Assembly (NCBI RefSeq): GCF_037094495.1
Contig: NZ_CP146612.1
Coordinates: 868,001-932,000 of the forward strand
Direction: 5' to 3'
DNA: 64,000 bases
DNA from: Dehalogenimonas sp. W
Lineage (GTDB): Bacteria; Chloroflexota; Dehalococcoidia; Dehalococcoidales; Dehalococcoidaceae
The position numbers and the translations under genes were made by a program. The notes below the pieces were generated by a model that saw only the letters and a list, made by a program, of their open reading frames with translations, was not told the origin of the DNA and did no database searches. Position 1 is the stretch's first letter. Each line of letters begins with the position of its first letter. This document shows positions 1 through 64,000 of the stretch, one piece after another.

Positions 1-930
1 ATGACCGTGCTGGCCTTCATGTTTTTTGCCGGTAAGGGGGCGGAATGGCAGGTAATTGAAACCGGTTTGGGCGGGCGGCTGGATGCCACCAATGTGGTGT
101 CGCCGGTACTGTCGGTCATCACTCCCGTCAGTCTGGAGCATACTGAGGTGCTGGGTAGCACCCTGACTGAAATAGCCCGTGAAAAGGCTGGCATTATCAA
201 GCCGGGCGTGCCGGTGGTTTGCGCGCCTCAGCAGCCTGAAGCGATGGCGGTCATTACTGCGGTGGCCGCCGACCGCAACGCTTCATTGGTTGAAGTTGAC
301 CCCGATGATTTGACGTCTTCAAATTATGCTTCAGGAGGGCAAAACTTTCGGCTGAAGGGCCGGCTGGCCGCTTATGACATTCGTTTGCCGCTATTGGGCT
401 CCTATCAGCGAGTTAACGCCGCAACGGCGGTTACAGCGCTGGAGGTACTGGTGGCGCAAGCGCTGGTTTTGACCGGACGGGATATTGAACAAGGTTTGAC
501 GGCGGTGGACTGGCCGGGGCGCTTTCAGGTGGTGGGGCAGCAGCCGTGGCTGATTCTTGACGGAGCCCATTCACCCGCGGCTGCTGAAGAACTGAAACAG
601 TCACTTCAGGCTTTTTTCTCAGAGCGGCCCCGCCCGGCGGTGCTGGTTGTGGGTGTTTCCTCAGATAAGGATATTGACGGTATGGCGGAGATACTGGGCC
701 CGGAATTTGATAATATCGTAATTGTTCGGGCTGACCATCCGCGGGCAATGGAACTGGGCCGGCTGAGAGATGCCTTTGGAAACTGCAATCGGGTGATTTA
801 TCAGGCTGATAATGTTGGAGATGCGCTGCAACTTGGCCGGAGTCTGGCCGGAGCCGACGGTCTGGTCTGTGTCACCGGGTCTTTGTTTGTCGTGGGGGCG
901 GCCATGCGGGTGCTGAAGCCGGTTGCTTGA
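1..930 (+). CDS. folC: Folylpolyglutamate synthase/dihydrofolate synthase, C-terminal part
   Basis: Adds glutamate to folates (and probably glutamate to dihydropteroate). The 5' end lies outside the window; 309 codons are visible and the frame is open from base 1. The ligase signatures are clear: ETGLGGRLDATN, SLEHTEVLG and EKAGIIKPG of the Mur-ligase-type ATPase domain, then the C-terminal domain with ILDGAHSP. folP and folK lie about 6.7 kb downstream on the same strand, so the folate pathway is partly gathered here but not in one operon. The final product name (FolC versus a monofunctional FPGS) cannot be separated on sequence alone. Confidence 0.93.
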   Translation: MTVLAFMFFAGKGAEWQVIETGLGGRLDATNVVSPVLSVITPVSLEHTEVLGSTLTEIAREKAGIIKPGVPVVCAPQQPEAMAVITAVAADRNASLVEVDPDDLTSSNYASGGQNFRLKGRLAAYDIRLPLLGSYQRVNAATAVTALEVLVAQALVLTGRDIEQGLTAVDWPGRFQVVGQQPWLILDGAHSPAAAEELKQSLQAFFSERPRPAVLVVGVSSDKDIDGMAEILGPEFDNIVIVRADHPRAMELGRLRDAFGNCNRVIYQADNVGDALQLGRSLAGADGLVCVTGSLFVVGAAMRVLKPVA

Positions 931-1034
931 GCTATTGATTCTGCCCCCGATGCTGTCTTTATTTACAGTTCTGACGTTATAAACATCGTTGAGGCATAGT
1001 CAACAATTAAGGGGTGAGTGCGTGATGGTGGCTG

Positions 1035-1880
1035 ATGAAGATTAAGCCGGCGGTTTACAGTTTTTTAGCCATGGTCTTAAGCGGTATTCTGGCGATAACC
1101 GTTGCTTCGCGGCAATTACGTTTCATAGATGACGAGGGTATCGGCTTGCCACAGGTTTCCGCCGGCTGGCCGCTGGTGTATTTTTTTGGTGCAGTGGCGT
1201 TTATGAGCCTGACGCTGGCTTTTTTGCCGCTCAGCCTGCTGCGGTTGGCGGCTAAAGCGTTGTTTTTGGTGCTGTTTGGTTGGGGCGTTTTCGTGGTACT
1301 GGGACTGGCACTGCCGGTATATGCGGCAGGTGCCATTGCCGCCGTTGCGGCATTGGCGTGGCTGCGCTGGAGCCGTTTGTGGCTGCATGACTTGCTTTTG
1401 GGAATTGCACTGGCCGGTTATGGCGCGGTTTTCGGGATATTATTGTCACCGGTGGCTGCTTTGCTCATTATGGCGTCGCTTTCGGTTTATGACCTGATCT
1501 CGGTACGCTCCGGGCATATGATGTGGATGGTGAGCAAGTTAACCGGCGTGGAAGTAGTGCCGGCCTTCGTTTTTCCCGGTAATGCTGCTGATTGGCATCT
1601 GGCCGTGGGTGACATCCATCTGGACGATAAAGACACCCGAGATGTTTCATTACTGGGCGGTGGGGACGTAGGTTTTTCGCTGATAATGGTAGTGTCGGTG
1701 CTGGCCGCCGGGGGCGTTGCTGCTGCGGTTTTTATGGGCTTATGCCTGCTTTTAGGACTACGATCAGTTTATTGGGTGCAAAAGATATTCTTTAAGGGTG
1801 GCCCGACACCGGCCTTGCCGCCGCTGACAGTGGCTGCTACCCTGGGTTGGGGGATATTGGTGCTGCTCTCGGTCATCTAG
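1035..1880 (+). CDS. Presenilin-like A22-family intramembrane aspartyl protease
   Basis: 281 residues with about eight to nine hydrophobic segments. The three hallmarks of the presenilin/signal peptide peptidase family are visible in order: a Y-D in a membrane segment (SVYDLISV, about residue 151), a second catalytic Asp in GGGDVGF (family pattern GxGD, about residue 210) and a C-terminal PAL motif (PTPALPPL, about residue 257). This should be an intramembrane protease that cleaves transmembrane helices; the substrate is unknown. The family is known in archaea as presenilin homologues and is patchy in bacteria. The start is the ATG at 1035 with no strong ribosome site. It stands alone between folC and the convergent GIDE/LemA locus. 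Confidence 0.8.
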   Translation: MKIKPAVYSFLAMVLSGILAITVASRQLRFIDDEGIGLPQVSAGWPLVYFFGAVAFMSLTLAFLPLSLLRLAAKALFLVLFGWGVFVVLGLALPVYAAGAIAAVAALAWLRWSRLWLHDLLLGIALAGYGAVFGILLSPVAALLIMASLSVYDLISVRSGHMMWMVSKLTGVEVVPAFVFPGNAADWHLAVGDIHLDDKDTRDVSLLGGGDVGFSLIMVVSVLAAGGVAAAVFMGLCLLLGLRSVYWVQKIFFKGGPTPALPPLTVAATLGWGILVLLSVI

Positions 1881-1885
1881 CGGCC

Positions 1886-3182
1886 TCAGGCGGCTAGTTC
1901 TACCGTGACCGGGGCCCGTTCAAAACTTTCAGTCGCTAGTAACGGCCGGGGGACAAAACCGGCAATCCGCCCCAACCAGCGGTCAGGGATGACCTCCAAT
2001 CTGGTTCGGTAAAAAGTCGCAATCTCATTGTAGTAGTCCCGGGCTAGCGCCAGGCGTTGCTCCGTCTCGGTCAAGGAGTGCTGCAAGGCCAAAAAAGAGC
2101 GATCAGCCTTTAAGTCCGGATACTTTTCCAAAACAGCCAGCAAATTGCGGGACAAACTTTGGGGAGGAGAAACTGCTGCCCCCTGCTGTATCGCTGGTTT
2201 CCCGCCGCAGTTCGGTTACCAACTGCTGCAGGCCGCTTTCGTGGCTCCGGTAGGCTTCCACGGCTCGCAGCAGACTGGGTATCAGGTCATGCCGCCGCTT
2301 GAGTTCTATCTCTATCTGTGACCAGCCCTGGTTGACTCTTTGGCGCAGGTGGACCAGGCTGTTGTAGGCGTTCCATAGCCATCCGAGCAGTGTCGCCACG
2401 GCATACAGGGCGGCACCGCCGACCAACAACTCACCGAGGGATGGGTGGTTGAGACTCTGGGCATTATATAACCAGAGTCCGCCAAGGCTGACGGCTAGGC
2501 CGAAGGCCAGCCACAGGCTATACCATAACCGGTAACGGCCGGAATGGTGGTCCTCTGCCTTAGTGGAGATTAAATAGAGAGGCATGTCTTTGCTCCGGGC
2601 AATTTCGGCAGCCACTATATCCCGGCGTTCCCTGGCCTGCCCGACTACATAAAGCGGACGGTACAGGGCGATGGCTTCCTCGGTGAAGCGCCGCCGGTGG
2701 GTGGAATGACTGATTCCCTGCGTCGGCCCTTTGTCATAATAAAGCGGGTCATTACGGCGGCATTCTTCCTTGAAGACGTTGTCGGCATGAATCTCAGCAC
2801 CTTCGGGTAATATCCGGATCAGACCGGTGTCATCCTTTAAGAAGATAGGTACCATTTTGGTTTCTTCGGCAACGGTTTTCCAGCCACTCTCGGTTTTGGG
2901 GCGGCCTTTGGCGTCAAGACTGGTTCGCCGCCAGTGTTCCTCAACTTTGTAACGAAAATAGACACAGCTGGTGCCGGCAAGGTAACTGGTAAGCGGCGTG
3001 TCGCTTTCGGCGGTGCCTTTAATTTCCGCCAGGCCGATAAACACCCCTTTGGTTTTTGAAGTCGGGGTGTCGTTTATCAGACAACGGCGCCGGTAGAAAT
3101 GGAAGGCCGCCAGCAGGCACCCTGATGCCAGAGCAGCCGTGAATAAAAGGATAAAAAAGGAGGCAGCGGGCTCGCCAGTCAT
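1886..3182 (-). pseudogene. GIDE-domain/LemA-domain membrane protein, frameshifted
   Basis: One gene in two frames. The 5' part (3182 down to about 2165) has an N-terminal membrane segment, a GIDE-like domain (around SYLAGTSCVYFRYKVEE), two further membrane helices and the first half of a LemA domain (QRVNQGWSQIEIELKRRHDLIPSL). The LemA domain continues in another frame from about 2160 to 1886 (SRNLLAVLEKYPDLKAD...), which is the usual continuation of this domain. Removing one base in the C-run near 2161-2166 (TCCTCCCCAAAG on the coding strand) would join the two frames. It may be a true pseudogene, a sequencing error in a homopolymer, or programmed slippage. The apparent separate short ORF at 1886-2155 is its tail, not an independent gene. 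Confidence 0.75.
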
Positions 3183-3203
3183 TTGAAGATCAGCTCCGAT
3201 TCG

Positions 3204-3548
3204 TTAATTGATTTCTTCAACCATCTCCACAAGGCCCTGGTATTGGCCCGATGGGTCACGTGCGGCCAGATAGCGCACTCTCAATTGCCGGCCGTCAGCC
3301 TTTTTCACTATGTGTTCCTCATTATCGCGCGCGCCGGAGCGGAAATCCGCCACCAGGCGGTCAATCGCCGCGTGGCTGTCTGGTTGGTGGCAACCACGGA
3401 CGTCCCGGCCAAGGCATTCCGGCGGTCGTTTGAAGATACGGCAACGATTGAAGAAGACGATCTTATCGTCGGCATCCATAAAAGTCAGGTCAATCGGTAA
3501 TGAATCCAACATTGCCTCAATGGCGTAGACGGGTAAATTTTCCAGCAT
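3204..3548 (-). CDS. Stand-alone PAS-domain sensor protein
   Basis: 114 residues forming a single PAS fold (LPIDLTFMDADDKIVFFNR ... LVEMVEEI). It resembles the C-terminal PAS module of DUF438-type proteins, which have the same G-C-H-x-P-x-S stretch (here GCHQPDSH, about residues 51-58). The Cys-His pair could bind haem or a metal, but this is not shown. No output domain is attached, so it probably signals through a partner protein. It lies 12 bases downstream of fmt on the same strand and upstream of the broken GIDE/LemA gene. Confidence 0.75.
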   Translation of the reverse strand: MLENLPVYAIEAMLDSLPIDLTFMDADDKIVFFNRCRIFKRPPECLGRDVRGCHQPDSHAAIDRLVADFRSGARDNEEHIVKKADGRQLRVRYLAARDPSGQYQGLVEMVEEIN

Positions 3549-3560
3549 TTTCAGCTCCTG

Positions 3561-4499
3561 CTACTCTAATATGGTGCCGATTAAACCACGCTGGCCGCGG
3601 AGGAACTCTGAAGCGGATACCGCGCGTTTACCTTCCATCTGCAACCGGCAGACCCCTAAAATCCCATCGGCGGTGGCGATACCCCAGGGTGCGGCGGCGG
3701 CGGGGGGGAGTTCAACAACGGTACCGGGTGCAACTGCGGTTGGCATGCTTATCGGGACGGTTTCTAACAATTTCAGTTGTTTACCGCCCCAGGTACCGAA
3801 GGCTCCCGGCCACGGCTGTAAGGCTCTGGCCTGACGCCAAATAACCACAGCCGACTGCCTCCAGTCAATGCGTCCATCGTCCTTGGTTAGCATGGGGGCG
3901 TAAGTGGTGCCCTCGGCTGGCTGAGGTACCTCGGTGATGGTGCCGGACTCAAGCTGGGGCAGGACATCCAGTAAGGCGGCGATACCGACAGTGGCCAGTC
4001 TTTCAGTCAGATAGCCGGTGGTATCATGGTCAAAGATCGGAATCATGGCCCGTGAATAGATGCCGCCGGTGTCTATTCCTTTGTCCATTCGCATAATGCT
4101 GATACCGCTGAAGTTATCCCCGGCGGCAATGGCCGCAGCGATCGGAGCGGCACCACGATGTCGCGGCAGCAATGAGGCGTGGATGTTCACACAACTCAGG
4201 CGCGGAATATCCAACACGGCCTGAGGCAGTATCAGACCGTAAGCGGCTACCACAATGACATCAGGGTTCAGTAATTGAAGCTCGTGCCGCGCTTCTTCAC
4301 TACGGAGCGAATGCGGTTGTCGGATTTCCAGCTGATGCGACTCGGCCAGCCTTTTAATCGGGGATGAACTCAATGTCCGGCCGCGGCCGGCCGGTGCGTC
4401 GGGACGGGTATAAACCGCGGCTATTTGATAACCTTCGGCAATCAACCCGGCCAGAGCCGGAACAGCAAAATCGGGGGTGCCCATAAAAACTATTTTCAT
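3561..4499 (-). CDS. fmt: Methionyl-tRNA formyltransferase
   Basis: Formylates the initiator Met-tRNA with 10-formyl-THF. 312 residues, normal for the family. It opens with MKIVFMGTPDFAVPAL and contains the catalytic-loop signature NIHASLLPRHRGAAPI (about residues 104-119) with the Asn-His pair, then DTGGIYS. The C-terminal OB-like domain ends with FLRGQRGLIGTIL. It is transcribed away from dnaA. No def gene is adjacent, unlike in many bacteria. Confidence 0.96.
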   Translation of the reverse strand: MKIVFMGTPDFAVPALAGLIAEGYQIAAVYTRPDAPAGRGRTLSSSPIKRLAESHQLEIRQPHSLRSEEARHELQLLNPDVIVVAAYGLILPQAVLDIPRLSCVNIHASLLPRHRGAAPIAAAIAAGDNFSGISIMRMDKGIDTGGIYSRAMIPIFDHDTTGYLTERLATVGIAALLDVLPQLESGTITEVPQPAEGTTYAPMLTKDDGRIDWRQSAVVIWRQARALQPWPGAFGTWGGKQLKLLETVPISMPTAVAPGTVVELPPAAAAPWGIATADGILGVCRLQMEGKRAVSASEFLRGQRGLIGTILE

Positions 4500-4707
4500 A
4501 ATTGCCAGTACTATATTCCTAGGCGGGATTGTATCACCCTTTATTTATTTTTCACAACAGCTTTACAGCAGTCAGTCCGGGGCAATATAGTGAGTTCTGG
4601 AGAGTTTCAGCGAGATATATGGTGTCGCCAGCCATTGGATCGGGCGATATCGGCGCTTGCCCCTGTTATATGCGGACTGGTACTATGAATAAGGTTTTCA
4701 CGACGGT

Positions 4708-6156
4708 GTGAGCCGGGCTGAAAAACCAATCCTGAAGACACTGGGCCGGGCATTTTTTTTGCCTGAAGGGTATTACTTCCTCTCAAACCATCTGGAGAAA
4801 TTACGCTTGCCGACCGAAGAAACAACAATAAGCAATGATGCCGGCCAATTATGGGAGACGGCGCTGGGTGAACTGGAATGTTCGCTGAGCCGCCCTAACT
4901 TCCGCACCTGGTATATCGGTACGACCGGTCTGAATTACGATAATGGTCGTTTCGTTATTGGGGTTGCTAATACCTTCGTGGCTGAATATTTGGAGCGCAA
5001 TCAGCGTTCGTTGATTGAGAAGACGCTGATTAAGCTCACGGGTTGCCCGAATATGGAGTTGACCTTCCAGGTTTTGGGGAATCCCCGCGGTGCCAGATCT
5101 TCCGGAAAGGCATCAGCGGTAACCAGAACGGCCACTCGTTGTTTCAATCCGCGGTATGATTTTGATTCTTTTATCGTGGGTAACTCCAATCGTCTTGCCC
5201 ACGCTGCGGCGCTGTCAGCAGCTCAGCAGCCCGGTCGGAGTTATAATCCATTGTTTATTCACGGCCAAAGTGGATTGGGCAAGACTCATCTGCTTCAGGC
5301 AATCGGACAGGTCGCCTCAAACGAGGGGCGTAATGTCCGCTATGTTTCCGGCGAGCAGTTCACTTCGGAATTTGTCTCTGCCCTGAAAGAACGCCGCGCC
5401 GATGAGTTCCGGGAACTTTACCGCGGCGTAGATCTGCTGTTGATTGATGATATTCAGTTCATTGCCGGTAAGGCACAAACGGAAGAAAGTTTTTTTCACA
5501 CCTTCAATGAATTACATAATTCCGGCAAGCAGATAGTCCTGTCAGCTGATTCGCCACCTCGAGCCATCTCCCAACTGGAAGATCGGCTGCGTTCCCGGTT
5601 TGAGTGGGGCTTGACCACGGAAATTGCTTCGCCGGATGAAAAAACTCGGCTGGCAATTCTCAAGGCCAGGGCGGAGGAAGCCGGGGAAGAGATTACCCCT
5701 GACGTACTGGACTATCTGGCTTCTGAAGTTATCCGCAACATTCGGGAACTTGAGGGTAATTTAAACCGGGTGCTGGCCTATTCCAGATTATTGCGCTCTG
5801 CGGTTACACCGGATCTGGCCCGGCGGGCATTAAAGAACATTGCCGGGGAACCGGAGGCGGCTCAAACCGATACTCCGGCACACTTGTTAGATACGGTGGC
5901 AGAGTGTTATGAAATAAACACCGAAGCCCTGGTGGGTCGCCGTCGGGATAAGGAAACTGCCAATGCCCGTCAAGTGGCGATGTATGTATTGAAATCACAG
6001 AATATCTGGTCGTTGAGCGAGATTGGCCGGATGGTGGGGGATCGTAGTGCGGCTACTGTCAGCCATGCGTGCGACAAGATCACCCGGGAACTGGAATTTA
6101 ATCCATTACTAAAACGCAAAATCAACGATATTGAAGGCCGTATCAGACGAGAATAG
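4708..6156 (+). CDS. dnaA: Chromosomal replication initiator DnaA (divergent)
   Basis: AAA+ initiator. Domain I starts near QLWETALGELECSLSRPNFRTW. Walker A is GQSGLGKTH and Walker B LLLIDDIQF. The C-terminal helix-turn-helix reads SLSEIGRMVGDRSAATVSHACDKI. Most DnaA proteins have D-H-T-T in that last motif, where His and Thr contact the DnaA box; here it is R-S-A-A-T. The start is uncertain: GTG at 4708 gives 482 residues, but the first ~40 residues are unlike the family and a later start near 4807-4834 is possible. No dnaN, recF or gyrase gene follows, and no clear cluster of DnaA boxes lies upstream. It could be the main initiator or a DnaA paralogue. Confidence 0.88.
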   Translation: MSRAEKPILKTLGRAFFLPEGYYFLSNHLEKLRLPTEETTISNDAGQLWETALGELECSLSRPNFRTWYIGTTGLNYDNGRFVIGVANTFVAEYLERNQRSLIEKTLIKLTGCPNMELTFQVLGNPRGARSSGKASAVTRTATRCFNPRYDFDSFIVGNSNRLAHAAALSAAQQPGRSYNPLFIHGQSGLGKTHLLQAIGQVASNEGRNVRYVSGEQFTSEFVSALKERRADEFRELYRGVDLLLIDDIQFIAGKAQTEESFFHTFNELHNSGKQIVLSADSPPRAISQLEDRLRSRFEWGLTTEIASPDEKTRLAILKARAEEAGEEITPDVLDYLASEVIRNIRELEGNLNRVLAYSRLLRSAVTPDLARRALKNIAGEPEAAQTDTPAHLLDTVAECYEINTEALVGRRRDKETANARQVAMYVLKSQNIWSLSEIGRMVGDRSAATVSHACDKITRELEFNPLLKRKINDIEGRIRRE

Positions 6157-6173
6157 GGCCGGAGAACAAAAAA

Positions 6174-6198
6174 AAGAGGGGTGAATTTCACCCCTCTT
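6174..6198. terminator. Bidirectional terminator between dnaA and rpsT
   Basis: Near-perfect hairpin with arms AAGAGGGGTGAA and TTCACCCCTCTT. An A-run precedes it and a T-rich stretch follows, so it can end the convergent dnaA (+) and rpsT (-) transcripts. Confidence 0.85.
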
Positions 6199-6220
6199 GG
6201 TATTTTGGTTTTATGTGTGA

Positions 6221-6478
6221 CTAGGCGGCGTTGAGTTTTTTGGTCAAACGGCTCTTCTTGCGGGCCGCGGTGTTGGCATGGATAATGCCTTTCTTGGCGG
6301 CGATATCCAGCGCACTCTGGCTGGCGATAATGGCTGTCTTGGCCTCATCACCACCGGTCACTACCGCTTTTTCAGCTTTGCGAACTGCGGTTTTCAGTGC
6401 ACTGCGAGCTGCTTTGTTGCGTGCGGTCTGCTTCGCTGAAGTTAAAATACTCTTTTTAGAACTCTTGGTATTGGCCAA
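6221..6478 (-). CDS. rpsT: 30S ribosomal protein S20
   Basis: 85 residues, highly basic, the usual size of S20, which binds 16S rRNA early in assembly. Typical pattern: N-terminal MANTKSSKKSI, central KAARSALKTAVRKAEKAV, and C-terminal KGIIHANTAARKKSRLTKKL. A good ribosome site (AGGAGGCGT on the coding strand) lies just upstream near 6482-6490. Convergent with dnaA across the hairpin at 6174. Confidence 0.97.
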   Translation of the reverse strand: MANTKSSKKSILTSAKQTARNKAARSALKTAVRKAEKAVVTGGDEAKTAIIASQSALDIAAKKGIIHANTAARKKSRLTKKLNAA

Positions 6479-6616
6479 CGGACGCCTCCTGAAATATTAA
6501 CCTGATGACAGAACAGGAATTATACACTATCAGGTATCGGGTATGCAACGGCAGGCAGACAATTATAAGTGTTTGTTTGGTATCTTGTCGGCATACCTCT
6601 ATCCTGATAACATAAG

Positions 6617-7417
6617 ATGATGAATTTTATTGAAAAGCTTACCGGCGCTGCGCGGGCTAATGACAGTTGGTTGTGTGTGGGGTTGGATCCTGAACTAGGC
6701 CGGTTGCCTTCCGGCACCAGCACCTTTGAGTTTTGCCGGGCCGTGATTGAGGCGACACAGGATTTGGCGTGTGCGTTTAAGCCCAACGCTGCTTTTTTTG
6801 AGGCGCTGGGTTCTGACGGTTGGACTATACTTAAGACAGTGATTGATGCTGTGCCTAAACACATTCCGGTCATTCTGGATGCCAAGAGAGGCGATATCGG
6901 TAATACAGCCGTTGCCTATGCCCGCTCAGCTTTTGAGCACCTGGGTGCTGATGCTGTAACCGTCAATCCCTATATGGGTTATGATTCGGTTAAGCCGTTC
7001 ACGGATTACCCGGACAGGGGGGTGTTTGTGCTTTGCCGGACCTCCAATCCTGGTTCGGCTGATTTTCAATCCCTTGAATTTGATGGAAAGCCTTTATATC
7101 AGATAGTGGCGGATAAGGTCGTCAATTGGAATACCTTCGGTAATCTGGGACTGGTGGTCGGAGCGACTAAACCGGACGAATTAAGGACCGTCCGAGTGGC
7201 ACACCCCGAATTGCCATTGCTGATTCCCGGAGTAGGGGCTCAGGGCGGCAGCCTGGAACTGGCGGTTAAGAATGGAGTCAACGCCACCGGAGAATTGGCG
7301 ATAATTAACAGTTCCCGCCAGATTATCTACGCATCATACGGTGTTGATTTCGCCGCCGCTGCCCGGCAGGCGGCGCTTAATCTAAGAGACCAGATCAACT
7401 GGTATCGGAGAAAATAA
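6617..7417 (+). CDS. pyrF: Orotidine 5'-phosphate decarboxylase
   Basis: Last step of UMP synthesis. 266 residues of the longer (type 2) PyrF form: DSWLCVGLDPELGRLP at the start, FKPNAAFFEALG, the catalytic LDAKRGDIGNTA (Lys-x-x-Asp, about residues 91-102) and the phosphate-binding LIPGVGAQGG. Two adjacent ATG codons at 6617 and 6620 are both possible starts; no strong ribosome site is visible. It is followed 21 bases later by a DUF951 gene and then folP/folK, suggesting a nucleotide and folate transcription unit. Confidence 0.95.
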   Translation: MMNFIEKLTGAARANDSWLCVGLDPELGRLPSGTSTFEFCRAVIEATQDLACAFKPNAAFFEALGSDGWTILKTVIDAVPKHIPVILDAKRGDIGNTAVAYARSAFEHLGADAVTVNPYMGYDSVKPFTDYPDRGVFVLCRTSNPGSADFQSLEFDGKPLYQIVADKVVNWNTFGNLGLVVGATKPDELRTVRVAHPELPLLIPGVGAQGGSLELAVKNGVNATGELAIINSSRQIIYASYGVDFAAAARQAALNLRDQINWYRRK

Positions 7418-7438
7418 ACGGTTCGGGAAAGTGCTTCT

Positions 7439-7654
7439 ATGACGGAGCGTGAAATTGTTGAATTCCGGCTGAATGATGTTCTCCGAATGCGCAAGCCTCA
7501 CGCTTGTGGCGGTTACGAGTGGACAGTATATCGGCTGGGGGCGGATATCGGCATTGTTTGCGATTGTTGCCGTCGGCGATTATTGTTACCTCGGACAGAT
7601 TTGGAAAAACGTCTGAAAACCTTCATTTCCAGAGGGCAGGAAAACCTGGAATGA
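7439..7654 (+). CDS. DUF951 small zinc-ribbon-like protein
   Basis: 71 residues with the DUF951 pattern: RLNDVLRMRKPHACGGYEWTV, then GADIGIVCDCCRRRLLLPR and ...LEKRLKTF. One Cys in the HACGG part and three in VCDCC could form a small metal site. The function of this family is unknown, although members are widespread and often sit near translation or DNA genes. Its stop overlaps the ATG of folP (ATGA), so the two are translationally coupled. Confidence 0.85.
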   Translation: MTEREIVEFRLNDVLRMRKPHACGGYEWTVYRLGADIGIVCDCCRRRLLLPRTDLEKRLKTFISRGQENLE

Positions 7655-8511
7655 CTGAAATGTATATGAATCACCCAAAACCGACCCTCATCGGGGCCTC
7701 TATGTTTTACTGGGGGCAGCGCACTTTCATCATGGGTATCGTCAACGTTACACCGGACTCTTTTTCCGGTGATGGCCTCGCAGATAATATTGAAGCTGCG
7801 GTCGCTCAAGCCAAACGTATGGAAGCTGAAGGGGCGGATATTATTGATGTCGGCGGTGAGTCAACCCGGCCCGGAGCCCCGGAAGTCGATGATGAAGAAG
7901 AAATAAGGCGGGTAGTTCCGGTTATTGAGCAGCTGAAATCGGAAATTAAAATTCCGATCAGTATTGATACCTGTAAAGCCTCGGTTGCTGAGGCCGCCGT
8001 TACGGCCGGAGCTGATTTACTGAACGATGTTTGGGGTTTGAAGCGAGACAGCCGACTGGCTGAGGTGGCGGCTCGCCGCAATCGACCGGTCATTCTCACC
8101 GCTTCACAACGTGACGCCTCCGTCAGTGATATTATGCCGGCGGTTGAGGGGCATTTGAAATGGGCGATTGCTCAGGCTGAGGGTCTGGGGGTGGCTTCGG
8201 AAAATATCATCGTTGATCCGGGCTTTGGCTTCGGCAAGACAGTTGGTCAGAATCTGGAGATTATCCGGAAACTGGGCGAGTTGAAATCATTGGGCAAGCC
8301 AATTTTACTTGGTGTATCTCGGAAATCCACCATCGGGCGGGTGCTGGGTGATGTCCCTGCAGGCGAACGTCTGGAGGGAACACTGACGGCCGATGTGCTG
8401 GGTATCGCGCACGGCGCTGACATTATCCGGGTTCATGATGTCAGCGCACACGTCAAGGCTGTCAAGGTCGCCGATGCCATTGTGCGGGGTTGGATTGAAG
8501 AAAATGGATAA
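7651..8511 (+). CDS. folP: Dihydropteroate synthase
   Basis: Joins the pterin pyrophosphate to p-aminobenzoate in folate synthesis. TIM-barrel signatures: IMGIVNVTPDSFSGDG (pterin loop), DIIDVGGESTRPGAPEV, ISIDTCKASVAEAA, and the late GVSRKSTIG. The ATG at 7651 overlaps the DUF951 stop and gives 286 residues, the usual length; the frame remains open upstream but that part lies inside DUF951. Overlaps folK by 8 bases. Confidence 0.95.
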   Translation: MTEMYMNHPKPTLIGASMFYWGQRTFIMGIVNVTPDSFSGDGLADNIEAAVAQAKRMEAEGADIIDVGGESTRPGAPEVDDEEEIRRVVPVIEQLKSEIKIPISIDTCKASVAEAAVTAGADLLNDVWGLKRDSRLAEVAARRNRPVILTASQRDASVSDIMPAVEGHLKWAIAQAEGLGVASENIIVDPGFGFGKTVGQNLEIIRKLGELKSLGKPILLGVSRKSTIGRVLGDVPAGERLEGTLTADVLGIAHGADIIRVHDVSAHVKAVKVADAIVRGWIEENG

Positions 8512-9028
8512 TAATGAACTGAAACTGACATCGGCGGCGACAGCGTATCTGGGGTTGGGTTCCAACCTTGGTGACCGCTTGGCTAACTTGGAACGGGCGG
8601 TCGGGCTGTTGAGCCGGCCTTTGAAGATATTACGGATATCCCCGGTGTATGAGACGGAACCGGTGGATGTGCCGGAACAGGGTAAATTCCTCAATTTGGT
8701 AGTTGAAGCCCAAACTCATATCGCTCCGGCTGATTTACTGAAACTCATCAAGGGCATGGAGCAGGTGGTTGGCCGAGGTAAAGCTGGTTCCGGCCAGCCG
8801 CGAATCATTGATATTGACATCTTGTTATACGGCAATATCCGGGTGAATTCTGAAAATCTGGTTATTCCTCACCCGCGGTTATCCCGCCGGGCTTTCGTTC
8901 TGAGGCCGCTCAATGATCTGGTGCCGAAATTAAGACATCCCGGCAACCGGAAGACGATGGCGGAATTGCTTCTGGCTTTAGGTGATATAAAAGGGGTATA
9001 CATTTATCCCGCGAGTGTGTCGCCGTGA
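8504..9028 (+). CDS. folK: 2-amino-4-hydroxy-6-hydroxymethyldihydropteridine pyrophosphokinase
   Basis: Transfers pyrophosphate from ATP to the pterin, making the FolP substrate. Signatures: AYLGLGSNLGDRLANLERA, VYETEPV, FLNLVVE and the ATP/Mg loop GQPRIIDIDILLYG, then IPHPRLSRRAFVLRPL. The start chosen is the ATG at 8504, which overlaps the end of folP; the open frame further upstream lies inside folP. 174 residues, typical. Confidence 0.95.
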   Translation: MDNNELKLTSAATAYLGLGSNLGDRLANLERAVGLLSRPLKILRISPVYETEPVDVPEQGKFLNLVVEAQTHIAPADLLKLIKGMEQVVGRGKAGSGQPRIIDIDILLYGNIRVNSENLVIPHPRLSRRAFVLRPLNDLVPKLRHPGNRKTMAELLLALGDIKGVYIYPASVSP

Positions 9029-9828
9029 AGTTGGGATTGGCGCTCTCCGGTGGTGCGGCCAGGGGGCTGGCCCACATCGGTGTGATAGAAGTTCTTGAAC
9101 GTAATAATATTCCGGTTGAAGTGGTCACTGGTACCAGTATGGGGGCTATCATCGGAGCCGCTTACTCCCGTGGTTTATCGGCTGCGGAACTCAAAGCCCA
9201 GGCTCTGGACATCGGTTGGCAACAACTGGCACCACTGATTGAATTGAATCCGCTGCAGACCAGCGGTATCTTTGGTGTCAGGCGCGTTAAGCGCAAGTTA
9301 AGGAACCTGATTGGAGACCCTGATTTCAGTGATCTGGAAAAGCCTTTTGCCTGCGTGGCGACTGATATCTTTACCGGCGAAGCGGTGACTCTTTCCAGCG
9401 GTAAGGTGCTGGACGCAGTTCTCGCCAGCATGGCACTGCCGCTGATCTTTAAAGTGCCGAAGATGGGCCGCCGCTATCTGGTGGATGGGGGTATCACTGA
9501 TCCATTGCCGGTTGGCGTTTGTCGTAATCTGGGAGCGGAAAAGGTAATTGCGGTCAACGTATTGAAAGATTTGGCCTTGTCGGTATCCAAGCGCAACGGT
9601 GTGGCAAGAGTAGAACTAAGACCGCCGAATATTTTTCAGGTGCTATCCCAGGTAATTTACATCGCATCCGGCCACCTGGCGGCTGCAGGGCTGAAGGAGG
9701 CGGACGTTGCCATTGAACCGGATATGACAGGTATTCATTTGGCGGACTTCAATCTGGCACGTCAAGCCGTTATTTGCGGTGAAAAGGCGGCTGAGCAAGC
9801 CCTGAAAGAAATAAGACAGTTACGGTAG
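9025..9828 (+). CDS. Patatin-like phospholipase (RssA/NTE family)
   Basis: 267 residues. The catalytic dyad of patatin hydrolases is visible: oxyanion loop SGGAARG and nucleophile elbow GTSMG (Ser about residue 40), and Asp in DGGITDPLP (about residue 154). Predicted serine lipid acyl hydrolase, substrate unknown. The start is a GTG at 9025 overlapping the folK stop by four bases, so it is the last gene of the pyrF-DUF951-folP-folK run. A strong terminator follows at 9901. Confidence 0.9.
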   Translation: MKLGLALSGGAARGLAHIGVIEVLERNNIPVEVVTGTSMGAIIGAAYSRGLSAAELKAQALDIGWQQLAPLIELNPLQTSGIFGVRRVKRKLRNLIGDPDFSDLEKPFACVATDIFTGEAVTLSSGKVLDAVLASMALPLIFKVPKMGRRYLVDGGITDPLPVGVCRNLGAEKVIAVNVLKDLALSVSKRNGVARVELRPPNIFQVLSQVIYIASGHLAAAGLKEADVAIEPDMTGIHLADFNLARQAVICGEKAAEQALKEIRQLR

Positions 9829-9900
9829 CTAGCACCGAAGTCTGATATTGACTCTATCCGCGGCTGAAAGAAGTAATCAACTGCGTGATACGAAAAAAAT

Positions 9901-9930
9901 ACACCGTCCCGGAAACAGCCGGGACGGTGT
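9901..9930. terminator. Bidirectional terminator
   Basis: 12-bp stem ACACCGTCCCGG / CCGGGACGGTGT with a 6-base loop, an A-run on the left and ATTTTTATT on the right. It separates the patatin gene (+) from the DOMON lipoprotein (-). Confidence 0.9.
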
Positions 9931-9953
9931 ATTTTTATTGTAAGATGTTTAGA

Positions 9954-10577
9954 CTAAGGGTGTTCAATAGAGGCGGTTATATCTCCGAACCCAAGCAGCG
10001 AATGCTCCTCAAACGTGTTGTCCGAAGGGCCGATAGCCCAGATAAAGGCGTTTACACCGTTAACGATGCGGACGTCATAACTTTCCAAAGTGTTCAGATC
10101 ACGCTTAAACTCAATGGTAGTGACCCCGTTAATTTCGCTGCCGGTGACGTCAAAAAGGTCATTCTTACCGTTATTGGCGGTGTCCGGCGGGTGGCTGCCG
10201 GAATAACCGGGACTATAGGAATCAACGGCAGTTACGTTGCCGTTTGAGTCAACGGTAAACATCCACAAGTCAGCTCCGGCTTTCTGAAGACTGGGACTGA
10301 GGGCGATGGCAATCCAGCCGGTGGTCCGCGCCTTGATACCGACGGAAATGGTACCGTCATCGTTGCTGGTGGCCACAGTGATAACATCGTTATAAGTGGT
10401 TTGGTGTTGGTATTTACCGCCGGTAAAAGCGATGGGGCCGGTGGGGCCGGTTGTCGTCGGAGGGGCGGAAGTTGTCGGGGGCGGATCGTCGCCACCGCAG
10501 CCGGCAAGCGCCAGACTGGCTGTTAATAGGACGGCAAATAACAAAAATAAAGTCCTGCGGAAGAAAGATAAAGTCAT
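9954..10577 (-). CDS. DOMON-like domain lipoprotein
   Basis: 207 residues. Lipoprotein signal with hydrophobic core and lipobox (SLALAGC, Cys about residue 27), a Pro/Thr-rich linker (DPPPTTSAPPTTTGPTGP), then a beta-rich domain with the features of DOMON domains: GWIAIALSP, ADLWMFTVDSNGN, and a late IWAIGPSD. DOMON domains bind haem or sugars; a surface-exposed haem-binding electron carrier is possible but not shown. Promoter at 10606-10633. Stands alone. Confidence 0.72.
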   Translation of the reverse strand: MTLSFFRRTLFLLFAVLLTASLALAGCGGDDPPPTTSAPPTTTGPTGPIAFTGGKYQHQTTYNDVITVATSNDDGTISVGIKARTTGWIAIALSPSLQKAGADLWMFTVDSNGNVTAVDSYSPGYSGSHPPDTANNGKNDLFDVTGSEINGVTTIEFKRDLNTLESYDVRIVNGVNAFIWAIGPSDNTFEEHSLLGFGDITASIEHP

Positions 10578-10605
10578 GATTAATCCTTTGCGATGAATTG
10601 AACAT

Positions 10606-10633
10606 ATTCTAGCACTTTTTATATGTTTTACAA
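10606..10633 (-). promoter_or_regulatory. Promoter of the DOMON lipoprotein gene
   Basis: On the minus strand: -35 TTGTAA (10628-10633), 16-base spacer, extended -10 TGC-TAGAAT (10606-10611). The -10 is followed by ATGTTC, the same string that follows the -10 of the two dispersed elements at 13.5 and 53.4 kb. Confidence 0.55.
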
Positions 10634-10811
10634 GTTAACAAGAGTAACCATCAATACTGGAAAAAGGTAAAAAATCGCAACCTTGGTCTGATGATACCTT
10701 AAATACTAACAACGTTCACGGTCAAATCGGTTTTTCAGCGGTTGATCAAATATTTCTCTTTCGGCGGCAACCGGACTTATGGAGCTTTTTAGCATTGGAA
10801 ATTGCCCAGCG

Positions 10812-10840
10812 TTGAACGTTTGCCCAATGAATGGCATAAT
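10812..10840 (+). promoter_or_regulatory. Promoter of ymdB
   Basis: -35 TTGAAC (10812-10817), 17-base spacer, -10 CATAAT (10835-10840), then an AGGA ribosome site near 10866 before the ATG at 10875. The ~300-base gap 10578-10874 holds this promoter and the divergent lipoprotein promoter; nothing else is evident. Confidence 0.55.
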
Positions 10841-10874
10841 AGCTTAAAAGGAAAAATACCCCGATAGGAATAAT

Positions 10875-11651
10875 ATGAAAATACTTTGCATCGGCGATAT
10901 TATTGGCAAGCCGGGACGGCGTGCTGTTAAGGAAATACTGCCGGCACTCAAATTAGGATTGGGTGTTGAAGTGGTGATAGCAAATGGTGAAAATGCTTCG
11001 GGCGGTATCGGACTGACTCCGGACGTTGCTGAGGAATTGTTCTCGTACGGGGTGAATGCCATCACTTCCGGTAATCACATCTGGTCTCAATCTGAGATAT
11101 TGCCTATGCTTGAGGGTGATGACCCGGTGGTGCGCCCGCTCAATTACCCGCCTGGCGTACCGGGTAAGGCTTGTACGATGGTAAAAGGGGTGATGGTAGT
11201 CAGTTTGATGGGCCGGACATTTATCAACAATCTGCTTGATTGTCCGTTCCGGGCTATGGACCTGCTGTTGGAAACAGTCGCTGACCGACCGAAACATATA
11301 GTGGTTGATTTTCACGCCGAGGCAACCTCGGAAAAGCAGGCTATGGGCTGGTATCTGGATGGCCGGGTTACCGCGGTAGTGGGGACTCATACCCACGTCG
11401 GTACTGTTGACACACGGGTGTTGCCGGGCGGTACGGCCACAGTAGCCGATATCGGTATGGTGGGTCCCTGGGATTCAATTATCGGTGACAGCAAAGATGA
11501 CGTTCTAAGGCGCTTTTTGACCGGTCTTCCTAACCGGTTGTCGGTAGGAAAAGGCCGGGTAAGTTTTAACTCGGTACTTATTACCACAGATGCCGCCGGC
11601 CGGGCGCTGAGTATCGAACGGGTTGACCGGGAAACAGCGGCTCTGGCGTGA
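10875..11651 (+). CDS. ymdB: YmdB-family metallophosphoesterase (cyclic nucleotide phosphodiesterase)
   Basis: 258 residues with the metal-site motifs of the TIGR00282/YmdB family: CIGDIIGKPGRRAV, ANGENASGGIGLT, TSGNHIWSQ, VDFHAEATSEKQAMGWYLDG, GTHTHVGTVD and the typical GTATVADIGMVGPWDS. Characterised members hydrolyse 2',3'-cAMP and affect biofilm and RNA processing. Its TGA overlaps the GTG of the next gene, so the two are coupled. In many bacteria ymdB follows rny; that is not the case here. Confidence 0.92.
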   Translation: MKILCIGDIIGKPGRRAVKEILPALKLGLGVEVVIANGENASGGIGLTPDVAEELFSYGVNAITSGNHIWSQSEILPMLEGDDPVVRPLNYPPGVPGKACTMVKGVMVVSLMGRTFINNLLDCPFRAMDLLLETVADRPKHIVVDFHAEATSEKQAMGWYLDGRVTAVVGTHTHVGTVDTRVLPGGTATVADIGMVGPWDSIIGDSKDDVLRRFLTGLPNRLSVGKGRVSFNSVLITTDAAGRALSIERVDRETAALA

Positions 11652-12484
11652 GCAGCAAGGTTGACCTGCATCTGCATTCCACCGCCTCGGACGGTGTGTA
11701 TTCTCCGACTGAAATAGTGCGCATGGCTGCCGATAACGGTCTGGAGTATATTGCACTGACTGATCATGATTCGGTAGCCGGAATCGCTGAGGCACTGGCA
11801 GAGGCGGAAAAGCATCCTGGTTTGACGGTAATTCCCGGTGTTGAAATATCCACCGACATTGCGGCTGGGGACGTGCATATCCTCGGCTATTTTGTTGATT
11901 GGCGGAACCCGGATTTTGTACTGAAACTAAGCGGGATGAGGGATTCCCGGGAAGAACGGGGACAGGCAATCATCGTTAAACTGGCTGAACTGGGTATGCC
12001 TTTGGAATGGAGCCGCGTGAAAGAAATCGCTGGTGACGCCGTCATCGGCCGCCCTCATATCACTCAGGCTATGTTGGAAAAGGGCTACATATCCAGTTTT
12101 GCCGAGGCTTTTGAAAAGTATATCGGCCGCGATGGCCCCGCTTACGCTGAACGTATCAAACTCAGTCCGGCTGAAGCGGTGACTCTTATTGAATCGGCCG
12201 GTGGGTTGGCAGTGATGGCCCATCCGTTCACATTGCCTGACGTTGAGGTTTTAATTGAGGCGTTGATACCTGTTGGATTGGCGGGAATTGAAACTTATTA
12301 TGCCGGTTACGGCGATTATGAGATTGAAAAGCTGAGGCGATTGGCCCAAAAATCGGGTCTGGTGGCTACCGGTGGTACGGATTTTCACGGCTTGGACCAG
12401 AAAACAGAAATGCCGATCGGCGGCCAGACGGTTCCCATGTCCGCTGTTAAAGGTTTATTGGGAAGGCTCAACCGGCAGCTATAG
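11648..12484 (+). CDS. PHP-domain phosphoesterase (TrpH/RNase AM-like)
   Basis: 278 residues. Metal-binding PHP motifs: VDLHLHSTASDGVYSP (His-x-His), ALTDHDSVAG, PGVEIS, HILGYF, and late VMAHPF and GGTDFHG. The closest known family is the TrpH-like group that removes nucleotides from the 5' end of RNA or cleaves 3',5'-bisphosphonucleotides (pAp). Starts with GTG at 11648 overlapping the ymdB stop. Sharing an operon with a cyclic-nucleotide phosphodiesterase suggests joint nucleotide turnover (inference). Confidence 0.88.
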   Translation: MSSKVDLHLHSTASDGVYSPTEIVRMAADNGLEYIALTDHDSVAGIAEALAEAEKHPGLTVIPGVEISTDIAAGDVHILGYFVDWRNPDFVLKLSGMRDSREERGQAIIVKLAELGMPLEWSRVKEIAGDAVIGRPHITQAMLEKGYISSFAEAFEKYIGRDGPAYAERIKLSPAEAVTLIESAGGLAVMAHPFTLPDVEVLIEALIPVGLAGIETYYAGYGDYEIEKLRRLAQKSGLVATGGTDFHGLDQKTEMPIGGQTVPMSAVKGLLGRLNRQL

Positions 12485-12521
12485 ACCCATTGAGTCAATC
12501 TGAGAATTATTAGGAGACCGA

Positions 12522-13208
12522 ATGTTGTTTTTGCTGGCGGTAGCCGCTTTTCTCCTGGGAAGTATCCCGGTTGCCTACCTGATTGCCCGCTGGACTCGGG
12601 GAATTGATCTGCGGAAATATGGATCCGGCAATGTAGGCTCTTCTAACGTCATGCAAGCCACTTCCAAGCGCTGGACGATTCCAGTGGCGGCGTATGACCT
12701 GGGAAAGGGTATCCTGGCAGTTTGGCTGGCGCGCTGGGCAGGGCTGGATATTGGTCCGCAGTTCATAGTCGGCCTGGCTGCCGTTGCCGGTCATAATTGG
12801 CCGGTTTTTCTGGGGTTCCGCGGTGGCCGGGGTATCCTGACCAGTCTGGGTGTCATTCTAGCCTTTTCTCCGTTGTTGGGCCTCACCGTGCTGGTAATGT
12901 CTTTCTCGCTGGCGCCTTTTAAGAATCTGTCGCTGGGTGTGTTTATTGCACTGTTGAGTCTGCCGGCGCTGAGTTATTTTCTGGCGGAGTTCTTTAGCAT
13001 CGCCGAGCCCGTAGCCGTATCTGTCGGATTCAGCGTTCTCACTATTCTGGCGCTTGGCCGACGCCTTATCGGGCGGAGGTCTGAAATTGCCTCCGGGTTG
13101 CCGGTCGGGTCACTTTTATTGAACCGACTTTTATTTGACCGGGATATCCGAGACCGGAATACCTGGATTTCACGCTCCAAAGAGAATGGAAATAAATCAC
13201 TGAGCTGA
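12522..13208 (+). CDS. plsY: Glycerol-3-phosphate acyltransferase PlsY
   Basis: Transfers acyl from acyl-phosphate to glycerol-3-phosphate at the membrane. 228 residues, about five membrane segments. PlsY motifs: LLGSIPVAYLIAR with YGSGNVGSSN (motif 1), AAVAGHNWPVFLGFRGGRG (motif 2, His and the Gly-rich loop), and a later membrane region. Starts 37 bases after the PHP gene with an AGGAGA ribosome site. Confidence 0.93.
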   Translation: MLFLLAVAAFLLGSIPVAYLIARWTRGIDLRKYGSGNVGSSNVMQATSKRWTIPVAAYDLGKGILAVWLARWAGLDIGPQFIVGLAAVAGHNWPVFLGFRGGRGILTSLGVILAFSPLLGLTVLVMSFSLAPFKNLSLGVFIALLSLPALSYFLAEFFSIAEPVAVSVGFSVLTILALGRRLIGRRSEIASGLPVGSLLLNRLLFDRDIRDRNTWISRSKENGNKSLS

Positions 13209-13711
13209 GTGTATCCAACTGGTGACTAAAGGCTGGGTAATCCCCCAGATTTCCCAGTCATCACACTTTCGGCCTTAGTCACTCCTTTTTCACAGTGCGT
13301 GGTGATAGGCCGGCGTCCGCTTTTCAGTTATAAAAGTGCCTATATTGGCAAAGGAAGTCGTTTTCAGTTTAGAAAACGAAGGATACGAAGCGCCATTTAC
13401 GATTGAAAATAGTGCTCCGAGGATTCGTCCGAATGAGGAACAAAACAAGACCATAAAACTTCTATAAAAATACTTAGTAATTAGAACATATTATAGCATA
13501 GTCGAGCGGTATTGCGCAAGGGGCAATGTCACATGGCACTGTATTACGGCTGTCCTTTATTTTAGGGCCTCCCGTTTTTGCCGCAGATGACAAAATGAAG
13601 ACTACCGGTTGTTGCCCTGAATCTCGCAAGGTGTTGTTGTACGGGGAGCTTTACCCAGCATTGACTCATCGGTGATTTGAGATTAGAATAATAGTCAGGA
13701 GAATTAATGAT
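13209..13711. repeat. Non-coding gap with dispersed element, copy A
   Basis: 500 bases without a gene. The core at about 13377-13536 is related to 53337-53490: both contain CGAAGGA-ACGA, then the identical TTTACGATTGAAAAT, then AGAACATAT-A-TAGCAT and GCAAGGGGCAA-TGTC. Read on the minus strand the right end is a promoter (-35 TTGCGC at 13514-13519, 18-base spacer, -10 TATAAT at 13490-13495, TGC just before it). The predicted transcript runs toward the 3' end of plsY and passes a long hairpin at about 13222-13282 (GTGACTAA / TTAGTCAC arms, extended by GGC/GCC). It may be a small RNA gene. No protein-coding frame is convincing. Confidence 0.5.
13490..13519 (-). promoter_or_regulatory. Promoter in dispersed element A
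   Basis: -35 TTGCGC, 18-base spacer and extended -10 TGC-TATAAT, followed by ATGTTCT. The matching element at 53441-53469 has TTGCCA, 17 bases, TATTAT, ATGTTCT. Confidence 0.45.
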
Positions 13712-13930
13712 ATGCCTATTTATGAATTCAGATGTATGGATTGCCGCAAGAAATTTGATCTTTTGAGGCCGATGAGCCAGTCAACGGAACCGGCCGAATG
13801 TCCGGTCTGTAAAGGTAACGCCCGTCGTATTGCCTCTACTTTTATGGCCAAAGGTTCCGGAGGCCAGAATCTCGGTGGTGGTGGCGGCTGTTCCAGTTGT
13901 TCCACGTCCTCTTGTTCCAGCTGTCACTAG
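13712..13930 (+). CDS. FmdB-family zinc-ribbon protein
   Basis: 72 residues. The N-terminal zinc ribbon is typical: MPIYEFRCMDCRKKFD and ECPVCKGNARRI (two Cys pairs). The tail is Gly/Cys/Ser-rich (GGGGGCSSCSTSSCSSCH). The family is named after a putative regulator of a formamidase operon and its role is unsettled. A ribosome site AGGAGAA precedes the ATG region. Alone, followed by a strong terminator. Confidence 0.88.
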   Translation: MPIYEFRCMDCRKKFDLLRPMSQSTEPAECPVCKGNARRIASTFMAKGSGGQNLGGGGGCSSCSTSSCSSCH

Positions 13931-14027
13931 GGTACCGACTAACATCCGCCGGTAGCTGAATTACGGGCTGCGTTTTTGGCTAACTGTGTCGGTTGAGGTG
14001 TTCGTCAATAACAATAGCTGAACTGTG

Positions 14028-14059
14028 AGCGCGCCTCCGATATCGGAGGCGCGCTTTTT
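14028..14059 (+). terminator. Terminator after fmdB-like gene
   Basis: 28-base perfect palindrome built from AGCGCGCCTCCGAT and its complement, followed by TTTTT. Confidence 0.88.
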
Positions 14060-14147
14060 ATTTGCCGCTGTCACTACAGCCGTTACCGACTTTCCCGGTT
14101 GATGGCGTAAAATCATTTTTAGAGTAGGTTTATTCAAGGAGGCGGCA

Positions 14148-16193
14148 ATGAGACGCGGGAATAAACAAAGCCATGCGCCGGTAAATAGCGCTGGAGTCAA
14201 ACCGGCAGGGAATGACCACACTGGTCACGCAGAGGTCAGCGGCGGCCGTCACGCAGGACATGCTGTAGCTGATTTCGCCCGTCGGTTCTGGATATCGCTC
14301 GCCGTTACTATCCCTATTCTTGCGCTTTCCCCTCTGATTCAGGATTTCCTTAATTATAGAATTTCCTTCACCGGTGATGTCTATGTCCTTTGGGCACTGG
14401 CTGTTTTCATTTATTTCTATGGTGGTTGGCCTTTTTTAAGAGGTTTTTGGCGGGAAATGCAGGAACGCAATCCGGGAATGATGACCCTGATTGCCATGGC
14501 GATTTCCGTGGCGTTTATTTATTCCAGTGCCGTCACCTTCGGTCTGCCCGGCAAGGTGTTTTACTGGGAGCTCGCCACGCTGATTGATGTTATGCTGCTG
14601 GGTCATTGGGTAGAGATGCGTTCAATAATGGGGGCATCAAAGGCGTTGGAGGAACTGGCCAGGTTATTGCCGTCGGTTGCTCATCGGCTGTCTGCCCGCG
14701 GTACCACCGAAGACGTACCGGTAAGCGCTTTGGTTAAAGGTGACAGCGTCCTGATTAAACCCGGTGAAAAAGCCCCGGCCGATGGGTTGATTATTTCCGG
14801 TACTGGATTTGTGGATGAGTCAATGCTGACCGGGGAATCAGTTCCGGTGGGAAAACAGGCCGGGGATGACATTATCGGTGGCGCAGTTAACGGTGATGGC
14901 TCATTGACCATAACCATTACCGGAGCCGGCGAAGAGTCGTATCTGTCTCAAATGGCGCGCTTAGTCGCTGAAGCTCAAGCGGCTAAAAGTCGTAGTCAGG
15001 ATACCGCAGACCGAGCGGCACGGTGGCTGACGATTATTGCGCTGACCGCAGGGGCGATGACTCTCATCGCCTGGTTGGCTTTTAGCAGTGAGGAAGCCGT
15101 TTTTGCAGTGGAGCGTATGGTAACGGTTATGGTTATTGCCTGCCCCCATGCACTGGGGTTGGCGGTGCCTTTGGTCATTGCCATGTCCTCCGGTATCTCG
15201 GCACGTAACGGTTTGCTGGTGCGTGACCGCAATGCCTTTGAACGCGCCAGAAAAATTGATGCGGTTGTATTTGACAAGACGGGTACCCTGACGCTGGGGA
15301 AGTTTGGCGTAACGGATGTCGTTATCTTCACTGAAGACTATAATCGGGACGAATTGCTGAAATATGCCGCCGGGGTGGAAGCTCATTCAGCTCATCCGAT
15401 TGCCAAAGGGATTGTTGAGGCAGTCTCGGAGGCTTACCCGGTTGTTGATTTCAAATCGCTGTCCGGACGCGGGGCTCAGGGGAAGGTCCAGGGTAAGGAT
15501 GTACTGGTAGCCAGCCCGGGTTATCTGGAAGAGCTCCAACTTGATTATGACCGCTCCAAGACAACGAAGCTTTTTTCACAAGGCAAAACTATTATATTCG
15601 TGATCATTGACAACCGGGTCACGGGAGCGGTTGCTCTGGCTGATGTTATTCGCCCGGAATCCAGAGAGGCCATCAACGGCCTGAAAAAACTCAATAAAAA
15701 GACATTGATGATAACGGGAGACCGCAAAGAGGTTGCTCAATGGGTGGCAGCAGAATTGGGTCTTGATGAGTATTTTGCGGGGGTATTGCCCGATCAAAAA
15801 GCAGCCAAGATCAAACAACTCCAGTCCCGTGGTCTTCTGGTAGCCATGACCGGTGACGGAGTCAACGACGCACCTGCTCTCGCTCAGGCTGATTTGGGAA
15901 TTGCTATTGGCGCGGGCACGGATATTGCTCAGGCTACTGCTGATATTATTTTGGTTAAGAGTGATCCGCGAGACGTTCAGGCTATCTTTGAGTTGTCACG
16001 AGCCACTTATACCAAGATGGTTCAGAATCTGGGTTGGGCAACGGGCTATAATGCGCTGGCGATACCGGCGGCGGCCGGGGTCTTTGTGGCCTGGGGCATT
16101 CTCCTGACGCCGGCGTTGGGCGCGGCATTGATGTCCCTTTCGACCATCATTGTGGCGGTCAATGCCAGATTGCTCAGGTATCGGAAGAACTAA
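14148..16193 (+). CDS. copB: CPH-type P1B heavy-metal ATPase (CopB-like)
   Basis: 681-residue P-type ATPase. His-rich N-terminus (HTGHAEVSGGRHAGHA, about residues 24-39) instead of a Cys-x-x-Cys metal domain. Actuator motif TGESVPVG, membrane metal motif CPH (ACPHALGLAVP), phosphorylation site DKTGTLT, nucleotide-domain HP (SAHPIAKG) and TGDGVNDAPAL. The Cys-Pro-His motif and His-rich tail are typical of the P1B-3/CopB group that exports Cu(II) or Ag(I). Strong ribosome site AAGGAGGCGGCA before the ATG. It is followed by a lipoprotein gene, perhaps cotranscribed. Confidence 0.92.
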   Translation: MRRGNKQSHAPVNSAGVKPAGNDHTGHAEVSGGRHAGHAVADFARRFWISLAVTIPILALSPLIQDFLNYRISFTGDVYVLWALAVFIYFYGGWPFLRGFWREMQERNPGMMTLIAMAISVAFIYSSAVTFGLPGKVFYWELATLIDVMLLGHWVEMRSIMGASKALEELARLLPSVAHRLSARGTTEDVPVSALVKGDSVLIKPGEKAPADGLIISGTGFVDESMLTGESVPVGKQAGDDIIGGAVNGDGSLTITITGAGEESYLSQMARLVAEAQAAKSRSQDTADRAARWLTIIALTAGAMTLIAWLAFSSEEAVFAVERMVTVMVIACPHALGLAVPLVIAMSSGISARNGLLVRDRNAFERARKIDAVVFDKTGTLTLGKFGVTDVVIFTEDYNRDELLKYAAGVEAHSAHPIAKGIVEAVSEAYPVVDFKSLSGRGAQGKVQGKDVLVASPGYLEELQLDYDRSKTTKLFSQGKTIIFVIIDNRVTGAVALADVIRPESREAINGLKKLNKKTLMITGDRKEVAQWVAAELGLDEYFAGVLPDQKAAKIKQLQSRGLLVAMTGDGVNDAPALAQADLGIAIGAGTDIAQATADIILVKSDPRDVQAIFELSRATYTKMVQNLGWATGYNALAIPAAAGVFVAWGILLTPALGAALMSLSTIIVAVNARLLRYRKN

Positions 16194-16252
16194 CCGGGAT
16201 GGAGTCAGTACGTTGTATGTAATATCGGAAAAATATATAGATGAGGTAAATT

Positions 16253-16672
16253 GTGGTGAAAAGAAGACGTAGGATTTTATTTGCGGGTGTTTTGGCCATC
16301 GGCCTGATCGCTGCCGGCTGCAGTCCGGCAACAACTGAATATCAACTCGGCCAGTCGTTTACGTTAGAGCCGGGTGAGACCGCAGCCATTAAAAATGAAG
16401 ACTTAACCATAACTTTCAAAGAAGTGCTTAACGAAAGCCGTTGCGCTGACGGCGCGGTCTGTATCTGGCAGGGTCAGGTTCAATGTCTGCTCAATGTGAC
16501 TGCTGACGGCAAAAATGAACAACTGACACTGACTCAATCCGGTTCAGGTACGGCATTTCAGACTTACCATCAGTACTACATTGAATTTGATGTGACACCC
16601 TATCCCAGTTTGGGAGAAGCCATAAAGGCTTCCGATTACGGACTGGAGTTGAAGATAAGCCTTATCGGGTGA
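16253..16672 (+). CDS. Hypothetical lipoprotein
   Basis: 139 residues. Basic N-terminus (VKRRRR), hydrophobic core and lipobox LIAAGC (Cys about residue 23), so it should be lipid-anchored outside the cell membrane. The mature part is small and beta-rich with two Cys (RCADGAVCIWQGQ) that could form a disulphide. I do not recognise the family. GTG at 16253 or 16256 is the start, with GAGG about 7 bases upstream. It lies 60 bases after copB, so a role in metal handling is possible but only by position. Confidence 0.7.
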   Translation: MVKRRRRILFAGVLAIGLIAAGCSPATTEYQLGQSFTLEPGETAAIKNEDLTITFKEVLNESRCADGAVCIWQGQVQCLLNVTADGKNEQLTLTQSGSGTAFQTYHQYYIEFDVTPYPSLGEAIKASDYGLELKISLIG

Positions 16673-16780
16673 AAATATTTTGATTTCAAGCCTGATGGTG
16701 ATAAATTAAATAGACAGTAATAATAAAGCCTGGATAGACTATTGGCATCCAAAGCAAAAATATGAATGGAGGGTTTCACG

Positions 16781-17083
16781 ATGAAGTATCTGGTATCCGG
16801 CGAGCAGGTAACCTCGGCCTCATCACACGAAGATCAGGTCAAATTTCTGGATGCGGCCAAAGACTGGGTGGCTAAAAGCAAGGCGGAAGGTAAAATAGAA
16901 GGGGCATACAGTTTTGTGGACGGCGGCGGCATGTTTATTGTTAACGCCAAGGACCATGAAGAGGTGACCGAATTATTGCTGACCTTTCCGCTTGGACCTT
17001 TCAGCAATCTGGACATCAGACCGCTTCTGGATTTTACCCGAAATGCCGATCTGACCATAAACGCGATTAAGAAGATTCTTTAA
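16781..17083 (+). CDS. Small YciI/muconolactone-isomerase-like protein
   Basis: 100 residues. Its pattern of strands and helices (MKYLVSGEQV ... GAYSFVDGGGMFIVNAKDHEEVTELLLTFPLGPF) fits dimeric alpha/beta-barrel proteins of the muconolactone isomerase or YciI type; the middle GGGMFIV and the PLGPF segment recall that group. No catalytic activity can be assigned. The ATG at 16781 is preceded by GGAGGG with good spacing; an in-frame ATG at 16766 overlaps that ribosome site and is less likely. A terminator follows. Confidence 0.68.
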   Translation: MKYLVSGEQVTSASSHEDQVKFLDAAKDWVAKSKAEGKIEGAYSFVDGGGMFIVNAKDHEEVTELLLTFPLGPFSNLDIRPLLDFTRNADLTINAIKKIL

Positions 17084-17107
17084 GCAGACTGGCTTATCAG
17101 CGAGGCA

Positions 17108-17138
17108 GGGCTCACCGTTATTCGGTGAGCCCTTTTTT
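17108..17138 (+). terminator. Rho-independent terminator
   Basis: Stem GGGCTCACCG / CGGTGAGCCC, loop TTATT, then TTTTTT. Confidence 0.93.
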
Positions 17139-17215
17139 AATTATTGTCCGGGCATATGAATCAATGTCCTGTAAAATCTTGCGCTTAAGCGTCGGGCAGG
17201 ATATACTCTTTGCCA

Positions 17216-17590
17216 ATGAATGCCAAAGTATTAATTGTTGATGATCAAGAGCAAATCCGTCGCCTGGTTGTAGGTATTTTGAACGGTGAATACGAAGTAT
17301 TGGAAGCCGCCAGCGGTGAAGAGGCGCTTCAGGTGACCCGTGAGCAACTGCCTGACCTGGTGATTATGGATATCTTGATGCCGGGAATGGACGGACTGAC
17401 GGCGTGCAGTCAGATAAAAAGCGATCCTGCCACAGCCGCAATACCAGTGCTGGTATTGACGATCATTGATTACGAATTAAACCGCCGCTTTGCTGAGAGC
17501 CTGGGCGCCGACGGTTACATTACCAAACCATTCACGCCGGATGAATTAAGAACTAAGATCGCCGAACACCTCAAACCGGCCACAGCGTAA
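17216..17590 (+). CDS. Single-domain response regulator
   Basis: 124 residues consisting of one receiver domain: VLIVDDQEQIRR (acidic pair), phosphoacceptor Asp in LVIMDILMPGMDG, LTIID in place of the usual Thr/Ser switch region, and the conserved Lys in GYITKPFTPDEL. No output domain, so it is CheY/Spo0F-like or a diguanylate/phosphorelay partner. No histidine kinase gene is nearby. ATG at 17216 preferred over the TTG two codons earlier. Confidence 0.92.
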   Translation: MNAKVLIVDDQEQIRRLVVGILNGEYEVLEAASGEEALQVTREQLPDLVIMDILMPGMDGLTACSQIKSDPATAAIPVLVLTIIDYELNRRFAESLGADGYITKPFTPDELRTKIAEHLKPATA

Positions 17591-17649
17591 CGGTCCAGCG
17601 GAATTTGACGGGCTTCGTCAACATGAAAGATAAGCTGAGTTAGCCCGGA

Positions 17650-18579
17650 TTAGCGGGAATTTCTATTTGCCTTCAGATTTTCTATCAAATGCAGGGCTTT
17701 AGTTAAGTCTTGTGCCTGAGTGTAAAGGTCTTTCCACGGATCAATCCGCCGGTTCAGCAATTCAAACACGTTCGTGATGTTATAGTAGCTTGAGTTCAGT
17801 TCCGCTTCTCCCAGCTCTTCCCAGGTTACCGGTACCGCAACCGGAGCGCCGGGTCTTGCCCTGATAGAATAAGGTGCCACCGCCGTCTGACCGTAATTGT
17901 TGCGGGCTGTGTCCACAAAGATCCGCCCCACTCGTTTGGCAATTCTTATTTCGGTAGTCAGATCTTTCGGGGAACGGCCGGTCAGCACCTCGGCTACATT
18001 CTGGGCAAAAGCCTTAACTCGTTGAAAATTCAGGGTTCTATCCAGTGGTACGGTAACATGTAATCCCCGCGAACCGGTGGTCTTAACAAAGCTTCGGATA
18101 TCAAGTTCCAACAGCAACTGCCGAAGGTCAAAGGCAGCCTGTCTGACAGCGTTAAAATCGGCTTGGCCGGGGTCCAGATCAAACACCATTGCATCCGGAT
18201 ATAGAGGTTTATCAAAGCGCGACAGCCAGGGGTGGTAGGTAATTACCGCTTGCTGGGAAAAATAAATTAATGCAACAGTGGTGTCTGCGGCAGCATAATT
18301 GACGGTTTCGTCCCCGCTCTCTGTAGGTATCCGCCGGATCCACTCCGGGTAATAATCAGGAGTATTTTTTTGATAAAATCCCTCCTGATTGATACCATCC
18401 GGGAAACGTTGAAATGACAGTGGTCGGCCAGCCAGATGCGGCAGTATCACCGGGGCAATCCGGGAATAGTAACGGATAAGCTGTTCCTTGGTGATGCCGT
18501 CATCGGGAAACAAAACCTTATCCAGATGAGAAAGTTCAATCCTGTGACCGTTTATTTCCATTTGGACTTTGTCTTCCAT
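17650..18579 (-). CDS. LigD-type polymerase/primase (PolDom) protein
   Basis: 309 residues from the ATG at 18579. It matches the polymerase domain of LigD, used in non-homologous end joining: ELSHLDKVLFPDDGITK, HLAGRPLSFQRFPDG, the metal Asp pair AMVFDLDPGQADF (about residues 138-150), TTGSRGLHV, and RIFVDTARNNYGQTAVAPYSIRARPGAPVAVP. No ligase or nuclease domain is fused and no ku gene lies in the window. It may work with separate Ku and ligase proteins, or in RNA primer repair. Confidence 0.9.
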   Translation of the reverse strand: MEDKVQMEINGHRIELSHLDKVLFPDDGITKEQLIRYYSRIAPVILPHLAGRPLSFQRFPDGINQEGFYQKNTPDYYPEWIRRIPTESGDETVNYAAADTTVALIYFSQQAVITYHPWLSRFDKPLYPDAMVFDLDPGQADFNAVRQAAFDLRQLLLELDIRSFVKTTGSRGLHVTVPLDRTLNFQRVKAFAQNVAEVLTGRSPKDLTTEIRIAKRVGRIFVDTARNNYGQTAVAPYSIRARPGAPVAVPVTWEELGEAELNSSYYNITNVFELLNRRIDPWKDLYTQAQDLTKALHLIENLKANRNSR

Positions 18580-18662
18580 GAATAAAATATACCAGTCACA
18601 GAACCGGATTTCCAAATTAGAGCGGCCAGAGTATGATAGACTGACATTTTTAGGAGAAATGG

Positions 18663-19670
18663 ATGATTATTGAAAACGCCGGGCTGGACCCTGAGTCCCT
18701 TGGGGGTAACGTGGCGGTCGTTACAAACGCCGGGCAGGGTTTAGGACGAGAAACAGCGGTCAGCCTGGCTTTCATCGGTGCGTCTGTTGCTGTGGTGGAT
18801 GCGGATGCCGCCGCTGGTGCTGAAACTGTCAGGGTGATAGAAAAAGCCGGCGGTCGGGCAATTTTCTTCCAATCAGAAGCCTTTTCTCAAGAACAGATGG
18901 CGCGGTTGTACCAGATGGTTTTGAAATCTTTTGGTAAAATTGACCTGCTTGCCATTGATGACCGGTGCTTAGGGGCAATGGAATTTCTGCCGGGGATGCT
19001 GGAACGACGCTATGGCGTTATTGCCATTGTCGGGAGTGAGCTCCCGGCGGTGATAGTCAAGGAAGAGTTAGTCAAACAGCTGGACGCTGACGGCCGTGTT
19101 GCCGTTTTTACATTTGATCCCGGCGGTGAAGGAAACGCTGAACTGGCTGGGGCTGGATTGGTGGGGGCGTTGCGTTTTGGACGTGTGTTTCACGGCAAAG
19201 CTGTTGATTGGGTCACCGGCCTGGCGAAGTTGGGATTGGACGCCCAGGGGCAGCAGGTGCCGGCTGAAGAAACTGTTGAGCTATCAGGTCCACCAGCCGG
19301 AACACCCGGAGCAATTGCCCAAGCCCTGGCTGAAGTGATGGCCGAAATTGAAGTGGAATATGAGCGTTTGTCCATTCTGGTGCGTCAGGTGGCCAAGCGA
19401 ATGTTTTTACAGGGTACGGGGTTGAAAGTTGATGAATGGCGGGTTTATGCGTTTGAAATGAGCCAGGTTCTGACAGATGGGGTGGTGGATGAGGTACTCA
19501 CCGGCGATTATCTGGAAAAATTAGGCCATCTCCGGGATTTTCTGGCCGCTCAGGAGGTTGAAGCACAGAACTGGGTTAAAAGTGATGAAGACCTGATCTC
19601 GGTGGTTGAGTCCCTGGCTTTTCGGCGTCAGGTGGTTAATGATTTGATGTCCGCACTCAGGCTGCTTTAA
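18663..19670 (+). CDS. Degenerate SDR-like (Rossmann fold) protein
   Basis: 335 residues. The first ~200 residues follow a short-chain dehydrogenase fold: nucleotide loop VVTNAGQGLGRET in place of the usual TGxxxGIG, and VVDADAAAGAETV. The catalytic Tyr-x-x-x-Lys of active SDRs is not apparent. The last ~120 residues are helical and acidic and I do not recognise them. It could be a non-catalytic or structural member. Weak ribosome site AGGAG about 8 bases before the ATG. A strong terminator follows. Confidence 0.65.
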   Translation: MIIENAGLDPESLGGNVAVVTNAGQGLGRETAVSLAFIGASVAVVDADAAAGAETVRVIEKAGGRAIFFQSEAFSQEQMARLYQMVLKSFGKIDLLAIDDRCLGAMEFLPGMLERRYGVIAIVGSELPAVIVKEELVKQLDADGRVAVFTFDPGGEGNAELAGAGLVGALRFGRVFHGKAVDWVTGLAKLGLDAQGQQVPAEETVELSGPPAGTPGAIAQALAEVMAEIEVEYERLSILVRQVAKRMFLQGTGLKVDEWRVYAFEMSQVLTDGVVDEVLTGDYLEKLGHLRDFLAAQEVEAQNWVKSDEDLISVVESLAFRRQVVNDLMSALRLL

Positions 19671-19691
19671 CAAAATAAGCCGCCTTAAGTT

Positions 19692-19730
19692 AAGCCGCTG
19701 GTTGCTTATTTAAGCAACCAGCGGCTTTTA
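19692..19730. terminator. Bidirectional terminator
   Basis: 16-bp perfect stem (AAGCCGCTGGTTGCTT and complement), loop ATTT, then TTTT. Separates the SDR-like gene from the convergent radical SAM genes. Confidence 0.92.
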
Positions 19731-19742
19731 CAACATCTGAAA

Positions 19743-21203
19743 TTACTTGTTGATGGTCTTGGCGATGTTTTTGGTGCGTACATCGGTAGCTTTAAGTTTG
19801 GCTTCACTGGTATTTTTATTGAACATTACCGGCAGTGCATTTTTAATCAGTTCTCTGACGGCACCAAAGAACTCCGGCGGATTTTTTACCAGACTCAGGA
19901 AGAAGCGTTTGTTATGGCGCACCATAAACCTTACCCGCCGACTGGCATATGTGCGAGCGTATTCAGCAAAAGCATTGTTAATCATCTCATCCGGCACTTC
20001 GGACAGATTTGCCTGGGTAGCGGAGTGAAAAGCGAAGTGCGGCCAGTCAGCCAGCGTTTTAGGCGGGTCAATCAACTTGTGTTCCACGCAATAGTTATAA
20101 AGAGGTGTACCGGCATAGGGCACGAACCTCATATACAGGAACGGGGGATTGTCCAATTTTTTAAGAAAGTCACGGGTCAGGTTGAAGTCATCAACAGTTT
20201 CGGTGGGTAATGCCTCCATAATGTACAGCCGGGGCGAAACGCGATATTTTACCAGCAACCAGAAGGATTTTTCCATTTCATCCAGGTCAACACCTTTTTT
20301 GAGGAATTCCAGCATCCGCTTGGACCCTGTTTCCACGCCGATGCCCACGGCGGTGCAGCCGGCTCTGGACATGAGAGAAATATCTTCTTCCGAAAGGTCG
20401 GCACGAGCTTCGCAGTCCCATTTTACCTTGATCTTTTTGTCAATAATCAGCTTGCAGAATTGGTGCAACCGCTTGCGGTTGAAGGTAAAGTTATCCTCAA
20501 AGAAGCGGATGAACTTGATGCCATATTCTTTCTGTAAATGTTCCACCTGAGCGACGATGCGCTCGGCGGAGAAGTCGCCGCGATACCCGGCATGGAAAGC
20601 GGAATTATAACAGAAGGTGCAGCGGAAGGGACAACCACGGGAGGTGTTCAAACTGGCCGCCCAGTATTTACTGACGTCAATAAGGTGCCAGGCCGGGTCG
20701 GGCAATTCATCAAGATTTTTCAGTTCATTGCCTGCGGGATTGAGATGCACGCCTTGGGTATCTTTGTAGGCTAGACCCGGTATGTCATCCAATGCCGGCT
20801 TGCCGGTCTCAAGATGTTCTACCAGCTTCAGCAATGGTTCTTCTCCGGCACCACGGATAACATAATCAATGTAAGGTTCTGCAAGGGACTGTTCCGGGGT
20901 TGTGGAAGGGTGGACGTTGCCCCACACTATTTTTGCGTCGGGGAAAAGCTGTTTGAATTCCTGACTTTGAGCAATAGCCTGGCTGATATCGGTGCCGGTT
21001 AGCACTGAATAGCCGATCATCTCAGGATTGAAATCCATAAAATCCGCCGGTTTGGCGTTCCACAGTACGTTATCCAGGATTTTTACCTGGTGGCCGGCCT
21101 GTTCCAGTACGGCGCCCAGGAAAAGCAACCCGTTTGGAAAAACCGCGTAAGTTTTAAAACGCGGATTTACTTCGGTGCCCGGGTTGACTAATAAAACTCT
21201 CAT
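19743..21203 (-). CDS. B12-binding-domain radical SAM protein
   Basis: 486 residues. The N-terminal part (RVLLVNPGTEVNPRF ... LNYL-type Rossmann region to about residue 150) is the cobalamin-binding-like domain of class B radical SAM enzymes, although the classical DxHxxG is not obvious. The [4Fe-4S]-SAM motif is CPFRCTFCYN (about residues 194-203). The C-terminus is basic and helical. Class B members are often methyltransferases or ring-forming enzymes. Third gene of a run with another radical SAM gene and a Dph6-like ATPase, directly downstream of rdhA1. Substrate unknown. Confidence 0.85.
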   Translation of the reverse strand: MRVLLVNPGTEVNPRFKTYAVFPNGLLFLGAVLEQAGHQVKILDNVLWNAKPADFMDFNPEMIGYSVLTGTDISQAIAQSQEFKQLFPDAKIVWGNVHPSTTPEQSLAEPYIDYVIRGAGEEPLLKLVEHLETGKPALDDIPGLAYKDTQGVHLNPAGNELKNLDELPDPAWHLIDVSKYWAASLNTSRGCPFRCTFCYNSAFHAGYRGDFSAERIVAQVEHLQKEYGIKFIRFFEDNFTFNRKRLHQFCKLIIDKKIKVKWDCEARADLSEEDISLMSRAGCTAVGIGVETGSKRMLEFLKKGVDLDEMEKSFWLLVKYRVSPRLYIMEALPTETVDDFNLTRDFLKKLDNPPFLYMRFVPYAGTPLYNYCVEHKLIDPPKTLADWPHFAFHSATQANLSEVPDEMINNAFAEYARTYASRRVRFMVRHNKRFFLSLVKNPPEFFGAVRELIKNALPVMFNKNTSEAKLKATDVRTKNIAKTINK

Positions 21204-21215
21204 ATTTACCCTCTC

Positions 21216-21995
21216 CTAATAAACCCTGACCGGTGGGTCGCCGACTCGCGACATCTCGCCGGAAAGATAATTTACGGTATTTAAATGTTTCTTGGCAAGG
21301 TTTGCCGCCGTCTCAACTTCCTCGCCGGAAGGCGCGCGGTATTCCACACCATTCAGACTGATAAAACCATTGATTCTAAGCGGGATGGCTGGATTGACCG
21401 AGGCGATGAATTCGGCTGCTTTTTCTACTTCATCAGCCTCAATAATGCCGGGAATCAGGGTTATTTCCGCCTGTAGTTTTTTACCTGTTTCATATATTTT
21501 ACGGAAATTGTGCAGAGCTTTCCTGTTATCGGCGGCCGTATATTCACGGTAGAGTTCCGGGGTAATGGCCTTGAGACTGACGATTATTTCATCAATGTTG
21601 GATATATCCGGCAGTACCAAGCCGTTGGTAAAGAGGATGTTGTAGGCCTGGTATTGTGTTTTTAGAGCTTTTGCTAGCGCCGGAAAACCCGGATCCAGCG
21701 TCGGCTCAATGCCTATATAGATGGCTCGTTCAATTGCTAATTCTTCAATCAAATACAATGTTTCCGGTAGTGACAGCAGCTTCTCCGGCGGGGATTCAGG
21801 TGGATTGGTCGCCAGACGTAACTGCCAATCCGGCAGCAGGGAAAAATCCAATTTTTCGCGCTGGCAATAGCAGCCGCGGCATTTAAGATTACACTCAGTC
21901 CAATGGTGAAATATTATGGATTTGTAACTGGGCTCATAGACGACGTGATATACCCTCAGGTCCACGACACCGTTTTCCGGTCGGGGATTAGTCAT
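21216..21995 (-). CDS. Radical SAM protein
   Basis: 259 residues from the ATG at 21995, which has GGAG 8 bases upstream and overlaps the end of the preceding gene by 8 bases. The cluster motif is CNLKCRGCYC. Later parts resemble activase-like or pyruvate-formate-lyase-activating-like barrels (IYIGIEPTLDPGFPAL, ITLIPGIIEADEVEKAAEFI). No SPASM or extra cluster domain is seen. It is translationally coupled to the Dph6-like gene, so the two probably act on one product. Function unknown. Confidence 0.82.
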   Translation of the reverse strand: MTNPRPENGVVDLRVYHVVYEPSYKSIIFHHWTECNLKCRGCYCQREKLDFSLLPDWQLRLATNPPESPPEKLLSLPETLYLIEELAIERAIYIGIEPTLDPGFPALAKALKTQYQAYNILFTNGLVLPDISNIDEIIVSLKAITPELYREYTAADNRKALHNFRKIYETGKKLQAEITLIPGIIEADEVEKAAEFIASVNPAIPLRINGFISLNGVEYRAPSGEEVETAANLAKKHLNTVNYLSGEMSRVGDPPVRVY

Positions 21996-22719
21996 TGTGA
22001 AGGCTCCGGGGAGTAACTGCGGCCTTTGAGCCGGTACCAGTTTTTTCAACCAGACAGCAATCATGAATTCCCATGAACCAGTTTCCGTAAATTAAGACTG
22101 GTTCAAATTCGGTGATTTCTAAACGCTTGGCAAATATTGGGCCGTCAATGACCAGTGTGTGGTAATACCCCACCTGTCCGGAGGGAGAAGACTCAGCCCG
22201 GGCACGAAGCTCAGACAGGGTTTCATGATCCAACTTGCGACCCAACCATTCTTTGCCCAGGCGGGTGTCATCAACGACGATGATGATGGCGGTGAATCCG
22301 GAATCAATGAGGTCGGTCAGTAAGGAAGCTCGTCCTTCATCCCAAAGAGGTAATATAGGGGTAATGCCCGCCGGTTCACAAACACTATTAACCCAATTCA
22401 AATGTTTTTCGGCAAGATAATTCCCGACCGAAACATCTCCAAAAACACCACCGGTTATACCTTCGGCCTGGAATTTCTGGAGCATATCGCGGTAGCTGTC
22501 ATTATAGGAGTCAACAGTGGTAATTGTCCGTGTAAGCGGTATGCCTAAAGCCTCAGCTTGAAGCTCAACGACCTGTGGTGGAATACGATGTGGCCAAACT
22601 TCGCCGGAGTGTTCGGTGACGATGCTGGCCAAACGGCGAATTCGGTGACCTGCCTTCTGCGCCCTGTAAGTGGCCAGACAGCAATCTTTACCCCCGCTCC
22701 AGGATACAAAAACGTCCAT
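21988..22719 (-). CDS. Dph6/DUF71-type ATP-pyrophosphatase
   Basis: 243 residues with the N-type PP-loop SWSGGKDCCLATYRA (about residues 7-21) and the Dph6-family pattern GGVFGDVSVGNYL, GITPILPLWD, VDDTRLGKEWLGRKLD. The archaeal/eukaryal relative amidates diphthine on EF-2, a modification bacteria do not make; bacterial members are thought to act on other substrates, with B12 salvage suggested for some. The coupling to two radical SAM genes, one of the B12-binding class, in a dehalogenation region makes a cofactor role attractive but unproven. Confidence 0.85.
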   Translation of the reverse strand: MDVFVSWSGGKDCCLATYRAQKAGHRIRRLASIVTEHSGEVWPHRIPPQVVELQAEALGIPLTRTITTVDSYNDSYRDMLQKFQAEGITGGVFGDVSVGNYLAEKHLNWVNSVCEPAGITPILPLWDEGRASLLTDLIDSGFTAIIIVVDDTRLGKEWLGRKLDHETLSELRARAESSPSGQVGYYHTLVIDGPIFAKRLEITEFEPVLIYGNWFMGIHDCCLVEKTGTGSKAAVTPRSLHND

Positions 22720-22850
22720 GGTGTGATGCCCTTTCGCAAAAAACGCGGCTGAGCCGCTAACGCAAAATTACTCCCCGTATTTTACCGCAAAATACATTAT
22801 ATAACCAGCCCTAACGAAGCAGTTATCGTATATAACAGCGACCAGGCAGA

Positions 22851-22882
22851 AGAAGAGGGCGGTCATTTGACCGCCCTCTTCT
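22851..22882 (-). terminator. Terminator of rdhA1
   Basis: 15-bp stem AGAAGAGGGCGGTCA / TGACCGCCCTCTTCT. Very similar GAGGGCGG hairpins follow the other two rdhA genes. Confidence 0.8.
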
Positions 22883-22903
22883 AAAATTTTTCACTTTGAG
22901 GTC

Positions 22904-24304
22904 TTACCACTGAAAAGTGCCGGCACCGTGAGTAACGTCTGGTTTCCAATTTTCAAGATCTCGGGTCCACCAGGCTTCAAGCTCTTCAGGGCTCTTGGGT
23001 TCGGCATATTGGAAAATGCGATCCATGCTCGCAAAGAAACCGTCAAAGATAGGAGTGGTGGCCGAAACTGCCCTGACCATAGGATGGACAAGACCTTCAT
23101 TGGGATGGTTAAAAGGACAGAGAGTATGACAAACACCGCAACGGGACGGTGCGCCGGTTTCCTTACATTTGAGCCAATCGACGCGCCAGCCGCGGTACCC
23201 TGGTCGGTTCCCAGGGCCCATATCCCAAGTAGGCTCTTTCTGTTGTCCTAGCGCTTCTGAAGGGCATTTTTCGGCACAGCGCATGCAGGTTTCGCAGAAC
23301 TTTGAGCCGCCGAAGTCGATGGGATTAGTGGGAGCCAACGGCAAATCGGTAATGATGTAGTTGGTGATACGGGTCTGGAGACCGGAACGTGGCGTCATCA
23401 TGTAGGTAGCCCGGCCTTGTTCGCCAAGTCCAGAGAAGATGCCCAGTGCGACGTTGGTGGTAACTCCGGCTTTATAAGCATGGTAACCTAACGCTTTGAT
23501 GAAGCGCATGGCTTGCCACTCGGTGTATCGGCCATCGCCGTAAGCACGATGAATGGCCGGGCGGCCTAGCGGCATTGGCATGGCCAGTTTGCCGGGGTAG
23601 GCTTCATCTTCGCGGAGCTGGTACAAGCCTTGGATATAGTTCTGTTGAACCGAATAAGTCAGAAGATATTTACATTTTGAAGGAATATGGTACACTTTTC
23701 CTTCCTGATAGCCTTTTTCGCTGGAATCAAAAACAACGGCACCTTTGGTGAAGATCTGGAGCATGTGGTCGTTGAGCTCCATGGCGCCGACCTGGTTGGC
23801 AGAAGCCAGGTGCAGGGCGGCCCGGAGCATGTTGGTGTTATCTTCGGCACTGCCTTCCCAGCGAGCTGCGCCTTTGTCTTGAGGCTGAGCGACGCCTGCC
23901 GGACCATCCCACGGGGCTGCTGGTTGTAGACCGGTGACCATGTCTGCCAGAGCAGCACAACGGACGTCTCGTCCGGGGATCTTTTGTACCAATCCATCCG
24001 AATCAAATTTTGCATCACGCTCTTTACGCCAAGCCGCATTTTCCGCGCTGGGGTTCGGCACCGGGTTGGCGCTGGAATCGTATTGTGTGAACAGCTTCCA
24101 GTCTACTTCAGAGGTGATGTGTTCCAATTCATTTTCCTTGACCCACCAAGGGTGACGGGCGGAGTTGCTGCCCGAGGTTGTCAGCTCATCAAGATCACTG
24201 AAAGAAGGCGCAACGGCAGCCGCAGCACCGATACCTGCTCCGGCTATACCGAGTCCTTTCATAAAATCACGACGGCTCAGTGTACTATGAAATTTGTTGC
24301 CCAT
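22904..24304 (-). CDS. rdhA: Reductive dehalogenase catalytic subunit RdhA (copy 1)
   Basis: Corrinoid/Fe-S enzyme that removes halogens from organohalides as terminal electron acceptor. TAT signal with SRRDFMKGLG near the N-terminus. Two [4Fe-4S] motifs at the C-terminus: CETCMRCAEKCP and the CGVCHTLCP set with an upstream Cys (WLKCKETG). 466 residues from the ATG at 24304, placed 8 bases after GGAGG; two upstream in-frame starts overlap that ribosome site. No rdhB anchor gene is adjacent. It is clearly diverged from copies 2 and 3, so it probably has a different substrate; no substrate can be assigned from sequence. Confidence 0.95.
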   Translation of the reverse strand: MGNKFHSTLSRRDFMKGLGIAGAGIGAAAAVAPSFSDLDELTTSGSNSARHPWWVKENELEHITSEVDWKLFTQYDSSANPVPNPSAENAAWRKERDAKFDSDGLVQKIPGRDVRCAALADMVTGLQPAAPWDGPAGVAQPQDKGAARWEGSAEDNTNMLRAALHLASANQVGAMELNDHMLQIFTKGAVVFDSSEKGYQEGKVYHIPSKCKYLLTYSVQQNYIQGLYQLREDEAYPGKLAMPMPLGRPAIHRAYGDGRYTEWQAMRFIKALGYHAYKAGVTTNVALGIFSGLGEQGRATYMMTPRSGLQTRITNYIITDLPLAPTNPIDFGGSKFCETCMRCAEKCPSEALGQQKEPTWDMGPGNRPGYRGWRVDWLKCKETGAPSRCGVCHTLCPFNHPNEGLVHPMVRAVSATTPIFDGFFASMDRIFQYAEPKSPEELEAWWTRDLENWKPDVTHGAGTFQW

Positions 24305-24433
24305 TAACATTTCCTCCAACTCTATTTTGTTTAAGGTTGCATTTCGGTCTGCCCTGGGTGTCAGTTTGAATTAATCAACCTAATGATTCTTTAACTCCAA
24401 GTATTGTAGTATATTAACAAGGTAATGTATATC

Positions 24434-24445
24434 CGCCATTAGGCG
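24434..24445. promoter_or_regulatory. Inverted repeat upstream of rdhA1
   Basis: CGCC-ATTA-GGCG within ATGTATATCCGCCATTAGGC and GTATTTATAAT. A related site lies 156 bases upstream of rdhA3 at 27725-27742. Likely operator or activator site about 130 bases before the rdhA1 start; the regulator is unknown and no MarR or two-component gene is next to it. Confidence 0.5.
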
Positions 24446-24493
24446 TATTTATAATTAGTAAAAGATAACATAAGTTATATAATTAATAACACA

Positions 24494-24525
24494 AGAAGAG
24501 GGCGGCTAAAAAGCCGCCCTCTTCT
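24494..24525 (-). terminator. Terminator of rdhA2
   Basis: Stem AGAAGAGGGCGGCT / AGCCGCCCTCTTCT, related in sequence to the hairpin after rdhA1. Confidence 0.78.
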
Positions 24526-24546
24526 GAAATACAGGTTGGAAATATT

Positions 24547-25944
24547 TTACCAGACGTTCTTACCGGAACCAAGGGTAGTGTCGCCATTCCAGCTATCCAG
24601 ATCCCGGGTCCACCAAGCTTCCAGTTCTTCGTCAGACTTGGCTTCAGCGTAGCTGAAAGCGCGGTCCATGGTGGCGAAGAAGCTGTTGAAGATGGGGGTT
24701 GCCGCGGCTGTAGCACGGACGATGGGATGAATCAGGCCGTCAGAAGCATGGTTGAAGGGGCAGGTGGCCTGGCAGTTGCCGCAGGCCTGGGGAGAACCAA
24801 AGTCTCGACAAGTCTGCCAGTTCATGAACCAGCCTTTGTAGCCGGGCCGATTACCGGTGCTGACAGTGTCCCAGGATGTATCGTTTTCTTGAGAAATTGA
24901 TTCGGACGGGCAGCGTTCACCGCAGCGGACACAGGTCTTGCAGAAAGTGGTCAATCCGGCGTCCATCGGCGGAGTAGCGGCCAGCGGCATATCGGTGAAG
25001 AAGTAATTGGTGTAGCGCACCATCAAACCGTAGCGGGGGGTGAGAAGGTGCGTTGAACGCCCCTGCTCGCCAAGGCCGGAGAAGACACCCAGGGGAACAT
25101 TGGCTGTCACGCCGGCTTTGTATGTGCCGTAACCCAAGGTTTTTACCATACGCATGGCCATGTAGCCGACCTGAGCGGCGTGGGAGTAGGCGTGGCCGAT
25201 GGCCTGGTTGCCGAGTTGCTTCTTGGTGCCATAACCGCCGGGATAGCTGTCATCCTTACGCAACTGGTAGAGGCTCTGGATGTAATGCTGCTGGGTGGTA
25301 AAGGTGAGCATGTATTTGGCTTTCTGGGGGATATGGTAGACCTTCTTTTCGTCCTGATAGCCGACATCAGAGGAATCAAAGACGAAACCGGAGGCATCGA
25401 AGATTTGACGTGTCTTCTCATTGACTTCCAAAGCTCCGGTGAGAACGGCACCGTAGGTGTGCAGGGCAGCCCGCATCATCTGAAGGTTATTTTCCCGGGT
25501 ATCTTCCCATCGGACACCGTCAGCATATTTTGGTAAAGATGCTGACGGCCCATCCCAAGGGGCGTTAGGGCCGATGAAGCTGGAACCCTGGCCGAAAGCG
25601 GTGTCTCTCAACGAATCACCCGGGGTCTTGTTTTTAAAAGCGGCATACCCAAGAGCGTCATCACGGGCGGTGTTGGCTTCTCGTGCTCCGGATGATAAAT
25701 CAGGCATAGGATTGGCCTTCCTATCAAAGGCCTTGAAAGTGTTCCAATCGATCTCTGTGGTGGGATCGTGATGTTCGCGGTCTTTGACCCACCAGGGATG
25801 GGACTGATTATTACCGGCAGAAGCCAGTTCATCCAAGTCCTTGAAACCGGGGGTGATGGTTGCGGCGGCACCCAAGCCGACGCTGGAAACGCCCAGCGCC
25901 TTCATGAAATCGCGACGACTGAGAGTTGTGTGGAATTTAGACAT
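24547..25944 (-). CDS. rdhA: Reductive dehalogenase catalytic subunit RdhA (copy 2)
   Basis: 465 residues. TAT motif SRRDFMKALG; Fe-S motifs CKTCVRCGERCP and CGNCQATCP with upstream Cys (TCRDFG). Nearly identical to copy 3 from about residue 150 on, but clearly different before that, and one 317-base stretch has a single difference (see findings). Preceded by a good ribosome site (GGAGGATT). The 220-base upstream gap has a TATAAT-like box but not the inverted repeat seen before copies 1 and 3, so it may be regulated differently. No rdhB. Confidence 0.95.
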   Translation of the reverse strand: MSKFHTTLSRRDFMKALGVSSVGLGAAATITPGFKDLDELASAGNNQSHPWWVKDREHHDPTTEIDWNTFKAFDRKANPMPDLSSGAREANTARDDALGYAAFKNKTPGDSLRDTAFGQGSSFIGPNAPWDGPSASLPKYADGVRWEDTRENNLQMMRAALHTYGAVLTGALEVNEKTRQIFDASGFVFDSSDVGYQDEKKVYHIPQKAKYMLTFTTQQHYIQSLYQLRKDDSYPGGYGTKKQLGNQAIGHAYSHAAQVGYMAMRMVKTLGYGTYKAGVTANVPLGVFSGLGEQGRSTHLLTPRYGLMVRYTNYFFTDMPLAATPPMDAGLTTFCKTCVRCGERCPSESISQENDTSWDTVSTGNRPGYKGWFMNWQTCRDFGSPQACGNCQATCPFNHASDGLIHPIVRATAAATPIFNSFFATMDRAFSYAEAKSDEELEAWWTRDLDSWNGDTTLGSGKNVW

Positions 25945-26118
25945 TTGAATCCTCCGAACAATAATAATTATAGATTACAGAATATATTCCGCAGGTATCT
26001 ATTGGTAATTATTATAGGAGGTTGCATCACCTAAAACATCGTACCAAAGGACTAATCATTCTAAGCATTTTGGGTATAGCAGAAAGTACAAAAAAAACAC
26101 GACTAAAGTATATATAAT

Positions 26119-26148
26119 AAGAGGGGCGGCCATTTGGCCGCCCCTCTT
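26119..26148 (-). terminator. Terminator of rdhA3
   Basis: 13-bp stem AAGAGGGGCGGCC / GGCCGCCCCTCTT with loop ATTT. Confidence 0.82.
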
Positions 26149-26168
26149 TCTTTACTGAATTCAGAATG

Positions 26169-27569
26169 TTACCAGACGTTCTTACCGGAGCCGAGGGTGG
26201 TGTCGCCATTCCAGCTATCCAGATCCCGGGTCCACCAAGCTTCCAGTTCCTCGTCAGACTTGGCTTCAGCGTAGCTGAAAGCGCGGTCCATGGTGGCGAA
26301 GAAGCTGTTGAAGATGGGAGTAGCCGCGGCGGTAGCACGGACGATGGGATGAATCAGGCCGTCAGAGGCATGGTTGAAGGGACAGGTGGCCTGGCAGTTG
26401 CCGCAGGCCTGGGGAGAGCCAAAATTGATACAGGTTTGCCAGTTCATGAACCAACCTTTGTATCCAGGACGATTACCGGTGCTGGCAGTGTCCCAAGACG
26501 TATCGTTTTCTTGAGAAATTGATTCGGACGGGCAGCGTTCACCGCAGCGGACACAGGTCTTGCAGAAAGTGGTCAATCCGGCATCCATCGGCGGGGTTGC
26601 GGCCAGCGGCATATCGGTGAAGAAGTAATTAGTGTAGCGTACCATCAAACCGTAGCGGGGGGTAAGGAGGTGTGTTGAGCGCCCCTGCTCGCCAAGGCCA
26701 GAAAAGACACCCAGCGGGACGTTGGCGCGGACACCGGTCTTGTAGGTGCCGTAGCCGAGGTTTTTGACCATGCGCATGGCCATGTAGCCGACCTGAGCGG
26801 CGTGGGAGTAGGCGTGGCCGATGGCCTGGTTGCCGAGTTGCTTCTTGGTGCCATAGCCGCCGGGATAGCTGTCATCCTTACGCAACTGGTAGAGGCTCTG
26901 GATGTAATGCTGCTGGGTGGTAAAGGTGAGCATGTATTTGGCTTTCTGGGGGATATGGTAGACCTTCTTTTCGTCCTGATAGCCGACATCAGAGGAATCA
27001 AAGACGAAACCGGAGGCATCGAAGATTTGACGTGTCTTCTCATTGACTTCCAAAGCTCCGGTGAGAACGGCACCGTAGGTGTGCAGGGCGGCGCGCATCA
27101 TCTGGAGGTTATTTTCGGCGGAGTCCTCCCAGCGTTTGCCTTCGGCATTGGCAGGCAGAGAACCGGCCGGGCCATCCCACGGAGCATTGGGCCCGATGAA
27201 GCTGGAGCCCTGACCGAAGGCATAGTCACGGACAGAGTCGCCAGGTGTCTTGTTTGCGTAAGCCGCCTTCTCAATAGCTGTGTCCCGGGCTGTGTTGGCA
27301 GCACGCGCCTCAGCTGAGATACTGGGCATCTTGTTGACGGTGCCATCATACGATTTGAAAGTGTTCCAATCAATTTCGGTGGTGGGATCGTGATGTTCGC
27401 GGTCTTTGACCCACCACGGATGGGACTGATTATTACCGGCAGAAGCCAGTTCATCCAGATCTTTGAAACCCGGAGCCAGAGCTGCGGCGGCTCCCATGCC
27501 GGCGCCAGCCAAACCGAGACTCTTCATAAAGTCGCGACGACTGAGTGTGGAATGGAATATTTTGGACAT
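26169..27569 (-). CDS. rdhA: Reductive dehalogenase catalytic subunit RdhA (copy 3)
   Basis: 466 residues. TAT motif SRRDFMKSLG with AGAGMGAAAALAPG signal core; same Fe-S motifs as copy 2 (CKTCVRCGERCP, CGNCQATCP). The N-terminal ~150 residues differ from copy 2 at many positions, the rest at only a handful (for example NLGYGTYKTGVRAN versus TLGYGTYKAGVTAN). Inverted repeat at 27725-27742 upstream. A long opposite-strand open frame inside it is a codon-bias shadow. No rdhB anchor; membrane attachment must come from another protein or from an rdhB elsewhere. Confidence 0.95.
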   Translation of the reverse strand: MSKIFHSTLSRRDFMKSLGLAGAGMGAAAALAPGFKDLDELASAGNNQSHPWWVKDREHHDPTTEIDWNTFKSYDGTVNKMPSISAEARAANTARDTAIEKAAYANKTPGDSVRDYAFGQGSSFIGPNAPWDGPAGSLPANAEGKRWEDSAENNLQMMRAALHTYGAVLTGALEVNEKTRQIFDASGFVFDSSDVGYQDEKKVYHIPQKAKYMLTFTTQQHYIQSLYQLRKDDSYPGGYGTKKQLGNQAIGHAYSHAAQVGYMAMRMVKNLGYGTYKTGVRANVPLGVFSGLGEQGRSTHLLTPRYGLMVRYTNYFFTDMPLAATPPMDAGLTTFCKTCVRCGERCPSESISQENDTSWDTASTGNRPGYKGWFMNWQTCINFGSPQACGNCQATCPFNHASDGLIHPIVRATAAATPIFNSFFATMDRAFSYAEAKSDEELEAWWTRDLDSWNGDTTLGSGKNVW

Positions 27570-27724
27570 TTTGTAATTCTCCCTTTAAATATTTAATTTG
27601 TTGGCAAACGGTCTTTCCCGCAGTCACCGGTCTCTTCCTGTCGTCAGTTCTGGAATAACCCTCCTTTGGTAGGGGATGAAACTGTAACTACATAATATAG
27701 TAACTCATAGGTAACAAAATGTAT

Positions 27725-27742
27725 ATACGCATATAGGCGTAT
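27725..27742. promoter_or_regulatory. Inverted repeat upstream of rdhA3
   Basis: ATACGC-ATATAG-GCGTAT, followed by TTTTAATA and then ATAAGTTAATAAC. The site before rdhA1 has the same surroundings (AATGTATAT before, GGCGTATTT after, ATAAGTTATATAATTAATAAC further on). Confidence 0.55.
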
Positions 27743-27858
27743 TTTTAATAAGGGTATGATAACCATAAGTTAATAACACTAATTAATAATAACGCAATCT
27801 ATAAAATGAGAACGGTTTACAACGTAAGCTATTTGGGCTAAAATAGCCTTTACTGCTC

Positions 27859-27934
27859 GGGCGGCTAGTTCAGTGGTTAGAACGCCTGCTTCACACGCAG
27901 GAAGTCCGTGGTTCGAGTCCACGGCCGCCCACCA
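27859..27934 (+). tRNA. tRNA-Val (anticodon CAC)
   Basis: Full cloverleaf: acceptor GGGCGGC / GCCGCCC, D-arm with CAGTGGTTAGA, anticodon stem CCTGC / GCAGG with loop TTCACAC, T-arm CCGTGGTTCGAGTCCACGG, encoded CCA at 27932-27934. Confidence 0.97.
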
Positions 27935-28027
27935 TATCAACGTATTTCCTTGCACACCCCATTCACTTGGGAGCGACCCCAAAGACCTCCGTTCAGAGTA
28001 GCCAATAAAAGCTGGAAATTTGTCTTA

Positions 28028-29131
28028 ATGTTACAGCCGAAAGTCAATATTCTGGATTATTCGCCTGCTCATCTGGCGGATTATTTGGAAAGCATCGGTG
28101 AAAAATCCACTCAATCTGGCTTGCTGATAAAGGGAATATTCAAGAGCCAGGTCACCAGTCTGAGCGAAATACCCGGTGTGAATTCGTCTTTGAGCGGTAA
28201 ATTAGCAGAATATGCCGGGCTGGGGACACTTGACCCGCTGGAAGAACAGATTTCGGATGACGGCCTGACTCGAAAGATCCTTTTCCAGCTGGAGGACGGC
28301 AAGACCATAGAGTCTACGCTGATGTTTTTCAGGAATAGCAGCACGGGACGTGAAAGGCGCACAGTATGCGTTTCCAGTCAGGTCGGCTGCTCAATCGGAT
28401 GTCGCTACTGCGCGACCGGTCGCCAGGGTTTTGAGCGTAATCTCCGGCCTAACGAAATTCTCAATCAGATTCTCTATTTTCTGAGGTGGTTGGGTGATAC
28501 CGATGGGGATAACGGAAAAGGCTGGTTGAGCAATGTGGTTTTTATGGGCATGGGGGAACCGTTGGCCAATTACGAGAATGTCAGTCACGCCATCGCGATG
28601 TTAAACGATCAGCGGGGTCTTGGATTGGGAAGCCACCAGCTTACGCTGTCAACCTCCGGGTTGGTACCTCAAATCCGGCGACTGGCCGGGGAAAAACTTC
28701 AAGTTCAACTGGCAGTCTCGCTACACGCCGCCAATAACGACATGCGGGATTACCTGGTTCCGATCAACAAGAAATATCCCTTAGCCGAATTGATGGATGC
28801 TTGCCATGAGTATGCTGATAAGACAGGACGCAAGATATTTATTGAATATGCTTTGTTTGAAGGGGTAAATGATTCTGTCCTTGGTGCTACTGATCTGATT
28901 GCACTTTTAGATAATCTGGATTGTACCATCAACTTAATACCGGGTAACCTAACGTCACCTGAAAACTTTAAACCGACTTCAGTAGAGCAGGCAATGAAAT
29001 TTCAAAGACAACTTATCAGCGGCGGATTCAGGACGATGCTTCGTATGGCTCGCGGGACGGATATACAAGCCGGTTGCGGGCAGTTACGGAGTCGTCGGCT
29101 GGACGGAGACCGAGTCGCTGCCGAGGAGTAG
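28028..29131 (+). CDS. rlmN: 23S rRNA A2503/tRNA A37 C2-methyltransferase
   Basis: Radical SAM methylase. 367 residues from the ATG at 28028; an in-frame start at 27908 would lie inside the tRNA gene and is rejected. Signatures: RRTVCVSSQVGCSIGCRYCATG (cluster Cys), GMGEPLANY, QLTLSTSGLVP, LAVSLHAANN and the catalytic Cys near the C-terminus (GTDIQAGCGQL). Directly downstream of tRNA-Val(CAC). Confidence 0.95.
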   Translation: MLQPKVNILDYSPAHLADYLESIGEKSTQSGLLIKGIFKSQVTSLSEIPGVNSSLSGKLAEYAGLGTLDPLEEQISDDGLTRKILFQLEDGKTIESTLMFFRNSSTGRERRTVCVSSQVGCSIGCRYCATGRQGFERNLRPNEILNQILYFLRWLGDTDGDNGKGWLSNVVFMGMGEPLANYENVSHAIAMLNDQRGLGLGSHQLTLSTSGLVPQIRRLAGEKLQVQLAVSLHAANNDMRDYLVPINKKYPLAELMDACHEYADKTGRKIFIEYALFEGVNDSVLGATDLIALLDNLDCTINLIPGNLTSPENFKPTSVEQAMKFQRQLISGGFRTMLRMARGTDIQAGCGQLRSRRLDGDRVAAEE

Positions 29132-29134
29132 CCT

Positions 29135-30217
29135 TTACTTTCCGGTGATAATGCCGGAACCGACAACCACGTCACCATCATAAAATACAATTGACTGACC
29201 GGGAGCGGGGGCCATCTGGGGTTCCTTGAAGACAACATCAACGGCTGTGCCGTCAGTCACCGGTGTTATCTTCGCCGCCACCGGCCGGGCGCCGGAACGA
29301 ATGCGTGCGGTGACACAAATCGTATTATCCAACCCATCAATGGAAATCCAATTCAAATCTCCGGCTGATAATTCGGAACGGTAAACAGAGTCTCTGCTGC
29401 CCACAATGACCGCATTACGCTCAGGTTCCAAGCGAATAACGTACAGGGGATCCTTAGCGGCTATTCCCAGCCCCTGACGCTGCCCGATGGTAAAATTGGC
29501 GATGCCGGAGTGTTGGCCGAGGGTATTGCCGGCTTCATCCAGAATGGGACCTGATTCTGCCTCATCACACATCAGTTGCCGGTATCCGCCGGCGATGAAA
29601 TTCTGACTCTCTTCTTTTTCCGAAACCGGCAGCGTCAGCCGGGCAGCCAGTTGTCGTACTTCTTCCTTGGTCAGCTCACCCAGAGGAAAACGGACAATTT
29701 CCAGCTGTTCCTGAGACAACCTTGATAGAAAATATGATTGATCCTTGGCATGATTCAAGGCGCGCAGCAGCCGGTGTCGCCCGGATAGCGTTTCCCGGTC
29801 GGTTCGGGCGTAGTGGCCGGTTACGACGAAGTCAAAATCCAGGCCGGAATTCCTCGCTTTGTCCAGCAAAGCGCCCAACTTGATGCGCTGGTTACAATAC
29901 ACACACGGATTTGGTGTGCGGCCGGCGTGGTACTCAGCTTTGAAATGATCCAGTACCATGGCCTGGTATTCAGCTTTGAGATCAAAGACACGAAGTTCAA
30001 TACCCAGTGCTGTCGCAACTGCCTGAGCATCCCGTACATCCTCGGCTTCACCCGGGCCGTAACAGCCGTGCTTATGACCGGCGGGGACTACGGATTCATC
30101 GCCGCCGTAAATGGTCATGATGATTCCAGTGACTTGATGTCCTTGTTCTTGCATCAGGGCAGCGGCAACTGCCGAATCAACGCCACCGGAGAGGGCGGCT
30201 AATATCTTACCGGCCAT
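29135..30217 (-). CDS. mnmA: tRNA-specific 2-thiouridylase MnmA (atypical active site)
   Basis: Thiolates U34 of some tRNAs. 360 residues. PP-loop AALSGGVDSAVAAAL, GRTPNPCVYCNQRIK (first catalytic Cys, here as Cys-x-x-Cys) and the C-terminal barrel (NFTIGQRQGLGI, APGQSIVFYDGDVVVGSGII). The second catalytic Cys, normally in S-x-G-I-C-F, is missing: the segment reads EESQNFIAGGY and has no Cys until 10 residues later. Either the sulphur-transfer chemistry differs or another Cys takes over. Convergent with rlmN, 3 bases apart. Confidence 0.88.
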   Translation of the reverse strand: MAGKILAALSGGVDSAVAAALMQEQGHQVTGIIMTIYGGDESVVPAGHKHGCYGPGEAEDVRDAQAVATALGIELRVFDLKAEYQAMVLDHFKAEYHAGRTPNPCVYCNQRIKLGALLDKARNSGLDFDFVVTGHYARTDRETLSGRHRLLRALNHAKDQSYFLSRLSQEQLEIVRFPLGELTKEEVRQLAARLTLPVSEKEESQNFIAGGYRQLMCDEAESGPILDEAGNTLGQHSGIANFTIGQRQGLGIAAKDPLYVIRLEPERNAVIVGSRDSVYRSELSAGDLNWISIDGLDNTICVTARIRSGARPVAAKITPVTDGTAVDVVFKEPQMAPAPGQSIVFYDGDVVVGSGIITGK

Positions 30218-30331
30218 CAGAAAACCAGAAATTTATAAAATATTTTATCATTTGATTGTTATTAATAGAAGCATATAGAAAAATGAATTAAGCCGCAAAC
30301 TCAGGGGCGATAAATCTTCGCCTCAAATGGA

Positions 30332-30357
30332 ACCCGCCTCCGGTTAAGGAGGCGGGT
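30332..30357 (-). terminator. Terminator of the hup operon
   Basis: 10-bp stem ACCCGCCTCC / GGAGGCGGGT with loop GGTTAA. Confidence 0.8.
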
Positions 30358-30388
30358 GGATGCCTGTGTAGGTGTCAGAGTTGAAAAA

Positions 30389-31960
30389 CTAGCAGATCTG
30401 GAACCGGCCTTTTTCGTGGCCTTTGGGGCTGACAACGTGGACGGCACAGGCCAGACAGGGGTCAAAAGCCCTTACGATGCGGACGACTTCAAATGGATTT
30501 GCCTCGTCCTTGACCTTGGCTCCGATAAGGGATTGTTCCAGAGCGCCGGGTTGGTCATTGTTATCCCGCGGCGAGCAGTTCCAGGTGGAGGGAACCACGC
30601 ATTGGTAACGCTCAATCTTCTGGTCCTTGATGCTGATCCAGTGACCGAGGGCGCCGCGTGGGGCTTCCCAGAGACCCATGCCCTGGGCGGAATCGGGGAT
30701 TTCGGTTTTAACGTTAACCGGTTCGCCGGGCTTGAGTTCATCCAGCCATTTATCCATGGCGTCGGCAACCATTTTACATTCCAAAGCTCGGGCGGCGTGT
30801 CGGCCCAGAGTGCTGAATAAGGCGGCTGGCGGGGCACCGAAATGGGCCAGGGTGTCATTAACCAGTTTCTGGGCTGTGGTGTCCCCGGCAAGATAAGCCA
30901 CAAGAACGCGAGCCAATGGGCCGACTTCATAAACATTCCCATCATAACGGGGTGCTTTGAGCCAGGTATAGGCTCCGGATTTGTTGGGGTCATCAACAGT
31001 ATCGGTGTCACCCGGGTAGCCCGAACCGCTGGAGAACCAGCCATATTTTACGTCTTCGGTTATTTTGCGGGGATCAAAAATACCCGCATTCAGTCCGGAG
31101 GCAATACCCTGGGGCAGGAAACGTTGGCGCTTGGCCAGGTCTTTTTCTTTACCATCAAGGTCAAAAACGCCATACGACAGGACATTGCCGCAGCCGAAAC
31201 CCTGTTCAAAGTGATCAGAATAAGCCTCGGCAACCGCGATGACATCGGGGATATAGACTTCATCAGTGAATTTGCGCAGCTTGGTCAGTTTGGCGCGGAA
31301 GGCGGCGACATTGTCCTCAGTGGGTCCCTGAGTCGCTCCGCCGGCTACCAGAGCCGGGCTGTGGGGGATACGTCCGGAGAAAATCGCACTCATTTCGTGG
31401 GCGATACGCCGCATATTCAGCGCTTCAACGTAGTCCTGAACTGCTTTGACATTTATCGCCTTGGACAGCCGATAATCACCCTCATAACGCGGCCAGAAAG
31501 GCCCGAGCATGGAATTGTCACCAGCAGCCAAAGCCCGTCCGATAAATTGCTGAACCTTGGTCAACCCGGGATCGTTGCCGCTATAATCGGCAACGGCGGT
31601 AACATCAACATAATCCAGCGCGGCTAAGTGGTAGAAATGCAGGATATGAGATTGAATGTAGTTGGCGCCTTGGATCAGGTTGCGGATGATACGCCCGTTA
31701 TCGGGAATCTTGTCGTCTACGCCCAGGGCGCTGTCAAGATTAAGGACGGCAGTCATCCCATGGGAGGTAGGGCAGACGCCGCAGATACGCTGGGTGTAAT
31801 GCTGGGCATCGGTAGGATTGTGGCCTTTAAGAAAAATCTCAAAGCCGCGGAACATTGTTCCGGTGGAATGGGCGTCTTTGACAACGCCGTCCTCTACAAC
31901 CACCTCAATCTTGAGATGGCCTTCGATTCGGGAAATCGGATCTATTACAATTTTAGCCAT
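30389..31960 (-). CDS. hupL: Periplasmic [NiFe] uptake hydrogenase large subunit
   Basis: 523 residues. N-terminal SRIEGHLKIE; Ni-ligating motifs RICGVCPTSHG (about residues 58-68) and DPCLACAVHVV at the C-terminus. The 15 residues after the His are the tail removed by the maturation endopeptidase. Oxidises H2 and feeds electrons to organohalide respiration. Third gene of hupX-hupS-hupL; no hyp maturation genes are in the window. Confidence 0.96.
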   Translation of the reverse strand: MAKIVIDPISRIEGHLKIEVVVEDGVVKDAHSTGTMFRGFEIFLKGHNPTDAQHYTQRICGVCPTSHGMTAVLNLDSALGVDDKIPDNGRIIRNLIQGANYIQSHILHFYHLAALDYVDVTAVADYSGNDPGLTKVQQFIGRALAAGDNSMLGPFWPRYEGDYRLSKAINVKAVQDYVEALNMRRIAHEMSAIFSGRIPHSPALVAGGATQGPTEDNVAAFRAKLTKLRKFTDEVYIPDVIAVAEAYSDHFEQGFGCGNVLSYGVFDLDGKEKDLAKRQRFLPQGIASGLNAGIFDPRKITEDVKYGWFSSGSGYPGDTDTVDDPNKSGAYTWLKAPRYDGNVYEVGPLARVLVAYLAGDTTAQKLVNDTLAHFGAPPAALFSTLGRHAARALECKMVADAMDKWLDELKPGEPVNVKTEIPDSAQGMGLWEAPRGALGHWISIKDQKIERYQCVVPSTWNCSPRDNNDQPGALEQSLIGAKVKDEANPFEVVRIVRAFDPCLACAVHVVSPKGHEKGRFQIC

Positions 31961-31994
31961 GTGTGTTTAGTTCTCCCTCTTCTTCCTCAAGATA

Positions 31995-33044
31995 TCAGTG
32001 ACCGGCATTGCCGGATTTATTTTTTGTAACGGCGAGGACTCCCATTGTTGCCAGAGTGGCACCGGCCAGACCCAAGGCAGCTTTATCGCCAATCTTGTCT
32101 TCAGTAATGTCCATCGGTTCGTGGATAGGTCCAAGTCCGGACGGGAAAGCCATCTCGGCACAGCCGATGCAGGGGGCCCCGGCTTCAATACACCAGCGGG
32201 TTTTATTATTCCACAACCGGTCATTGCAGTCGGCGTGGCAGATCGGGCCCTTACAACCCAGTTTGAACAGACAATCTGGATCACCGAATTTCTCTGCAAA
32301 CTTGCCGGCGTCAAACTGACCTCGGCGCGGGCACTGGTCATGGATGAGCTTACTGTAAATAGTCTTGGGCCGCAGATCTTCATCTACTTCAACTGATTCA
32401 GGCCCGTCCATAAGCACCTGGGCCAGCGGCACCACCAACCAATCCGGGTGCGGCGGACAGCCAGTAATATTGATGACAGGGGTTGTGATGCCTTTTTGCT
32501 TGTAGAATTCGGCCACGCCCACAACTTCCCCGGGATTGGGAGGAGATGCGGAGATGCCGCCGGATGAAGCGCAGGTGCCGAGAGCAATGGTGGCGATGGC
32601 TTTTTTACCTAAGCGTTCAATGGTTTCGGTCATCGGGATGCCGTGGCCATCCTTTTCGCCAACTTCACAATAAATACCGCCGTCTTTCAGCGGAATGCCG
32701 CCTTCCACGATAAGGGCGAAAGGACCGGTTTCGGTGTCGTACAGGGCTTGCATGGCCAGGTCGCCCTGGGCGGCCATGACGGTATTGTGGAAACGCAGGC
32801 TGACATGGCTACCGGTGACAACCTCGGAGAGCAACAGGTCTTGAATGGTGACAGGGAAACCGTTGAGTGCGGATACGGAACAACCGTTACAGCCAGATCC
32901 CTGAAACCAGATAACCGGTACTTCATTCAAGCCGGCGGCAAAAAGTCGTTCAAATTCCGGATTCTTAAAGAGTGAAAGGCCTAAGGCCGCGGTAGAGCCG
33001 GCACAGAGTCCAACAAAGTTACGACGAGTCAGTTGTGTTGTCAT
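31995..33044 (-). CDS. hupS: [NiFe] uptake hydrogenase small subunit
   Basis: 349 residues. TAT signal TRRNFVGLCAG carries the HupSL dimer to the outside of the membrane. Proximal cluster motif GSGCNGCSVSALN; distal cluster ligands CFKL-like LFKLGCKGPICHADCNDR and CIGCAEMAFP. A C-terminal helix (AALGLAGATLATMGVLAV) is a likely membrane anchor. Starts 1 base after the hupX stop. Confidence 0.96.
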   Translation of the reverse strand: MTTQLTRRNFVGLCAGSTAALGLSLFKNPEFERLFAAGLNEVPVIWFQGSGCNGCSVSALNGFPVTIQDLLLSEVVTGSHVSLRFHNTVMAAQGDLAMQALYDTETGPFALIVEGGIPLKDGGIYCEVGEKDGHGIPMTETIERLGKKAIATIALGTCASSGGISASPPNPGEVVGVAEFYKQKGITTPVINITGCPPHPDWLVVPLAQVLMDGPESVEVDEDLRPKTIYSKLIHDQCPRRGQFDAGKFAEKFGDPDCLFKLGCKGPICHADCNDRLWNNKTRWCIEAGAPCIGCAEMAFPSGLGPIHEPMDITEDKIGDKAALGLAGATLATMGVLAVTKNKSGNAGH

Positions 33045-33045
33045 T

Positions 33046-33843
33046 TTAACCTCGGTCCTCCTGGCTGGGTTGTTGGAGTGCTTCTGCCTTGAATTTAGCT
33101 TCCCGGCGGGTGCGGAAGAGATAGGTGCCGGTCAGGAACAAGGCGATGGCGGATATTTCAAGAGGAATCTTGCTGAGAAACTCCCTGGTCAACGGGGGGT
33201 AGAGTTCCTTTTCAACTTCAATGAAGCCGATTTCCTCTGGGGCGACCGAACTGATGTACATCACTGCGGTACCGCCGGCTTCATGTTCGCCGTAAATATG
33301 GTCGTAATATTTGTCAGGTTCGTTTTGAATTCGCTCATGCGCCAGCGCAATCATATCGGCGCGTTCTCCAAAGCGGATAGCTTTGGTCGGGCAGACATCA
33401 AAGCACACCGGATTTTCACCAACGGCCAGTTTACGGTCATTGCAGAAGATGCACTTGGAAATCTTGGGCCAGGGTTCATCCCATTCAAATTTAGGAATGT
33501 CAAAAGGGCAGGCGTTTTGGCAATAACGACAGCCGATACACTTGCCTTCCTCCCAGACGACGGCGCCGTTGGGTTCTTTGTGCAGAGCGCCTACCGGACA
33601 GACTGAGGCACAGGCCGGACTGAAACAGTGGAGACAGCGTTTGCTGACGCCGATGACCTGTGTCCGGTCATAATAGGGTACCTGATGCGCCTGTAAAACC
33701 ACATAGTGATAAGCGTCAAGTTCCGGAGCGTCGTCCGTACCGGCGAACCGTTTGTCCTTAAGTTCGTAGAACTTGTGACATTCAACCTCGCATAACCGGC
33801 ACAGGATGCACTTGGTAGTGTCAATGAGCATACCTACGGGCAT
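33046..33843 (-). CDS. hupX: Hydrogenase-associated four-cluster ferredoxin subunit
   Basis: 265 residues with four [4Fe-4S] sets: CILCRLCEVECHK, CLHCFSPACASVCPVGA, CIGCRYCQNACPFDIP and CIFCNDRKLAVGENPVCFDVCP. A C-terminal hydrophobic helix (LEISAIALFLTGTYLF) anchors it. It parallels the HybA-type subunit of the formate dehydrogenase operon at 38.9 kb, including that tail. In Dehalococcoides the equivalent protein links HupL to the respiratory complex. No TAT or Sec signal of its own, so it probably travels with HupS. Confidence 0.92.
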   Translation of the reverse strand: MPVGMLIDTTKCILCRLCEVECHKFYELKDKRFAGTDDAPELDAYHYVVLQAHQVPYYDRTQVIGVSKRCLHCFSPACASVCPVGALHKEPNGAVVWEEGKCIGCRYCQNACPFDIPKFEWDEPWPKISKCIFCNDRKLAVGENPVCFDVCPTKAIRFGERADMIALAHERIQNEPDKYYDHIYGEHEAGGTAVMYISSVAPEEIGFIEVEKELYPPLTREFLSKIPLEISAIALFLTGTYLFRTRREAKFKAEALQQPSQEDRG

Positions 33844-34083
33844 ATTGTAACTCCTTTCCCGGGTTTGTATTTAAGAAATTATTTCATCACGGAAATGACC
33901 ATCAAAGCCCTGAGTTGGTCAATATGCGGTATTTCAATTCTGGATGAAGGTTGAAGGGAGAAGTTAACATAAATGTGAATCTTGTGATGCAAAGATTGAT
34001 GCATTGAGCTGTGTCGCGGTTAAAGTTAGAAAGCAATAATATCATGGTTAATTATTAACTTTGGGGAGTTTTTACCCACACAA

Positions 34084-34215
34084 CGGACCCGCACCAACGA
34101 ATGTATGCAATCTCCTTTCCATAATGGGAGGCACCGCGATTTCTCAGCGTCACCTTTGAGGTAGTTACACTACCTGCCGGTCAACCGACCGTAGCAAATA
34201 ACGCCCCAGGCCGGG
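34084..34215. ncRNA. Candidate structured RNA upstream of hupX
   Basis: The 545-base gap 33844-34389 has no gene but contains a compact three-way junction at 34147-34204: closing pairs GCGT/ACGC and TTTG/CAAA, and two strong hairpins, AGGTAGT-TAC-ACTACCT (34159-34175) and CGGTC-AACC-GACCG (34178-34191). On the minus strand it would be about 300 bases before hupX, followed by a further CTCC/GGAG hairpin. It could be a riboswitch or leader RNA; it does not match a class I can name with confidence. The fold is symmetric and the strand is not certain. Confidence 0.35.
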
Positions 34216-34389
34216 AGACTCGAAGAATTACACTTTAATAATCGGAGCGATTTTAACACCGGTCATTAATAGTGTCAATAAGAATAGCGGACCAGAGGTT
34301 GGTATCAAGCGGGGTTCAGCCCCGATTGAGGTTAATAAAATCACCCCCCAGACCCCTGCGAAAGTGTCAAAGAAGCCAGACAATAGCCT

Positions 34390-35259
34390 CTAAACTCGGG
34401 GTGGCAAGTCTTGAAAAAGATCATTTTCCGTTTTGCCACCGCTTTGTTGGGGAAACGCCAGGCTAAAAACATCGTTGGCACCGCTGAATCTTTCCAAGAG
34501 GTTTGATACAGTGCGGCGTAGAGACCCCCCTTGCATCTGACTTTGGTGGCAAATGGAGGCTGCGTGACGAATCCGCAAAGAGCGCCTATCCAGCTTAATT
34601 ACGGTTGTGGCGGGCAGCGTCTGATTGACGATGGTTGTCAGGTCAATGTCATGATTTCTTCCGAAACGCTTTGGGTCTTGCCCAAACAATGGTAAAAACC
34701 TGATGATTAACTTAAGTAAACGGTGCGGCATTACATTGTAATACAGTTTTTGTGGGCTGAAGGACTGACCGCAATGGGGGAATTGGCCGGCATCTCCGGC
34801 CGCGTGAAAGGCGGCGGTGGCAGCCTGATGGACCGCAACATGATCAGGATGACCATAATCACCGCGTGGATCATGGGTCAGCACGACCTGCGGTTTGACC
34901 TCACGAATGATTTTCACAATTCTGGCAGTGACGTCTGCTAACGGTGCCCTGAACAGGGATTCAGGATTTTGATTATCCGGGCTACCCGGCATACCTGAGT
35001 CGCGATAGCCGAGATAAAATACTTTTGCCAGCCCTAAAGCTTTTGCGGCACATTCAAGTTCCGACTGTCTTAAATCACGGATTGAAGGGAAGCCATTCAG
35101 GTATTTAGCCTCTACCGTACCTGATTCCCCTCCGGTGGCACAGACATAATATACACTGACGCCATTTTGGACGTAAAGCGCCAGCGTGGCGCCAGGCCCA
35201 AAACTTTCATCATCGGGGTGAGCGCCAACGAATAATAATCTCTTGGGGGTAGTGGTCAT
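34390..35259 (-). CDS. PIG-L/LmbE-family deacetylase (large)
   Basis: 289 residues. Zinc-site motif VGAHPDDESFGPGAT near the N-terminus, then the RQSELECAAKALGL helix and VVLTHDPRGDYGHPDHVAVHQA with the second His pair. Family members remove acetyl groups from N-acetylglucosamine-type conjugates. A second, shorter paralogue is at 61.4 kb. Starts 27 bases downstream of the biotin carboxylase gene on the same strand, so the two are probably cotranscribed. Confidence 0.9.
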   Translation of the reverse strand: MTTTPKRLLFVGAHPDDESFGPGATLALYVQNGVSVYYVCATGGESGTVEAKYLNGFPSIRDLRQSELECAAKALGLAKVFYLGYRDSGMPGSPDNQNPESLFRAPLADVTARIVKIIREVKPQVVLTHDPRGDYGHPDHVAVHQAATAAFHAAGDAGQFPHCGQSFSPQKLYYNVMPHRLLKLIIRFLPLFGQDPKRFGRNHDIDLTTIVNQTLPATTVIKLDRRSLRIRHAASICHQSQMQGGSLRRTVSNLLERFSGANDVFSLAFPQQSGGKTENDLFQDLPPRV

Positions 35260-35286
35260 AATTCCTGTTCATAAGGAAACTGTTGG

Positions 35287-36705
35287 TCAGGATAATTCCT
35301 CAAATATGCGGCTCATACGAATCTGAGCAGGTTTGTCGCGCTCCTTCACCTTCTGCATATCCGCCAGCAGACTGACTTCACGGGCGATAAAGTCGGTATC
35401 CAGGTCGCCTGAAACGAAGCGGGGATTTTCCATAATCGCCTTGTGCAGTGTCAGATTAGTATCCACACCGACGATGATATATTCACTGAGCGCCCGACGC
35501 ATTCGTTTGATTGCTTCATTACGATCAATGCCCCATGCCACGAGCTTGCTGATCATGGGGTGATAGCAGTCGGGAATATCATAGCCCTGGTGAACTCCGG
35601 AATCCACCCGGATACCAACGCCGCCGGGAGAACGGTACCCGGAAATCTTGCCCGGTGAGGGCATGAAGTTGCGCAATGGGTCCTCGGCGTTGACCCGGCA
35701 CTCGATAGCCCATCCATAGTGTTTGATATCCTCTTGTTTGACGGATAAGTCCAAACCGGTAGCAATATTGATCTGTTCTTTAACCAGGTCAATCCCGGTG
35801 GTCATTTCGGTAACAGCGTGTTCTACCTGAATGCGGGCATTGACTTCCAGAAAATAGTAGCGCCCTTCCGAGAAAATAAACTCAATGGTTCCAGCACCCA
35901 CATAACCGATACTCCGGGCCAGGTTGACGGCAGCCGTCCCCATTTGCTCGCGTAACTCAACGGACAATGCGGTGGAGGGTGCTTCCTCAATCACCTTGGA
36001 ATGGAACCGCTGAATGGAGCATTCACGTTCACCCAGATGCACTACGTTACCCTTGGTATCTGCGAGGATCTGAAATTCAATATGCCGGGGTTTTTCAATG
36101 TATTTTTCAATATAAACGCTGGAGACCCCGAAGTATTTTTTTGCCATTTCCGGGGAAGAACTCAGCGCGCGCTGCAGGTCATTATCGTTGCGGGCGATGA
36201 CCATGCCGATTCCGCCACCGCCGCCGGCCGGTTTGACGATCAGCGGGTAGCCGATATCGCCCAATTCGTCCTGAAGAACGGAAAAGTCAGCCGGGCATTC
36301 GCCGGTCCCCGGAATGACCGGTACTCCCGCCTTAACGGCCTCTTCCCGGGCGGTAATCTTGTTTCCGGTCAGTTCAAGGACACTCGCCGGAGGTCCGATG
36401 AAGACAATCCCGGCCTTTTCACATGCCCTGGAAAAGGCGGGGTTTTCAGATAGAAAGCCATAGCCGGGATGAATTGCCTCGGCACCGCTGGCTTTGGCAA
36501 TCTCAATAATCTTATCCATATTGAGATAGGATAATGTGGCGGGGGCAGGGCCGAGTAAAAAGGCCTCGTCGGCGTAGCAAGTGAAAAAAGCATCTTTATC
36601 AGCCTCGGAATATACAGCAACGGTATTAATGCCCAGTTCGCGGCAGGCACGCATGACGCGTACCGCTATTTCACCGCGATTAGCTACAAGGATTTTGCTG
36701 ATCAT
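35287..36705 (-). CDS. accC: Biotin carboxylase subunit (acetyl-CoA or pyruvate carboxylase)
   Basis: 472 residues. Biotin carboxylase motifs: ILVANRGEIAVRVMRACRE, HPGYGFLSEN, PAGGGGGIGM (ATP grasp loop), EKYIEKPRHIE, FHSKVIEEAPS, EVNARIQVEHAVTE. The family motif normally reads EMNPRIQVEH; here the Pro is Ala. Without an attached biotin carrier or transferase gene next to it, it cannot be decided whether it serves acetyl-CoA carboxylase or a two-subunit pyruvate carboxylase, as found in Dehalococcoidia. Confidence 0.9.
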   Translation of the reverse strand: MISKILVANRGEIAVRVMRACRELGINTVAVYSEADKDAFFTCYADEAFLLGPAPATLSYLNMDKIIEIAKASGAEAIHPGYGFLSENPAFSRACEKAGIVFIGPPASVLELTGNKITAREEAVKAGVPVIPGTGECPADFSVLQDELGDIGYPLIVKPAGGGGGIGMVIARNDNDLQRALSSSPEMAKKYFGVSSVYIEKYIEKPRHIEFQILADTKGNVVHLGERECSIQRFHSKVIEEAPSTALSVELREQMGTAAVNLARSIGYVGAGTIEFIFSEGRYYFLEVNARIQVEHAVTEMTTGIDLVKEQINIATGLDLSVKQEDIKHYGWAIECRVNAEDPLRNFMPSPGKISGYRSPGGVGIRVDSGVHQGYDIPDCYHPMISKLVAWGIDRNEAIKRMRRALSEYIIVGVDTNLTLHKAIMENPRFVSGDLDTDFIAREVSLLADMQKVKERDKPAQIRMSRIFEELS

Positions 36706-36794
36706 AAGCGGGTGTCTCCCTGAATGATTGTTCAGCTTATATTAACACAAACGGCGGGGTGTATTAAATAGAACCAACCAGCCCAGTCAGACAA

Positions 36795-36829
36795 AACAGC
36801 GGGAACTCAAATTAAAAGTTCCCGCTGTT
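36795..36829 (-). terminator. Terminator of the formate dehydrogenase operon
   Basis: 12-bp stem AACAGCGGGAAC / GTTCCCGCTGTT; the left flank is T-rich when read on the minus strand (TTTTGTCTGAC). Confidence 0.82.
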
Positions 36830-36854
36830 AGGATTAGTTTGTTGAATGAATGGA

Positions 36855-37706
36855 TCAGGCTGCCCGGCTATACCCTTCTTTGGTGGCTGCCATATCGATG
36901 TTTGCGGTTATGATGTCTTCAGCGGCTGGGACTGATTCACGCTGCAATTTACGTTCGTCTGTAGTTTTCAAGTATGATTTGCAGGTATCACAGACTTCGG
37001 CCATATGGGCCTTGTCATCACCTAAAGTCATTTGTCTGATTTCAACCCGCTCAGGGTTCTCGCACACCGGGCATTTATGGCGGGGATAGGGCCATTGACT
37101 ACGGCACAGGCCGCAATAAAGCTTCCGGTAACCCTTTTCATCGTGTATAACCCCGTAACGGGCCGGTGAACCACAGAAAGGGCAGACACCCTTGGTCCAC
37201 GGGACTTCCCGATTTATGAAAACCGGAAAATAAGATTCGGCGGCATGTTCATAAAAAGGTACCAGCAGATTGTGTAGAAAGAAAGCAATGGTTTCGGCAT
37301 TGTAGCCACTGCCCTCGGCCAGGGCTTCAAGGTCAAGTTCGTTTTCCATCAGATTAGCAGCTATGGAGGAAACATCATCTCCTTGAAGCTGTGGCAGGTT
37401 CAAGATACGTTCAAGGGGAAAGGCTACACCTGCTGTGTCACTAAAGGCCGTTGCCATCTTTGCCGCAGCCTGCCGAAAAACATCACCGGGAATTGCCGGC
37501 ACCTTGTCACCCAGGGCTGAGGTTTCGGCATTAAGGTTATCCATACCCCAGGCTGAAACGGCAGGAGCCGGTCCGAGACTGGCTCGAACCGACTCCTGAA
37601 TATCCAGTATTCTTTGGTTTAGGCCGATAAGCGGCTCCAATTGAGGCTGCTCATTCTGATATTTTTGTAACTCAGAACGACAGATGGAATAATCAAAGCT
37701 ACTCAC
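36855..37706 (-). CDS. fdhE: Formate dehydrogenase accessory protein FdhE
   Basis: 283 residues. Helical N-terminal half, then three zinc-binding Cys pairs in the C-terminal half: CPFCGSPARYG, YCGLCRSQW, CPVCENPERVE and CDTCKSYLKT. FdhE proteins bind the TAT-targeted catalytic subunit and are needed for its activity. Last gene of the fdh operon; starts directly after the membrane subunit stop. Confidence 0.92.
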   Translation of the reverse strand: MSSFDYSICRSELQKYQNEQPQLEPLIGLNQRILDIQESVRASLGPAPAVSAWGMDNLNAETSALGDKVPAIPGDVFRQAAAKMATAFSDTAGVAFPLERILNLPQLQGDDVSSIAANLMENELDLEALAEGSGYNAETIAFFLHNLLVPFYEHAAESYFPVFINREVPWTKGVCPFCGSPARYGVIHDEKGYRKLYCGLCRSQWPYPRHKCPVCENPERVEIRQMTLGDDKAHMAEVCDTCKSYLKTTDERKLQRESVPAAEDIITANIDMAATKEGYSRAA

Positions 37707-38870
37707 TTAGGCCGGTACAACCTCGGGATCCATTTTAGCTACCGACGCCGGCAATCCGGCCTTTTGTTCTGATAAGACCGGCAGGTATTTGGCCGCCAGG
37801 CGGAAGACGTACATCGCACCGGCGACTAAACCTAAGGTGAAGATGAACTCCCATACAGTTGGGAAATACTCTCCAACCCGGGCCGGAGCGTGGGATACAA
37901 CCAGGGTGCTGATGCGGTTAAGCATGATACCCAGGATGATCAGTCCCGAAATCCACATCAATCCGGCACGAGATTCCCGAACTTTCTTGATGGCGATAAG
38001 GATGATCGGAATTACGGCACCTAACGCAATTTCAGCTGCGAATAAAGCACCGAATTCATCCATAGCGAAAGCCGACAGATTACCGCCCTGAGCCAGGTCA
38101 TAGAACCGGACACCAAGCCAGACCACCAGAATTCCGGCAGCTATGGGCATAAGCTTGGCGAAGACGTCCAGTCTGGTGGTCAGTTTCCATGATTTGGCAA
38201 TAATCAGGCCAAAGAAGGTTAGCACTGCCAGACCGAGAGCCATGGCCGAGATAACAAACAGGTATCCCATCATATGCTGATGCCACAGCGGATGCTGATC
38301 CGGAGTAATCAGGAAGAGAGCACCCAGGGAAGATTGATGCAAGAATGACAGGATGATACCAAAAGAGACCAGCGGGATAGCCAGGAAGTGCTGGATTTTG
38401 GCCGCGCTTTTGAATCCGATACGTTCAAAAATATTGGGACTGAATTCAAGGTAGAGTACGGTGAGATACATCATGACGCACCACCCCACCTCAAACATGA
38501 TGGAATTGTGTTGCCACATCCATAAGGGATGAACAATCAGCGGTGTCCGGCCGAGATCCACCGCGATACCGATGGCGCCAATGGTGTAACACAGTGCCGC
38601 AATCAGGATGGCCGGTTTTACCAGAGGTCGGAATGTCTCAATCCGGAAGATGTAGACCAGGGCAGCCAGCACGAAGCCACCGGCGGCGCTGGCAATATAG
38701 ACACCGATGTCAAAGGCTACCCAAAGGCCCCATGGCCAGTTGTCAGACAGATTGGTGATTGCTCCGAGGCCGAAGACCAGCTTGGCAACCAGAACGCCGA
38801 TGGCGCCCAGCCCAAGAAGAATCTGGACTACACCCCAGAAGCTGAACAACGGAATATTTCTGTTATTCAC
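37707..38870 (-). CDS. NrfD/HybB-type membrane subunit of the formate dehydrogenase complex
   Basis: 387 residues, about ten membrane helices of the NrfD/PsrC family, with no haem-ligand pattern of cytochrome b FdhI types. It is a quinone-independent or quinone-linked anchor; in Dehalococcoides the homologous OmeB joins the hydrogenase and RdhA modules in one complex. GTG start at 38870, adjoining the stop of the Fe-S subunit. Whether it serves only the formate enzyme or also the dehalogenases here is not known. Confidence 0.92.
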   Translation of the reverse strand: MNNRNIPLFSFWGVVQILLGLGAIGVLVAKLVFGLGAITNLSDNWPWGLWVAFDIGVYIASAAGGFVLAALVYIFRIETFRPLVKPAILIAALCYTIGAIGIAVDLGRTPLIVHPLWMWQHNSIMFEVGWCVMMYLTVLYLEFSPNIFERIGFKSAAKIQHFLAIPLVSFGIILSFLHQSSLGALFLITPDQHPLWHQHMMGYLFVISAMALGLAVLTFFGLIIAKSWKLTTRLDVFAKLMPIAAGILVVWLGVRFYDLAQGGNLSAFAMDEFGALFAAEIALGAVIPIILIAIKKVRESRAGLMWISGLIILGIMLNRISTLVVSHAPARVGEYFPTVWEFIFTLGLVAGAMYVFRLAAKYLPVLSEQKAGLPASVAKMDPEVVPA

Positions 38871-39695
38871 CTAGTGAGTTCCTCCTTTTCCGGAAGTTAA
38901 TTCGCCTTTGGCTTTAAGTCGCATGGTGCGGAAGTAATAAGTTCCCGCTAAAAACACCGCAATACCCGCTATTTCATAAGGGATCTTTGAAAGGAAATCC
39001 CAAGTGAAATCGGGATGAGGCTCATTTTCCACTTCTGGAAAGCCGATGTCAAGTGGTGAAACGCCAGCCAGGAACATTACCTGAGTGCCGCCAGCTTCGT
39101 TTTCACCATAGATGTGATTATAGTATTTGTCCGGGCGTTGCTGAATGCGGTTTTTGGCCAGCGAAAGCAACTGTTCCCGTTCGCCGTAAAAAATGGCGCT
39201 GGGCGGACAGGTCTTGGAACAGGCGGGCTCCTCGGTGGGATTGCCGGTCTCGGCGCGGTCCCAGCACATGGTGCACTTGGCGATTTTGTTCCAGTTGTCA
39301 ATATTGCCGTCCTCGTCGTACCAGGTGAACTTGGGGATGTCAAAGGGGCAGGCATTCTGGCAGTAGCGGCAGCCGATGCATTTGCCTTCTTCCCAGACGA
39401 CCCGGCCGTTATCCAGTTTCTGGAGGGCACCGACCGGGCAGACCGACACGCAGGCCGGATGAATGCAGTGCATACAACGTTTGGAAACGAAGTGCCATGA
39501 AATTTCCCCGTTAGGTTTGGGGATCTCAAAGAACTCTACATGGACGTATGTATGCGCGTTTGTCTCAATCGGATTGGTCATGCTCGGGTTGTAGGAAGTT
39601 TCCACCGCCGGTTTCAGATTCCATTGCTTGCAGGCACTCTGGCAACCGCGGCAACCGGTACACCTGACTGTATCAATTAATAGTCCTTTAGCCAT
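38871..39695 (-). CDS. fdhB: Fe-S electron-transfer subunit of the formate dehydrogenase complex
   Basis: 274 residues with four [4Fe-4S] sets: CTGCRGCQSACKQ, CMHCIHPACVSVCPVGA, CIGCRYCQNACPFDIP and CTMCWDRAETGNPTEEPACSKTCP. One C-terminal helix (YEIAGIAVFLAGTYYF) anchors it in the membrane. It is a paralogue of HupX, with the same order and tail. Carries electrons from FdhA to the membrane partner. Starts 3 bases after the fdhA stop. Confidence 0.94.
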   Translation of the reverse strand: MAKGLLIDTVRCTGCRGCQSACKQWNLKPAVETSYNPSMTNPIETNAHTYVHVEFFEIPKPNGEISWHFVSKRCMHCIHPACVSVCPVGALQKLDNGRVVWEEGKCIGCRYCQNACPFDIPKFTWYDEDGNIDNWNKIAKCTMCWDRAETGNPTEEPACSKTCPPSAIFYGEREQLLSLAKNRIQQRPDKYYNHIYGENEAGGTQVMFLAGVSPLDIGFPEVENEPHPDFTWDFLSKIPYEIAGIAVFLAGTYYFRTMRLKAKGELTSGKGGTH

Positions 39696-39698
39696 GGC

Positions 39699-42600
39699 TT
39701 AGCTCCCCCTCTTGATAACCGGAGGCTCAATGGGTTTGGCCCTGCCGGTGTATTTCGGCAAATCACCGCTGCCGACGCGCTCAATTTTGACCAGGAAAGC
39801 CTTGGATTCCGGAATGGTAGTGTTGGCATCGCCGGCATTGGGTGCGAGGGTATTGGCACTTTCACCGACGCTGAGCCCAGCCCAGCCCCAGTGCCAGGGC
39901 ATACCGACCTGGTGGATGATTTTGCCGGCCAGATTGAAGGGCTTGAAGCGCTTGGTGACCATAGCTGCCAGTTCAATGCTACCGCGGGCAGAGCTGATTT
40001 TTACCATATCACCCTGTCCAATACCCTTTTCGTCCGCCAGCTCTTCGCTGATTTCAACAAAGGGTTTGGGTACCATTTCTACCAGCCACGGCAGATTGCG
40101 GGTCATGCCGCCTGACTGCCAGTGTTCTACCAGACGGAAAGTCGTGCAGACAATGGGATATTCAGCGCGTGACCCTTTAACATCCAAACCGCCTTCCCAG
40201 ATGGTAAAGGTGGGGTTATCCTGCTGTCCGCTCATGGCGTTATCAACCGGGCTTTCCCACGGTTCATAGTGTTCCGGGAAAGGTCCATCAATCAAACCGG
40301 GGCCGAAGACACTGGCTACTCCGTCTGTCTTCATGATGAAAGGCAGGTTGCCGCCCAAGCCCATTGGAGGTGCCGCATTGTCGGGTACATCACCTTGCCA
40401 GGCCCCGGTTTCAGTATTCCACTTGATCACCGGTTTGGTCGGGTTCCAGGGCTGACCGTCAAGGTCAACCGAGCAGCGGTTATAGATGATGCGGCGGTTA
40501 ATTGGCCAGGCCCAGGCGTATTTGGAGTTAAGTCCGATGTTGAATGGGCTGTCATCCAGGTCTCGGCGGGCGGCCAGGTTTCCGGTCTCGTTGTAGCTGC
40601 CGCAATAGAGCCAGTTGCCGCTGGTGGTGGTGCCGTCCGCTTTCAGCGAGACAAAATTGGTAACCAGCTTGCCAGTGGTCAGGTCATAACCGTTGTTTTC
40701 CTTGGCGACCTGGTGCGGATCAACGTGAGTACCGTAATCCCAGGCCATTTTGGTGATGGCTTCGCGGTTAGGGGCGCTCGCATCGGCATTATAAAGCTCA
40801 CGCAGTTCCACCATAAGCTTGTTGATCATGTCCAGATCCGGCATGGCGTCTCCAGGCGGTTCAACTGCCTTGTAACGCCATTGCATCCAGCGGGAGGAAT
40901 TAGTGACCGAACCTTCCTTCTCGTAAGAGCAGGCGGCCGGCAACAGGAATACTTCGGTATTGATGCTGGAGGGATCAACGCCCGGTCGTTTCCAGAAGTT
41001 GGCGCTCTCAATCTCCCACAGGTCAGAACAGATTACCCAGTCCAGTTTTTCCATGGCCTTGATGGTCTGGGTGTTATTCGGGCCGCTGACGATCGGGTTC
41101 ATACCCCAGATCATCAGGCCTTTAATGCCGCCCTCATACATATTTTTAAACAGCGGGATCCAGGAGTAGTTTTTACCGGCATCGGCTTTAGGCAACCATT
41201 GATAACCGAATTCATTTTCCGGGGTGCCGTTATCGCCGTACCATGTTTTTAACATGCTGACGGTATATTTCGGCCGGTTCTTCCACCAGTTCAAACTCTT
41301 GGGGTCGTTTGAAACCGGCGTAGTACGGGTGTTGTAGGCGGCCAGGGTGACATCCGTATCCAGGAACATCGGCAGGTAACCCGGGAGGATATGGAACAAC
41401 AGGCAGTAATCGGTGGCACCCTGTACATTAGATTCACCGCGCAGGGCGTTGATACCGCCGCCGGCAACACCGACGTTACCCAGCAAGAGCTGCAGAATGG
41501 AATAAGCGCGGATGATCTGAGCGCCGTAGGTGTGCTGGGTGGCGCCCATGGCGTACATGACGGTCATCGCTTTATCCGGCCTACCGGTTTCGGTGACCAG
41601 ATCGGCAATTTCCTGGAGCTTGGCTTCGGGGATACCGGCAATTTCGTTAGCTTTGGCGAAGGTGTAACGGGAGAAATGCCGTTTCATGAGTTGGAAGACA
41701 CAGTTGGGATCCTGAAGCGTTTTGTCCCGGATCGGAACGCCGTTTCCATCCAACTGGAAAGCCCAGGTGGATTTATTGTAGTTGCGAGTGGCTTCGTTGT
41801 AACCACTGAACTGTCCATCCATGTCAACCGGGCCCTTGAAATCCGGATTAACCAAGAACGGGGCGTTGGTGTATTCCTGGATGTAGGTCATGTTGTAGTG
41901 TTCAGGTCTGGCTTCAATATCTTTAATGACATAATTAATAAGTGCGCCGATGACCGCAATATCGGTTCCAGAGCGCATGGGGGCATAGATATCAGCCTTC
42001 GCCGAAGATCGGGTGAAACGGGGGTCAATTGAAACAATTTTGGCGCCGCTGGTTTGTGCCCGCAATATGTGAGTGTAAGAAGCCGGGTGATTCTCAGCGG
42101 GGTTGGCACCGATTATCAGAACAAGATTGGCATTCTGAACATCAGTCCAGTGGTTGGTCATAGCACCGCGTCCGAACGATTCCGCCAAACTGGCGACAGT
42201 GGAGGAATGTCAGAGGCGCGCCTGTGTCTCCATGTACACAATACCCAGACTGCGAAGCATTTTGACAAGGAGTTGGCATTCTTCGTTGTCAAAGCATGAT
42301 GCACCAACCATGGCGATTGCTTCAGTCCGATTTACCAGATTACCCTTGGTGTTTTTTTCAATCCAGTTTTCATCACGGGTTTTCTTGATGCGTTTGGCCA
42401 TTTCAGTGATAGCCCAATCCCATTCCTTTTCCTCCCACTCGGAGGCGCCGGGGGCACGATATTGGACTTTCTTTAATCGCCGTGGATTGTTGTGAATCTG
42501 GGCGATAGCCGCACCCTTGGAGCAGGCGCCGCCCTGATTGACCGGATGATTGGGATCGCCTTCAAGATTGGTCAGACGGCCCTGCTCATCTGTGTAGCAC

Positions 42601-42785
42601 AGAAAGCCGCATCCTGAGGCGTCGTAAGGACAGATAGTGTAGGTTTCTTTCGTCCAACTGGGACGATCGTTCACCGGGGCGGCCGATACGGCCATGGGAC
42701 CCCTGAAAAGGCCTGCGGTAGCAAAGAGTCCGGCAACTCCGCCGCTGGCCTTCAGGAAGTCCCGTCTGGTGACTTGAGACTTCAT
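39699..42785 (-). CDS. fdhA: Selenocysteine formate dehydrogenase catalytic subunit
   Basis: Molybdopterin oxidoreductase, 1028 residues counting Sec192. TAT signal SQVTRRDFLKASGG, first [4Fe-4S] set (CPYDASGCGFLCYTDE ... GGACSKGA), then an in-frame TGA at 42210-42212 in the context ARL-Sec-HSSTVASLAESFGRGAMTNHW, exactly where FDH-N/O-type enzymes have Sec or Cys. A bSECIS hairpin follows (42183-42195). The C-terminal cofactor domain is complete. It would be read as two proteins if TGA were taken as stop. First gene of an operon with Fe-S, NrfD and FdhE subunits. Dehalococcoides homologues are reported to carry Ser at this position and not to oxidise formate; here Sec argues for a real formate dehydrogenase. 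Confidence 0.95.
42183..42195 (-). promoter_or_regulatory. bSECIS hairpin of fdhA
   Basis: On the mRNA, CGCCA-GUU-UGGCG; the GUU loop lies 20-22 bases after the UGA, within the usual bacterial range. The same apical GUU appears in the hairpin of the second candidate selenoprotein at 60256-60272. Confidence 0.75.
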
Positions 42786-42869
42786 GGATACCCTCCTATT
42801 TTATTTTTAAATCATATACCTGCGCCGAATCATTACGGCGTATACTGAATTTACCGCGGCATCCACCCC

Positions 42870-42888
42870 TAGTACTAGTAAGGTACTA
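42870..42888. promoter_or_regulatory. Inverted repeat upstream of the fdh operon
   Basis: TAGTAC-N7-GTACTA, 85 bases before the fdhA start in a 269-base gap (42786-43054). Resembles the TAGTA...TACTA pair next to the ArsR gene at 62765. Possible operator. Confidence 0.35.
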
Positions 42889-43054
42889 ATCCCGCTGCCC
42901 GTAATAATAGCACCCAAAAGCATAACTGTAAATATCCGGTTTTAGCACCGCCAATTGTTTTTCCAACAATGTCTAAGGATTTCCGACAAAAAATAGTAAT
43001 AATATTATAACCTGTAGGGCTTTGGATTCAAAATTCGTGATAAAAATAGGCAAG

Positions 43055-43723
43055 TTAGCGGGTTTTGCGTCGTCTCCGACCGATGCCTAGCAGCCGGCGT
43101 AACCATAAAGGCTGTGGTTTAATTGTGGAGCGTTCCAAGATTAATTTTTCATATTCCGCCGGTTTATAACTGCTGTCCCGAGGCTGCTGCGGCAGAGAAA
43201 AGCCTTTGATGCCCCACATTATGGTTACGTCCAATTTTTCCGGCAGCGATTGCCCTTCATCAACCAGATAAAATAATTCCACTCGTGTCTTGTCCGGCAG
43301 CAGGGTGAAAAAATCCCCCTTATGCTTTTCTTCACGGCGTTTTAACACTGCCAGCGGCGGAACATCCGCCAGGCCGATATGGGCCATAAGTTTATCCGGT
43401 TCCAGTTTAAGCTGACGCGGGGTCTGTCGGGATTGATAAACCTTGTTTTTCAAGTGGCAGAAATCAATCAGTGCGTTTGAATTGATGTTAATCAGTCTGA
43501 ACTCGGGATTTGTTGATGAAATTGCAGTTATGGCAACACTCAGGTAAGGGGCGTTGGCCGGAGTGTTGAGAACGGCCGTTACTTTCTCCCAGACGGCGGA
43601 TGGGAAGATCACGCCGCAAAGAGTGCCTTCATGATTAACGCCCCAGTACAGCACCTTTTTGGGCGCCGGCGCCGAAACAGCTCCGCCCCATAACAGCAGG
43701 TAGGTATCTTTCGCGGTGTTCAT
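43055..43723 (-). CDS. Hypothetical protein with basic C-terminus
   Basis: 222 residues, not recognised. Soluble, mixed alpha/beta, no signal peptide or Cys motif. The last residues are very basic (LWLRRLLGIGRRRRKTR). It lies about 270 bases upstream of fdhA on the same strand, divergent from comEA. Codon use looks like its neighbours, so it is probably real. Confidence 0.6.
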   Translation of the reverse strand: MNTAKDTYLLLWGGAVSAPAPKKVLYWGVNHEGTLCGVIFPSAVWEKVTAVLNTPANAPYLSVAITAISSTNPEFRLININSNALIDFCHLKNKVYQSRQTPRQLKLEPDKLMAHIGLADVPPLAVLKRREEKHKGDFFTLLPDKTRVELFYLVDEGQSLPEKLDVTIMWGIKGFSLPQQPRDSSYKPAEYEKLILERSTIKPQPLWLRRLLGIGRRRRKTR

Positions 43724-43830
43724 CAGGGTGTCATTTTATCGGGCTTTGCACGGTGCGTCAACGAGCAGGGAAGCCTTGACGAGATATCCACTTTAGGCTA
43801 GCCTTAGCTGATTTTCTGATGGGGGACGAT

Positions 43831-44304
43831 ATGAGGCAACTGCTCCGTAAAACGCTGATACTCACGGTCATTCTTTTATTGTGGTTACTTTCTGCCTGCG
43901 CAGCGGGCCCTTCCTACGTTGAGATTTATACCCCGCAGACAAATCCGGCCATTTTTGAAAATATCATTATTGAAGGTGACGTACAACTGCCCGGCATTTA
44001 TCCGCTGACAGCCGGCGATACACTGGAAGCGCTGCTGGAGGCCGCCGGAGGTAGTACCGGTGGTTCAATTTTCAAGCTGGTGGTTGGGACTGACGCTAAT
44101 GTATCGCAAAAGGTAAATCTAAATACCGCGCCGAATTGGCTGCTTACTGCCTTGCCCGGAGTCGGGGAGGCCAAGGCAAATGCCATTATTGAATATCGGG
44201 CGGCCAACGGGGCGTTTATCAATATCATGGAGCTCATGAAGGTGCCCGGTTTCGGCCAGGGGCTTTTTGACTCCCTCAAAGACTTGATTACGGTGGCGGG
44301 TTAA
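43831..44304 (+). CDS. comEA: ComEA-like helix-hairpin-helix DNA-binding protein
   Basis: 157 residues from the ATG at 43831 (GGGGGAC just before; an ATG 12 bases earlier overlaps that site). Lipoprotein-like signal (LLLWLLSACAAG), a SLBB-like segment (IIIEGDVQLPGIYPLTAGDTLEALLEAAGG) and a C-terminal double helix-hairpin-helix (NLNTAPNWLLTALPGVGEAKANAI ... LMKVPGFGQGLFDSL). Binds DNA outside the membrane for uptake. comEC follows 3 bases later. Confidence 0.92.
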   Translation: MRQLLRKTLILTVILLLWLLSACAAGPSYVEIYTPQTNPAIFENIIIEGDVQLPGIYPLTAGDTLEALLEAAGGSTGGSIFKLVVGTDANVSQKVNLNTAPNWLLTALPGVGEAKANAIIEYRAANGAFINIMELMKVPGFGQGLFDSLKDLITVAG

Positions 44305-44307
44305 GCT

Positions 44308-46671
44308 GTGGCGCTGATTACCCTGTCGCTGGCCTGGGTGACGGGGGTTTGGTTGGGGTCCATGGTCACTCCCTCATTCTGGTGGTTGCTGGCAGCGGTG
44401 CTGCCCGGCATTTTGATCCTCCTGCGAAAATGGCGGCGTGCCGGATTTATTATCGGACTGGCGGTGCTTCTGCTCACTGGTGGCGCTTATTCCAACCAAT
44501 CAGGGCTGGAGCCAGATGATGCAGGTCATATCTCCTGGTACACCGGAGGTGCCTATAATATTGAAGGCACTGTCAGCCGGATGCCGGAGGCCAAAGAAAA
44601 ATCCCAGGCGCTGCGTCTGACTGACCTCGTAATTCAAACCGATAGTAACCGGCAGTGGGTTACCGGCGCGATGCTGGTCTATGTGCCTCCTTTCCCGGAG
44701 TTCGTTTATGGTGACCGGATCACCGTGTTTGGCCGCCTGTCGGAGCCGCCGATTTTTGAGACCTTTGACTGGAGCGCCTATCTGGTTCGTGATGAAGTGT
44801 ATGCTACGGTGCTTTATCCGGAGGTCACCGCCGTTGACCCGGGCCACGGCAATTCTTTACTGGCTGGTATCTATAATCTGCGGCAGGCGCTGGCCGATGG
44901 AATGGAAAGTGTCCTCCCGGAGCCGCAGGCGTCTCTGGCTCAGGGTTTGACGCTGGGTATCCGGTCGGGCATTCCCGACGACGTCCGGCAGAACTTTGCC
45001 GACTCCGGTACTGCTCATCTACTGGCCATATCCGGGTTGCATCTGGGTATCATCGCCGGGGCGATATTGCTGGTTACCCGGGGGCTGCTGGGGCGCCGCG
45101 GCTATTGGTATGTCTGGCTGGCGATGGCCGGCATCTGGGGTTTTGTCATCCTGTCCGGTTTGGCGCCGCCGGTGGTCCGGGGCGCGGTGATGGCTTCTGT
45201 TTTTCTACTGGCCGAACTGTTCGGCCGGCAGAAGTCGGCGCTACCGGCCTTGTGCCTGACCGCGGCGGTTATGACGGCGGCTAATCCGCAGTTGCTCTGG
45301 TCGGCTTCATTTCAAATGACCTTTGGCGCCATGGCCGGGTTAATTTTCCTGTTGCCGCCACTGGAACACCTGGTTCGGCAACTGGCCGCCCGTTTTCCCG
45401 GAACCGGCAGCCGGTTCTACGGGATGGTATATTATCCTGCTGCCGGACTGGCAGTCACCACCGCGGCTATTGCTGGCGTCGCCCCATTAATTGCCTACTA
45501 CTTCGGCGGTGTATCCATGACCGGCGGTATCGCCACGCTGGCCGCAATGCCAGTGGTGCCGCTGGTTATCTTCGGCGGGCTGGCCACCGGGGCGGTTGCT
45601 CTGGCCAGTAATTTGCTGGCCGTACCGCTGGCCGGGATAACGTGGCTCGGTCTGACCTATTTGCTGAATGTCGCCCGGGTATTTTCTCAGCCGTCAGTGC
45701 CCGGTTTTGGTGACTTTGATGCGCTGTTCATCTGGGGGTTTTACGCTGTCATGGCGCTGGCAGCCTGGCAGTTCAACCGCTGGTATCGGCAGCAGGGCGA
45801 GGCTGAACGGCCTAAAAAAGCGAATGGCTTTAACTGGAAAATGGCTGTACCTTCAGTGATACTGGCGGCGGTGCTGGTCTCGGCGGGGCTATTTACTCCC
45901 GCCGATGAGCGTTTACGGGTGGTCTTTCTGGATGTCGGGCAGGGAGATGCGGTGTATATTCGGACTCCGGCCGGTCAGGATATCCTGATTGACGGCGGAC
46001 CTTCACCCCAACGTCTGGTCCAGGAACTGGGCCGTCAGATGCCTTTCTGGAACCGGACCATTGAACTGGTGGTGACCACCCACGCCGATGCTGACCATCT
46101 GACCGGGCTGCTGGAAGCCCTGAAACGCTATAAGGTCAATCAGGTGGTGCATTCCGGTGCTGCCGGCGACACCCAGCTTTATGAAGAATGGGCTGGACTG
46201 ATTACTGAACTGGACATCCCTTATGACCAGGTCGGTGCGGGTCAGCGCATTCGGCTGGCGGGCAATCTGGAATTTGAAGTGCTTAACCCCTTTAACGGCA
46301 CCACTGGTGATACTAATGAAGCCTCGTTGGTGCTGAGTCTGACTTATGACGAGGTATCCTTCCTGTTTACCGCCGACCTGCCGGCTGAGATTGAACGGGA
46401 ACTAATCTATCGCCGGTTGCTGCCTGATATCACGGTACTGAAGGTGGCTCATCACGGCTCTGCCGGTTCCACCAGCAATGCTTTTCTGACCGTCAGCCGA
46501 CCGGAACTGGCGGTGATTCAGGTGGGTAAGAACAGCTACGGCCATCCAGCAGCAGATGTGATAACGTCTCTGGAATCGTGGGTGGTCCCAGACGGCGTGT
46601 ACCGGACCGATTTGTCCGGCACCATCGCCATGGTAACCGACGGCCGCACTATCTGGCTGGAACAGAACTAA
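44308..46671 (+). CDS. comEC: DNA uptake channel ComEC/Rec2
   Basis: 787 residues from a GTG start. N-terminal OB-like region, then the ComEC membrane domain (GIRSGIPDDVRQNFADSGTAHLLAISGLHLGIIAG, LSGLAPPVVRGAVMAS) and a C-terminal metallo-beta-lactamase domain (VVFLDVGQGDAVYIRTP, TTHADADHLTGLL, LKVAHHGSAGS). Moves single-stranded DNA across the membrane. With comEA it shows that at least part of a natural-competence system is present. Confidence 0.95.
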   Translation: MALITLSLAWVTGVWLGSMVTPSFWWLLAAVLPGILILLRKWRRAGFIIGLAVLLLTGGAYSNQSGLEPDDAGHISWYTGGAYNIEGTVSRMPEAKEKSQALRLTDLVIQTDSNRQWVTGAMLVYVPPFPEFVYGDRITVFGRLSEPPIFETFDWSAYLVRDEVYATVLYPEVTAVDPGHGNSLLAGIYNLRQALADGMESVLPEPQASLAQGLTLGIRSGIPDDVRQNFADSGTAHLLAISGLHLGIIAGAILLVTRGLLGRRGYWYVWLAMAGIWGFVILSGLAPPVVRGAVMASVFLLAELFGRQKSALPALCLTAAVMTAANPQLLWSASFQMTFGAMAGLIFLLPPLEHLVRQLAARFPGTGSRFYGMVYYPAAGLAVTTAAIAGVAPLIAYYFGGVSMTGGIATLAAMPVVPLVIFGGLATGAVALASNLLAVPLAGITWLGLTYLLNVARVFSQPSVPGFGDFDALFIWGFYAVMALAAWQFNRWYRQQGEAERPKKANGFNWKMAVPSVILAAVLVSAGLFTPADERLRVVFLDVGQGDAVYIRTPAGQDILIDGGPSPQRLVQELGRQMPFWNRTIELVVTTHADADHLTGLLEALKRYKVNQVVHSGAAGDTQLYEEWAGLITELDIPYDQVGAGQRIRLAGNLEFEVLNPFNGTTGDTNEASLVLSLTYDEVSFLFTADLPAEIERELIYRRLLPDITVLKVAHHGSAGSTSNAFLTVSRPELAVIQVGKNSYGHPAADVITSLESWVVPDGVYRTDLSGTIAMVTDGRTIWLEQN

Positions 46672-46675
46672 TACA

Positions 46676-46873
46676 TCAGGCCGTCGGGTCAACCGTAATA
46701 GCCCCGGTAGGGCACTGGAACTCACAACCGCCTAATTGGTCGCATTTATCCGGGTCGGTGACCCGGCACGTATCGGTTTCCGGGTCAATCTCCAGTATCT
46801 GTCTGGGGCACATGGCCACACAGATGCCGCAGCCGGTACACAGGTCTTGTTCAATGGTAACTTTGTCTGCCAA
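46676..46873 (-). CDS. 4Fe-4S ferredoxin
   Basis: 65 residues from a TTG at 46873 (GGAG about 11 bases upstream). First cluster set CTGCGICVAMCP. The second part, CDQLGGCEFQCPTGA, has three Cys in the last half plus the expected Pro, so the second cluster may be complete only with the Cys in DTCRVT. Low-molecular-weight electron carrier. Convergent with comEC. Confidence 0.82.
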   Translation of the reverse strand: MADKVTIEQDLCTGCGICVAMCPRQILEIDPETDTCRVTDPDKCDQLGGCEFQCPTGAITVDPTA

Positions 46874-46892
46874 TTTGGGGATTCTCCTATGA

Positions 46893-47483
46893 TTAATTTC
46901 TGATATAACGCAGTTCCACGGCACCGCCCATTACAGCAGCGCGTTTTTCAACTTTCAGGCCGATTTTAGTAGTCAGTGCCTCCAGTCCTCCCGCCGCCTG
47001 ATAGGCCTTGAAGCAAGCGTAATGGTCGCCGCCGACCAGCCCCTCCAACAGGCGGATAAACCATTTGGCCGGAACACCGAAGTCCGCCAGCACCAGGACG
47101 CCGCCTTTTTTGACCACCCGCCGCATTTCTTCAATAACCTGAAGCTGGATTTCCGGCGGCTTTTCGTGGAGAGCCAGTGATATGGTAGCGTAATCAAAGG
47201 ACCGGCTCTTGAATAGCAAGGCCGCTGCGTCGGCTGTCTGGAAACTGATGTTTTCCCGCCTGGTGCGCCGCTTGTTAGCTTCAGCCACGGCAATCATCCT
47301 TTCATCCAGGTCAATGCCGTAAACCTCCAGACCCAATCCGGCAATATGCATGGCCTGGTCTCCGGTACCGCAACAGACATCTAAAACCTTCTCCCCGGGC
47401 TGCATCCCGGCGAACTCCGGTATCCCTTTCCGCAAATCTTTCAGCGCTCGGTCAATAAACAGGGAATAGAACCTGGCCATCAT
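46893..47483 (-). CDS. Class I SAM-dependent methyltransferase
   Basis: 196 residues. SAM-binding motif VLDVCCGTGDQAMH, acidic loop YGIDLDERMI, then post-motif TISLALHE and VLVLADFG. UbiE/COQ5-like, but the substrate cannot be assigned. Its start overlaps the end of the acetyltransferase gene by 4 bases (ATGA type), indicating one operon with it and the ferredoxin. Confidence 0.88.
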   Translation of the reverse strand: MMARFYSLFIDRALKDLRKGIPEFAGMQPGEKVLDVCCGTGDQAMHIAGLGLEVYGIDLDERMIAVAEANKRRTRRENISFQTADAAALLFKSRSFDYATISLALHEKPPEIQLQVIEEMRRVVKKGGVLVLADFGVPAKWFIRLLEGLVGGDHYACFKAYQAAGGLEALTTKIGLKVEKRAAVMGGAVELRYIRN

Positions 47484-48022
47484 CCCTGAAACTCTTCTTT
47501 TATTATGCTATACAATGCGGCGTCAAAGAACTCGCCGCGGTGCAGAAAAAACCGGCGGCGGCAGCCTTCATACTTCATGCCGAGTTTCTGCATCACCCGG
47601 CCGGAAGCGATATTGGGGGCGAGGTGATGGGCGATAACTGATTCCAGTCCCAGTGTTTTGAAGGCATACCTGATGACCGCCTGTCCGGCTTCGGTGGCAT
47701 AGCGCTGTCCCCAATATTCGCGGCCGATCCAGTAACCCATTTCAGCGCGTTTATGTTCCGGGGTCAGCACCAGCCCGATGGCGCCGATGATGTTCCGGGT
47801 GGTTTTATCGGTGATGGCGAAGACAATCTCCTGGCCGAAATCAAACTTTTCCTGATGGGTGGATATCCATTCTGCGGCGGCATATTTAGGGTAGGGGTAA
47901 GGGATGGCCGGAATATAACGGGACAGTTCCTCGTTATCAGCCAGGCGGGTTACTTCATCGGCATCCGCGGTGGTGAAGGGCCGGAGCCGGAGTCTTTCAG
48001 TTTCAAGTGTTGGACGAATCAT
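47480..48022 (-). CDS. GNAT acetyltransferase (RimJ/RimL-like)
   Basis: 180 residues. Acetyl-CoA binding region: MGYWIGREYWGQRYATEAGQA (the Q/R-x-x-G-x-A core) and IAHHLAPNIASGRVMQKLGMKYEG. Similar to RimJ/RimL and related N-acetyltransferases, which act on ribosomal protein N-termini or other amines. An extended -10 (TGC-TATAAT) lies at 48034-48039 on the minus strand, about 12 bases before the start. Confidence 0.9.
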   Translation of the reverse strand: MIRPTLETERLRLRPFTTADADEVTRLADNEELSRYIPAIPYPYPKYAAAEWISTHQEKFDFGQEIVFAITDKTTRNIIGAIGLVLTPEHKRAEMGYWIGREYWGQRYATEAGQAVIRYAFKTLGLESVIAHHLAPNIASGRVMQKLGMKYEGCRRRFFLHRGEFFDAALYSIIKEEFQG

Positions 48023-48174
48023 TTATTTACAAAAGTTATTATAGCATCGGGGCGGATTTCGGCCAATTTACCCGTTCGTCGTCTGTCGCCTTCGGTGTAA
48101 TTGACACCTATAAACTTGTATGGTACTTTGAAGTATAGTGCGTTTGAGGCACGTTGAATTTAAAGGAGTTCCAC

Positions 48175-48399
48175 ATGCAGGAAAAGGTTAAGGAAGTTTT
48201 GGAAAAAGTCCGTCCCAATTTGCAGGCTGACGGCGGTGACGTTGAGTTCGTCAGTGTCAGTGAAGATGGTGTCGTCACGGTTAAGCTGACCGGCAGTTGC
48301 GCCGGTTGCCCCATGTCTCAGATGACCCTCAAGAACGGCATTGAGCGCCTGTTGAAGAAGGAAATCCCTGAGGTTAAGGAAGTCGTTTCTGCGGCCTAA
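48175..48399 (+). CDS. nfu: NifU-like C-terminal domain protein (Fe-S scaffold)
   Basis: 74 residues from the ATG at 48175 after a strong site AAAGGAG. NfuA-type: VRPNLQADGGDVEFVSV, GSCAGCPMSQMTLKNGIERLL with the Cys-x-x-Cys pair. Carries [4Fe-4S] clusters to apoproteins; useful given the many Fe-S enzymes here. Terminator follows. Confidence 0.94.
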   Translation: MQEKVKEVLEKVRPNLQADGGDVEFVSVSEDGVVTVKLTGSCAGCPMSQMTLKNGIERLLKKEIPEVKEVVSAA

Positions 48400-48424
48400 G
48401 CCGTCTACTCGTCTTTCCACACTG

Positions 48425-48452
48425 AAGCCCGCTGGTTACAGCGGGCTTTTTG
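48425..48452 (+). terminator. Terminator of nfu
   Basis: Stem AAGCCCGCTG / CAGCGGGCTT followed by TTTTT. Confidence 0.9.
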
Positions 48453-48538
48453 TGTTTAAAAATGACCGGTCGGGCGGGACAGGCATACTTGCCTCCGGCG
48501 GGTAAGGTCAAAGTTCCACCAGCGCCTGAACGCTGATG

Positions 48539-49756
48539 CTAGTCTTCGGTTTCCAGCTTGAAAGCCTCGTGGAGGGCCTGCACCGCTTCGGTCACCCGGC
48601 CTTTATCAATCAGGACGGTGATGCGAATCTCGGAAGTGGCAATCAGGCCGATATTGATGCCGGCATCGGTCAGGGTGCGGAACATCTTGGCGGCATAGCC
48701 GGGCGAACTCTGGATGCCGGTGCCCACAATGCTGACCTTGCCGATGTTGGGATCGGCGACGATGTCCGTAGCCCCCAGTTCCTCAGCGATGGGTTTAATG
48801 ACCTCCATAGCACGTGGCAGGCAGGACTCGGCGACGGTGAAGGTCAGGTCGGTGATACGCTGGACGGAGGCGTTCTGCACGATGGTATCAACGCTGATGC
48901 CGGCCCGCGCCATCGGTTCAAAGACTGAAGCGGCGATGCCCGGCTTGTCAGGCACCCTGAGTAAGGTTATCTTGGCGACGTCCAGGTCATGGGCGATTCC
49001 GCTGATTTTATTTCTGAATTCCATCTTTCCTCCGTGAATCAGTGTGCCGGGATTATCATTGAAACTGGAAGCCACCAGGATGGGGATTTTGTATATTTGC
49101 CCCAGTTCCACGGCGCGGGGGTGCATGATCTTGGCCCCGTAGCTGGCCAGTTCCAGCATTTCTTCATAACAGATTTCTTTGAGCCGTCGCGCCTGAGGCA
49201 CGACCCGCGGGTCGGCGGTATAAACACCGTCTACATCGGTAAAACGCTCACAGACCTCGGCTCCCAGTTTGGCTGCCAGGGCCACCGCCGAGGTGTCAGA
49301 GCCGCCGCGGCCCAGGGTGGTAACCTCCATGCCGTCGGTAATACCCTGGAAACCGGCGACGATGATAATGCGGCCTTCGTGGAGTTCCCGGTGAATTCGG
49401 CCGGGGTCAATATCGGTAATGCGCGCCTGAGAGTAAGAGCCGTCGGTCCGGATACCCGCCTGAGCGCCGGTCAGGCTGATGGCGTCATGGCCCAGATGTT
49501 TTAAAGTCATGGCCAGCAGGGTGGAGGAGACGACCTCGCCGGTGGACATCAGGACGTCCAATTCCCGGGGGTCGGGTTTGTCGGTGAGGGAGCGGGCCAG
49601 CTCAATCAGGTCATCGGTAGAGTCACCCATGGCCGAAACCACCGCGACCACCTGATTGCCTCTTTCCTTGGTGGCGATGATGCGGGCAGCCACGGCACGG
49701 ATACGTTCCGCGCTGCCGACTGAGGTGCCGCCGTATTTCTGTACGATTATGGTCAT
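48539..49756 (-). CDS. lysC: Aspartate kinase
   Basis: 405 residues. Phosphorylates aspartate, first step to Lys, Met, Thr. N-terminal VQKYGGTSVGSAERIR, FQGITDGMEVTTLGRGGSDTSAVALAAKLGA (the aspartate/ATP loop), then two ACT domains at the C-terminus (ITLLRVPDKPGIAASVFEPMA; VSIVGTGIQSSPGYAAKMF). Feedback inhibition by Lys and Thr is likely. Single copy here. Confidence 0.97.
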   Translation of the reverse strand: MTIIVQKYGGTSVGSAERIRAVAARIIATKERGNQVVAVVSAMGDSTDDLIELARSLTDKPDPRELDVLMSTGEVVSSTLLAMTLKHLGHDAISLTGAQAGIRTDGSYSQARITDIDPGRIHRELHEGRIIIVAGFQGITDGMEVTTLGRGGSDTSAVALAAKLGAEVCERFTDVDGVYTADPRVVPQARRLKEICYEEMLELASYGAKIMHPRAVELGQIYKIPILVASSFNDNPGTLIHGGKMEFRNKISGIAHDLDVAKITLLRVPDKPGIAASVFEPMARAGISVDTIVQNASVQRITDLTFTVAESCLPRAMEVIKPIAEELGATDIVADPNIGKVSIVGTGIQSSPGYAAKMFRTLTDAGINIGLIATSEIRITVLIDKGRVTEAVQALHEAFKLETED

Positions 49757-49803
49757 ATTACCTCACCCGAGACAGATTAATGTTGCTGCTTGTTTTCAAG
49801 GCC

Positions 49804-50664
49804 TTACCAATAGATAGTCGCCGCGCGGACAATCCCCATAGTTTCCCAGTAATAACCACCCAGGGTGTCCGCCAGCGCGTCCATTTCCAGCCGCAGGTCT
49901 TCCAGACGGTTGTACCAGCTTTTCAAATAGCTGTAGTTGTAACTTCCGGAGCTGACGGCCTGATTATATTCCGTGACCTGCGTTTCATAGTCTGCCCGGA
50001 GCGTCTCAAAACTTTCCAGCCGTTCCAGATACGTCAGGTAATCATTATAGAATGGCGAGGCGGCGACCTCAAGCGAGATAACCCCGTATTCACTTCCAAT
50101 TTGGACATAGGCTACCTTGTCGTAACTGTCCGACAGCACCTGCCCCAGCCCCCGGCCGCCGGTGTCATAGGATGACGTGGCATCAATGACGACCAGCCCA
50201 CGGTCAGTGGTTTGGAAGACGGTGGCGGCGTGGCCGATGGCGCGGTCAGTAAAATCAATCGCCACCCAGCCGGCGCGGATGCCGGCAGCTTCGGCGGCGT
50301 TGTGCAGATCCTGTGCGAAACCGCCGCACATATACAGGTCTTGCAGATAGGCGTTCCGGTCGGTGCTATCCGACCGGATAAAGGCTAACAGCTCAGCCCA
50401 GGTCGGATCCGAGGCCGCTGGATTATTAACCAGCTTTACCACCGGACCATCGGGATAAAGCACATAGGGAGGCTGGACGCCGTCATGCGCCAGAGCCCCG
50501 CTGATGGAATTGAGGCCGGCGGCTTGATCCGGCGCACCGAGGGTGACCGGCGGTGTTATCGGGTCGCCGATGGCTGGAAGCGACAGGGAACAGGCCGATA
50601 AGGCCAGCACCAGAACAACCAATGAGGCGGTCAGCCAACTGTGTTTAATATGCTTAAGGAACAT
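49804..50664 (-). CDS. Lipoprotein with transglutaminase-like domain
   Basis: 286 residues. Lipobox LALSACS (Cys about residue 25). A Cys-His-Asp set of the transglutaminase fold is visible: LYMCGGFAQDLHNAAEAAGIRAGWV (Cys about residue 112), GHAATVF (His) and VVIDATSS (Asp). The C-terminus (about 210-286) is a coiled-coil. Probably an extracellular enzyme acting on peptides or the cell surface; the substrate is unknown. Alone in its unit, just downstream of a small membrane protein. Confidence 0.75.
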   Translation of the reverse strand: MFLKHIKHSWLTASLVVLVLALSACSLSLPAIGDPITPPVTLGAPDQAAGLNSISGALAHDGVQPPYVLYPDGPVVKLVNNPAASDPTWAELLAFIRSDSTDRNAYLQDLYMCGGFAQDLHNAAEAAGIRAGWVAIDFTDRAIGHAATVFQTTDRGLVVIDATSSYDTGGRGLGQVLSDSYDKVAYVQIGSEYGVISLEVAASPFYNDYLTYLERLESFETLRADYETQVTEYNQAVSSGSYNYSYLKSWYNRLEDLRLEMDALADTLGGYYWETMGIVRAATIYW

Positions 50665-50691
50665 TATTGCATTACCAATCCGGCGGTAAGG

Positions 50692-50901
50692 TTAGGACAG
50701 AAAGATGCCGGCGAGGACGGCGACAGCCACAATACCAATGATAATCCAGAACCAGACCGGCAGGCCGCCACCGGAAGGATTGTCGCCGCGATAACGCGGC
50801 CGGCCTTCGCGCCGGGCTTCGCAACAGGCGACGCAGGTACAGGCCGGCGGGTGACCGCCGTAACGGGCGGCGCGGTAGGTTTCATCTTCTCTGGGACACA
50901 T
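50692..50901 (-). CDS. Small Cys-rich single-pass membrane protein
   Basis: 69 residues. N-terminal Cys-rich, basic part (CPREDETYRAARYGGHPPAC, CVACCEARREG) and one C-terminal helix (VWFWIIIGIVAVAVLAGIFL). No known family. A ribosome site AGAGGTG lies before the ATG at 50901. The frame starting at 50912 in another reading is a shadow of this gene. Confidence 0.6.
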   Translation of the reverse strand: MCPREDETYRAARYGGHPPACTCVACCEARREGRPRYRGDNPSGGGLPVWFWIIIGIVAVAVLAGIFLS

Positions 50902-51012
50902 GGCAAATACACCTCTTGGGACTCATTTTACAAGCAAATACTGAATCGCACGAACAAAAGGCTGTAAATTTCAGAATTACTCTGGTCCCGGGATCAGCCT
51001 CCTTGGGATTAT

Positions 51013-52200
51013 TTAGCCTCTGACCACCATGCTCATCAGGTAGTGGCCTTCGGTGACCGTCATCTCGGTTTTCTGGGCTTCCGCCTCGGTAAAGCGCCGA
51101 GCGCCGGTGATGCGGACGCCGGAGCCCCAGATCATGAACGGCACCGGTTCGGCGGCGTGGGTGCGGATTGCCAGCGGCGTCGGGTGATCCGGCATGACCA
51201 GCACCCGCAGTTTATCTTTTTTGTAATCCCGAATCTGACTGATCATTTCCCGGTCAATATCCTCCAGGGCTTTGACCTTGCCGGCGGTGTCGCCGGAGTG
51301 AGCGGCTTCATCCGGGGCTTCCACATGCACGACCACCAGGTCATAATCATCCAGAGCTTTGAGGGCCCCGGCCATCTGGCCCCGGTAATTATTATCAATA
51401 TTGTCGGTCACCCCCGGAATGTCCAGAATATCCATGCCCTGCATCTGGGCGAGGCCGCGGAGCAGGTCAACTCCCGAGGTTAAGGCGGAATTGATACCGT
51501 AGCGATCCTTAAAGGAAGGCATATCGGGCAGCGGGCCACAGCCCCAGAAGAGCCAGATACCGGTAGCTGGTTTTTCGCCGCGGGCGATCCGGGCGGCGTT
51601 GACCGGATGGTCTTTGAGTATCGGTTCCGAGTCCGCCATGATGGATCGCAGCAGACTGTTGCTGTCACCCTGCGGCAGGTATTCTGCCACCGGCTGGTCG
51701 GCAATGTCGTGGGGCGGGGTACAGGCCGCGTTAAGGGTGTCAGCGTGGCCTTTGAGTTTTAAAATATGCCGGTAGCCGACACCGGGGAAGAAAGAACGGT
51801 CAGCTGCGCCCAGTTTTTCGTTCAAAGTTTCAATGATGGCGGCGGACTCGGCTGAGCTGATGTGTCCGGCCGCGTAACTGCTCATCTTGCCGTCGTTGAG
51901 GGTTACTAGGTTAGCGCGGAAGACCACTTCATCATCTTCAACACTGATCCCCAGGCTTTTGGCTTCAATGGCGGCGCGGCCTTTATAGAAAACCCGGGGA
52001 TTATAGCCCAATACGGACATACAGGCGCAGGCGCTGGAAGGCTCCATGCCTTCCGGGACGGTGCTGGTCATACCCACCGTAGCGCGGCGGGCCATCTGGT
52101 CAAGGTTAGGGGTGGCGGCCGCGTCCAGAGCCGTCTTGCCGCCGAGTGATTCCACCGGCCATCCGGAGGCGCCGTCAACGATGATTACGATGTATTTCAT
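51013..52200 (-). CDS. apgM: Cofactor-independent phosphoglycerate mutase (archaeal-type ApgM)
   Basis: 395 residues. Interconverts 3- and 2-phosphoglycerate. Alkaline-phosphatase superfamily motifs: YIVIIVDGASGWP at the N-terminus, EGMEPSSACACMSVLGYNP around the catalytic Ser, VHVEAPDEAAHSGDTAGKVKALEDID, and VLVMPDHPTPLAIRTHAAEPVPF. The archaeal-type length and motifs set it apart from the longer bacterial GpmI. Typical of Dehalococcoidia-like genomes. Confidence 0.95.
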   Translation of the reverse strand: MKYIVIIVDGASGWPVESLGGKTALDAAATPNLDQMARRATVGMTSTVPEGMEPSSACACMSVLGYNPRVFYKGRAAIEAKSLGISVEDDEVVFRANLVTLNDGKMSSYAAGHISSAESAAIIETLNEKLGAADRSFFPGVGYRHILKLKGHADTLNAACTPPHDIADQPVAEYLPQGDSNSLLRSIMADSEPILKDHPVNAARIARGEKPATGIWLFWGCGPLPDMPSFKDRYGINSALTSGVDLLRGLAQMQGMDILDIPGVTDNIDNNYRGQMAGALKALDDYDLVVVHVEAPDEAAHSGDTAGKVKALEDIDREMISQIRDYKKDKLRVLVMPDHPTPLAIRTHAAEPVPFMIWGSGVRITGARRFTEAEAQKTEMTVTEGHYLMSMVVRG

Positions 52201-52253
52201 AAAGCTATCCTATTTGCTTTAGTCAAAACATAAAGCATATAATATCCATCTGG

Positions 52254-52331
52254 CGGGGCGTAGCGCAGCCTGGTTAGCGCGCAGCGTTCGGGACGCTGAG
52301 GCCGGAAGTTCGAATCTTCTCGCCCCGACCA
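52254..52331 (+). tRNA. tRNA-Pro (anticodon CGG)
   Basis: Acceptor CGGGGCG / CGCCCCG, anticodon stem CAGCG / CGCTG with loop TTCGGGA, T-arm GGAAGTTCGAATCTTC, encoded CCA at 52329-52331. Confidence 0.95.
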
Positions 52332-52374
52332 TTCTTCATTCAATCCACCTGTTACACCGTACATACTACCATAA

Positions 52375-53148
52375 TCAGAGGGAATTTTCCGTTTTGATCC
52401 GCTCCCACAGCTCGTTCTGCTGCTCAAAAGTCAGTTCTTTGAAAGCCAGACCCTGCTCACAGCAGTAATTCTCCATGGCGCGAAAGCGCTGGTAAAACTT
52501 CCGTGAGGCACCCCGCAGAGCGCTTTCGGCGTCAATGCCCTGGCGGCGGGCGTAATTGACCATGGTGAAAAGAATGTCTCCGAATTCCTCTTCCTTTTCG
52601 GCCGCCGTAGCCGCCTGTTTCAGTTCGGCGACTTCTTCGTTCAGCTTATCCAGCACTCCGTCGTCAGTTGCCCAGTCAAAGCCGACTCTGGCCACCCTGC
52701 CCTGGATTTCCTGAGAGTAGGCCAGGGCGGGCATGGCTTTCGGAGCACCGTCCAGCATGGAAGCGCCTTGCGGGCGCTCCGCTTTTTTGATGTCTTCCCA
52801 GTGGCGCAAGACTTCTGAAGAATCGGTGGCATTCCGGTCGCCGAAGATATGAGGGTGGCGGCGGATTAGCTTGGCGGTGATGCCGGCAATAACGTCATTG
52901 ATGGTGAAGGTGCCGGCTTCGGCAGCGATACGGGCATGAAAGACCACCTGCATCAAGAGGTCGCCCAGTTCGGTTTTCAGTTCGGTGGTGTCGCCGGCGT
53001 CCAGGGCTTCCAGAACCTCATAACATTCTTCCAACAACGAGTCGCGGATGGATAAGTGCGTCTGTTCCCGGTCCCAGGGACAACCTTCGGGCGACCGCAG
53101 CCGGTCAATGATGTCAACGAGCGTCTGGAAATCTCCGGCCTGGTTCAA
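52375..53148 (-). CDS. mazG: Nucleoside triphosphate pyrophosphohydrolase MazG
   Basis: 257 residues, two MazG modules. EEC and DxxM motifs: LLEECYEVLEALD ... ELGDLLMQVVFHA, and VAELKQAATAAEKEEEFGDILF. LRSPEGCPWDREQTH at the N-terminus. Hydrolyses (p)ppGpp and non-canonical NTPs. A promoter reading toward it lies in element B at 53441-53469, some 290 bases upstream, so it may have a long leader RNA. Confidence 0.95.
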   Translation of the reverse strand: MNQAGDFQTLVDIIDRLRSPEGCPWDREQTHLSIRDSLLEECYEVLEALDAGDTTELKTELGDLLMQVVFHARIAAEAGTFTINDVIAGITAKLIRRHPHIFGDRNATDSSEVLRHWEDIKKAERPQGASMLDGAPKAMPALAYSQEIQGRVARVGFDWATDDGVLDKLNEEVAELKQAATAAEKEEEFGDILFTMVNYARRQGIDAESALRGASRKFYQRFRAMENYCCEQGLAFKELTFEQQNELWERIKTENSL

Positions 53149-53547
53149 GGTACCTCCTGTGAGCGAAGTGCATGTCCATTATACGCCGGTGGATGAGACC
53201 TGTCAGCCCGACAGCTTAAAGCAGCAGCCTTGAAGCCTGTTTACGGTCGTCAACCGACACTCTTCTTCAGCCGACAGTGGGGGGGTCTTGATGTGGTTAG
53301 CCCGTCATCATCAAGGTTCGAATCCTTGATGGAAAGCGAAGGAAACGACTCTACTATTTACGATTGAAAATCAGTTTCGGGACAAAAAACCGCATTAAAA
53401 ACAATTCATACTAATATATACTGATAAAAACACAGAACATATAATAGCATATTATCCAGTGTTTGGCAAGGGGCAAATGTCTCATTTGAGAGAAATATTT
53501 TTCTTTTACAGTCGGCGGCATTTTGGGATAGAATATAGGCTCCTCAA
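53149..53547. repeat. Non-coding gap with dispersed element, copy B
   Basis: 400 bases between mazG and tRNA-Val. The core at about 53337-53490 is related to element A at 13377-13536 (CGAAGGA-ACGA, TTTACGATTGAAAAT, AGAACATATAATAGCAT, GCAAGGGGCAAATGTC). On the minus strand a promoter (-35 TTGCCA 53464-53469, 17 bases, -10 TATTAT 53441-53446) reads through the element toward mazG. Downstream on that transcript lies a tRNA T-arm-like stem, CATCAAG-GTTCGAATC-CTTGATG (53310-53332 in plus-strand reading), without the rest of a tRNA, and three CTTGATG/CATCAAG arms that can pair in alternative ways. Confidence 0.5.
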
Positions 53548-53624
53548 GGGCGGTTAGCTCAGTTGGTTAGAGCACCTGCTTTACACGCAGGGTGTCACAG
53601 GTTCGAGTCCTGTACTGCCCACCA
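53548..53624 (+). tRNA. tRNA-Val (anticodon TAC)
   Basis: Acceptor GGGCGGT / ACTGCCC, anticodon stem CCTGC / GCAGG with loop TTTACAC, T-arm CACAGGTTCGAGTCCTGTA, CCA at 53622-53624. Its 3' end is the left boundary of the island. Confidence 0.97.
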
Positions 53625-53625
53625 A
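53612..53625. repeat. Left attachment-like site in tRNA-Val 3' end
   Basis: GTACTGCCCACCAA, repeated exactly at 59072-59085 and with one change at 58455-58467. The position at the acceptor end is typical for tRNA-targeted integrases. Confidence 0.6.
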
Positions 53626-53954
53626 CCACTTGCAAAAATATAGCAAAAAACTAGCATAAGCTTGATTCATTCTTACGGAATTACCCAGATTACTTCGTTC
53701 TGTCTGTTAAAAATGTTCACCTGTTCATTCATGGGTATATACAGCTAAGACTGAGGGAGATTCAATACTGTTTTCAAACGGTGCTGGTAAATATTTGATT
53801 AATATCCAATCTATTAGCCATCTTTGACGGAGAGACGGGGAGAGTCGAACTTTTTCAGGAACAATATCTGATATCTGTGCTTGTACGGTCATTTAACCTA
53901 TTTGGAGGGACATGCTAAATATTTTTCGGGAAGTGTTGCTCCGGCATGTTGGTT
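53625..53954. other. Island gap between tRNA-Val and the radical SAM gene
   Basis: 330 bases, A/T-rich, no convincing gene. A fragment at about 53829-53850 reads like a decayed tRNA T-arm and acceptor on the minus strand (GTTCGACTCTCCCCG), possibly another integration scar. No terminator hairpin was found for the radical SAM gene, which ends at 53955. Confidence 0.35.
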
Positions 53955-55289
53955 TTATTGAAGTGATTCAACCAGGTGGTCCAAGGTCAAATTTTTGGTG
54001 ATGTAACAGCGATACGGACTAACCTGATCAATTGCCCCGGATTGATTGAGACACCCACCGGCGCAATGGTACCGGCAGAAGCAATCCCGGCATTCACTGA
54101 GGCTATCGATGTTCCTCGATCTAAGTAGAGCGCGAGTTTCAGCGTTGAAAATGAAGTGCCCCGTGTCGTTATCATAGTTGCCGTGGAAAAATATTCCGGC
54201 CTGAGGATCCTGCGGGTCGGTTCTCATATAACAGGCAGTAACCATCCCGGTCGGAGTCACGTTAAAGGCCGGGTCGGTGGCGTAACAATAACTTTTTCGA
54301 ATGGACCCTCCCCGTGCACTACTGAACTCGATTCTAAGATCGTTGTCCCGACCCAACTTCTTGACTGCTCTGAAGGCTTCTAAGAAACGGTCGGCATCCG
54401 GGACATCAAGCTCTTGGCCCCGGCCGTGTTGATAAATTGGCTCGAGAGAAATCGCCTCAAACCCTGGGCGATTGGCCAGAACATCTATTATGCCCGGGAA
54501 GTATTGAAGACTGTCTTCGGTAACCGTGGACGAGATCCAGTACTTTTTACCGATTTTATCGATATAGTCAAAGGTTCTCAGGACATCATCGTAACTACCC
54601 TGCCCGTTACGCTTTGGTCTTAGTCTGTCATGGATTTCTTTTGTACCGTCCCAAGAAATGCAGAATTCATCCACATGTTCTGCCAGCCAGGCCAATCTTT
54701 GTTGGGAGAATACCCCGTTAGTGGTAATGCCGATGTATTTCTCAACGCCTTCCAGTTTAACTTTGGATTCAAAGTACTCTATCGTCGTTTGTACCATAGA
54801 CCAAGCACAGGTCGGTTCGCCGCCGCCATGAAACTGCAGGTGGGCCACAGAGTGGTCTTCAGAGGCGTTTTTAATAATAAGATCTATTGCAGCGCAGGCA
54901 ACGGTCTCGCTCATGGTTTGTGGTGTTTTGTTGTTATGGGAATAACAGTACACGCAATATAAATTACAGACATCAGTAAGAAGCAACCCCACTCGCGTAG
55001 GACGATAATCTGTTGATTGCTGAATATCCGGACTGTCCGGTACCGGTTCTGACGTTAATAAGCCAGCGGTTGATAGTGAATTGATGAATTTTTGGTCCGC
55101 GGAAGTCCTGGGAGTAAAACCCACTCCGTTGAGAGCTGTAATAATGGGTATGGCAGCCTGATTCAGGCTCAAAACCTGATGACTTTTAGGAAAATAGGCT
55201 AAGTGCAGATTCTGATGCTCAAGCAAGAAGCATTTCTCAACAAAACGCCCCGCGCTTTGTCTAACAGACAAGCTTTTCATATGCGACAT
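53955..55289 (-). CDS. Radical SAM/SPASM peptide maturase
   Basis: 444 residues. The N-terminal ~90 residues (HLAYFPKSHQVLSLNQAAIPII ... ) look like a PqqD/RRE-type leader-binding domain. The SAM cluster is CNLYCVYCYS (Cys108, 112, 115), then FHGGGEPT, ITTNG and FCISWDGT. The C-terminal SPASM domain carries the auxiliary-cluster Cys: CYATDPAFNVTPTGMVTACY, then CRDCFCRYHCAGGC and a last YRCY. This layout matches enzymes that cross-link or modify ribosomal peptides. A 38-residue candidate precursor lies 79 bases upstream on the same strand. The class of chemistry (thioether, C-C, C-O, or other) is not predictable. Confidence 0.88.
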   Translation of the reverse strand: MSHMKSLSVRQSAGRFVEKCFLLEHQNLHLAYFPKSHQVLSLNQAAIPIITALNGVGFTPRTSADQKFINSLSTAGLLTSEPVPDSPDIQQSTDYRPTRVGLLLTDVCNLYCVYCYSHNNKTPQTMSETVACAAIDLIIKNASEDHSVAHLQFHGGGEPTCAWSMVQTTIEYFESKVKLEGVEKYIGITTNGVFSQQRLAWLAEHVDEFCISWDGTKEIHDRLRPKRNGQGSYDDVLRTFDYIDKIGKKYWISSTVTEDSLQYFPGIIDVLANRPGFEAISLEPIYQHGRGQELDVPDADRFLEAFRAVKKLGRDNDLRIEFSSARGGSIRKSYCYATDPAFNVTPTGMVTACYMRTDPQDPQAGIFFHGNYDNDTGHFIFNAETRALLRSRNIDSLSECRDCFCRYHCAGGCLNQSGAIDQVSPYRCYITKNLTLDHLVESLQ

Positions 55290-55368
55290 TTATGTTTGAC
55301 TAGAACTGAGAGTTACCTAAAAAGGTGCTCAAATAAATTATTCTTGTGGATCCTCACGCCACCCTATA

Positions 55369-55485
55369 TCAGGGACCTCCAGTAGCATAGCCTTTTGGGT
55401 TAATCCCGGATTTCTTTACTGGGCCAGCCTTGATTACAGCTGGCTTTACGACTGGTTTAATGGGTTTGACGGGTTTCTTTTCCAT
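55369..55485 (-). CDS. Candidate RiPP precursor peptide
   Basis: 38 codons, ATG at 55483-55485, TGA at 55369-55371. Ribosome site GGAGG (55491-55496 region) six bases before the ATG, and a TATAAT box at 55515-55520. The N-terminal part is a Lys/Pro-rich leader (KKPVKPIKPVVKP), and the C-terminus is a short Gly-rich core, GINPKGYATGGP, with one Tyr, one Asn and one Lys as possible cross-link sites. No Cys, so a thioether is unlikely; a Tyr-, Lys- or Asn-based link is more likely. Between it and the maturase gene there is a weak hairpin (ACCT/AGGT with flanking GAG/CTC), which may reduce read-through. No homologue is known to me. Confidence 0.72.
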   Translation of the reverse strand: MEKKPVKPIKPVVKPAVIKAGPVKKSGINPKGYATGGP

Positions 55486-55514
55486 ATCAAGCCTCCATAT
55501 TTGATTCGATACCA

Positions 55515-55520
55515 ATTATA
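55515..55520 (-). promoter_or_regulatory. -10-like box of the RiPP cassette
   Basis: TATAAT on the minus strand, about 30 bases before the precursor ATG. No good -35 was found. Confidence 0.35.
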
Positions 55521-55638
55521 CGCTCCCAATTCAAATGATGCTAGATGAATATGCTAAAAGTCGTAGACCGTCAATGATACTGGGAAGCTGCGTCTTTCGT
55601 ATTATTCAGTCAACTGTGGATAAAGAGGACCAGCATTT

Positions 55639-55878
55639 TCAAGTGTGCAATGATACCAAGAATTGCAGGAGCACAGGGATCAGCCCCTTCTTTTCAAATA
55701 AGAGTTCGGTAACTGTCCCCCAAAGCGCACCATAACGTTCAATAGACAGAATTCCATCCTTGTCCTCTTTCAAACTTAACGGTGACGATACCAGTGGTAG
55801 TGTATATTCAAGGATTGCATTCGACGGTTGGTACTTTTGGGGCGCTGTGAGATTCTTGGGAACGCTATATAATCCCAA
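55639..55878 (-). CDS. Possible small protein, unrecognised
   Basis: 79 residues from a TTG. The sequence has a plausible composition (SLKEDKDGILSIERYGALWGTVTELLF) but no known motif and no good ribosome site. It lies upstream of the precursor in the same direction and could be a fragment of an older gene or a partner of the cassette. Weak call. Confidence 0.22.
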   Translation of the reverse strand: MGLYSVPKNLTAPQKYQPSNAILEYTLPLVSSPLSLKEDKDGILSIERYGALWGTVTELLFEKKGLIPVLLQFLVSLHT

Positions 55879-56225
55879 TCTTCAACAATCACTCATTAAC
55901 CCATTAGCTGTTGTTACTTCAAATTAATGCATTATCAGCGGTCACAAAACCCGCAGGGATGGCAGAACTCTCGCTTAATAAGGTCCCTATTCTGTCCAAC
56001 TGATGGGGACCACCTCAGTTGGAGCTTCGTCGGTCATGGGTGGTGGCACTGGATTCTTATTTTGGTTAGAATAATCAGGAACGATGCAGAAGACTAGGCT
56101 TACGGTTCTGCGTATTGACTGTAAGTACCCAGTTTTCTAGCCTCCAAATAACAGTACTGTTCAATAAACAGAATATTTGCTCACTTACGATTGATATTCC
56201 ATTTGTCCATGATAAAATAGTAAAT
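55879..56225. other. Island gap
   Basis: About 350 bases with no clear gene. It may hold the divergent promoters of the RiPP cassette and the nuclease gene. The open frame of the nuclease extends upstream to 56115, but the ATG at 56226 is preferred. No terminator or repeat stands out. Confidence 0.35.
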
Positions 56226-58424
56226 ATGTTAGAAGAATCAAAGGATTTCCATGACAAATTGAAGGTGATGAATCAGAAAGCACATTCTGATGCTGAGGCT
56301 TATTTTAGAGAATTAACAAAGCTAGTGGGTGCGCTGGACCCTGTGAAACTGCTGAGTCAGCTGACATTGACTTTCGGCACGGTACCAGAAGACCAATTTA
56401 ACGATGAAAGTTCCGATGTTCACGAATGGGCGAGATGGCTCGGGTTTGTATCAGGGTACCTCTTAACACGTCCGTACCCTGCTAACGCTCGAAAAGAAGT
56501 TGACGGCAGAGACATCAAGGGCATTGAGGATTTACTGAAACAATATTTTATTTCTATATCACAAAGCCTGATAAGCGATGCCCCAAAGTCCGAAACAGGA
56601 GAAGTTGACGAAGTGGTCAGCCTCGCAAAAAATGATTCTTTTTTTGTTAGAGGAGAGTCATATCCTCATCAGCTGAAAGAAATGGCTTATGATATCTGGA
56701 CTGAGCATGATGAATGGTTTGTTAAAAGTCTCGGGTTTACAATCAACGACGCACTGACTATATCAGAAGCCATAAAGGAGGAATGTAACCGTAGAATAAA
56801 CGATGAAAAAGAATCCTGCAAGGTCCGAGCGCATCAGAATGTTGATGAATTAATCAAGCGTGGGGAAGCAAAGGAACATGACCGGAAGAATTTAGAGGCT
56901 AGTATGGGCTGCTACTACTATTTCGGAAACTCGGACGCTATTTTATCATTCACTTTAGATGAGATGGCCAGTTTCTCGGGTTTTCCAAAGGATAGATGCG
57001 AAAGGTATTTAAAAAGGTTAAGTCAAGGATTTGGATACAGAAACAAAAATCATCTTGACACATTCAATGATCCTCACTTGGCCCCTTGGGATTACAACAC
57101 AATTTATGAACGGCCTATAGTGTGCCACGCCGAGAAGTATTTCATCCCAGTTCCCTCTGTGTTGAATGAAGTACTTCTTCACACATTTTTTTATGATATG
57201 ATTGCGGACTCGAATTATTGGAAAAAGAATGGAGAAAAGAAATACGGGAAATGTCTGGAGCAGAAGACTGCTGAATTATTAAGAAGGGTTTTCCCACCTA
57301 GGGAAGTCTTGCTTAATCCGAAGTATCCGGGAGGGAACGAACTATGCGATGTTCTCGTTCTACACGATAGGAATGTCTTTATCGTTCAATGTAAAACGAA
57401 GCGATTAAGGTATGAGTCCAAGATTGGCAAAGACTCGCAGTTGATAAAGGATGATCTCAACAAAGCAGTAGCTGAGTCGTTTGAACAAGGTAGCCGTGCG
57501 AGGAAATATTTATCGAATAATCAGCCCACTAAGATACAGATTGAAAACGGTATCATAGAAATTGACTCCAAACAAATATCTAAACTGTTTCTTCTTAGCG
57601 TCACGTTAGGCAGTTACCCGCACCTGATCACCAGATTGGCAAACATCAACAAAACACTTAATCTGTTTTCTGATAATCAGTATCCCTGGGCTGTTTCACT
57701 ATTTGACTTGGGAGTCTTAACAGACCTAATTGAATCTCCTTCTAGTTTCGTTCACTACGCCATGCGTAGAATGGCCATGGAGCGAACGAGATTTGACATT
57801 TTTGGCGATGAAATTGATATGCTTGGGTATTACTTCTCTCAAGGGTTGGTTTTCGAAACGGAACAGTACAAGAAAACGAATGCCCTTCTTTTGAATGGAT
57901 TCTCCGACAACATAGACCTTTATATGTTTGAGAAACACGAGCTTGGAAGAAACCCTCAGAAACCGGTGATGACGGTACCTCCCAAGTTTTGGGAATACGT
58001 ACGGTCTATCGAGGAACTGAAATCACCTTACAAGACTGATTGTGCAGTTCGGCTACTGGATTGTGACTATAGATTGAAAGAAGCTATTGTGCAAGCGTCT
58101 GAGAAAATAAGGGGGCAAACGAAGTCTGATGGTCTCCTGCATACTCTATCCATGGCCAAGGAAGACCAAAGTGTAGGATTTTCATTCACGACAATGCATG
58201 TGGAAAGTCTTGAAGAGTTGTACAGAAAAGTCCTCACATTTAGCAGTATGAAAAAATATGTGACTAGATGCAAGGAATGGGTGGGACTAGGGTGGAATAA
58301 GAATAGTGGTAAAGAAGTGGATGTCGCCGTATTCCTATCGTTTGACTGGCAGGAAGATTCTGTCATAGCCAAATTGGCTGCCGAGAATTTAAAGCCTGGA
58401 GAAATGCTAAATCCTGAAGGTTAA
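56226..58424 (+). CDS. Large protein with PD-(D/E)XK nuclease-like core, unknown role
   Basis: 732 residues from the ATG at 56226 (the frame is open from 56115). Around residues 385-430 it has GGNELCDVLVLHDRNVFIVQCKTKRLRYE. This fits a restriction-type nuclease core: an Asp, a beta strand, and the Q-C-K in place of E-x-K, as in Mrr/NERD-like enzymes. Flanks are helical, with no helicase, SMC or methylase motif. A/T-rich codon use compared with the chromosome, inside the tRNA-bounded island. A phage- or plasmid-defence role is plausible but not shown. No ribosome site is obvious. Confidence 0.7.
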   Translation: MLEESKDFHDKLKVMNQKAHSDAEAYFRELTKLVGALDPVKLLSQLTLTFGTVPEDQFNDESSDVHEWARWLGFVSGYLLTRPYPANARKEVDGRDIKGIEDLLKQYFISISQSLISDAPKSETGEVDEVVSLAKNDSFFVRGESYPHQLKEMAYDIWTEHDEWFVKSLGFTINDALTISEAIKEECNRRINDEKESCKVRAHQNVDELIKRGEAKEHDRKNLEASMGCYYYFGNSDAILSFTLDEMASFSGFPKDRCERYLKRLSQGFGYRNKNHLDTFNDPHLAPWDYNTIYERPIVCHAEKYFIPVPSVLNEVLLHTFFYDMIADSNYWKKNGEKKYGKCLEQKTAELLRRVFPPREVLLNPKYPGGNELCDVLVLHDRNVFIVQCKTKRLRYESKIGKDSQLIKDDLNKAVAESFEQGSRARKYLSNNQPTKIQIENGIIEIDSKQISKLFLLSVTLGSYPHLITRLANINKTLNLFSDNQYPWAVSLFDLGVLTDLIESPSSFVHYAMRRMAMERTRFDIFGDEIDMLGYYFSQGLVFETEQYKKTNALLLNGFSDNIDLYMFEKHELGRNPQKPVMTVPPKFWEYVRSIEELKSPYKTDCAVRLLDCDYRLKEAIVQASEKIRGQTKSDGLLHTLSMAKEDQSVGFSFTTMHVESLEELYRKVLTFSSMKKYVTRCKEWVGLGWNKNSGKEVDVAVFLSFDWQEDSVIAKLAAENLKPGEMLNPEG

Positions 58425-58454
58425 TTCAAACGTCCTGGTTCTGTCTACTGTACG

Positions 58455-58467
58455 GTACCGCCCACCA
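58455..58467. repeat. Internal attachment-like site
   Basis: GTACCGCCCACCA, one mismatch to the tRNA-Val 3' end. It lies just after the nuclease gene and could mark the end of a smaller inserted unit. Confidence 0.4.
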
Positions 58468-58564
58468 TTTTAGCCTAAATTAGGTAGTTGTATTCAATAG
58501 ACAGGACGATACCAATTGGTGAATATGATCACTTTCTGTAGCACGGCTTCTAAAGGGAGATTGA

Positions 58565-58993
58565 TTAGCTAGTCTCGCGCATCCATGGGGTATATACGAC
58601 CCCAACCAGCAATCCTTCAGGTGAAAGAAACCGGGTAACTGTTTGCCCCCAAGGTTCCTTACGTGCGGTGACAAGAAGGCGATATCCCTGATTTCTTAAC
58701 TCTTGTGTAGCTGTCTCAACGTTTTCAACATCGAATTCAATCCACGCTTGAGGGGCAGGAATATCTTCCGGCCACTTATCGGTGCCAAAACAGGAAAAGG
58801 CGGCCTGAGAGATTGGCCATAGCGCAAAATACTTGGCCCCTTCCAATTTTGCGGTATGAAGATAGCCACTTTCCATTTCATCAAAAGAAATACCGAGGGT
58901 ATTTATGTACAGATCCCGGCTGGCTTTGGAGTCTTGAACAATCGGGCCAAATCCAGAAATAAACAAAACTTTGATGTTAGGCGGAATTATCAT
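58565..58993 (-). CDS. VOC (glyoxalase/dioxygenase) superfamily protein
   Basis: 142 residues from the ATG at 58993; an upstream TTG would give 151. One VOC half-repeat pair: VLFISGFGPIVQDSKASRDLYINTLGISF and APQAWIEFDVENVETATQELRNQGYRLL with FLSPEGLLVGVVYTPW. Binds a metal and small organic molecules; the reaction is unknown. Lies between the internal and the right attachment-like repeats. Confidence 0.82.
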   Translation of the reverse strand: MIIPPNIKVLFISGFGPIVQDSKASRDLYINTLGISFDEMESGYLHTAKLEGAKYFALWPISQAAFSCFGTDKWPEDIPAPQAWIEFDVENVETATQELRNQGYRLLVTARKEPWGQTVTRFLSPEGLLVGVVYTPWMRETS

Positions 58994-59071
58994 AGGAAAG
59001 GCAATTTTATCATAATCCAAATGCTGTTACTATAGCTTGAAAGACAGCGAAAAGGTGCTGTCTTTCGTACA

Positions 59072-59085
59072 GTACTGCCCACCAA
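59072..59085. repeat. Right attachment-like site
   Basis: GTACTGCCCACCAA, identical to the 3' end of tRNA-Val(TAC) at 53612-53625. Confidence 0.6.
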
Positions 59086-59167
59086 AGGGGACGATACCGA
59101 GAACCGCCCGACATTCAAAACAGAATCAACTGGGAAGGATTCTTTCAATAACATTCCCGTGGCCCGA

Positions 59168-59815
59168 TTAAAAAGAAGCGGGCTTCTGCCCAACAATCAC
59201 ATAAAACCCGGCGCCGGCATGATAACCGGTACGGGGCACTTCCTCCTCTGTGACTTGTTCCGGATCCTGAAAAAGTGTGGAAACCATCCTGTCAAAAGAA
59301 AAGCCGGCTTCGAGCATCATTTCAAGGACGCCAAGGAGACCAAAGAAGGTTGCTCGTTTGTAAATAGCATGCCCCGCTGCTTTTTTGTCCTGATATTGCC
59401 GGCCCCATCGGCTATTATTGGGGATCATCGCGATTACCACTTTGCCGCCGGGGATTAAAATTCGTTGGGCTTCTCTAAGAACCTTGATTGGTGATTGGAC
59501 GAAACACAAGGTTAATATCAGAAAGACTGCACCGTAGGACGCCACATCAAACAAATGGTCTTCGCCTCCGGCCTGAAAAACCTGGACGCCACGGCGCTTG
59601 GCCAGCGCAAGCAGCCTGGTGGAAGGGTCTATACCCTTGTCAATTCCAAGCGCCTGTGCGAAGCGCCCGCTGCCGACGCCAATCTCCAGCCATGATCCGG
59701 GCAGATCGGGGAGAACGAGTTGCAAGGCCGCAAGTTCGGAGGCAAAAATCAACTTGCCCTCGCCATCAAACCAGTCATCGTAAGCCTCAGCGAAAGGATC
59801 AAAGGGCGAAACCAT
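59168..59815 (-). CDS. Class I SAM-dependent methyltransferase
   Basis: 215 residues from the ATG at 59815, five bases after the J-domain stop; an ATG at 59833 is an alternative. FAEAYDDWFDGEGK, SAM motif SWLEIGVGSGRFAQALG, GGEDHLFD, and LREAQRILIPGGKVVIAMI. Substrate unknown. Last gene of the arsR-led operon; right of the island boundary. Confidence 0.85.
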   Translation of the reverse strand: MVSPFDPFAEAYDDWFDGEGKLIFASELAALQLVLPDLPGSWLEIGVGSGRFAQALGIDKGIDPSTRLLALAKRRGVQVFQAGGEDHLFDVASYGAVFLILTLCFVQSPIKVLREAQRILIPGGKVVIAMIPNNSRWGRQYQDKKAAGHAIYKRATFFGLLGVLEMMLEAGFSFDRMVSTLFQDPEQVTEEEVPRTGYHAGAGFYVIVGQKPASF

Positions 59816-59819
59816 GCCT

Positions 59820-60101
59820 TCAGAAGCCACCATCATAGAACCGCTTAAGGTAATCCTGGTAGGGATCACACCTTAACACTGTGCCCTCATCAAAGCTATA
59901 GCGGTAGCTTTCAACGTAATCCATCAAGATCTTAAAGGCATGATTGACCTTCTTCATGGCCTCTCCGTCATCGCCGGAGGTCTTATCGGGATGATGAAGG
60001 TGTGAAAGGTGCCGATAGGCACCCTTAATCTCAGACATTGTTGCCGTCTCGCTTAAACCCAGAGTCTTTCGGGCGGAATCTATTGTCGTAAAGTCAGCCA
60101 T
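59820..60101 (-). CDS. J-domain (DnaJ-like) protein
   Basis: 93 residues, a single J domain: KTLGLSETATMSEIKGAYRHLSHLHHPDKTSGDDGEAMKKVNHAFKIL with the HPD tripeptide. No zinc or C-terminal domain, so it would recruit Hsp70 to a specific client rather than act as a general DnaJ. It starts 17 bases after the membrane selenoprotein gene; the client could be a product of this operon (inference). Confidence 0.88.
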   Translation of the reverse strand: MADFTTIDSARKTLGLSETATMSEIKGAYRHLSHLHHPDKTSGDDGEAMKKVNHAFKILMDYVESYRYSFDEGTVLRCDPYQDYLKRFYDGGF

Positions 60102-60118
60102 AATTATCCCACATCAAG

Positions 60119-61273
60119 TTAAATCGTCCGATGAACCGAAAACGATCTGATGAATTTCAAGCAGATCAGGAAATAGATACCTACCGCCAGAATCACGCTA
60201 ACGTAATTGATGGCTGCCAAGAGTGTGCTTTGAATGAGTAACCCCTGGACATATACTCCCAGAACCTGGGAGCCAACCAGCGCTCAAACAATACCCCATT
60301 GGGGAGGCGAATATTTGCTGCGTATAAAATGAGTCTTGAAATAGTCAGTCAGCAGCACAATAGCAAAAACGACCCAGGCCACAGCAGCCGCATAAGTAAG
60401 CCCGAGGGCTTGAGACGAAAAACTGGTTACATCAAACGAAAAGAAAGTTTGCAGTTGGGGCGGCATTCTGAACAGACTGATGCCGAAGAGGCATAATATG
60501 GGGACGAGCACGAAAAAGGCAGGCAGAATCGGGGTATCCGGCAACCTCCGAGCCCGGAGCTGATTTCTAACCAGATAAAACATCTTGGTTGCCAGAAGAA
60601 CAAGCCCGACGGCTATGGTGACAAGGGTTGCCATTCCGGCCAATCTGGCGATGACCGGATCATTAGCAGTTATAGCAATCCCTGAACCATTAAGCGCCAC
60701 CAAACCGAAGGCAAATACATCCGCCAGCCACCCGAAGTTGAATTTGCCAGTATCGACAGGACCTTTGGCAAGTACTTGAAGTACCTTGAACTCAAGCGAG
60801 AAAAGAGCGACGAAGAGAATGCCAAAAAAGACCAGCGACGGCAGCATCAACGATTGGAGTCCTGAAGCGACCTGAGGGACAAAGAATCCCACTGGCGCCC
60901 AGAGTACAATGGCGGACATCGCCAGTGAGCCGATAACCGGGAAGGTGGTAAAATTACGGTAGGGGTCATTGATCAGACCGATTACGGTTTGCCGTCCACT
61001 CAGCCAAGTGAATAGCCCTCTGAGAAAAATGCCCGTCAACAAGACATGAATGATCACAGCCGGGAACATTACCGCCACCAGCACTCCGTACAATACTAAT
61101 TGCAGACCAGGGAGACTTGACCAGAAAATGTCGGTAAACCGGATAAATCCTTCCCCGTGCGGGACGGCAAACTGCAAGAAATTGAAAGCCATAAGCGCAA
61201 TCCCCCCAGCTGCCAGGGATGCCTGAAAAAAGAGTGGATTGAAGTTACTTCGGACTAAACCAATCAAGTGCAT
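60119..61273 (-). CDS. TsoY-like membrane protein, probable selenoprotein (in-frame TGA)
   Basis: The first 329 codons from the ATG at 61273 (GGAGG upstream) encode about nine to ten membrane helices. The frame then meets TGA at 60284-60286 and continues for 54 codons to TAA at 60119, adding one more clear helix (NYVSVILAVGIYFLICLKFI). Reading TGA as Sec gives 384 residues with Sec330 in QWGIV-Sec-ALVGS. A bSECIS-like hairpin follows. The genome needs Sec insertion for fdhA, so the machinery must be present. Naming as the TsoY family, which includes selenoprotein members, is from memory and needs a search. The alternative is a nonsense mutation. Confidence 0.72.
60256..60272 (-). promoter_or_regulatory. 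bSECIS-like hairpin in the TsoY-like gene
   Basis: On the mRNA, CUCCCAG-GUU-CUGGGAG, a perfect 7-bp stem with loop at bases 19-21 after the UGA. Same GUU loop as fdhA. Confidence 0.68.
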
Positions 61274-61350
61274 TATTCCCTCCAATCTAATAGTACAAAT
61301 ACCGTTTTAAAGATAAGTCCCGGCAAGTGGGGTGCCCAGGGGTAGTGAGC

Positions 61351-62052
61351 TTACCGGCAGATAGAGCATTCGGGATGCAGTATTTTGAAGGGCTCTGCAT
61401 ACGAATACCCTTGTGTGTAACCGACATGGGAATTCCACTCCTCAACATGTCGGATGACTTCGTCGGGATCAGTCATTTGGCTGGCATGCTGCCGGATGGC
61501 CTCGATTTTCCGGTTGAAAGTTGAGCTGATATCTACCCAGGTGTCCGGTTGGTCGGTGCCGAAAAGGAAAATTTCTTTTATCTGGTGTACCTCAAGATTA
61601 TTGCGGAGCTGTTCCGGGAAATATCGCATGTTGCCCGAGGCCATGACAGCATCAAGGGCTGCGAACCCGACGGTGCGGTGGTCGGTATGAAGCTGGTATG
61701 GACGCCAAGGGTCCCAGGTAAGTAATGTTACTGGACGGAATTGTCTTATCAGCCTTGTCAGGTTCGCGACGAATCCCCGATTGCTCGATAGCTCACCGTC
61801 CGGGTACTCCAGGAATGTCACCTCAGCGACACCGAGTATCGCAGCTGCCTGCCGTTGTTCCGACTGTCTCATTGTTACGAGGTCTTCCTTGTCAAGTTGT
61901 TCAATCTCGGCACCTTTGCTGCCGTCAGTGCAAACCACGTAACTTACCCTTCGGCCTTCGTTGGTCCACCTGGCGATGGTGCCGCCGGCGGTGAACTCAG
62001 CATCATCGGGATGGGCAAATATGACCATCACTTTTCCATTTATTTCAGTCAT
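61351..62052 (-). CDS. PIG-L/LmbE-family deacetylase (short)
   Basis: 233 residues from the ATG at 62052. Zinc motif VMVIFAHPDDAEFTAGGT, then TDGSKGAEIEQLDKEDLVTMRQSEQRQAAAILG and VTLLTWDPWRPYQLHTDHRTVGFAALDA with the second His pair. Removes acyl groups from an amino sugar or similar. Located between the CGGC gene and the TsoY-like gene in the arsR-led operon. A distant paralogue of the gene at 34.4 kb. Confidence 0.9.
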   Translation of the reverse strand: MTEINGKVMVIFAHPDDAEFTAGGTIARWTNEGRRVSYVVCTDGSKGAEIEQLDKEDLVTMRQSEQRQAAAILGVAEVTFLEYPDGELSSNRGFVANLTRLIRQFRPVTLLTWDPWRPYQLHTDHRTVGFAALDAVMASGNMRYFPEQLRNNLEVHQIKEIFLFGTDQPDTWVDISSTFNRKIEAIRQHASQMTDPDEVIRHVEEWNSHVGYTQGYSYAEPFKILHPECSICR

Positions 62053-62090
62053 TGTGTTCACGTCCGTGTTGTGCTAACCGTGTCTGTCGC

Positions 62091-62423
62091 TCAGTGCGTG
62101 TAATCGATGATGCGTATGGTGTCGCCGACTTTACGCTCAATCGCCGGGCGCATCTGGTCGATATGCGGGCACGCGAAGCCTATCGGGTTGCCTCTGGTGA
62201 TGCATGAGGCCAGCACGATGGTATCGGCACCTCTTTTGACCATCTCCGCTGCCCGGGTTACCGCCTTCTTACCAGGACAGCCGCCACAGGTATTCACCCC
62301 GACAATTTCAATGTCCTCTTCGATTTCTTCGAACGCCAGCTTTTTGGTATCCATAACCTTAAAACAGACCGTTGCCGGACACATATCCTCGGTCTGTAAG
62401 CATCGTATCAATCCTACCTTCAT
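62091..62423 (-). CDS. CGGC-domain protein
   Basis: 110 residues from the ATG at 62423. KVGLIRCLQTEDMCPATVCF, then the diagnostic GVNTCGGCPGKKAV, and VLASCITRGNPIGFACPHI. Six or more Cys suggest a metal or cluster site. Family role unknown. Directly after arsR (18 bases), so probably regulated with it. Confidence 0.85.
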   Translation of the reverse strand: MKVGLIRCLQTEDMCPATVCFKVMDTKKLAFEEIEEDIEIVGVNTCGGCPGKKAVTRAAEMVKRGADTIVLASCITRGNPIGFACPHIDQMRPAIERKVGDTIRIIDYTH

Positions 62424-62441
62424 TTTTCGTATCCTCAAATA

Positions 62442-62753
62442 TTATTGAATTAAAGCTGCGTCATGCCTGATTTGCTCAAACAGCATTTCCCGCATCATGT
62501 CAAAGCACCGGACAAGCTTGGGATTAACAATCCGGTAGTAGACCATATTACCTTCCTTTCGGGAGATCAGGATGCGACGCTCCTTCATCATGGATAAATG
62601 CTGCGACAGATTTCCCACATTAAGGCCCAGCTTGTGCGCCAACTCTGACACCGACAGCTCCCCATCCCTGAGAAGGTTGATGGCCTCCAACCTTTTAGCA
62701 TGCGAAAATACCTGGCACATCTCTGCGTGGTATTGGTAAATCTCGTCTTCCAT
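62442..62753 (-). CDS. ArsR-family transcriptional regulator
   Basis: 103 residues. Winged helix: AKRLEAINLLRDGELSVSELAHKLGLNVGNLSQHLSMMKERRILISRKEGNMVYYRI. No Cys is seen in the recognition helix, so it is not an arsenite sensor of the classical kind; a CYS-free sensor of a redox or metabolic signal is more likely. It heads the operon with its likely operator in front. Confidence 0.9.
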   Translation of the reverse strand: MEDEIYQYHAEMCQVFSHAKRLEAINLLRDGELSVSELAHKLGLNVGNLSQHLSMMKERRILISRKEGNMVYYRIVNPKLVRCFDMMREMLFEQIRHDAALIQ

Positions 62754-62764
62754 ATATCCCCCTA

Positions 62765-62802
62765 TAGTACTTAAGATAATACTAAAATACTATAATACTA
62801 TA
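62765..62802. promoter_or_regulatory. Likely ArsR operator: inverted pair and three 8-base direct repeats
   Basis: TAGTA-N10-TACTA (62765-62784) overlapping three 8-base repeats ATACTA-AA, ATACTA-TA, ATACTA-TA (62779-62802), just before the arsR start. Probably the autoregulatory site. Confidence 0.55.
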
Positions 62803-63181
62803 ACGACGAAATGCCGTCAATTTTCCGATAATCCATTGGACGAAACTCCTCTTGGTATTCCAGATGCTGAAAGGGGATTGAAAGAATAGGTCTATCATAA
62901 TCCACAGAGTAAAAAAACCCGGGATAAAAAATCAAAAATTCGCCAGATTCAAAGCGAGACTGACGGATAGAAAGCAATTTCCTGGAAATTTGACATATGT
63001 TAATCCAATAGCGACCTCAATACGGACCCTGTTAACATCGTGTAATTAGACCTGAGCAGCAAATCTTGCTATATTCTGAACGATCATTCAGCGGTTATCG
63101 CAGGTGCTGCCTTTCAATCTGGACAAGTATCAGGTGCTAACGGGACTGATTTCAGTATCCCCCACAGTAGAAGGAGGTGTC
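62803..63181. promoter_or_regulatory. Intergenic region with prpE promoter
   Basis: About 380 bases. An extended -10 (TGC-TATATT, 63071-63076) with -35 TTAGAC (63047-63052) and 18-base spacer precedes the synthetase. A strong ribosome site AAGGAGG lies 5-6 bases before its ATG. No small gene or hairpin terminator was seen in the rest. Confidence 0.4.
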
Positions 63182-64000
63182 ATGTCAGGACAATATGAGA
63201 AGGCTTTTCTTGAATCCATTGAGCACCCAGAAGCTTTTTGGGGGAAAGCGGCTGAGCAGATTCACTGGCACAAGCCTTTCCAGCAAGTACTGGATCAGTC
63301 AAAGGCCCCTTTTTACGATTGGTTTTCCGGCGGGGAATTAAATACCTGCTATAACGCTGTTGATGCGCACGTTAACGCCGGGAGAGGCGAACAGACTGCG
63401 GTAATCTATGACAGCCCGGTTACCAATACGATCACCAAATACACTTATGCTCAATTATTGGATAAGGTAGCTAAATTTGCCGGCGTCCTGGTGAACAACG
63501 GGGTAGTCAAAGGCGACCGGGTCATTATATATATGCCGATGATACCGGAAACAGTGATTGCCATGCTGGCGTGTGCCCGCATTGGCGCGGTGCATTCCGT
63601 GGTATTCGGCGGATTCGCCCCTCAGGAACTGGCGGTCCGTATCAACGATGCCCAGCCGAAGCTTATTCTGTCCGCGTCGTGCGGCATAGAAGGCGCCCGC
63701 GTTATTGAGTACAAGCCGTTATTAGACCGGGCGATGGATTTAGCAACTTACAAACCGGATAAATGCATCATTTTTCAGCGGCCTCAGGTCCGGTCTAATC
63801 TGTTTGAGGGCCGTGATCTTGACTGGGCGGAACAGGAACAGCACGCCGAACACGTCGGTTGCACCATGGTTAAGTCCACCGATCCCCTGTATATTCTCTA
63901 TACTTCCGGGACTACCGGCATACCAAAGGGGATCGTCCGGGATAACGGCGGGCATGCTGTCGCATTAAAGTGGACCATGAAGAACATCTATAACGTAGAG
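63182..64000 (+). CDS. prpE: Propionyl-CoA synthetase (AMP-forming), 5' part
   Basis: 273 codons to the window edge; the gene continues beyond. ATG at 63182 after AAGGAGG. It matches the PrpE branch of acyl-CoA synthetases: YEKAFLESIEHPEAFW, VKGDRVIIYMPMIPETVIAMLACARIGAVHSVVFGGFAPQEL, and the P-loop-like YILYTSGTTGIPKGIVRDN followed by GGHAVALKWTM. Activates propionate (perhaps acetate) with ATP and CoA. Transcribed away from the arsR operon. Confidence 0.93.
   Translation, partial: MSGQYEKAFLESIEHPEAFWGKAAEQIHWHKPFQQVLDQSKAPFYDWFSGGELNTCYNAVDAHVNAGRGEQTAVIYDSPVTNTITKYTYAQLLDKVAKFAGVLVNNGVVKGDRVIIYMPMIPETVIAMLACARIGAVHSVVFGGFAPQELAVRINDAQPKLILSASCGIEGARVIEYKPLLDRAMDLATYKPDKCIIFQRPQVRSNLFEGRDLDWAEQEQHAEHVGCTMVKSTDPLYILYTSGTTGIPKGIVRDNGGHAVALKWTMKNIYNVE

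Follow-up and report, generated by a model that had tools for sequence, protein, structure and literature searches.

A conserved 38-residue peptide gene and its SPASM maturase neighbour as a probable minimal RiPP cassette in Dehalogenimonas

The SCIFF maturase family (TIGR03974), with CteB (PDB 5wgg/5why) as a member of solved structure, combines an N-terminal region and a radical SAM core with a seven-Cys SPASM motif of the form CX9-15GX4C-gap-CX2CX5CX3C-gap-C (PMC6231123), and its peptide has six Cys. The PapB-type ranthipeptide maturases (NF047865) share this architecture and crosslink Cys to Asp/Glu. SPASM enzymes further include the TvgB/TigE cyclopropylglycine synthases, whose cores carry a TVG/TIG repeat. 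TvgB converts the Val of TVGG to cyclopropylglycine within a Cys-free, Gly-rich core and thus sets a precedent for SPASM action on such cores; an oxygenase and transporters are also encoded in TVG clusters (PMC9062424). The cyclophane-forming radical SAM RiPPs (GrrM/OscB, FxsB, YhhB, AmcB) likewise pair a small peptide with a SPASM enzyme, often in two or three genes.

Here we describe a gene pair from Dehalogenimonas sp. W, whose 1.77-Mb genome is a single contig (family genomes 1.4-2.1 Mb); the window, i.e. the whole stretch of DNA that was analysed, spans 64,000 nucleotides. We consider it probable that the pair is a minimal RiPP cassette in which a precursor peptide is recognised and modified by a SPASM enzyme. 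A sequence-only reading of this DNA had proposed a short gene with a good ribosome site and a TATAAT box, lying 79 nt before a radical SAM/SPASM gene on the same strand, and the gene, its ribosome site and the exact gap were all recovered (Table 1). The TATAAT box is present and, like the ribosome site, kept in three genomes (the window genome, G004 and G010), but no -35 partner was recognisable in a promoter scan. Translation starts at an ATG at 55485 on the minus strand; a longer, TTG-initiated peptide (48 aa, from 55515) was rejected because the ATG with its GGAGG is the conserved start. The maturase also has an alternative start at 55280 (MKS...), which is the one common to all three genomes. 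No attenuator hairpin in the 79-nt spacer gave a signal above shuffles, and a riboswitch or other RNA family was rejected, with only two tRNAs found.

Table 1. Coordinates of the features discussed (window positions unless another locus is named).
Feature	Coordinates	Strand	Remarks
38-codon precursor peptide gene	55369..55485	-	encodes MEKKPVKPIKPVVKPAVIKAGPVKKSGINPKGYATGGP plus stop; frame conserved, variation mostly at third positions
Ribosome-binding site GGAGG	55492..55496	-	6 nt before the ATG; identical in window genome, G004 and G010
Putative -10 box TATAAT	55515..55520	-	identical in window genome, G004 and G010
79-nt spacer, peptide stop to annotated maturase start	55290..55368	-	no structure above chance
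444-aa radical SAM/SPASM maturase	53955..55289	-	adjoins the peptide gene downstream
N-terminal beta-beta-beta-alpha-alpha region (residues 17-75)	55065..55241	-	RRE-like by topology only
Radical SAM motif CNLYCVYC (C108, C112, C115)	54945..54968	-	CX3CX2C present
SPASM seven-Cys motif	54006..54287	-	C335, G348, C353, C400-X2-C403-X5-C409-X3-C413, C428; extra C405
Block common to window and G004	53860..55583		81% DNA identity
Block common to window and G010	53925..55547		DNA similarity
tRNA-Val adjoining the cassette	53548..53624	+	context only, outside the conserved pair
IS21-type element (IstA-like transposase and IstB)	L010:6200-8780		splits the G010 maturase; precursor frame intact

The peptide has counterparts in G004 (MEKKPVKPIKPVVKPAVIKAGPVKKSEINPKGAATAGP) and G010 (MEKKPVKPVKPVVKPAVIKAGPVKKSGINPKGIATSGP), both directly upstream of the orthologous maturase and each 92% identical to the window copy. 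The three sequences are invariant at 34 of 38 positions and differ at 9 (I/V), 27 (G/E), 33 (Y/A/I) and 36 (G/A/S), which leaves a conserved tail of INPKG-x-AT-x-GP. The core proposed earlier, GINPKGYATGGP, therefore holds in part: Cys is absent from all three precursors as stated, but G27 (E), Y33 (A/I) and G36 (A/S) are not conserved. Third codon positions account for 15 of the 21 variable DNA sites across the three genomes (binomial P=4e-4 against 1/3), and indels, of which several lie just outside the 117-nt frame on both flanks, are absent within it, so that the 38-codon frame persists intact in both relatives. Between the window and G004 copies, residues 1-32 show a dN of 0.014 and a dS of 0.58, i.e. 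a leader dN/dS near 0.02, against 0.11 and 0.76 for the maturase, and the leader is thus more constrained than the enzyme; residues 33-38 give 0.33 and 0.40, over six codons, a number too small for firm conclusions, and the remaining two genome pairs follow the same pattern. Judged by these rates, the leader is under strong purifying selection and the core varies mainly at positions 33 and 36. A chance reading frame, which a length of 38 codons, under the usual cut-offs, might suggest, has next to no probability and was ruled out by this conservation: the third-position bias, the indels present in both flanks and absent inside, the low leader dN/dS and the conserved ribosome site and TATAAT all speak against it. 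The 38-residue peptide gene is confirmed as a real gene, and its product matched no NCBIfam or Pfam model.

Among the eight genomes of the genus that were examined, the maturase occurs in two besides that of the window, with identities to the window enzyme of 81% in G004 and 73-86% over two pieces in G010, and the pair is absent from the other five. In G010, an insertion that carries an IstA-like transposase and IstB interrupts the maturase at about codon 133, and this copy is therefore presumably inactive; the sample behind the pair is thus three genomes of one genus, with one of the three maturases split by an IS21-type element. No other DNA similarity to the window exists within 13-16 kb around the G004 and G010 copies, and the block borders coincide with the peptide promoter and the maturase end. 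The flanks are tRNA-Val, MazG and a 769-aa protein on the other strand in the window; a LOG-like protein, a HicB-family protein with a small partner ORF and a UPF0489 protein in G004; and an HD-GYP-type response regulator, an unclassified 112-aa ORF and a radical SAM protein in G010. MazG orthologues are found in all genomes but lie distant from the cassette in G004 and G010. Peptide and maturase hence occur as a unit in three unrelated contexts, with similarity stopping at the cassette borders and a similar short gene standing beside the homologous maturases of both relatives.

Wider searches returned the same three genomes. Across 156 genomes of the order (E<=1e-30) and 294 of the class (E 1e-45) the pair was found in the window genome, G004 and G010 only, and 400 genomes of the phylum added only remote relatives (33% identity or less); a scan of genome contigs yielded no more than three remote loci, about 30% identical. 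At significant E the peptide turned up nowhere else, plasmids included, and viral contigs held no relatives. Enzymes in plasmid and phage collections reach 23-31% identity, and those from plasmids that were inspected are parts of other systems. Within the family, peptide and maturase thus co-occur, both in the same three genomes and neither elsewhere at significant E. This distribution bears on the reading of the peptide as a small basic protein, such as a regulator or a nucleic-acid-binding tail, that shares only a promoter with an enzyme modifying something else. Its composition (pI >10, nine Lys and seven Pro) is compatible with such a role, and the substrate relation of peptide to enzyme is something we infer; yet the two genes are paired in unrelated contexts and both absent elsewhere, and the combination of a frozen leader with a tail that varies at two positions is what RiPP precursors typically show, so we regard this reading as quite improbable.

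Several features of the surroundings are recorded here in their own right. Genes beyond tRNA-Val, such as 56115-58424 and 59168-59869, are missing from related genomes, which suggests that this side is a variable region; no second copy of the tRNA-Val end, as expected of an att-site duplication, occurs within the window. The 769-aa protein (56115-58424, plus strand) weakly resembles the GapS1 anti-phage family, at 37.5 bits against a cut-off of 320, and contains a NERD-like nuclease region. It is absent as a whole from the genus's other seven genomes, among which G010 has a match limited to 42 C-terminal residues; it is possibly the product of a defence gene adjoining the cassette.

A SPASM Cys set had been claimed for the maturase, which indeed carries the complete seven-Cys SPASM motif; the residues of this motif do not vary across an alignment that includes seven remote relatives. 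The Pfam Radical_SAM model scores 49.7 bits, over its cut-off of 29.5, and the SPASM model 18, just under its cut-off of 21.5. The leading NCBIfam matches are all peptide maturases, and every score among the matches listed is far below the family cut-off: 131 bits against 425 for the SCIFF model (about 23% identity), 124 against 340 for PapB, the second best curated family, and 123 against 519 for a nif11-like maturase, with the cut-offs of the models for GrrM/OscB, FxsB, YhhB and AmcB likewise well above what this enzyme reaches. None of the matches listed places it above a curated SCIFF, ranthipeptide or sactipeptide cut-off. By sequence the closest solved and characterised enzyme is CteB (E=1.4e-29), which makes thioethers, whereas the Cys-free peptide here cannot form them, lacking the six Cys of the SCIFF peptide and the Cys that PapB crosslinks. 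Ahead of C335, where fully ligated SPASM enzymes have their fourth ligand, the maturase contains no additional Cys, and the same is evident in CteB; by this comparison, auxiliary cluster I may have an open site (PMC6231123). The extra C405 creates a CFC in the SPASM region (C403-F-C405, 54075-54083), a feature also seen in several remote relatives (CFCRYHC, CFCYWSC) and not in CteB, and it is a possible alternative cluster ligand.

An AlphaFold2 model of the full maturase (pLDDT 71, pTM 0.75) aligns best with CteB (residues 16 to 444, Z 26, rmsd 4.5, 377 residues), the closest solved enzyme by model too, in an alignment that begins within the N-terminal region. An RRE-like part had been assigned to this region, and the full model lends that assignment topological support, with three strands and two helices in the order expected of an RRE. 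The isolated domain, however, has no Pfam match and models with low confidence (pLDDT 56), so its fold search, where nothing was significant and CteB was the top row at E 0.17, says nothing firm; its profile found only low-complexity-like matches to designed helical repeats among PDB sequences. An RRE at the maturase N-terminus is hence plausible, not proven.

Which chemistry such an enzyme might perform can be narrowed from the three precursors, and canonical thioethers or cyclophanes are unlikely as products. Thioethers of the SCIFF, ranthipeptide or sactipeptide type were ruled out because the peptide has no Cys. To our knowledge, cyclophane-forming radical SAM RiPPs depend on an aromatic core residue that is conserved, and the only aromatic here, Tyr33, is replaced by Ala in G004 and by Ile in G010, so a cyclophane or a Tyr-based excision is unlikely as a shared reaction. 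Spliceotide-type (PlpXY) RiPPs have a conserved Tyr-Gly excision site, which is missing here, where the variable Tyr33 is followed by Ala. A TIG motif in the core is a feature of TigE-type cyclopropyl synthase RiPPs, and no TVG or TIG occurs in the INPKG-x-AT-x-GP core of any of the three precursors. The conserved tail thus agrees with no customary crosslink chemistry; the sequence-only reading had matched the core to no RiPP class that it could name.

A chemical sub-case of the RiPP reading, which predicts a different product, is that the enzyme changes a single aliphatic residue without any crosslink, for example by forming methylcyclopropylglycine from Ile28 in the manner of TvgB/TigE. TigE (8vpo), which we take to be a cyclopropyl synthase, is the second full-length structural match of the model (residues 17 to 444, N-terminal region included; Z 22.3, 367 residues), TvgB acts on a Cys-free, Gly-rich core, and Ile28 is invariant in the three precursors. 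However, by sequence the enzyme is only weakly similar to TigE (E=1.3e-4) compared with CteB, and Ile28 is followed by Asn-Pro in a core devoid of TVG/TIG, so that this outcome seems unlikely. A cofactor-like role can be weighed on similar grounds: the peptide could be a source of an intracellular redox cofactor or signal, as PqqA and MftA are, with an excised short C-terminal fragment as product. MftC and PqqE are SPASM enzymes as well, the modified residues would sit at the conserved C-terminal end, and no exporter is present; but none of the three genomes has recognisable cofactor genes close to the pair, the cassette is a patchily distributed accessory element that five of eight genus genomes lack, and the mycofactocin and PQQ maturase models are absent from the best 25 NCBIfam matches, which together make it very improbable.

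The minimal RiPP cassette remains our best explanation of the conserved pair, with its complete SPASM motif and a peptide without family match, as the earlier reading had proposed; leader binding, modification, the modified site and function are what we infer in the following. The Lys/Pro-rich leader (about residues 1-26) would be recognised by the SPASM enzyme, probably through its N-terminal RRE-like region, after which SAM would be cleaved at the radical cluster and hydrogen abstracted from a residue within the conserved tail, with two auxiliary iron-sulfur clusters helping to complete an oxidation or crosslink. The change might be placed at the invariant I28, N29, K31, T35 or P38, with positions 33 and 36 apparently free to vary. 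Since the precursors have neither Cys nor a common aromatic residue, the product is most likely a carbon-carbon, carbon-oxygen or carbon-nitrogen bond, or a change inside one residue, and any single chemistry is much less probable than the RiPP reading as such. No transporter or protease is linked to the pair, in agreement with what had been noted, and leader removal and export, if they occur, would depend on enzymes encoded elsewhere; all three genomes do encode a generic M16 peptidase at another place, which proves nothing. The cassette does comprise two genes only, but its minimal size, stressed before, is not unusual, because many obvious radical SAM RiPP pathways have two or three genes (PMC9062424). 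No description of this peptide was found in open papers on the genus, the class or radical SAM RiPPs. By these comparisons, the cassette size is already known, and the precursor matches no family model or open-paper description. As a serious but tentative possibility, the pair may represent a novel subclass of RiPPs whose SPASM enzyme introduces a crosslink or an oxidation into an INPKG-x-AT-x-GP core without Cys or a required aromatic, e.g. via Lys31 or Thr35, in a two-gene cassette with patchy occurrence among small-genome Dehalogenimonas-type Chloroflexota.

The remote SPASM enzymes of Chloroflexota and Acidobacteria (L006, L007, L008 and L030) are about 24-31% identical and have the same Cys spacing. 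In L006, L008 and L030 (Chlorohelix) the enzyme adjoins larger proteins with Cys-rich CTC-type tails, e.g. CTCDTVCTCDTVCTC, and these are therefore different systems from the pair described here; the 38-residue peptide has no relative at these loci. Such proteins (L008:4852-5733, with L008:1977-9734, L006:7320-8666 and L030:3543-3899) have an SH3-like, WD40 or other N-terminal part and stand beside SPASM enzymes, of which L008 has several. The arrangement resembles a RiPP core fused to a larger protein, and the multi-rSAM Asp-Cys cluster of an earlier account (PMC9062424) may be its counterpart. Separately, plasmids of Edwardsiella and Salmonella encode 57-59-residue peptides with EQEGNFEFLCCRGG... 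near the end (L024:5295-5474 and L025:5166-5339), adjoining a SPASM enzyme, an ABC transporter and an S8 peptidase, in an uncharacterised RiPP cluster that looks related, has a CC motif and is present in two genera.

If the 38-residue peptide is modified, a SPASM reaction would take place on a core without sulfur and without a required aromatic ring, and the product would then belong neither to the thioether nor to the cyclophane class, the dominant ones in the SPASM enzyme family. Length cut-offs hide precursors of this size, and the two-gene format makes the cassette easy to test. For the organisms themselves, the finding means that members of a small-genome genus have a RiPP-like cassette in common that sits at different places in their chromosomes.
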